Shown piece after piece: positions 1 through 24,494 of a stretch of 24,494 bases of DNA. This stretch comes from a virus. The notes beneath the pieces are model-generated. The model searched no databases and was not told the DNA's origin. It worked only from the letters and a program-made list of their open reading frames with translations. The DNA lies in IMG/VR virus record IMGVR_UViG_3300031857_001316, positions 1 to 24,494 of that record; one strand, written 5' to 3'. Positions within the stretch are counted from its first letter, which is position 1. The number at the start of each line of letters is the position of its first letter. Both the position numbers and the translations under genes were made by a program.

Positions 1-2
1 AG

Positions 3-62
3 CGGAATCCTGCTATGCGGAGGTTTGCTCGGGTTGTGGAGAAGGCCGTAAAAAATAATTGA
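3..62 (+). CDS. C-terminal end of an upstream gene (partial, tentative)
   Basis: The window opens inside what is probably a coding region. Frame 3 reads about 19 residues ending in RRFARVVEKAVKNN and stops with TGA at 60-62, ten bases before a strong terminator. The two other forward frames also stop within a few bases (49-51 and 56-58), so the choice of frame rests only on the residue mix, which looks like a basic amphipathic C-terminal helix. No function can be given from so short a piece. Confidence 0.3.
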   Translation, partial: RNPAMRRFARVVEKAVKNN

Positions 63-71
63 CTAAACCAC

Positions 72-91
72 GGGGCGAAAGCCCCTTTTTT
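72..91 (+). terminator. Rho-independent terminator with GAAA tetraloop
   Basis: A GGGGC arm (72-76), a GAAA tetraloop (77-80) and a GCCCC arm (81-85) are followed directly by six T. This is a textbook intrinsic terminator. It closes the transcription unit that enters the window and separates it from the methyltransferase/terminase unit. Confidence 0.85.
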
Positions 92-111
92 ATTGCTCAA
101 AAATCAGTTAT

Positions 112-155
112 CGTAATACCTCAGACCTGCACTGTATGCAGAGAAAGGTATTATG
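112..155 (+). promoter_or_regulatory. Stem-loop burying the ribosome site and start codon of the methyltransferase gene
   Basis: Bases 114-121 (TAATACCT) are the exact reverse complement of 146-153 (AGGTATTA). The pairing extends through G113-T154 (wobble) and C112-G155, so the whole ATG at 153-155 and the GG of the ribosome site at 147-148 lie in the outer stem. Inside it, after an internal loop, CTGCA (127-131) pairs with TGCAG (137-141) around a five-base loop. In RNA this would hide the start site; in DNA it could equally be an operator for a dimeric regulator. Which of the two applies is inference; the symmetry itself is seen directly. Confidence 0.6.
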
Positions 156-1385
156 CAAATCAAATATAAAGCGATTGATTCGCTTATTCCATACGTCAAG
201 AACTCCCGCACTCACTCAGATCACCAAGTCGCTCAGATAGCGGCAAGCATAAAAGAATTCGGATTCACTAACCCCGTTTTGCTAGATGAGCATGGAAGCA
301 TTGTGGCTGGCCACGGTCGCGTTATGGCGGCTCGTAAGTTAAAGCTGGATGAAGTGCCAACAATCACGCTTGGATGGCTCACAGACACGCAAAGACGGGC
401 ATACGTGATAGCGGATAACAAGCTGGCATTGAATGCTGGGTGGGATGATGAGATGCTTAGGTTGGAACTTGGCGAGTTGGGCGATCTTGGGTTTGATCTA
501 GATCTCACTGGATTTTCAGCAGATGAGATTGCAGCATTGATGCCTGAGCAAATTGAACCTGGGTTGACCGATGAAGATGAAGTTCCTGAAATCTCAGAGA
601 CTCCGGTTACAGTGCTTGGAGATGTTTGGATTCTTGGAAAGCACAGGCTGATGTGTGGCGATTCGACCAGCATCGATGCAGTTGACAAGCTGATGGATGG
701 CCAAAAGGCTGACATGGTGTTCACTGACCCACCTTATGGCATGTTTCTTGACACCGACTATGACAGTATGTTTGCGGCTGATAAGGCACACCGAAAAACC
801 GGAAAAAGGTTTGATGAGGTTGCTGGCGATCATGATGACTTTGCGCCTGAGTTAATCAGCACGATATTCACCGCATTTCCAGATGCAAAAGAAATTTTTA
901 TTTGGGGTGCCGATTACTTCAGCGACCTGATTCCAAATCGAAAGGATGGTTCTTGGGTCGTTTGGGATAAGCGAACAAATGAAAATATGGATAAGGTGTC
1001 TGGCAATACTTTTGAGCTTTGCTGGTCAAAGCAAAAGCACAAGCGCTTGATTGCGCGAATTTTGTGGTCTGGTCATCACGGCATGGCAAAAGACGACACC
1101 AAAACCAGAGTGCATCCAACGCAAAAGCCTGTGGAGCTTGTCTCGTGGTTTTTTGATCAATGGGGAAAGGACTGCAAGTCGGTCGCTGACCTATTTGGCG
1201 GCAGCGGCAGCACCCTGATCGCCTGCGAGAAAACCAACCGTCAGGCCCACCTGATGGAACTAGACCCAAAGTACTGCGACGTTATCGTCAAGCGCTGGCA
1301 GGACTTCACTGGCAAAATCGCAACACACGCAGAAACAGGAAAACCTTTTGCTGAGGTTAATAATAATGGCAACACGCAAACCTAA
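153..1385 (+). CDS. ParB-domain DNA methyltransferase, beta class (probably N6-adenine)
   Basis: This 410-residue protein has an N-terminal ParB/sulfiredoxin-like domain (about 1-95, with VAGHGRVMAA at 51-60 matching the GHxR box) joined to a methyltransferase (about 150-390). Catalytic motif IV is DPPY at 192-195, and the SAM-binding motif FGGSG (348-352) comes after it, the order of the beta class. HPTQKP (321-326) and ELDPKYCDVIVKRW (369-382) are also typical. DPPY enzymes usually make N6-methyladenine, but N4-cytosine cannot be excluded. No restriction enzyme lies nearby, so it is probably an orphan methylase that protects or marks phage DNA. Placement directly upstream of the terminase genes is common in phages. 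The start codon and ribosome site lie in the stem-loop described at 112-155. Confidence 0.92.
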   Translation: MQIKYKAIDSLIPYVKNSRTHSDHQVAQIAASIKEFGFTNPVLLDEHGSIVAGHGRVMAARKLKLDEVPTITLGWLTDTQRRAYVIADNKLALNAGWDDEMLRLELGELGDLGFDLDLTGFSADEIAALMPEQIEPGLTDEDEVPEISETPVTVLGDVWILGKHRLMCGDSTSIDAVDKLMDGQKADMVFTDPPYGMFLDTDYDSMFAADKAHRKTGKRFDEVAGDHDDFAPELISTIFTAFPDAKEIFIWGADYFSDLIPNRKDGSWVVWDKRTNENMDKVSGNTFELCWSKQKHKRLIARILWSGHHGMAKDDTKTRVHPTQKPVELVSWFFDQWGKDCKSVADLFGGSGSTLIACEKTNRQAHLMELDPKYCDVIVKRWQDFTGKIATHAETGKPFAEVNNNGNTQT

Positions 1386-1791
1386 ACTTGAAACTTCGGA
1401 AGCAAAAAAGACAAACGGACACGGAGGGGCTCGCCCTGGTGCAGGTCAGCCACCTTTTAAACCAACAGATGCCGAGCGGAAACAAGTAGAGGCGCTGTCT
1501 GGATATGGCCTACCGATTGAGCAAATAGCAATGTTAATCCGTGATGGAATTGATGCGGACACGTTGAGAAAGCACTTTTCTAGTGAGCTGGTGTCTGGTA
1601 AGTCGAAGGCCAATGCGCAAATTGGAAGAACGCTATTCCAAAAGGCAATGGGTGGTGACACAACGGCCATGATCTGGTGGAGCAAAACGCAAATGCGCTG
1701 GTCTGAAACGCAAAAGCATGAACTTACCGGTGCTGATGGTGCGCCACTAGAGATTGCCAGGATTGAGCGGGTGATCGTTAAGAATGGGTAA
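1366..1791 (+). CDS. terS: Terminase small subunit
   Basis: I place the start at ATG 1366, nine bases after a GAGG ribosome site (1353-1356); an in-frame TTG at 1348 would overlap that site. The 141-residue product begins with a basic tail containing GGARPGAGQPPF, typical of phage small terminases, followed by a helix-turn-helix (GYGLPIEQIAMLIRDGI to TLRKHF, about residues 44-70). A helical region with MIWWSKTQMRWSETQ follows, a signature seen at the end of many small terminase subunits. It should bind the packaging site on phage DNA and form a ring that hands DNA to the large subunit. It overlaps the end of the methyltransferase gene by 20 bases and the large-subunit gene by 8, implying coupled translation. 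Confidence 0.88.
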   Translation: MATRKPKLETSEAKKTNGHGGARPGAGQPPFKPTDAERKQVEALSGYGLPIEQIAMLIRDGIDADTLRKHFSSELVSGKSKANAQIGRTLFQKAMGGDTTAMIWWSKTQMRWSETQKHELTGADGAPLEIARIERVIVKNG

Positions 1792-3010
1792 AACCCTTTC
1801 CATTGCCACGCCGGAGTGGGCTATACCATTGCTTCAGCCAAGCCGTTACAAGGGCGCATGGGGCGGCAGGGGGTCAGGGAAATCACATTTCTTTGCTGAA
1901 ATGATGATAGAGGCGCACATAATTGACCAGAAGCGCAGAAGTGTGTGCGTGCGTGAAATACAAAAGTCACTGAATCAGTCGGTAAAGCGCTTGCTTGAAA
2001 CGAAAATCGAGCAAATGAACGCCGGTGCGTATTTTGAGGTTCAGGAATCAGTTATTAAGTCACGCAAGGGCGACGGGATGATTATCTTCCAAGGTATGCA
2101 AAACCATACCGCAGATTCGATTAAGTCACTGGAGGGATACGATTGCGCATGGGTTGAAGAAGCGCAGAGTTTAAGCCAGCGTTCATTAGACTTGCTTCGC
2201 CCGACAATCCGAAAGCCGAATTCCGAATTGTGGTTCACTTGGAATCCGAACAAAGCGACTGACCCGGTAGATGCGCTATTAAAGGGCGATACAAGGCCAC
2301 CTGAAGCCGTGGTAATAGAAGTTAATTATATGGATAACCCGTGGCTTCCAGAGGTTCTACGGAACGAAATGGAGTACGACAAGCGCCGAGACCCAGACAA
2401 ATACGCTCACGTTTGGCTTGGCCAGTACAACAAGAACAGCAATTCGCGGGTTTTCCATAATTGGAGAATAGAGGAATTCGAGGCGCCAGCAGATGTAACG
2501 CATAGGCTCGGGGCGGATTGGGGGTTTTCAGTGGATCCGACTGTTTTGGTTCGTTGTCATGTTATTGGCAGAACTTTATACATCGACCATGAAGTTTATC
2601 GGGTTGGCTGCGAGATCATGGACACTCCGGACTTATTTTTTACTGTTCCTGATTCTGAAAAGTGGCCAATGGTGGCTGACTCTGCAAGGCCAGAGACAAT
2701 ATCGCACATGAGGCGAAATGGGTTCCCCAAGATTATGCCAGCGGTAAAGGGACCGAAGTCATTAGAGGAAGGAATAGAGTTTTTAAAAACCTACGATATT
2801 GTTGTGCATCCAAGGTGTAAACATACAATTGACGAATTGACGCTTTACAGTTATAAGATCGACAAACTAACAGGCAATATACTTCCACTTCTGGATGACA
2901 AGAAAAACCACATAATTGACGCATTAAGATATGCTTGTGAGGGTGTCAGAAGGGCGGTTACAAATAAGCCTAAAATATTCGTGCCGTTGCCAACAAGTAA
3001 CAAATGGTAG
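1784..3010 (+). CDS. terL: Terminase large subunit (ATPase and nuclease)
   Basis: The 408-residue protein is the DNA-packaging motor of the terminase_3/PBSX type. The ATPase domain shows Walker A GGRGSGKS (27-34), Walker B CAWVEEA (121-127) and the coupling motif TWNPN (152-156). The C-terminal RNase H-like nuclease keeps its acidic residues: D245 in GADWGFSVDP, D299 in VADSARPE, and the DDKKNHIIDALRYA helix (371-384). Full length is normal for the family. The ATG lies inside the last codons of the small-subunit gene (8-base overlap). The protein docks on the portal and translocates, then cuts, concatemeric DNA. Confidence 0.96.
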   Translation: MGKTLSIATPEWAIPLLQPSRYKGAWGGRGSGKSHFFAEMMIEAHIIDQKRRSVCVREIQKSLNQSVKRLLETKIEQMNAGAYFEVQESVIKSRKGDGMIIFQGMQNHTADSIKSLEGYDCAWVEEAQSLSQRSLDLLRPTIRKPNSELWFTWNPNKATDPVDALLKGDTRPPEAVVIEVNYMDNPWLPEVLRNEMEYDKRRDPDKYAHVWLGQYNKNSNSRVFHNWRIEEFEAPADVTHRLGADWGFSVDPTVLVRCHVIGRTLYIDHEVYRVGCEIMDTPDLFFTVPDSEKWPMVADSARPETISHMRRNGFPKIMPAVKGPKSLEEGIEFLKTYDIVVHPRCKHTIDELTLYSYKIDKLTGNILPLLDDKKNHIIDALRYACEGVRRAVTNKPKIFVPLPTSNKW

Positions 3011-3034
3011 AGAATAAAGAAACTAAAGGGAATT

Positions 3035-5110
3035 ATGTCTCGATTAACTAAAGAACAGCATTTTAATAACGTATTAGAAACGGCTCGCAATGAGTTCGAT
3101 TCTATTCAATCCGCTATTAAAAATGAGCGGATGCAATGCTTGGAAGATCGTAGATTTTATTCTATTGCTGGAGCGCAGTGGGAAGGCCCGCTTGGTGAAC
3201 AGTTTGAAAATAAGCCAAAGTTTGAAGTAAACAAAATCCATCTGGCAGTGATTCGCATTATTAACGAATACAGAAATAATCGCATTACTGTTGATTTTGT
3301 AAGCAAGGATGGAAAAAAGGCTGACTCACTCGCAGATACCTGCGACGGTCTTTATCGTGCCGATGAGCAAGATAGCACGGCAGAAGAAGCCTACGACAAT
3401 GCTTTCGAGGAAGCGGTGGCTGGTGGGTTTGGCGCTTGGCGACTTCGTGCTGAATACGAAGATGAGGAAGACGATGAAGATGAGCGTCAGAGAATTAGGA
3501 TTGAGCCTATATTCGATGCGGACTCGTCGGTTTTCTTTGATTTAGACGCAAAGCGCCAAGACAAATCAGACGCCAAACGATGCTTTGTGATTTCCTCCAT
3601 GAGCCGTGACGCTTATCGTGACGAATACGGAGATGACCCGAGCGATTGGCCCAAAACAATCACGCATACCGAGTTTGATTGGTACACCCCCAATGTTGTC
3701 TATATTGCTGAGTATTACCGCGTGGAAGAAGTTTCGGAAACCATCAGGGTATTTGAGACAATCGATGGTGAAGAAGAAAAGTATTCCGATTCTGATTTTG
3801 AAGCTGACGAAAACCTTGAGCAATCACTTGCTGCAATTGGCACAAAAGAAATCAGGAAAAAGAAAGTAAAGCGCCGCAAGGTGCACAAGTATATTCTTTC
3901 TGGTGGCAAGGTTCTGGAGGATTGCGGATACATTGCAGGCAAGAACATTCCTATTGTTCCGGTGTACGGCAAACGGTGGTTCGTAGACAACATCGAGCGC
4001 TGCATGGGGCACGTTCGTTTGGCCAAGGATTCACAACGCCTAAAAAATATGCAACTCTCAAAACTTGGAGAGATTGCGGCATTCAGCAGCATGGACAAGC
4101 CTATTTTTACCCCCGAACAAATGGCTGGGCATCAAGTAATGTGGGCAGAGGATAACGTGAAAAACTATCCTTATTTGCTCGCAAACCCAATGACCGACAT
4201 GAACGGTCAGCCAGTGGCCAATGGTCCGATTGGGATGAAGACAGCGCCTAACATTCCACCCGCAATGGTGGCATTGATGCAGGTTACAGAGCAGGACATG
4301 GCGGACGTTTTAGGTCGCCCTGAAAATGCTGAAAAGATGGTTAGCAACATTTCCGGTAAGGCCGTGGAGATGATTCAGCAGCGCTTGGATATGCAAACTT
4401 TCATCTATATGTCCAACATGGCGAAAGCGATTAAACGCTCCGGAGAAATTTGGCTCAGCATGGCCAAAGATATTTTTGTGGAAGAAGGCAGAAATATAAA
4501 AGCGATTGGCAAGCAAGGCGAGGTCTCAACCGTTGAATTGATGCGGCCTGTGATCGGTGAGACTGGCGAGACAGAATTTGAAAATGATTTGTCCCAAGCC
4601 AATTTTGATATCGCCGTGGATGTTGGACCGTCAAGCAGCAGCAAGAAAGCGGCAACGGTTCGCGCAATCACGGGAATGATGACCATTACACAAGACCCAG
4701 AGACAATGCAGGTTCTTGGCTCAATGGCCATGATGAACATGGAAGGCGAAGGCGTTTCCGAGGTTCGTGACTTCTTCCGTAAGCGTCTTGTGAACATGGG
4801 CGCGGTTAAGCCAACAGAGGAAGAAATGCAGGCCATGCAAGCACAGGCCGCACAAGCCCAGCCAGACCCACAGACACAGTACATGATGGCAGCAGCAAAC
4901 CAAGCCGATGCAGAGGCATCCAAGGCGCGTGCTGACACTGTATTGACCGTTGCCAAGGCTGAAGAAACTCAGGCAAAGACTTTGAAGACGATGGCCGAAA
5001 TTTCAGAGGTTGATCGCAAGCAAGCGTTTGAAGATTTGCAATTGCTTGGCAGTGCTTTTCAAGGCCAGCAACCACAGGAACAACAACCTGGCACACCGCC
5101 ATTGGTTTAA
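3035..5110 (+). CDS. Portal protein, P22 gp1-like
   Basis: The 691-residue product is close in size to the P22 portal (725). The N-terminal half has the family pattern FEVNKIHLAVIRIINEYRNN (63-82) followed by an FGAWRLRAEYE stretch and a very acidic EYEDEEDDEDERQ insert. The C-terminal 90 residues are rich in Gln and Ala with coiled-coil character (MQAMQAQAAQAQ, then ADAEASKARADTVLTVAKAEE), consistent with the long helical barrel of P22-type portals. It forms the dodecameric DNA channel at one capsid vertex. ATG 3035 follows an AAAGGG site. A stem-loop with a T run lies just after the stop. Confidence 0.92.
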   Translation: MSRLTKEQHFNNVLETARNEFDSIQSAIKNERMQCLEDRRFYSIAGAQWEGPLGEQFENKPKFEVNKIHLAVIRIINEYRNNRITVDFVSKDGKKADSLADTCDGLYRADEQDSTAEEAYDNAFEEAVAGGFGAWRLRAEYEDEEDDEDERQRIRIEPIFDADSSVFFDLDAKRQDKSDAKRCFVISSMSRDAYRDEYGDDPSDWPKTITHTEFDWYTPNVVYIAEYYRVEEVSETIRVFETIDGEEEKYSDSDFEADENLEQSLAAIGTKEIRKKKVKRRKVHKYILSGGKVLEDCGYIAGKNIPIVPVYGKRWFVDNIERCMGHVRLAKDSQRLKNMQLSKLGEIAAFSSMDKPIFTPEQMAGHQVMWAEDNVKNYPYLLANPMTDMNGQPVANGPIGMKTAPNIPPAMVALMQVTEQDMADVLGRPENAEKMVSNISGKAVEMIQQRLDMQTFIYMSNMAKAIKRSGEIWLSMAKDIFVEEGRNIKAIGKQGEVSTVELMRPVIGETGETEFENDLSQANFDIAVDVGPSSSSKKAATVRAITGMMTITQDPETMQVLGSMAMMNMEGEGVSEVRDFFRKRLVNMGAVKPTEEEMQAMQAQAAQAQPDPQTQYMMAAANQADAEASKARADTVLTVAKAEETQAKTLKTMAEISEVDRKQAFEDLQLLGSAFQGQQPQEQQPGTPPLV

Positions 5111-5113
5111 AAA

Positions 5114-5157
5114 ATATGGTATTCCGCTAAACCATTTTGAATTAGCGAGTTTTTTTA
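5114..5157 (+). terminator. Weak terminator / attenuator-like stem-loop after the portal gene
   Basis: CGCTAA (5125-5130) pairs with TTAGCG (5142-5147) around an 11-base loop, followed by AG and a run of seven T. The six-pair stem is modest, so it likely dampens rather than ends transcription into the scaffold and coat genes. A competing hairpin, ATGGT (5116-5120) with ACCAT (5131-5135), uses the left arm of the terminator as its loop, so both cannot form together. Confidence 0.5.
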
Positions 5158-5168
5158 CGGGTAATTAA

Positions 5169-6026
5169 ATGCTAGAAAAGGCAGAGCAGTTTGATGAAGA
5201 AGTGATCGATTCTGAAGCACAAGAAATCGAGCAAGTCGAAAATGTCGATATTGAGGCCGACGACAGCCAAGACGAGCAAGAAGCGGAAGAAGAAATTACG
5301 GTTAGCATTGGTGAGGAGTCGCCACCTCAAGAGGAAGAAAAACCCGCTCCCGAGTGGGTTAGAGATTTGCGGAAAAACTACCGAGAACTTCAACGCGAAA
5401 AAAGAGAACTGGAAGCAAGGTTAAACCAACGCACAACAGAGGCAGAAAAGCCTATTACACTTGGTAAAAAACCAACCTTAGAACAGTTTGATTATGACGC
5501 TGAAATGTTTGAGGAGTCACTTGAAGAATGGTACGAACAAAAGCGATTAGTCAGCGAGCAACAGCATAAAGTAGAGCTAGAGCAGCAAGCGCAACAGCGC
5601 GAATGGCAAAACCGTTTAAGTGCGTATGGCGAAGCAAAGCAGAAGTTAAAAGTTAAAGACTATGACGAAGCCGAGTATGCCGTTCAGGAGACGTTCAGCC
5701 AGACAATGCAAGGGATTATCTTGCACGGCGCTGATGACCCCGCATTGATCGTTTACGCGCTTGGAAAGAACCCCAAGAAGGCAAAAGAACTAGCAGCAAT
5801 TAATGACCCCGTGAAATTTGCTATCGCAATCGGAAAACTGGAGACACAATTGAAAGTAAGCAGCAAGAAATCACCACCACCGCCAGAAAAGGCGATCCGT
5901 GGGAGTGGCTCCGGCTCAGGTTCGGTAGACTCGACATTAGAGCGCCTGAGGGCAGAAGCAGAAAAAACCGGTAACATGAGCAAGGTAATTGCTTATAAAC
6001 AACAACTTCGCAAGAAATCAACTTAA
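5169..6026 (+). CDS. Capsid scaffolding protein, P22 gp8-like
   Basis: The 285-residue protein is near the length of P22 scaffold (303). The first 60 residues are strongly acidic (Glu/Asp-rich), the middle (about 68-175) is a charged coiled coil with many Glu, Gln, Lys and Arg, and the end is a small basic helix pair (MSKVIAYKQQLRKKST) like the coat-binding tail of gp8. A Ser-Gly linker (RGSGSGSGS) precedes that tail. It lies directly before the coat gene, as expected. It should template procapsid assembly and then leave through the shell. The ribosome site before ATG 5169 is poor (only GGG at a distance), so translation may be tuned relative to coat. Confidence 0.86.
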   Translation: MLEKAEQFDEEVIDSEAQEIEQVENVDIEADDSQDEQEAEEEITVSIGEESPPQEEEKPAPEWVRDLRKNYRELQREKRELEARLNQRTTEAEKPITLGKKPTLEQFDYDAEMFEESLEEWYEQKRLVSEQQHKVELEQQAQQREWQNRLSAYGEAKQKLKVKDYDEAEYAVQETFSQTMQGIILHGADDPALIVYALGKNPKKAKELAAINDPVKFAIAIGKLETQLKVSSKKSPPPPEKAIRGSGSGSGSVDSTLERLRAEAEKTGNMSKVIAYKQQLRKKST

Positions 6027-6046
6027 TTTAATTTGGAGTATTAAAC

Positions 6047-7315
6047 ATGCCTAACGCATTTAGCAAAGAAGAACGCGTCGCGTTTGAAAACGTCCTTGAA
6101 GGTTTTAACGACGCTTTGGTGCTGTCACGTAACGTATCCGTATACAACACAGACTCATCCTCAATGGAGCGTTCAAACAACATCATTTGGCGCCCAATGC
6201 CTTACGTTGCTCAGTCATTCTCCGGCACGGACATGACATCCAACTTTAAGGATTCCACACAATTGGCCGTTCCTGCGACAATCGGCTTTAGCCGTTCAGC
6301 GCCTTGGGCAATGACCGCAACCGAATTGCGCGATACCTTGCAAGAAGGTCGTTTGGGTGATGCGGCAAAACAAAAGTTGGCATCAGATATTAACCTGGCA
6401 ATCATGAACGTTGCAGCAACTCAGGGCACATTGGTTGTTAAGCGTACCGCCGCTGCATCTGGCTTTGATGATATTGCCGCTGCTGATGCAATCATGAATG
6501 AGACAGGCGTTCAGTCATTTGATCGTTACATGGCCTTGTCTACCCGTGATTACAACAACATGGCAAGCAACTTGGCCAACCGTGCAAACATGGTAGGCAA
6601 GCCAACAACTGCATACGAAAAAGCATACGTTGGTAACATCGCCGGCTTTGAAACTTTCAAACTGGATTATGCAAACCGTTTGCTGGCTCGCGCAGGTGTG
6701 ACCGTTTCTATTAACGGCGCTAACCAATACTACACGCCAAAAGCAACAAGCACGGCCACAACTGGTGAAACCGCTAACGTTGATAACCGTTACCAGACCA
6801 TTGCAATTACCGTGACTTCCGGCACCGTTCGTGTTGGCGATGCCTTCACAATCTTGGGTGTGAATAACGTTCACGCAATCACCAAAGCTGACACAGGCCA
6901 ACTCAAAACCTTCCGAGTGACCGCCATTGTTACCGGTGCTGGTGGTACTGGTACCGTTCAGATTTCCCCGCCTATTATTTCTGGCGGTGGCTCAACCGAT
7001 GCCGAAGCGCAATACAAAAACTGTACTGCAACACCGGCCAGCGGCGCAGCCATTACGTTCCTGAACACCGTGGATGCAAACGTTAATCCTTTCTGGCAAA
7101 AAGACGCGCTTGAGATTCTGCCAGCTTCTTATGCCGTGCCAAGCGACGCGGGTGCAGCAGTAATGCGAGCCAGCACTGACCAAGGCATCGAGGTGGTGAT
7201 GCAGAAGCAGTACGATATCAACACCATGCGCACCAAGTTCCGTATGGATGTGCTCTACGGTGTGGTAAACAAGCAGCCTGAAATGTCCGGCATTATGCTG
7301 TTCTCTCAGACCTGA
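6047..7315 (+). CDS. Major capsid (coat) protein, P22 gp5-like with I-domain
   Basis: At 422 residues this nearly matches P22 coat (430). MERSNNIIWRPM (40-51) corresponds to the MQRSSNTIWMP segment of gp5, and VDNRYQTIAITVTSGTVRVGDAF (246-267) corresponds to VDNRFATVTLSATT in the start of the gp5 insertion domain. The beta-rich segment of about 225-345 is therefore an I-domain on a HK97 fold, and NPFWQKDALEILP (347-359) matches NVFWADDAIRIV. Translation starts at ATG 6047 after a clear GGAG, and an 11-pair terminator follows the stop, fitting the highest expression in the cluster. It builds the icosahedral shell. Confidence 0.94.
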   Translation: MPNAFSKEERVAFENVLEGFNDALVLSRNVSVYNTDSSSMERSNNIIWRPMPYVAQSFSGTDMTSNFKDSTQLAVPATIGFSRSAPWAMTATELRDTLQEGRLGDAAKQKLASDINLAIMNVAATQGTLVVKRTAAASGFDDIAAADAIMNETGVQSFDRYMALSTRDYNNMASNLANRANMVGKPTTAYEKAYVGNIAGFETFKLDYANRLLARAGVTVSINGANQYYTPKATSTATTGETANVDNRYQTIAITVTSGTVRVGDAFTILGVNNVHAITKADTGQLKTFRVTAIVTGAGGTGTVQISPPIISGGGSTDAEAQYKNCTATPASGAAITFLNTVDANVNPFWQKDALEILPASYAVPSDAGAAVMRASTDQGIEVVMQKQYDINTMRTKFRMDVLYGVVNKQPEMSGIMLFSQT

Positions 7316-7330
7316 TTGATTTAGTCTAAT

Positions 7331-7357
7331 AAAGGGGTGGAGAAATCCACCTCTTTT
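7331..7357 (+). terminator. Strong terminator after the coat gene
   Basis: An 11-pair stem (7331-7341 with 7346-7356, one G-T wobble at 7335/7352) is closed by a GAAA tetraloop (7342-7345), and its right arm ends in four T. The left arm begins with AAA, so it would also work on the opposite strand. It insulates the abundant coat message from the tail genes downstream; those must be served by readthrough, antitermination or another promoter that I do not see. Confidence 0.85.
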
Positions 7358-7371
7358 CGTATGGAGTATTC

Positions 7372-7536
7372 ATGCCGCTCAAAAAAGGCTATTCAGCCAA
7401 AACCGTATCAAGTAACATCAAAAAAGAAATGAAATCAGGCAAGCCACAAAAGCAAGCCGTGGCCATTGCTCTTTCATCAGCAAAAGAAGCAGCAGCCAAG
7501 GCAGGGAAAAAAATGTACCAAAAGGGTAAAAAATGA
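7372..7536 (+). CDS. Conserved short basic phage protein (54 aa)
   Basis: A 54-codon gene begins at ATG 7372, after a GGAG site at 7363-7366, and ends with TGA at 7534-7536. The product is strongly basic: MPLKKGYSAKTVSSNIKKEM, then KSGKPQKQAVAIALSSAKEA and a Lys-rich end. The KSGKPQKQAVAIALSSA core is, from memory, widespread among short phage and bacterial proteins of unknown function, often near capsid genes. Its stop overlaps the next start (ATGA). The charge suggests nucleic acid binding, but nothing proves this. Confidence 0.8.
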   Translation: MPLKKGYSAKTVSSNIKKEMKSGKPQKQAVAIALSSAKEAAAKAGKKMYQKGKK

Positions 7537-7730
7537 ATAAGACCATGCTTTACAAACCAGACGGTGAATTTCAAGTAGATGATGGCTTTATTGATTACAT
7601 CATCGTATGCGATGAAGATGTAGATTCAAAAATCGCTGAGGGATGGTTTAAAACGCCGCCAGAGGCTATCAATTCAATACCACAAGAAGACGCCCCTAAA
7701 AAGCGCGGCAGACCGGCAAAAGCAGAATAA
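7533..7730 (+). CDS. Small phage protein with AT-hook-like tail (65 aa)
   Basis: I do not recognise a named family. The start ATG 7533 overlaps the previous stop and has an AAGGG site at 7522-7526. The acidic first part (DDGFIDYIIVCDEDVDSKI) is followed by a Pro-containing stretch and ends KKRGRPAKAE, an AT-hook-like GRP motif that could touch DNA. Small proteins with this layout often sit between coat and head-completion genes in phages. It ends two bases before the gp4-like gene, so the pair is probably translated together. Confidence 0.75.
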   Translation: MNKTMLYKPDGEFQVDDGFIDYIIVCDEDVDSKIAEGWFKTPPEAINSIPQEDAPKKRGRPAKAE

Positions 7731-7732
7731 GC

Positions 7733-8212
7733 ATGGGCTGGACTAAAAGACAGTTTATTGAACAAGCGTTTGATGAAATTGGACTGGCGCCTTATACATT
7801 TGATTTAACAGCAGACCAACTGCAAAGTGCGCTCAGGAAACTAGATTCAATGATTGCGATGTGGAACGCCAAAGGCATTCGTCTTGGCTTTCCGTTGCCA
7901 GCAAGCCCAAACAACAGTGATTTAGATACCGACACACTGGTGCCAGATTCAGCCATTGACGCGATTTGCTTAAATTTGGCCATGAAGATTGCCCCATCAT
8001 TTGGCAAAGGGATTTCTTTAGAAACCAGATCCGGCGCCAAGGCTGCATACGATGCCATGCTTTTAAGGTTTTCTATGCCAATGGAAATGCAATTTGTTTC
8101 TACATTGCCAACTGGAGCAGGAAATAAAAATTCAGCGTCTGATGCTCCGTTTTTTGGCCAGCCTGTTGATCGTCTTTTAGTTGGCGATGATGGCGCTTTA
8201 GAATTTCTTTGA
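7733..8212 (+). CDS. Head completion / packaged-DNA stabilization protein, P22 gp4-like
   Basis: The 159-residue protein is near the size of P22 gp4 (166). Shared features are an N-terminal helix bundle (ALRKLDSMIAMWNAKGI, about 36-52, compare DLEAMMAEWYQDGI in gp4), LVPDSAIDAICLNLAMKIAP in the middle (compare RSSAVSAVFHNLACRIAP), and a late LPTGAGN (compare MPTGSGN). It should bind under the portal as the first tail accessory factor and keep DNA inside. The start ATG 7733 lies two bases after the previous stop and has only a weak ribosome site, so translational coupling is likely. Confidence 0.88.
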   Translation: MGWTKRQFIEQAFDEIGLAPYTFDLTADQLQSALRKLDSMIAMWNAKGIRLGFPLPASPNNSDLDTDTLVPDSAIDAICLNLAMKIAPSFGKGISLETRSGAKAAYDAMLLRFSMPMEMQFVSTLPTGAGNKNSASDAPFFGQPVDRLLVGDDGALEFL

Positions 8213-8219
8213 GGATTAA

Positions 8220-8675
8220 ATGACAACCATCAATCAATTAACAACAATGGACTCGGTTTCTGATGGAGATCAGGTTCCATTTTTCAGTACAAATAATGGC
8301 GACACTAGAAAGTCGTCATTCTCAACTTTAAAAACTTATTTTCAAACCGGCATTACAGCCAATGACGATAAACTAACGCAATACTCATCCCCATCCGCGA
8401 CAGGTTTCAGCGTACAGGTGAACAATGCTAGTAATAGCGTTTGGCTTGTATTGACACCAACCGGAGCATTTGCAGCAGGCACTTTGATTTTGCCATTGCT
8501 TGCAAACTGTGTAGACCGTCAGGAAATTTTAGTTAATAGCACTCAGGCAGTAACAACGCTTGCAATTAATGGCAATGGTTCTACTGTAACTGGAGCGCCA
8601 ACATCATTAACAGCAAATTCATTTTTCAGATTGCGATTCGATAACGTTTCTAAAGTCTGGTACAGAGTAGGTTAA
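8220..8675 (+). CDS. Virion/tail-fibre associated protein (151 aa)
   Basis: The N-terminus INQLTTMDSVSDGDQVPFFS followed by NNGDTRKSSFSTLKTYF is the short adapter found at the start of many phage tail and fibre proteins. The rest (about 55-151) is a single beta-rich domain made of Ser/Thr/Asn/Val strands and ending KVWYRVG. There is no signal peptide or membrane segment. GAGG stands before ATG 8220. It is the first of four genes that P22 lacks at this spot. I infer a structural role from composition and place; the exact part is unknown. Confidence 0.7.
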   Translation: MTTINQLTTMDSVSDGDQVPFFSTNNGDTRKSSFSTLKTYFQTGITANDDKLTQYSSPSATGFSVQVNNASNSVWLVLTPTGAFAAGTLILPLLANCVDRQEILVNSTQAVTTLAINGNGSTVTGAPTSLTANSFFRLRFDNVSKVWYRVG

Positions 8676-8684
8676 AGGAAAAAA

Positions 8685-9776
8685 ATGCCATTTATTTCAA
8701 AAAACGGAACGCAGATTTTAAACGTTCCAAGCGGTCAAAAAATTCTAATCACTTCTTATGGGGCAGGCCAAACATTCGTCAGCTATGGAACACAACCTTC
8801 TGGATTCCCGCAATCATTTAGACAGATCGCTGTAATTGAGAATTCATCATTTACGTCTGCAACATTTGTAACTCAATCAGATGTTTTAATTGAAGCTGGC
8901 GAATGCGAAATTGAGTATGTAATTGCGGTTACCCCAATAGCGACACGCGAAAGGTATCAGCCAGGTTCTGTGGCTATCACCGGAGGCACGGCATCATTTG
9001 GAACTTTGGCGTGTACCGGAGTAACCACAGTAAACGCGATTGCTGCAACTGGCACAGGACTTATTAATTTGTCACCGACTGGAGCCGGAACAATTACTTT
9101 AAGCCCAGCGACTGCCGGTTCAATTAACAATATGTCAATTGGTGCCACAACACAAAGCAGCGGGTCGTTTACAACGCTTGCAGCGTCTGGCGTGGTATCA
9201 GGTGTGGGGTTTTCAAATTATTTTGCATCGCCTCCAGCAATCGGCAGTACAGCACAGTCTTCTGGTTCTTTTACAACTCTTGCAGCTTCTGGTGCGGTTT
9301 CTGGCGTTGGGTTTACAAATCTTTTTGCGTCTCCGCCTGCAATTGGCGGCACGGTTCAGTCTGCTGGTTCCTTTACAAGTTTGACAGCAACTGGTGCGCT
9401 TACAGCAAACGGCGCAAACGTTAACCATTCACTAGCACCAACCGGTACAGGTAACGTCACAATCGGCGCGGCGGGTACTGGTGCAACATCATTAACAAGG
9501 CTAGACAGTTGCACCGTCACATCAACCGACTCAAGCGCAACGCCGGGTAACGCCACTATTAATACTTTAAGTGGTCGCGCCGCATTTGCAGCGGCTGGCA
9601 CCACTGTGGTTATTACAAATTCAAAAGTAACAGTAAACAGCAAAGTATTTGTTCAGCAAAGAACAGACGCGACTTTGAAATCTGTGGCTGTTGTGCCAGC
9701 GGTTGGTTCGTTTACCGTGACAGCCAATGCGGCAGCTACCGCTACAACAATTTTTGATTTTTTTGTGATCAATTAA
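8685..9776 (+). CDS. Repeat-rich beta-structured virion protein, probable fibre
   Basis: The 363-residue product has an N-terminal beta domain (1-95), a low-complexity Gly/Ser/Thr/Ala middle (96-270) and a C-terminal domain (about 285-363: AFAAAGTTVVITNSKVTVNS, then a strand ending IFDFFVIN) of a type common at the ends of phage fibre proteins. The middle holds two full copies and one partial copy of a 34-residue unit (153-186, 187-220, 221-240) carrying QSSGSFTTLAASG and SPPAIG. Such repeats usually make elongated trimeric stalks. The start ATG 8685 has AAAGGA upstream. The exact place in the virion is unknown. Confidence 0.7.
   Translation: MPFISKNGTQILNVPSGQKILITSYGAGQTFVSYGTQPSGFPQSFRQIAVIENSSFTSATFVTQSDVLIEAGECEIEYVIAVTPIATRERYQPGSVAITGGTASFGTLACTGVTTVNAIAATGTGLINLSPTGAGTITLSPATAGSINNMSIGATTQSSGSFTTLAASGVVSGVGFSNYFASPPAIGSTAQSSGSFTTLAASGAVSGVGFTNLFASPPAIGGTVQSAGSFTSLTATGALTANGANVNHSLAPTGTGNVTIGAAGTGATSLTRLDSCTVTSTDSSATPGNATINTLSGRAAFAAAGTTVVITNSKVTVNSKVFVQQRTDATLKSVAVVPAVGSFTVTANAAATATTIFDFFVIN
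9141..9404 (+). repeat. Tandem 102-base coding repeat (two full copies and a partial third)
   Basis: Unit 1 (9141-9242) and unit 2 (9243-9344) encode 34 residues each that differ at only five positions, while roughly half the identical codons differ at the third base. A shorter third unit runs to about 9404. The pattern indicates an old duplication held by selection on the protein rather than a recent slippage event. Confidence 0.8.
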
Positions 9777-9785
9777 AGGTTCATA

Positions 9786-12401
9786 ATGACTGATATTTTA
9801 AAAAGTGAAAACAATGTCCCAATGTTAAAAAAAGACATTGGAACATCTTTATTGCCTACTTACACTGATGTGGTTTCAATTGTGGACTCGTCAGGAAAGG
9901 CGGCAATTTCATCTGATGCGGTTGGTAAAGTTAGAGTTTCAATGCCGCAATCATTGATTGATACTGACTTTGAATATGGCCCACAATCAACAAAATGGGA
10001 AACGCTTTCTATTGTTTCCAATAGGCAATCTTGTTTTTATGACAATCTGGCAAGTATTAACGTTACTGCAATTTCTGGAGCAGGAACAAGATTAGTCACT
10101 GTTTCTACAACAACCCCACCGGCTGTTGGCTCTGTTGTGTTCATTCAAAACACAACAGATATAAATGCTAATGGTTGGTTTTACGTAAATTCAGTTTCAG
10201 CCGGAGTAAACTTTACTTATTACGCGCTTGCAAACGTAACAGGTGCGATATTTGATTCAACAAAAACTTATATTTTTCAAGGTCAATTTTATAGCCAGTG
10301 CGGAATTCCTTTGTCATCCGCTAATGCATTTACTTATGTGGGCAACACAATAACCTGTACCACCACATCAGACCATGGACTTGTTGCAGGGAATCAGATT
10401 TTTGTAATTAGCACAACAGCCACGACAAACCCACCTAACGGTGCATGGGTTGTTGCTTCTACTCCAACCGCAAATATATTCACATTTGTAACTGTTGATA
10501 CCCCTACTGGCACAATTTCAAACGTAGCGAATAACAATACTTTATACATTCGCCCAGCGTCTAGCGTTGAAAGTAGGCCGTATGACGGTGGCGTTCAATT
10601 TAACTCTAATTCATTATCCACTGGAAGTGAAATTATTAGACAAACTAGACGCTATTTTAGATACCAATCTGGCAAGGGAATTCAGTTCTCGACTGGAACT
10701 ATTTTTTGTCCTGCTCTTTACGTAACTAGCATTGCATCAGTTTCAAACGTAGTCACAGTGACCACAAGATTCCCGCATAGCGTTGATGTTGGCACAAAAG
10801 TAAGGGTAAATTCAATTGATCAAGCTGGGTTTTCTGGTGATTTCATTGTAACATCAGCCCCGACGTCAAGAACATTTACATACGTTGCCCCCGGAAGTGG
10901 CACTCAAACAGCAACAAGTCAAGTTCCGTTTAAAGTAACACCAATAAATTGGAACGGGTCAAGTATAAAAATTGGTATTTTTGACCGGCAAAATGGATTG
11001 TTTTTTGAATATGATGGCCAAAAACTATACGTAGTCAGGCGCTCTAGCGTTCACCAGATGAACGGAACGGTTTCAGTTACAAACGGCTCTCAAATAGTTA
11101 CAGGAGTTGGAACTCAATTTTTGAGCCAGTTAAAAGCCGGTGATTATATTGTAATCCGAGGTAATTCTTATTATGTTTTGCAAATAAATAGCAATACGTC
11201 ATTAATTGTTTCTTCCCAATATAAAGGGGTAGGCTCAAGTAATGTTATTTACTCAAAAACAATTGAAACTAAAGTAGAGCAAAAAGACTGGAATGACCCG
11301 TGCGATGGAACTGGCCCGTCTGGATATTCTATTGATATTTCACGCATACAAATGCTTTATGTTGATTATTCTTGGTACGGTGCTGGATATGCTAGATTTG
11401 GAATTAGAGGAACCGACGGGGAAATCTTTTACATCCACACATTAACGCATAATAATTCACAGTATGAAGCCTATATGCGTTCCGGTAACCTTCCGGCTCA
11501 CTATGAAGTTTCTTCGGTTGTGAAACCTGTTTATTTGACCTCTACATTATCAAACGTTGAGACAACAGCCATTAACGTGACAAGTACAGACGGATTTCCT
11601 ACGTCTGGGGTTGTTTGCGTAAAAGGAAATGGCGCTACCGCTGGCATTGAATATATTGCTTACACAGGCAAAACAAACACGACATTTACAGGTTTGTCAC
11701 GAATTCAAGCCGGTGGAAATGCTGTGGCGCAAACCTTTGCATTCTCTGCATCTGCGCCAGTTTCTATTTTCCTGCCAAAATCACAATGCTCACCATGTGC
11801 TGCACACTGGGGATCATCGGTTATTATGGATGGTCGATTTGATGACGATAAATCACTTGTATTTAATACAGGTATGACAAGCGCATTAAATATCGCCAAC
11901 GGTGTTCAGGCTCCAATTATGAGTATTAGGCTGGCTCCTAGCGTTGATTCTGGATTTTCAGGTATATTAGGCGCCCGTGAAATTATTAATAGGATGCAAT
12001 TGGCATTGGAGTCAATTGGAATTCTTGCAACCGGCCCATTTTTGATTCAAGCCAGATTGAACGGAAGATCATCAGGCGGTACATTCGTAAACGTTGGCGG
12101 CGCTTCACTTGCACAAATTTGCGTCCATACTGCTGGGCAAACAATTACAGGTGGAGAGAATGCGGCAGCATTTTATACAAACTCGTCCGGTTCCTCTCAG
12201 GTTCTTACGTATCTCGATATGAGCGGCGTTCGAGACTTGGGGAATTCAATACTTGGTGGGGGAACTGATAACAACGTTCCTACGACGTTCTCTAACGTAT
12301 ATCCTGACGGCCCAGATATTTTGACCATTACCGCTACTAATATCGGCACTGGCTCACAATCAATCTTAGCTAGACTTTCTTGGAAGGAAGCGCAAGCGTA
12401 A
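9786..12401 (+). CDS. Large virion structural protein resembling T4-like cyanophage structural proteins
   Basis: This 871-residue protein has no P22 counterpart. Three segments are recognisable: RPYDGGVQF (264-272) with RQTRRYFRYQSGKGIQFSTG (285-304); DPCDGTGPSGYSIDISRIQM (504-523) with YVDYSWYGAG (525-534); and EAYMRSGNLPAHYEV (561-575). To my recollection these occur together in large structural proteins of marine T4-like and other phages. Between them are beta-sandwich-like repeats (TSDHGLVAGNQIFV, FPHSVDVGTKVRVNS) and a TDGFPTSGVV...EYIAYTG unit near 595-630. There is no catalytic motif that I can see. It probably forms a tail-attached plate or fibre. ATG 9786 follows AAAGG. The stop overlaps the next start (TAATG). 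Confidence 0.72.
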   Translation: MTDILKSENNVPMLKKDIGTSLLPTYTDVVSIVDSSGKAAISSDAVGKVRVSMPQSLIDTDFEYGPQSTKWETLSIVSNRQSCFYDNLASINVTAISGAGTRLVTVSTTTPPAVGSVVFIQNTTDINANGWFYVNSVSAGVNFTYYALANVTGAIFDSTKTYIFQGQFYSQCGIPLSSANAFTYVGNTITCTTTSDHGLVAGNQIFVISTTATTNPPNGAWVVASTPTANIFTFVTVDTPTGTISNVANNNTLYIRPASSVESRPYDGGVQFNSNSLSTGSEIIRQTRRYFRYQSGKGIQFSTGTIFCPALYVTSIASVSNVVTVTTRFPHSVDVGTKVRVNSIDQAGFSGDFIVTSAPTSRTFTYVAPGSGTQTATSQVPFKVTPINWNGSSIKIGIFDRQNGLFFEYDGQKLYVVRRSSVHQMNGTVSVTNGSQIVTGVGTQFLSQLKAGDYIVIRGNSYYVLQINSNTSLIVSSQYKGVGSSNVIYSKTIETKVEQKDWNDPCDGTGPSGYSIDISRIQMLYVDYSWYGAGYARFGIRGTDGEIFYIHTLTHNNSQYEAYMRSGNLPAHYEVSSVVKPVYLTSTLSNVETTAINVTSTDGFPTSGVVCVKGNGATAGIEYIAYTGKTNTTFTGLSRIQAGGNAVAQTFAFSASAPVSIFLPKSQCSPCAAHWGSSVIMDGRFDDDKSLVFNTGMTSALNIANGVQAPIMSIRLAPSVDSGFSGILGAREIINRMQLALESIGILATGPFLIQARLNGRSSGGTFVNVGGASLAQICVHTAGQTITGGENAAAFYTNSSGSSQVLTYLDMSGVRDLGNSILGGGTDNNVPTTFSNVYPDGPDILTITATNIGTGSQSILARLSWKEAQA

Positions 12402-12682
12402 TGAAAAAAGACCCCCGACTTGAAAAGGTCGGGGTGTCTGGTTTTAATAAACCAAAGCGCACCCCCTCCCACCCAACAAAATCACACGTTGTAGTCGCAA
12501 AAGAAGGCGATAAAATAAAGACAATCAGATTTGGCCAGCAAGGCGTTTCTGGTTCACCAAAAAAAGAAGGCGAATCAAAAGTAGACAAAACAAGGCGAGA
12601 ATCATTCAAAGCCAGACATGCTGAAAATATCGCAAAAGGCAAAATGAGTGCCGCATTTTGGGCAAATAAAGAAAAGTGGTAA
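12401..12682 (+). CDS. Small basic conserved phage protein of unknown function (93 aa)
   Basis: I place the start at ATG 12401, which overlaps the previous stop and follows GGAAGGAAG (12382-12390); an in-frame TTG at 12380 is less likely because it lies before that site. The product is basic and highly patterned: KDPRLEKVGVSGFNKPKRTP, SHVVVAKEGDKIKTIRFGQQ, and the end RRESFKARHAENIAKGKMSA followed by AFWANKEKW. I recognise this as a small conserved family in many podoviruses and other environmental phages, with a domain-of-unknown-function entry whose number I will not guess. Its role is unknown; basic charge suggests contact with nucleic acid or an acidic virion partner. Confidence 0.82.
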   Translation: MKKDPRLEKVGVSGFNKPKRTPSHPTKSHVVVAKEGDKIKTIRFGQQGVSGSPKKEGESKVDKTRRESFKARHAENIAKGKMSAAFWANKEKW

Positions 12683-12685
12683 ACA

Positions 12686-14086
12686 ATGCAAATTCCAATT
12701 CTGAACGGCATATACACAGACGGGGCGCCAAATGTTAGAACTTTATACCCGCAAAATCTAATTCCCGTTCCAAAAGAAAACGGGGTTAGTAATGGCTATT
12801 ACCGTCAAGCTGATGGCATTACTCAGTTTGGCTCTGGAACTGGTGTTGATCGCGGTGGAATTGAATGGAACGGTCTTTGTTATCGAGTCATGGGGACAAA
12901 ATTAGTTTCTATTGATAGCGTTGGCGCATACACCGTTATTGGCGATGTTGGCGGCTCAGGTCAGGTTACATTTGATTATTCTTTTGATCGCTTGGCGGTG
13001 GCATCTAGTGGCGCTCTTTACTATTACAACGGAACTACATTTGTTCAGGTGACTGACGTCGATTTGGGAACCGTCGTTGATGTTGTTTGGGTTGATGGTT
13101 ATTTTATGACCACGGATGGACAGTATTTAGTGGTTACCGAGTTAAATAACCCACTGTCAGTGAACCCATTGAAATACGGTTCATCTGAGGCAGACCCAGA
13201 TCCAGTAGTGGCGCTCTTAAAGTTGCGCAATGAAATATATGCTCTGAACCGCCACACAATTGAGGTTTTCGATAACGTGGGTGGCGAATTGTTCCCATTT
13301 GAACGCATTGAAGGCGCGCAGATTCAACGTGGTGCAATTGGCACGCAAGCGTGTGCGGTATACATGGATGCCGTTGCTTTTTTAGGTGGCGGTAGGCATG
13401 AAGACAATGCGATTTGGATTGGCGCGAACGGACAATGCACGAAACTATCAACTCAAGAAATAGATTATGAGTTGGCATCATATACAGAGGCTCAACTAGC
13501 AAACGTTGTGATGGAGTCAAGAGGCTCAAAATCACATCAGTTTCTATATATACATTTGCCTGATAGAACTTGGGTATACGATGGAATGGCCTCTAACGCA
13601 TTGCAAACGCCCGTCTGGTTTAAACTTGTTAGCAGTATTACAAACGTTGGCCAGTACAGAGCGCGTAATTTTGTGTGGTGCTATAACAAATGGCTTTGCG
13701 GTGATCCGACCTCGTCAGCGCATGGTTATTTAGATGATTCAATTTCAACTCATTATGGCCAGACAATAACCTGGCAGTTTGGCACATCTATTATTTACAA
13801 TGAAAGCCGAGGCGCAGTAATCCATCAGTTAGAACTTGTCTCCTTGACCGGTAGAGTTGAACTCGGAAAGAATCCAACAATCAGTACGGCATACTCAACA
13901 GACGGGGAAAACTGGAGTCAGGAAAAATTTGTGTCAGCCGGAACAATCGGGCAATCAAATAAAAGGATTGTCTGGTTTCAACAAGGAGCACTTCGTAATT
14001 GGCGTTTGCAGCGGTTCACAGGCACAAGCGATGCTCACATATCAATGTTAAGGTTGGAAGCCAACATAGAGGCGCTAAATGTCTAG
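12686..14086 (+). CDS. Packaged-DNA stabilization protein, P22 gp10-like tail hub
   Basis: The length of 466 residues matches P22 gp10 (472). The N-terminus has PILNGIYTDGAPNVRTLYPQNLIPVPKEN (compare PQNL/LPVNMLATPKE in gp10), RGGIEWNGLCYRVMGTKL (57-74) and VGGSGQVTFDYSFDRLAV (compare VAGSGRVSMAHG). The pattern continues with KLRNEIYALNRHTIEVFDNV and VMESRGSKSHQFLYIHLPDR (compare VMESLRFDAHELLIIHLPRH). In P22 the hexamer sits below gp4, plugs the portal and carries the tailspikes. Four unrelated genes separate it from the gp4-like gene here. It overlaps the next gene by 8 bases. Confidence 0.93.
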   Translation: MQIPILNGIYTDGAPNVRTLYPQNLIPVPKENGVSNGYYRQADGITQFGSGTGVDRGGIEWNGLCYRVMGTKLVSIDSVGAYTVIGDVGGSGQVTFDYSFDRLAVASSGALYYYNGTTFVQVTDVDLGTVVDVVWVDGYFMTTDGQYLVVTELNNPLSVNPLKYGSSEADPDPVVALLKLRNEIYALNRHTIEVFDNVGGELFPFERIEGAQIQRGAIGTQACAVYMDAVAFLGGGRHEDNAIWIGANGQCTKLSTQEIDYELASYTEAQLANVVMESRGSKSHQFLYIHLPDRTWVYDGMASNALQTPVWFKLVSSITNVGQYRARNFVWCYNKWLCGDPTSSAHGYLDDSISTHYGQTITWQFGTSIIYNESRGAVIHQLELVSLTGRVELGKNPTISTAYSTDGENWSQEKFVSAGTIGQSNKRIVWFQQGALRNWRLQRFTGTSDAHISMLRLEANIEALNV

Positions 14087-15266
14087 AAAGCAGCCATTAA
14101 CTAGAAATCAACTTGCGGAGTTCCTGCCTAACCATGAAGCAATAAAAGCATTTGAGCGAATCATGGATGAGGTTTACAACCTTCTTCCGACTGATATTGT
14201 CGCGCTTATAAATTTAGCCAATGAAGCATATTTGCAAGGTTCAACGGCTGGAAATCACGCAGAGGAAACCTCTGGAAATTCTAGGCAGTTTGATTATTTG
14301 GACTTCCCTATTTCATCGGTTCCGGTTGCGCAGGCCAGACGTGTTTTTTATGATGACGGAGACGGCACTCTGGAATTGGTGTTAAAAGGCGGTAACGTTT
14401 CGTCAAAACTTGGTCAAGGTGAAATTCAACTTTGTTTTAACGGCTCTGCAAGTTCATTGCCACGTGGAACGGTTGTTCAGATCACAGGGGCGCAGGGTAA
14501 TAGAATCAAAGTAGACCGTGCAAAAGCGGACGCTGAGGCCACGTCTAACCATACCTTTGGTTTCGTGGCTGAAACGCTTGCAAGCGGCGCAGAAGGGTAT
14601 GTAATCAACTCAGGATTGATTCGCAAACTAAATACGATTACTGATTCTGATGGAAACGCTTTAATCGCTGGAGACACGCTTTATTTGTCACCGCTGACTC
14701 TTGGCGGGTATACAAAAGTAAAACCTGTTTCGCCAAATCATTTGGTTATTGTTGGCTTCGTGGTGCGGGTCCATGCTTCTGTTGGCGAGATTTTTATCAA
14801 AATTGATAACGGGTATGAGCTGGACGAGTTGCACAATGTATATCTCCCCTCCCCCGCTACTGACAATGCACTGGTTTATAACGCAGCAAATTTGCGGTGG
14901 GAGGCCGGCCCTGTTATCAAGTCTGGCACTTATACGCCTACGCTCACAAACGTTACAAACGTAGCGGCCAGCACTGCGGCAGTTTGCCAATGGATGCGCG
15001 TTGGTTCCGTTGTAACTGTTAGCGGCACTGTGGATATAGACCCAACAGCAGCAGGGGCGTGCGTGCTCAGAATGTCGCTCCCTGTGGCAAGTAATTTTTC
15101 TGCGGTGAATAATGCTGGAGGTACGTTCTCAACCACCACGGCGGGGCAGTCTGACAATGGGAGCATTATTGCAAACGTTGCATCTGATGTGTTTGAATTT
15201 GGTTTCAATGCGGTTAATATCGCAAATGCAAAATATGCTTTTTCAGCAACTTATCAGGTAATCTAA
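14079..15266 (+). CDS. Fibre-like virion protein in the tail-needle (gp26) slot
   Basis: The 395-residue protein has three parts. Residues 1-60 are helical (FLPNHEAIKAFERIMDEVYN), a likely attachment segment. About 85-270 form a beta-rich domain seen in many phage fibre or neck proteins (LELVLKGGNVSSKLGQGEIQ, GTVVQITGAQGNRIKVDRAK, TFGFVAETLASGAEGYVINS, then ending NGYELDELHNV). About 285-395 form a second beta domain (SGTYTPTLTNVTNVAASTAA onward, ending AFSATYQVI) that I know as a mobile C-terminal module in phage tail proteins. P22 has the needle gene gp26 at this point, but no gp26-like long coiled coil is visible. GAGG at 14069-14072 precedes the ATG. Confidence 0.72.
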   Translation: MSRKQPLTRNQLAEFLPNHEAIKAFERIMDEVYNLLPTDIVALINLANEAYLQGSTAGNHAEETSGNSRQFDYLDFPISSVPVAQARRVFYDDGDGTLELVLKGGNVSSKLGQGEIQLCFNGSASSLPRGTVVQITGAQGNRIKVDRAKADAEATSNHTFGFVAETLASGAEGYVINSGLIRKLNTITDSDGNALIAGDTLYLSPLTLGGYTKVKPVSPNHLVIVGFVVRVHASVGEIFIKIDNGYELDELHNVYLPSPATDNALVYNAANLRWEAGPVIKSGTYTPTLTNVTNVAASTAAVCQWMRVGSVVTVSGTVDIDPTAAGACVLRMSLPVASNFSAVNNAGGTFSTTTAGQSDNGSIIANVASDVFEFGFNAVNIANAKYAFSATYQVI

Positions 15267-15601
15267 TGGTAATCACAGTTAAAAACATTATTCCTAGAAA
15301 ATTCGCTGAAAATTCACAAACAGCGCAATATACTGCATCAGGCTGTAAAACGGTGATAGATAAATTCACAGTAACAAATAATTCGGCTGCAAACGTATCG
15401 TTAAGCATCAACTTAATCCCATCTGGCGGTTCAGCATCAACAGCAAACCGAGTGTTAAATACCAGGTTAATAGCGGTGGGGGAGTGTTATATTTGCCCTG
15501 AAATTGTTGGTCAAGTATTAGAGGATGGCGGGTTTATTTCTACGCTTGCAAGTGCGGCATCATCACTAACAATAAGTGCTTCAGGTAGGGAAATTGCATG
15601 A
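15266..15601 (+). CDS. Small beta-rich phage structural protein (111 aa)
   Basis: The pattern NSQTAQYTASGCKTVIDKFT, NNSAANVSLSINLIPSGGSA, then RLIAVGECYICPEIVGQVLE and a final SSLTISASGREIA is a small all-beta family common next to fibre genes in tailed phages. No enzyme motif is visible. Start and stop overlap both neighbours (TAATG upstream, ATGA downstream), so it is part of a tightly coupled chain. A minor virion or fibre-accessory role is inferred. Confidence 0.72.
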   Translation: MVITVKNIIPRKFAENSQTAQYTASGCKTVIDKFTVTNNSAANVSLSINLIPSGGSASTANRVLNTRLIAVGECYICPEIVGQVLEDGGFISTLASAASSLTISASGREIA

Positions 15602-16047
15602 TTTTGACTGTATCTGAGAGCGCATCTGATGATGAATTGAAACAGGTATATCAAAATGATTATGTACTTTCTGCTTTTGGTGAATTGCACACTCGTCATC
15701 CAATAAAAGGCGATTTTGTTAAATATCACTCATGCTATGTAGATGGTATTTTTGTTGGGTGCTTTTTAGAAATAATACGGTCCCCAATAGAAAGCGAAGT
15801 TCATTCGCTTTTATTTAAAAGCGCAATTAAACATAGCAGAGAATTGGCAAAAATTTTTATAAAAAACTTATTTGATTCAAAGCCAATTTTTAGAATATCA
15901 ACTCAAGTAATGCAAATTCACGGGAGTGTGATTAATTTCTGTTTAAAAATTGGGTTTATATTTGAAGGTGTTAAACAGTGCGCAGATATGAAAGACGGTA
16001 TTTTGCAAAGCATGGTTATGTTCAGAATTTTAAGGGGTGAAATATGA
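15598..16047 (+). CDS. GNAT-like protein in the P22 gp14 slot
   Basis: The 149-residue product looks like a GCN5-type acetyltransferase fold: a beta strand pair CYVDGIFVGCFLEII (46-60), a long helix (SLLFKSAIKHSRELAKIFIK, 70-89) and the late motif VINFCLKIGFIFEG (111-124), which resembles GNAT motif B. The acetyl-CoA loop (Q/RxxGxG/A) is not obvious, so it may not be an active enzyme. In P22, gp14, a head-assembly/ejection helper, sits at the same point before gp7, and I recall a GNAT-like fold for that family. Position and fold agree, but I cannot align the sequences from memory. Confidence 0.65.
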   Translation: MILTVSESASDDELKQVYQNDYVLSAFGELHTRHPIKGDFVKYHSCYVDGIFVGCFLEIIRSPIESEVHSLLFKSAIKHSRELAKIFIKNLFDSKPIFRISTQVMQIHGSVINFCLKIGFIFEGVKQCADMKDGILQSMVMFRILRGEI

Positions 16048-16712
16048 GTGGAGTTGTAAGCAGCGTTGGTAAGGTAATCGGAACTTTTACCGGGTCAACG
16101 CAACAGGCTGAGGCCGGTAAAAAAGCGGCAGATGTTCAGTCCGGGATGGCGCAGGCGGGGATGACTGAAGAACGCAGACAATTCGATAAGCTCATCGAGC
16201 TAATGTCTCCATACGTCACCGCCGGTAAAGGCGCAATGGAGCAGCAACAGGCCATTTTAGGATTGCAAGGGGCAGAGGCTCAAAAAGCGGCATATGCAGG
16301 AATTCAGCAGTCACCCGAATTTCTGGCCATGCAACAATAAGGTGAGAACGCATTGTTGCAACAGGCCAGTGCTACCGGTGGTTTGCGCGGTGGAAATATT
16401 CAGGGCGCACTTGCACAGTTTCGCCCAGGATTATTAAACCAATTAGTGCAGCAGCGATATACGAACCTAGGTGGCATTACATCTCTTGGGCAGGCATCAG
16501 CAGCAGGGCAAGCCGGAGCAGGCATGCAATCAGCGGGAGCAATAGCTAATTTACTTGCGCAACAAGGGGCGGCTCAAGCTGGTGGCATCATGGCTAAAGG
16601 TGGTTTACAAAAAAACGTTTTTGGGGATTTGATGTCTATTGCTGGGGCATACACTGGTTCACAAAAAGGAACTTTTGGAACTTCACAAACCGGTCAAAAA
16701 ACTTTCCAATAA
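16044..16712 (+). pseudogene. gp7-like DNA ejection protein gene split by an in-frame TAA
   Basis: Reading through one TAA at 16338-16340 gives a single 222-codon frame, near P22 gp7 (229 residues). The first part (16044-16337, 98 aa) has MSGVVSSVGKVIGTFTGSTQ and a helical middle ending SPEFLAMQQ; the part after the stop continues GENALLQQASATGGLRGGNI, the Gly/Ala/Gln-rich end normal for gp7-type proteins. The stop is one base from CAA (Gln), in a run CAA CAA TAA. A TTG at 16353 after TAAGGTGA could restart translation (119 aa, 16353-16712). TAA is a normal terminator elsewhere in the window, so recoding of the codon is unlikely. It may be a nonsense mutation, an assembly error or a true two-chain gene. 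The start ATG has AAGGGGTGA upstream. Confidence 0.85.
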
Positions 16713-16720
16713 GGTAAAAA

Positions 16721-18082
16721 ATGCAGCCTATTAATTATATACCTCAAAATCAACCAGATTTTATGCGAAATTTTTTGACTGGTTTGCAAGCTGGTTCAGC
16801 AATCTCTGATATGCAAGCAAAGCAACAAGAAATTGCAAATGCTCAAGCATTAAAAGAGCAATACTCTAAAGATATGCAAGACGCTTTCAAATCGGGAACT
16901 TCAGAAGCGTTTGGCCAATTGGCAATTAAATACCCATCGCAGAGAGAGGCCATTCTTGCAGGTGGAAAATTAATTACAGAAGAACAGCAAAAAAGCGCAT
17001 TTAATGACGCGTCAAAAATCTACAATTCCATTTCAACTGGAAATGTGGATTACGCTAAAAACCTGCTAGATACAAAGATACAGGCATTTCAAAACTCAGG
17101 CAAAGACGCAAGCGATTACATTGAGTTAAAAGCACAATTAGAAAAAGACCCAAAAATCGCTCAAGCGTCATCAGCATTTATTGCGTCTTCACTTAATCCT
17201 GAAAGATTTTTGCAAATTGCAAAAGCACCGTCTGATGTTTCAGAAGCAAAATCAAAAGCAGAGAAAGCGGAAGCCGAGGCCAGAATAAAAATTGAAACCG
17301 CAACAGATGAAATCTCAAAGGCGAAAGCAACACGAGAATTCGAGCAGGCCAAGGCAAAAAAAGAACAGATTCAAGCCGACACAGAATTAAAAACAAGAAT
17401 GGCTGAGCTTAATTTTAAACAAGCGCAGATTAACAAATTCAGGGTTGAGACAAGAAATCTAGACTCGCAAGGGAAAATGTTAAGTTTAGACCTTAAAGCT
17501 GCATTGAGTGGCCTTCCGCTGCCGAGCAAAAAGACTGAAGGAGGTGGCGGTGTTGCCACAGAAGACGAGCGTAAGGCGGCGGGTTGGTTGGCACAAGCCA
17601 CCAACGCATACAACAATATGCTTGGCGCAATGTATACAAAAGAGGGCAAAAAAACTGGAGCCGAAGCCCCCGGTGTAATTGAATCTGCTGTTGAAGGCGT
17701 GCCTTTGGTCGGAGAAAGGAGCGCAGCATTATTTCGCGGAACAGATCGCCAAAAATTCACTCAGGCGGCGAGTTCTCTTTCCGAGGCCTTGCTTCGTGCA
17801 GCCACTGGTGCTGGGGTGAATAAAGACGAAGCCAAGCAAAAACTGGAAGAATTGACGCCACTCTTTACCGATGACGAAGAAACGCGCAAGCAAAAACTTG
17901 CAGCTATTCCAATGTATTTGGACTCTTTAAAGTCTAGAGCCGGTCGTGCAGCGCCAAAAGATTATCAAGTTCCACAGATTCCATCACCCAAATTTTCTGT
18001 AACTACGCCAGATGGAAAACAATTTATATTCCCAAGCCAAAATGCAGCGGATGAATTTAGAAAAGCGATTGGGGTTCAATAA
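16721..18082 (+). CDS. DNA ejection protein, P22 gp20-like
   Basis: This 453-residue protein is close to P22 gp20 (471) and follows the gp7-like gene as in P22. The N-terminus (1-60: QPDFMRNFLTGLQAGSAISD, then MQAKQQEIANAQALKEQYSK) is helical. Residues about 165-255 form a long Lys/Glu/Ala coiled coil, a Gly-rich linker lies near 273-278 (EGGGGVA), and the C-terminal domain has DRQKFTQAASSLSEALLRAA (345-364) and FTDDEETRKQKLAAIPMYLD. Such proteins are packed in the capsid and leave with the DNA to build a channel across the host envelope. Assignment rests on order, size and composition. Translation starts after AAGGT that overlaps the previous stop. Confidence 0.82.
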   Translation: MQPINYIPQNQPDFMRNFLTGLQAGSAISDMQAKQQEIANAQALKEQYSKDMQDAFKSGTSEAFGQLAIKYPSQREAILAGGKLITEEQQKSAFNDASKIYNSISTGNVDYAKNLLDTKIQAFQNSGKDASDYIELKAQLEKDPKIAQASSAFIASSLNPERFLQIAKAPSDVSEAKSKAEKAEAEARIKIETATDEISKAKATREFEQAKAKKEQIQADTELKTRMAELNFKQAQINKFRVETRNLDSQGKMLSLDLKAALSGLPLPSKKTEGGGGVATEDERKAAGWLAQATNAYNNMLGAMYTKEGKKTGAEAPGVIESAVEGVPLVGERSAALFRGTDRQKFTQAASSLSEALLRAATGAGVNKDEAKQKLEELTPLFTDDEETRKQKLAAIPMYLDSLKSRAGRAAPKDYQVPQIPSPKFSVTTPDGKQFIFPSQNAADEFRKAIGVQ

Positions 18083-20013
18083 TGGATTATGAAGCGCTCG
18101 CAAAAAGTCTTGGCGGTTCATCTTTACCAGCTGAAGAACCAACAACAACACTTGCAGGATTGGCCGGAGCTGCAACTAGAGGATTAGCCTTACCTGCAAC
18201 TGGTGCGGCTTTAGGGGCTATGGCTGGCGCTCCAATTGGCGGTGTCGGTGCTATTCCAGGTGCGCTCGCCGGTGCTGGTGCAGCGACATTGGCGGGGATG
18301 GTTGGCGATCCAATTGTGAGTTATGTTAATAGTTTGCTCGGAACAAAATACAAACTCCCGACTGATGAGCTTGAAGATTTGCTCACTAGAATTGGGGTTT
18401 CCCGTCCAGACACAGAAGCGGAAAGAATTGTTCAAGCAACTATGACCGGAGCAGCTGGAGCCGGTGGCGGTGTTGCAGCTGGTAAAGCGTTGCAAATGGC
18501 GGCGGGTCAAGCATCGCCATTATTGAGTGCGGTTGGGCAATCAATGGCTGCGGTTCCAAGTTATCAAATAGCAAGCGGAGCACTGGGGGCGGCATCAGGC
18601 CAAACCGCAAAAGAAATGGGCGCTGGTACCGCCGGACAAATTGCAGCAACAGTCGCAGGCGGAATATCCCCATCAACACCTCAAGCTGTAAAAATTGGAA
18701 CTCAAAAGATTGCGCAGGCTATCGCGCCAGCAGGCGCAGGTATCCGCGAGAAAATTGAGCCCACATTTAAAGAGTCAGCGCAAAGTATAAAATCAACAAT
18801 TTCCGCAAAAATTTCACCAGAAAAAAATAAGCAAATTTATGAGAAATTAAATTTAGAACCTGATTCTACTGACGTTGTAAAGTTTAAACTTTCGGGGACT
18901 CAAGTAATTCCAGACTTGACCGCAGAGCAGGCATTAAAACAAGGGTGGAAAGAAGGAGCAATTGCAAGTATTAAAACAGCGTCTGATACTGATAAAAAAG
19001 CAATGAATAAAATGCTCAACATTTTTGAGCTTGGGCAAAAAAGCGAAAAGTTTAGGATTCAAAACAGGCCGGCTGACGTCCTTGGAGAAACCATAGACAA
19101 CAAAATTCAATTTGTTGCAAACCAAAGAAAAAATGCTGGAAAAGAAATTGAAAAAATAGCGGAAACACAATTAAAAGGTCAAAGAGTTGATTATCAACCT
19201 GCTATAAATTCATTTCTTAATGATTTAGAAAAAATCGGAGTTAAGGTAGAAATTTCACCAAGTGGAGTTATAAGCACAAGTTTAAAAAACTCTGACATCC
19301 AAGGTGATAAAACAGCAAAAAGAATTTTAAACTCTGTTTTAGAAAGATTAAGCGATGTAAATGCGCCAGACGCTTATGGCGTTCACAACGCAAAAAGATT
19401 TATTGATACGCAAGTTAGTTGGGGTTCAAAATCTATTGGAACGCCATTAACTACTCAAGCGGAAAAGATTTTGAAAAATCTTCGCAGAAATTTAAATGAA
19501 TCTCTTAGTGAAAAATTCCCAGAGTATCAAAAAGCAAATAAAAAATACTCTGAAACAACATCAGCGCTTTCTGATATTCAAAAAGCAATTGGAACAAATA
19601 TAAATTTAGATTCTGAAAACGCAAATAAGTCAATTGGAACAGCGGCTAGAAAATTAACAAGTAATTATTCCTCTCGGGTTAATATGATCGATGCTCTGGA
19701 TAACATAGAAAACACAGCATCGTCATACGGATTAAAATCTAACGACAACGTTGTTAATCAGTTAATTTTTGTAAATGAATTAGATAGAATGTTTGGCGCT
19801 GCGGCAGATACATCACTAAAAGGTCAAGTGTCACAAGCAATGGAAACCGGAGAAGCAATAGCGCGTGGTAAAGCCGCTCAAAGAGCAATGGATTTGGCTT
19901 TTGAAAAGTTACAGGATTTGCGTGGAGTAAATAGAGAAAATGCCTTGAAGTCAATGAAAGACATTTTAAAAGAAAAATCTACTTCAAAAACAAACCAATT
20001 TACTGTTAGATAA
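18082..20013 (+). CDS. DNA transfer/ejection protein in the P22 gp16 slot
   Basis: The 643-residue product fits P22 gp16 in size (609) and place. Residues about 23-75 and 125-200 are Gly/Ala-rich and hydrophobic (LAGLAGAATRGLALPATGAA, then GALAGAGAATLAGMVGD), likely membrane-inserting segments. The remaining two thirds is soluble and helical, rich in Lys, Asn and Ile, and ends KSTSKTNQFTVR. I find no lytic transglycosylase or peptidase motif, so peptidoglycan cleavage cannot be claimed. It should be ejected to help form the envelope channel. The base composition of its second half is clearly more A+T-rich than the structural genes upstream. The ATG overlaps the previous stop by one base. Confidence 0.78.
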   Translation: MDYEALAKSLGGSSLPAEEPTTTLAGLAGAATRGLALPATGAALGAMAGAPIGGVGAIPGALAGAGAATLAGMVGDPIVSYVNSLLGTKYKLPTDELEDLLTRIGVSRPDTEAERIVQATMTGAAGAGGGVAAGKALQMAAGQASPLLSAVGQSMAAVPSYQIASGALGAASGQTAKEMGAGTAGQIAATVAGGISPSTPQAVKIGTQKIAQAIAPAGAGIREKIEPTFKESAQSIKSTISAKISPEKNKQIYEKLNLEPDSTDVVKFKLSGTQVIPDLTAEQALKQGWKEGAIASIKTASDTDKKAMNKMLNIFELGQKSEKFRIQNRPADVLGETIDNKIQFVANQRKNAGKEIEKIAETQLKGQRVDYQPAINSFLNDLEKIGVKVEISPSGVISTSLKNSDIQGDKTAKRILNSVLERLSDVNAPDAYGVHNAKRFIDTQVSWGSKSIGTPLTTQAEKILKNLRRNLNESLSEKFPEYQKANKKYSETTSALSDIQKAIGTNINLDSENANKSIGTAARKLTSNYSSRVNMIDALDNIENTASSYGLKSNDNVVNQLIFVNELDRMFGAAADTSLKGQVSQAMETGEAIARGKAAQRAMDLAFEKLQDLRGVNRENALKSMKDILKEKSTSKTNQFTVR

Positions 20014-20025
20014 GAAAGAATAATA

Positions 20026-22701
20026 ATGGCACAAACAGCAAAATCACCGTTTGAAGTTTATTACGGAACTGATGGTACGCCATTAGAAAATGGTTACATT
20101 TATTTCGGTGAATATGGGCAAAACCCTGAAACTGTACCGATTCAAATTTACTGGGATGAAAGTTTAACTATTCAAGCAAGCCAGCCAGTGCGAACCGTAA
20201 ACGGCTATGCCTCAAGAAATGGAAGCCCGGCTAATGTTTATGTGCCTAGCAATTATTCTATAACCTTGCGTGACAAAAATAAGAATTTTGTTTTCTCATC
20301 ACTTTTAAATGAAACCGAATCAACAGCAGCTGCAAACGGCGCTAATAACTCCTACCCTTACGTGATTGATGGATTGTTGCCACTTCCACCAACTGGCGGG
20401 TGGAATAACCTCACTGCAACTTTTCCGACTGGCACGGCATGGGTTGAGGGAAATCAGGTTACATTTCCCGGGCAGGTTCTTTCTTTTTCTACAAATACAT
20501 ACACGGACGTGTACATTGACAAGGCCGGTCAATTGTTTGCAAAGTCAAACGCTACTTATTGGCTATTGACAGAGGAAAACGACAAGGCCAAGATTTGCAG
20601 GGTTCAGACTGATTCGTCAAAAATCCTCGGCCTGTCTGACATGCGGAACCGTGTCACCTCTGACCGTGTTTACGTTCCTGAAGCGTCGTTAGATTTTAAT
20701 AAAATTATTGGTGATTTTGACATTCCAAAGACTGCGCTTTCCTATGCTGCAAATACATTTTTCAATTATGGCGCAAAGGTAAAGATTGGCGATAACCTTT
20801 ATATCTGCCTGCAATCTGGTGTTACCGGCGCTGCAAGTGCTCCAAGTGGCTTTGTCGGTCCAACTTGGGATGAAGAGTTGCAATGTTATGTATTTGTCGA
20901 TGGCTCAGTTAAATGGTTTTTTATTGCTGAATTTGACATGCAAGGCTCATATCGTTGGGGCGTGAATAATGGCGTGGTTTGGTATTTCTCAAATCTTGGC
21001 ATCTTTTATATTTTAGATAGGCTGGGCAACACTAGAATTCAAGAATACTTGGACGCATACATTTTCAATTTGATTACCCGCTGGCTTTCAGGTGTGGCAA
21101 TCCAAAAAGGAATGAAGCGTTATATCAATGGAAACGTATACCGCGCCACCGTTGGTGGTACCACTGGAGTAACGGCGCCAAGTGGAACAGGAACGGCAAT
21201 TGTAGACGGAACCGTCACATGGAAATATATTTACCCGCACGTAGGTGAATATGTGGCATGGGCAACAGGCCAAGCAATTACGGCAGGCCAGCGCAGAACG
21301 TCTAGCGGCAACATTTACCAAGCAAGTACAAGCGGAACCACCGGAGCAACAGCGCCAACCGGAACTTCAGATGTTATAAATGATGGTGGTGTCACTTGGT
21401 ACTTTATGAATCCAGTAGGCGTGTTTACAACAGGCACCGACTGGTATGTAAACGATTTGCAACAGGATAGATATTCAATTCGTCCGGCAGACTCGCATGA
21501 TGCCTATGCCTCATCGTTTTTGCGCCTAGTGGCTCAGTGGTTGAAAATCAAGAATGATTATTCATGGTTGAGCGCTACAAACGTACACAACCAAACAAAC
21601 CTAACCACACTTAAAAACGTCGCGTTCTCAAACCTTGCGAGATGTCAAAAATCATACACAACCTGGGCGACCTCAACGGCATATACGCGTGGCTTGTATC
21701 GCGAGGCCAATGGCTCAGTATATCTATGCACAACTTCAGGCACATCGGCCTCTAGCGGTAGCGGTCCAAGTGGAACCGACCCAACTGTTTTTATTATTGA
21801 TGGTACGGCGCAATGGCGTTATCAGTACCCACTTGCCCAAGGTTTGATAACCACTTTTCAAAATGAATTGCATTCAAACGCACTAGAAAAATGGCCTGTC
21901 TGCTACTTGCAGGACAACTGCGAAAATTACTCCGGCTTAAAAGCGTTTTCTGACATGCTGGCGGTCATTGGCGATGCAGACACAACCTACTATGGAAACA
22001 TCGCAACAGGGGTTGCAGCAGGCGTTAAAGCGTTATATCAGGCATCAACAAAAGAGTGGCGCTTTGCAGATAATGCTTTGACTGTGAACCAAGCGTTTTA
22101 CCCGGACATGATGGCGGCAATTTTCCCTGAATTGCACCAAGTGCCGGTAGGAACCTCCCCCGAAATCATCGCTGACCTATACGGCCACGGGTATGAGTTC
22201 GTAAACCGAGTATTTCCTACTTGGTGGTATAGAAACCCTGACACTCTGGCCTCTTTGGTTATTGCCTATGTTGCGGTTCGTTATCGGCAAGAGCCTAAAA
22301 AGGGGGCAATGGCATTAGAGCACGCAATGTCGCACCACTTACGGCAAGGTTTACCGCAGCTTGGCACTTTTATGTTTTCCGACTTGTGCTATGCGTTTGC
22401 CATGCGCTCAATGATTGTGAATCCATTGGCGACGCAAGGCACACTATCTTTGTGGCAAGGTCAGGCGCGTGGAAGCCTTGAGTTCTCTGATGACGGTGTT
22501 TATGATTTGGGAACGGCAAACAAACGCCCAAGACGTGCGCTAATTCGTGAATTTGTGGAGCTGCAAGAATTGGCGGCAACCCCAAGCCAGCCAGTAGCCA
22601 ACCGAGCTAGATTGTTCACAAGGGACAACGGCAGCGGGAAAACTCAATTGTGCATATTATGGCCGGGCAATGCGGTAACTGTACTATCAACGGAACCTTA
22701 A
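20026..22701 (+). CDS. Tailspike with P22-type head-binding domain and putative glycan-acting helical domain
   Basis: Residues 1-105 match the P22 tailspike head-binding domain: ENGYIYFGEYGQNPETVPIQ (21-40), then QASQPVRTVNGYASRNGSPA, ending NFVFSSLL. A beta-rich adapter follows (110-215). The body looks helical, with GVVWYFSNLGIFYILDRLGN (316-335), ADSHDAYASSFLRLVAQWLK (488-507) and ATGVAAGVKALYQASTKEWR, reminiscent of (alpha/alpha)-barrel glycosidases or lyases; this is inference. Four copies of a small binding-type repeat, with GNxYxA/C, SGTTGxTAPxG and DGxVxW, lie at about 250-300, 365-402, 424-461 and 560-601. The end (ARLFTRDNGSGKTQLCILWP) is a common phage tail-protein C-terminal tag. 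No P22-like beta-helix is visible, so receptor specificity should differ. Confidence 0.85.
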   Translation: MAQTAKSPFEVYYGTDGTPLENGYIYFGEYGQNPETVPIQIYWDESLTIQASQPVRTVNGYASRNGSPANVYVPSNYSITLRDKNKNFVFSSLLNETESTAAANGANNSYPYVIDGLLPLPPTGGWNNLTATFPTGTAWVEGNQVTFPGQVLSFSTNTYTDVYIDKAGQLFAKSNATYWLLTEENDKAKICRVQTDSSKILGLSDMRNRVTSDRVYVPEASLDFNKIIGDFDIPKTALSYAANTFFNYGAKVKIGDNLYICLQSGVTGAASAPSGFVGPTWDEELQCYVFVDGSVKWFFIAEFDMQGSYRWGVNNGVVWYFSNLGIFYILDRLGNTRIQEYLDAYIFNLITRWLSGVAIQKGMKRYINGNVYRATVGGTTGVTAPSGTGTAIVDGTVTWKYIYPHVGEYVAWATGQAITAGQRRTSSGNIYQASTSGTTGATAPTGTSDVINDGGVTWYFMNPVGVFTTGTDWYVNDLQQDRYSIRPADSHDAYASSFLRLVAQWLKIKNDYSWLSATNVHNQTNLTTLKNVAFSNLARCQKSYTTWATSTAYTRGLYREANGSVYLCTTSGTSASSGSGPSGTDPTVFIIDGTAQWRYQYPLAQGLITTFQNELHSNALEKWPVCYLQDNCENYSGLKAFSDMLAVIGDADTTYYGNIATGVAAGVKALYQASTKEWRFADNALTVNQAFYPDMMAAIFPELHQVPVGTSPEIIADLYGHGYEFVNRVFPTWWYRNPDTLASLVIAYVAVRYRQEPKKGAMALEHAMSHHLRQGLPQLGTFMFSDLCYAFAMRSMIVNPLATQGTLSLWQGQARGSLEFSDDGVYDLGTANKRPRRALIREFVELQELAATPSQPVANRARLFTRDNGSGKTQLCILWPGNAVTVLSTEP

Positions 22702-22702
22702 A

Positions 22703-23059
22703 ATGAAAATACTATTTCTGCTAATGATGGCTTTTTCTTTTGACTATTCATTTGCGCAATTGCCTGCAATGGAAGAACTTCGTTATTGCGGAATTCCTGA
22801 GCGCGATGAGGATGGCTCAATTAGCAGAAGTAGTGCCGTTATTGCACAATTTAAAAGAATTCACCCATGTCCAGTAGATTGGAAAACGTCTGGCGCTTGT
22901 AAAGGCTGGGCGATTGACCATGTAATACCGCTCGCCTGCGGGGGTTGTGATGCAGTTAGTAATATGCAATGGCTACCAATTGGAATAAAATCACAGGCAA
23001 TTATTGGTAAAGATAGATTTGAAAGAAAAATCTATCAAAAAAATATTCAATGCAATTGA
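22703..23059 (+). CDS. HNH nuclease with signal peptide
   Basis: The 118-residue protein starts with a clear signal peptide (KILFLLMMAFSFDYSFA, likely cut before Q19), so it should act in the periplasm or outside the cell. The HNH core is WAIDHVIPLACGGCDAVSNM (69-88), with D72, H73 and N87 as expected metal/catalytic residues and QWLPIGIKSQ after it. Cysteines at 29, 56, 66, 79, 82 and 117 could form disulfides or a zinc site, fitting an exported fold. I know this family from bacterial and phage genomes as small HNH proteins; the substrate is not established. It lies one base after the tailspike stop and opens the lysis-side gene group. The ribosome site is weak. Confidence 0.82.
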   Translation: MKILFLLMMAFSFDYSFAQLPAMEELRYCGIPERDEDGSISRSSAVIAQFKRIHPCPVDWKTSGACKGWAIDHVIPLACGGCDAVSNMQWLPIGIKSQAIIGKDRFERKIYQKNIQCN

Positions 23060-23069
23060 AGGGCAAAAA

Positions 23070-23504
23070 GTGAAAGCTGCATTTTATAAGGGTAAACACC
23101 GTCTTTTTAATAAACTTGTTTCAGTGTGGGATAGAGGCCTATATTCACACATGGAATTGGTTTATGAAGACAACAGCGCGGCCTCAAGCAGTTTTATGGA
23201 TAGCGGTGTACGCTTTAAGCATATCGAATTTAATGGTTCTAATTGGGATTTTATCGAACTCCCAAGAGAATTATTTGACGAATCTATTTCAAGAACTTGG
23301 TTTGAAAATCATTTGGGCTATAAATATGATTTCCTTGGGTTGATTAGATTTGCATTCGGCCCTATTAAACAAAGCAAGAAGAAACTATTTTGCAGTGAGG
23401 CGTGTTTAGAATCGCTCGGAATACATGATGCTTGGCGCTTTACCCCGAATTCTGCTTACGCCCTTTTAAAAAGCATTGTAGAGAAAGAGAATAAAAATGG
23501 CTGA
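23070..23504 (+). CDS. Permuted NlpC/P60-like (papain-fold) cysteine hydrolase candidate
   Basis: I choose GTG 23070 as start because GAAGGG (23058-23063) stands seven bases before it; an in-frame ATG at 23004 would place 22 extra residues inside the HNH gene. The 144-residue product has RGLYSHMELVY (H27), GVRFKHIEF then WDFIELP (59-65), GYKYDFLGL and LFCSEACLESLG (C108). A His ahead of a late FCSE Cys is the order of circularly permuted papain-fold hydrolases of the YiiX/NlpC-P60 type. Several phages have such a gene near the lysis cassette. The substrate (peptidoglycan peptide, lipid or protein) is unknown. It overlaps the next gene by 8 bases. Confidence 0.68.
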   Translation: MKAAFYKGKHRLFNKLVSVWDRGLYSHMELVYEDNSAASSSFMDSGVRFKHIEFNGSNWDFIELPRELFDESISRTWFENHLGYKYDFLGLIRFAFGPIKQSKKKLFCSEACLESLGIHDAWRFTPNSAYALLKSIVEKENKNG

Positions 23505-23838
23505 AAGTGCTGAATCATTTTTGCATAAGTTCTTTTTTTGGGGGTTGTGCGCAGTTATTACCTCAAGCGCGGCCTTGCAATGGCAGACATATAAAGAGCA
23601 GAACGCCATGCGGCAGGAAATGACGCAGCGCTTTGTAGAAATCGCTCAGATATATAAAAGCCACGACGCCAGATTAGCGTCATTAGAGCGCGATCTGGCC
23701 GAGACAAAGGGGCAAATGGTAGGCTGGGATACGCTGAAGCGGATAGAGTTGTTTTTGGGCGCCATGCCTGCAAACCAACGCGGTGCAGCATTGTCCACCG
23801 CCATCAGGTCTGAAGTCGAGACAAAGACAAAAAAATGA
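23497..23838 (+). CDS. Small membrane-anchored coiled-coil protein (lysis region)
   Basis: The 113-residue protein has one hydrophobic segment at about 12-28 (FFFWGLCAVITSSAALQW) near the N-terminus, followed by a charged coiled coil (about 32-72: YKEQNAMRQEMTQRFVEIAQ, then HDARLASLERDLAETKGQM). This layout fits an inner-membrane spanin-like or accessory lysis protein, or a single-pass holin partner. No overlapping small lipoprotein gene is visible, which argues against a standard Rz/Rz1 pair. It overlaps the genes on both sides (ATGA with the endolysin), so it belongs to the lysis group; its exact role is open. Confidence 0.72.
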   Translation: MAESAESFLHKFFFWGLCAVITSSAALQWQTYKEQNAMRQEMTQRFVEIAQIYKSHDARLASLERDLAETKGQMVGWDTLKRIELFLGAMPANQRGAALSTAIRSEVETKTKK

Positions 23839-24221
23839 GTTTCAAACTTGGCGCTCAATCAGAAAAAAATTTAATCGGGGTTCATCCTGATTTGGTTCTG
23901 GTTGTGCGTGAGGCCATTAAAATCACCGACATTGATTTTAAAGTTATCGAAGGTTGCAGAACTTTAGCGCGGCAGAAGGAACTTGTTAAAATCGGCGCCA
24001 GCCAGACAATGAACAGTCGCCACCTAACAGGCCATGCAGTAGATTTGGCGGCCTTATACGGCAGCAAGGTGGCGTGGGACTGGCCTTTGTACTATGTGCT
24101 GGGTGATTGTGTAAAAGAGGCCGCAAGGCGGGTTTCAATCCCAATAGAGTGGGGTGGCGACTGGAAATTATTTAAGGATGGCCCACACTTTCAACTACCT
24201 TGGAAAGAATATCCAATATGA
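23835..24221 (+). CDS. Endolysin, M15-type L-alanyl-D-glutamate peptidase
   Basis: The 128-residue protein is a single peptidase domain of the VanY/CwlK group (compare the T5 endolysin). The zinc motif SRHLTGHAVD (61-70) supplies H63 and D70, and PHFQL (117-121) supplies H118. WGGDW (106-110) precedes the third ligand as in the family. ARQKELVKIGASQT (45-58) matches the usual helix before the active site. It should cleave the L-Ala-D-Glu bond in peptidoglycan stem peptides after release through a holin. There is no signal peptide and no separate wall-binding domain, typical for phages of Gram-negative hosts. It shares ATGA overlaps with both neighbours. Confidence 0.93.
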   Translation: MSFKLGAQSEKNLIGVHPDLVLVVREAIKITDIDFKVIEGCRTLARQKELVKIGASQTMNSRHLTGHAVDLAALYGSKVAWDWPLYYVLGDCVKEAARRVSIPIEWGGDWKLFKDGPHFQLPWKEYPI

Positions 24222-24494
24222 ATCCATTACTGATTGGCAGCGTTATTGACATTGGCTCAAAAGTCATTGATCGCTTATTTCCAGACCCGCAACAAAAAGC
24301 AATTGCACAACTAGAACTTTTGAAACTGCAACAGTCTGGAGAGTTTAAAGAATTGGACGCTCACGTTGAACTCGCACGCGGCCAGATGGAAATAAATAAA
24401 ATTGAAGCGGGTTCTGATTTATTTCGAGGCGGATGGAGGCCGGCATGTGGGTGGATTTGTGTGTCTGGGCTTTTTTACAATGCTATTTTGCAGC
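24218..24494 (+). CDS. Holin of the 3TM (GTA-type) family, partial at window end
   Basis: An open frame begins at ATG 24218, overlapping the endolysin stop, and runs past the end of the window (92 complete codons seen). The visible part has IDIGSKVIDRLFPDPQQKAI, a charged Gln/Leu-rich helix (AQLELLKLQQSGEFKELDAH) and then SDLFRGGWRPACGWICVSGL leading into the first membrane segment. The F(R/V)xGWRPxxGW signature is typical of the GTA_holin_3TM family, whose members have three membrane spans after this point. The spans themselves are largely beyond the window. Its place after the endolysin supports a holin role. Confidence 0.82.
   Translation, partial: MNPLLIGSVIDIGSKVIDRLFPDPQQKAIAQLELLKLQQSGEFKELDAHVELARGQMEINKIEAGSDLFRGGWRPACGWICVSGLFYNAILQ

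Follow-up and report, generated by a model that had tools for sequence, protein, structure and literature searches.

A two-tier hairpin in the packaging operon leader

The hairpin at positions 112–155 of the window is, at a rough probability of 0.55, a cis-acting RNA element in the 5' leader of the packaging (terminase) operon that would lower translation of whichever gene stands first in the operon. The window is the whole stretch of DNA analysed, a virus record of 24,494 bases that encodes portal, coat and stabilisation proteins of the P22 type. From its start it carries the last part of a short upstream gene, a terminator-like hairpin, the 112–155 hairpin, and the genes for a DNA methyltransferase, a terminase small subunit (TerS) and a terminase large subunit (TerL, 1784–3010). 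The methyltransferase (153–1385, plus strand, 410 aa) combines ParB-N and N6/N4 DNA methyltransferase domains (Pfam PF01555 and PF02195, the latter match below the Pfam cut-off; PHROG 498). It is the first gene of an exchanged cassette whose second gene (1366–1791, plus strand) encodes a TerS of the PHROG 309 type (TerS-A, E 2.3e-15).

The upstream gene set is closed by an intrinsic-terminator-like hairpin identified by the terminator scan (72–92, plus strand; GGGGC-GAAA-GCCCC followed by TTTTTT). All five pairs of its stem (72–85) were invariant in the aligned relatives, and terminator-like pieces resembling 72–92 are present in many unrelated phages. The 112–155 hairpin itself was ruled out as an intrinsic terminator, as no T run follows its stem and it was absent from the terminator scan in which 72–85 qualified. 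Elsewhere in the window, a stem of 11 pairs capped by a 4-nt loop (7331–7356) directly follows the coat gene and is probably a terminator.

The outer stem of the hairpin joins a 5' arm (112–121, plus strand; conserved core 114–121, TAATACCT) to a 3' arm (146–155, plus strand; core 146–153) that contains the ribosome-site AGG, TATT and, in this phage, the ATG start. Its ten pairs are C112-G155, a G113-T154 wobble, and T114-A153 through T121-A146. An asymmetric internal loop of 5 nt (122–126) and 4 nt (142–145, plus strand, the unpaired AGAA within the purine-rich ribosome-site region) separates it from an inner stem-loop, CTGCA-CTGTA-TGCAG (127–141, plus strand), in which 127–131 pair with 137–141 around a 5-nt loop. 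A sequence-only reading of this DNA had described these ten outer pairs, with one G-T, and five inner pairs, and every one of them was confirmed, the minimum free energy fold of 60–220 being exactly this hairpin.

That fold had a predicted energy of −37.3 kcal/mol, compared with a mean of −26.2 kcal/mol for shuffles of the same region (z −3.49; none of 200 as stable), a difference to which the neighbouring terminator hairpin contributes part. The hairpin alone was predicted at −15.4 kcal/mol at 37 °C, with the Shine-Dalgarno region, the start codon or both held in a stable helix. The predicted openness of the AUG was 0.02–0.05 with the left arm present and about 0.5–0.7 without it; that of the Shine-Dalgarno sequence changed little, from 0.48 to about 0.63. 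Among the 22 starts tested in the window, the methyltransferase start had the lowest mean predicted openness over −14 to +3 (0.23), close to the 0.27 of the start at 1784. Rfam 15 gave no match at the gathering score in the window, and a search of 1–400 at relaxed E returned two chance-level matches far below gathering.

The sequence-only reading had considered symmetry of this extent over a start site unlikely by chance. This did not hold for stem length alone, since stems of at least 10 bp (loop of at most 24, at most one G-T) numbered 3 in the window and averaged 2.98 in 40 dinucleotide shuffles of it. It did hold for the two-tier form, an outer stem of at least 10 pairs enclosing an inner one of at least 5, which occurred once in the window versus 0.01 times per shuffle (one in 100 window shuffles) and in none of 2000 shuffles of the leader (60–220). 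A two-tier hairpin covering the start site is more elaborate than chance.

One leader in front of two cassettes

A blastn search with bases 1–185 against the collected related loci found four clear leader relatives, L136 (100%), L203 (98%), L212 (96%) and L164 (93% over 66–184). A stricter pattern search of IMG/VR contributed L284 and brought the total to five contigs in addition to the window (two further hits, L282 and L283, are the same contigs as L203 and L212). The loose arm-pattern scan of IMG/VR returned at least 120 stretches, mostly chance background; among them were L136 and L164, with strong leader homology by blastn, and L133, with a weak 32-base match (E 0.024).

The relative identical in its leader, L136, has the same first gene as the window. 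In L203, L212 and L284, by contrast with the window's arrangement, the same 153-bp leader including the hairpin is followed by a gene for a 137-aa Sf6-type TerS (TerS-B; PF20901, PHROG 1482), which belongs to another family than the window's TerS. These three contigs are homologous to the window up to base 153 and again from 1808, eight codons into the TerL gene. This indicates that the methyltransferase and TerS-A cassette (replaced segment 154–1807 by blastn, plus strand) and the TerS-B gene are interchanged behind a single leader. Two of the five leader-sharing records (L136 and L164) contained the methyltransferase; a match to it was sought in the other three records, which may be fragments, and none was found. 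Since three contigs share the leader in front of an unrelated TerS, the hairpin is not a methyltransferase element.

The exchange also alters the two lowest pairs of the outer stem. Where TerS comes first, the ATG lies at 155–157, so that neither pair 112-155 nor pair 113-154 forms; in the window these two pairs derive from the ATG contributed by the methyltransferase gene. The conserved core is accordingly eight outer and five inner pairs, eight of the ten outer pairs being kept in relatives, and the start codon lies inside the stem only when the methyltransferase comes first and otherwise just outside it. The ten-pair stem over the ATG described from the sequence alone needs that correction.

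L164 has extra genes between the upstream gene's end and the leader (365–1942), one PAPS-reductase-like (PF01507, PHROG 424) and one of PHROG 3633, flanked by repeated fragments of the terminator and of the end of the upstream gene. In a sister phage, L203, an SPFH/Band_7 lipoprotein gene (1947–2753) lies upstream of the packaging operon.

Base changes within the hairpin

The window differs from L203 and L284 at three positions over 153 bases, all within the hairpin: 128 (T/C), 136 (A/T) and 140 (A/G). L212 has the same three changes and nine more, all within its first 33 bases. Position 136 is in the loop, and 128 pairs with 140 in the inner stem, which reads CCGCA-CTGTT-TGCGG in the relatives, so that T128-A140 became C128-G140 or the reverse, a compensatory pair. 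The methyltransferase-bearing L164 has the C-G state, plus a C to T change at 112 that retains a G-U pair. The odds that some two of three random changes strike one of 18 pairs are about 0.5%, and less if pairing must persist.

The covariation alignment had five rows, three of them distinct (without L136, which is identical to the window), in which 96.7% of paired-column cells could pair and one pair was changed on both sides; sliding the partner by 1–3 columns lowered the paired cells to 36.7–53.7%. The shuffle control of covariation gave 278 of 500, which is indistinguishable from chance and uninformative with three distinct rows. The comparison of homologous leaders that the sequence-only reading had proposed thus yielded one double change, at 128/140, and no compensatory change in the outer stem among the three distinct leaders. 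The double change and the start-site hairpin in excess of chance are consistent with control by RNA folding, as that reading had suggested; a device for timing the methylase is not supported.

Occurrence in more distant relatives

Arms of the AATACCT/AGGTATT type were found by eye in none of 67 leaders of methyltransferase relatives (68 of 80 loci, less L067; start codons assigned by a simple rule), though small stems of other kinds lie close to the start in a few, such as L060 and L062. Among portal relatives, the 66 of 80 loci scanned with a crude ORF rule shared no hairpin with these arms, and their leaders contained several unrelated 8–12 bp stems. None of the 38 leaders with a start among Sf6-type TerS relatives (40 of 80 loci taken) had a hairpin of the 112–155 type; a different short stem, AACCTTTCGCGGAGGTT, recurs in leaders of this group. 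A scan of the genome contigs collection for the leader returned no matches, the portal relatives there being five metagenome-bin contigs. Leader blastn against isolated phages gave at most partial query cover, and among the matches listed the alignments were on the terminator stretch. The absence of the hairpin from the same place in more distant relatives makes it a narrow feature, and it is probably a young one.

The recurring short stem, in the form AACCT..AGGT, preceded TerS-A in 20 of 60 distinct leaders, many other rows being misplaced starts inside the methyltransferase gene. We make no claim that it is a structured RNA, because L012, L026, L032 and L052 lose pairs without compensation. 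In the window, the end of the methyltransferase gene before TerS-A (1327–1366) reads CACGCAGAAAC, then AACCTTT-GC-GAGGTTA, then ATG. This sequence is nearly unchanged as the non-coding leader of Sf6-type TerS genes (L288–L312) and of the L032 methyltransferase, resembling a scar or seam left where cassettes are exchanged.

A like exchange was present in a more distant P22-like lineage (L281 versus L272, L266, L268 and L247), whose leader has no such hairpin. There, the methyltransferase plus TerS-A (L281, 1743–3754) and TerS-B (L272, 2146–2938) are swapped directly after a conserved ATGACCACAAAA start.

Proposed mechanism and alternatives

We propose that transcripts reading through the upstream terminator would carry the hairpin, whose left arm would pair with part of the Shine-Dalgarno region and also with the AUG where the methyltransferase is first. 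Such pairing would lower translation initiation of the first gene of the packaging operon, whatever gene occupies that place. Behind the hairpin lies the methyltransferase and TerS-A cassette in the window's phage and the Sf6-type TerS gene in the sister phages. We infer that the hairpin forms in vivo, lowers translation and has been selected for that effect. It looks like an ordinary damping of the first gene's translation and not a special switch for a DNA-methylating enzyme. More tentatively, and on balance doubtfully, the leader may be a fixed translational gate at the operon head, first-gene cassettes being swapped at the stem base and each incoming cassette automatically made subject to the same weak or late translation. 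Several results count against our preferred explanation of a translation-lowering hairpin: one compensatory event among three distinct leaders, the little-changed Shine-Dalgarno openness together with a start at 1784 that is nearly as closed, an outer stem that has no compensatory change and loses two pairs in the TerS-first phages, and the narrow occurrence.

Part of this evidence also bears on a neutral origin, in which a chance fold at a cassette recombination seam was kept by the recent shared ancestry of close relatives. Single long stems at chance frequency, only three distinct aligned leaders, and cassette exchange at the same spot in the lineage of L281 and L272 would fit this origin; we consider it unlikely given the rarity of the two-tier form and a compensatory pair among only three changes. 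A little less probable still is timing like that of T4 gene e, with silent read-through transcripts containing the whole hairpin and a late promoter in the 5' arm producing shorter, translated ones. Removal of the left arm is predicted to open the AUG, such leaders have a precedent in T4 (PMC3014915), and the terminator and hairpin are only about 20 nt apart, which would force transcripts from any local promoter to begin inside the hairpin. However, a strict scan for promoters of the sigma-70 type found none there, and the best weak sites score about 5–6 on a weight matrix by which a score of at least 6 occurs 408 times in the window.

It is distinctly improbable that the two-tier stem is an RNase III site, cut so as to free the ribosome site or fix mRNA stability. 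RNase III sites do occur in phage leaders, and the two stacked helices with an asymmetric 5/4 internal loop would suit one, but the upper stem has only 5 pairs, which is short for RNase III. We give slightly less weight again to an operator or other protein site read in duplex DNA as the dyad TAATACCT-n24-AGGTATTA. Its outer half-sites are invariant in all aligned leaders and their centres lie about three helical turns apart; however, no promoter is evident beside the dyad, and the inner dyad changed symmetrically, with complementarity kept and sequence not, which a sequence-reading protein would not need. The retention of the stem rather than the sequence at 128/140 favours a folded strand over such an operator.

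Autoregulation, with the site as target of the ParB-domain enzyme or of its methylation, is largely refuted; a methyltransferase-specific operator and the methylase timing and ParB-methyltransferase binding put forward in the sequence-only reading are not supported. The placement of the hairpin over the methyltransferase start had favoured these ideas, but the hairpin does not travel with that gene: it precedes TerS in the three records without a methyltransferase match and is absent from the methyltransferase relatives examined. The earlier interpretation was half right, a cis-acting brake on translation being plausible for the packaging operon and not for the methylase.

Relation to known systems

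Hairpins of the T4 gene e leader type, in which the ribosome site is sequestered (T4 gene e, soc, 49 and I-TevI), are described in PMC3014915. The resemblance lies in the pairing, predicted here, of the Shine-Dalgarno sequence and/or AUG within a helix, which in longer transcripts obstructs 30S binding; unlike in the T4 cases, the gene behind the hairpin described here is exchanged, and for a promoter the 5' arm offers only weak candidate sites. For a non-core phage gene with a sequestered ribosome site, the hairpin of the mobE homing endonuclease of phage Aeh1 appears comparable, with the difference that the present hairpin belongs to the resident leader and not to the mobile gene. The staphylococcal phage cabRNA hairpins are likewise folded RNA that derives from a phage's terminase region; the difference is that cabRNA, as described in PMC10686824, is transcribed from terS/terL and triggers CBASS. 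Titles and abstract openings of the open-licence literature yielded no account of such a packaging-operon leader hairpin. The kind of element is already known (compare T4 gene e), and the lineage-specific instance is new.

If our reading is not true, the recombination seam simply bears an ordinary, if neat, fold. If it is true, the same translational brake would have been kept while TerS and its accompanying methyltransferase were exchanged as a block, which would be a simple way for mosaic phages to remain balanced after recombination.

Follow-up and report, generated by a model that had tools for sequence, protein, structure and literature searches.

Genomic setting and layout of the tailspike gene

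The window, by which we mean the whole 24,494-base virus record that was analyzed, contains the gene set of a P22-like podophage, with genes for a terminase, a P22-type portal, the major head protein, a head-tail adaptor, a stabilization protein resembling P22 gp10, an ejection-type protein, the tailspike, and an endolysin. The portal and the gp10-like protein were closest to those of the spring-water phages MW202867 and MW202475 and of Pseudomonas phage PfAn1. It was also noted that a single ORF with ParB-like and DNA methyltransferase domains (153-1385) is located just upstream of the terminase genes. The ORF immediately 3' of the tailspike gene (22703-23059) begins with a signal-like sequence and weakly matches HNH nucleases, and a small ORF at 23004-23504 matches phrog_1128 of the moron category (E=2e-37), the name of which, enoyl-CoA hydratase-like, looks doubtful for this ORF.

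The tailspike gene is located downstream of genes for ejection-protein-like products and was divided into the following parts.

20026..22701, + strand: tailspike ORF with stop codon, 891 aa
20026..20340, + strand: P22-type head-binding (virion anchor) domain, aa 1-105; profile A13 against 1lkt and other P22-type tailspike PDB entries
20341..20742, + strand: middle β-rich linker domain, aa 106-239; strands in the model, 29% to 32% identity to L070/L076 despite their other anchor
20743..20931, + strand: R1, CBM5/12-like module, aa 240-302; directly precedes the barrel; repeat scores and module profile
20932..21084, + strand: barrel segment 1, aa 303-353; carries the WYFSNLGIF motif and the first 2 helices; homologues in Cupriavidus and phages
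21085..21243, + strand: R2, CBM5/12-like module (insert), aa 354-406; repeat scores, module profile, and excision test
21247..21420, + strand: R3, CBM5/12-like module (insert in tandem with R2), aa 408-465; phmmer match to 7eea (E=1e-8), repeat scores, profile, and excision test
21421..21651, + strand: barrel segment 2, aa 466-542; 2 model helices and homology
21490..21501, + strand: candidate catalytic acids D489-S-H-D492
21652..21834, + strand: R4, CBM5/12-like module (insert), aa 543-603; Pfam CBM_5_12 at E=9e-4 on aa 546-576, below the cut-off; repeat scores, profile, and excision test
21835..22425, + strand: barrel segment 3, aa 604-800; helices from 624-647 to 784-798, and homology
21913..21924, + strand: motif D630-N-C-E633, candidate catalytic acids
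22426..22698, + strand: C-terminal tail, aa 801-891; partly β, and missing from the repeat-free homologues

A P22 head-binding domain had been proposed for the N-terminus in the first-pass annotation, and this was borne out by a family profile (A13), which matched the P22 head-binding domain 1lkt with E=6e-6. The Pfam domain PF09008 was detected in 2 of the 7 family members (best value 1.1e-6), and not in the window sequence alone. The tailspikes of P22, Sf6, and HK620 likewise combine an N-terminal head-binding domain with P22-like tail gene neighbors, whereas their bodies are right-handed β-helices and the body examined here is probably an α/α barrel with inserted modules. The full-length protein gave no match in a scan of the genome collection, and no family was assigned to it in a search of NCBIfam. 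Searches of INPHARED by tblastn matched no phage with the body alone and gave no match with the repeats alone.

Four CBM5/12-like modules

The 4 repeats previously placed at residues of about 250-300, 365-402, 424-461, and 560-601 were recovered, with boundaries at aa ~240-302, 354-406, 408-465, and ~543-605 of the 891-residue ORF. In all 6 pairwise comparisons, the score (54-136) was higher than in any of 2,000 shuffles (maxima of 43-59), which rules out a chance origin, and a module profile found exactly 4 copies in the tailspike. All 4 modules were retained in relatives with 82% to 100% identity as well as in relatives with body identities of just 32% to 42%, and the profile detected no copy in any of 13 repeat-free homologues of the body.

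Against the PDB, the module profile matched the tailspike of cyanophage Pam1 (7eea, E=3e-12) and, over 38 residues, the chitin-binding domain of ChiA1 (1ed7, E=7e-5), as well as modules of chitin deacetylases. The match to Pfam CBM_5_12 was weak and under the gathering score. A Foldseek search of the PDB with the low-confidence tailspike model returned 7eea for the module, which superposes on that structure at 1.1 Å over 53 columns. Because of these matches and this superposition, the 4 repeats are classified from their sequences as CBM5/12-like modules. The Pam1 protein gp17 contains 1 copy of such a module (residues 493-545), whereas the window protein contains 4, of which 3 are located in the loops of the putative barrel. 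The receptor-binding domain of Pam1 gp17 is a β-helix with a distal β-sandwich (PMC9382816).

The modules were originally taken to be carbohydrate-binding, a proposal that held for the module type and less well for the ligand. In ChiA1, the surface residue Trp687 plays a major role in ligand binding (PMC3701571). The equivalent position is occupied by T or S in all 4 modules, such that the exposed chitin-binding Trp is absent and simple binding to chitin would not be expected. The modules also differ from 1ed7, to which they are similar in the profile comparison, in having an additional DGxxxW segment C-terminally. The modules might thus serve as structural spacers or trimer contacts rather than as sugar binders, a role that would be compatible with a catalytic barrel: small residues replace the CBM12 surface Trp in 4 of 4 modules, whereas the core and the DGxxxW frame have been conserved, and modules of this type are widespread in phage ORFs, mostly as one copy. 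We consider such a purely structural role unlikely, given the profile kinship to chitin-binding domains and to the modules of chitin deacetylases, the other Tyr and Trp residues that are still present, and the conservation by position of R1, R2, and R4 between diverged phages.

Modules R2 to R4 interrupt the homology of the body

Using the C-terminal half of the protein as a tblastn query, we identified a protein of 393 amino acids on a Cupriavidus megaplasmid, which has a lipoprotein-like signal but lacks the repeats. Further repeat-free relatives of the body were found in C. necator and, more distantly, in other Burkholderiales, and relatives without modules were present in the tail regions of 5 siphophage-like contigs (L014, L015, L023, L041, and L043). 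The Cupriavidus copy in one genome (G002; L025, L027-L029) is split into pieces on 2 contigs and contains an internal stop, and has therefore probably decayed.

When R2-R3 (aa 356-465) and R4 (aa 543-603) were excised, the local alignment score to the Cupriavidus protein increased from 282 to 380, compared with at most 373 for 500 random excisions of equal size and at most 59 for shuffled targets. With more distant targets, random excisions scored as well in 1 of 500 cases for L023 and in 4 of 500 cases for L043. Homology was continuous across the R4 insertion point, where NLAAVQK-PNGLIPVF aligned with NLARCQK-[R4]-QGLITTF. R2 and R3 form a tandem pair inside a single loop, and R1 is located upstream of the first barrel helix. 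Since R2-R3 and R4 interrupt the homology of the body and R1 precedes it, 3 of the modules are inserts and 1 is not. The suggestion that all 4 repeats interrupt the body was thus upheld for R2-R3 and R4 only, and an arrangement with 4 modules inside the barrel was rejected.

Fold of the body

The AlphaFold model of the whole tailspike was of low confidence, with a mean pLDDT of 48.7, although the barrel was better, with blocks of up to 86. The helix-rich segments noted earlier between and after the repeats appeared as 11 main helices (323-332, 336-351, 490-509, 525-541, 624-647, 653-668, 693-703, 712-729, 740-752, 757-773, and 784-798). The barrel matches obtained by Foldseek with this model were mostly (α/α)6 enzymes of the families GH52, GH63, GH116, GH37, GH78, GH94, and GH105, with modest E-values of 0.03 to 0.3. 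The model of the repeat-free C. necator homologue was of moderate confidence (pTM 0.70), and its best match was the methylmannose polysaccharide hydrolase MmpH (7qsj; probability 1.00, E=0.002, TM 0.48-0.54), followed by similar barrels of GH116, GH78, and GH125 and by some entries for linalool dehydratase, which shares the general fold. In BFVD, a fold search with the homologue was of little use beyond a single unnamed viral protein (E=0.008). The sequence profile A8 weakly matched a GH78 enzyme and an exo-arabinofuranosidase, and profile A10 found no relevant chain in the PDB.

The number and order of the helices agree with the roughly 12 helices in a double ring of an (α/α)6 barrel and the fold matches point the same way, at low to moderate model confidence. 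Together with the homology, they suggest that the body is probably a glycosidase-like (α/α)6 barrel, in line with the α/α barrel proposed at the outset. The fold of most phage depolymerases is a β-helix (PMC11326577), and MW202475 carries a body annotated as pectate lyase on the same type of anchor, which could point to an ordinary β-helix tailspike with incidental helices. This is hardly credible and was rejected: the body is homologous to helical proteins, and no β-helix was present for it among the Foldseek matches listed for either model, in Pfam, or in PHROGs.

Many α/α toroids are lyases, so that the body could instead be a polysaccharide lyase of the PL5 or PL8 type. The toroid depolymerases of phages are poorly characterized (PMC11326577). 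However, glycosidases and phosphorylases made up most of the barrel matches, alongside a few isomerases or epimerases, there was no polysaccharide lyase among the 50 matches listed for either model, and the conserved residues are carboxylates rather than a His/Tyr set. Lyase activity is therefore quite improbable.

Candidate active site

In an alignment of 15 members, N631, E633, Y692, P693, and W733 were invariant, while D489 and D630 were conserved in 14 members (with E replacing D489 in the remaining one) and D492 in 13. In (α/α) barrels, the starts of alternate helices share one side, the mouth, and the conserved acids are found at the starts of alternate helices. The modules enter at similar points: R1 precedes the helix that carries the WYF motif, and R2-R3 and R4 interrupt the loops ahead of the helices that begin with D489/D492 and D630/E633, respectively. 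From this helix order, rather than from a confident model, we infer that the modules are on the mouth side of the barrel.

The D-x-x-D pair and the Glu residue are also alike in MmpH, in which D47 and D50 are candidate acids and E262 is the base (PMC9883506). The shared D-x-x-D spacing is only a hint. MmpH is 12% identical and has neither modules nor a virion anchor. No match to 7qsj was obtained by phmmer or by profile, which limits the relationship to GH188, the family of MmpH, to similarity in fold. On the pattern of conservation, D489/D492 and E633 would be likely candidates for the catalytic acids at the barrel mouth.

A P-W pair present in 13 of the 15 homologues is replaced by A742-S743 in the window group (window 22249-22254), in which the remaining conserved residues are retained. 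This replacement, the additional modules, which would fit adhesion, and the homologues found here, which are without measured activity, could speak for a spike that only binds its receptor, with a barrel that has lost catalysis and binds the host glycan together with the modules. Such a loss is rather improbable, in that D489, D492, D630, and E633 are unchanged both in the window group and in L070/L076.

Gene neighborhoods of the bacterial relatives

Near 3 of the distant homologues, we identified genes for a GT2 synthase and a bactofilin-like or β-helical scaffold protein, along with, variously, a YaiO barrel, a UDP-GlcNAc 2-epimerase, and a polysaccharide deacetylase; GlmS, recognized by sequence, adjoins a fourth. 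These loci (L048-L051, in genomes G236, G105, G018, and G287) look like uncharacterized synthase-type exopolysaccharide loci. Loci of this type usually hold hydrolases such as BcsZ and PgaB, and the setting is as expected for a polysaccharide-processing enzyme. The neighborhood of the nearest bacterial homologues, in Cupriavidus, is not an exopolysaccharide locus. A barrel homologue was located next to GlmS in a virus record (L047, IMGVR_UViG_2791355336_000003), which at that end resembles a bacterial chromosome and not a phage.

Spread of the four-module architecture

A scan of IMG/VR for the module, in which 80 loci were kept, yielded 90 module-bearing open frames. The CBM5/12-like DGxxxW module was thus common across phage open frames, mostly as a single copy (67 of 90; loci L056-L135). 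Eight frames contained 4 modules; these were exactly the ones that contained the barrel, and the modules were similarly spaced (gaps of 44-45, 1-2, and 74-77). Six of the 8 proteins are close kin, while the other 2, L070 and L076, were 32% to 42% identical to the window protein in the barrel segments and only 20% to 25% in the anchor. The anchor of L070/L076 matches epsilon15-like tailspikes, whereas that of the window protein matches the P22 head-binding domain, a type that sits on other bodies elsewhere.

A tree inferred from the barrel sequences placed the modular proteins in a single group (89/96; 90% of bootstrap trees). Between the window protein and L070, the modules R1, R2, and R4 each matched best the module at the corresponding position, and R3 did not. 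As judged from these sequence comparisons, a single origin of the four-module layout followed by an exchange of anchors would be the simplest account. Because the layout was retained across the anchor swap and the modular bodies fall into one clade, we argue that it is functional.

A search with L070 against 400 genomes of the phylum gave known or weak matches only. In the L070 record itself, a second open frame of ~909 amino acids matched the R4 region of L070 (G767:C1:7216-7470), and modules may therefore occur in more than one protein of this record.

Discussion

We propose, with a probability of roughly two-thirds, that the protein serves a P22-like podophage as its tailspike depolymerase and has an (α/α)6 glycoside hydrolase barrel fringed by CBM5/12-like modules. 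The N-terminal head-binding domain would fix the spike to the tail, and the barrel would cleave a chain of bacterial surface exopolysaccharide or capsule, with D489/D492 and E633 acting in catalysis. R1, in front of the barrel, and R2-R3 and R4, in loops on the side of the active site, may hold the glycan near the mouth, such that binding would be coupled to cutting through the placement of the modules.

The design had been described as unusual, which applies to the layout of the inserts and less to the fold. DepoScope reported 984 phage proteins that have a depolymerase fold, of which 11 have an α/α toroid; the toroids, about 1% of its folds, were excluded from its training (PMC11326577). The window protein would probably fall into the same fold class as these depolymerases. 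As toroid depolymerases of phages are rare and already known, what is new here is how the inserts are arranged, together with the unnamed family itself. No tailspike combining a helical barrel with insertion domains was found in a literature search, which is only weak evidence.

More broadly, we put at about even odds the scenario that an unnamed glycoside hydrolase family is common to the synthase-type exopolysaccharide loci of Burkholderiales and to phage tails, that one phage lineage built CBM5/12-like modules into the active-site loops, and that the four-module cassette moved between P22-type and epsilon15-type anchors.

A tailspike is the tool with which a phage cuts through the bacterial coat, and a design with modules in the loops is rare. 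If our reading is correct, binding modules placed in the rim of the barrel, and not in series with it, would represent a distinct way of building a phage depolymerase. The result would be a defined toroid family for which bacterial relatives and candidate active-site residues are available and the points of insertion are clear, which opens the direct questions of whether inserted modules set the specificity of a depolymerase and whether phages have taken slime-cutting enzymes from the exopolysaccharide loci of their hosts.
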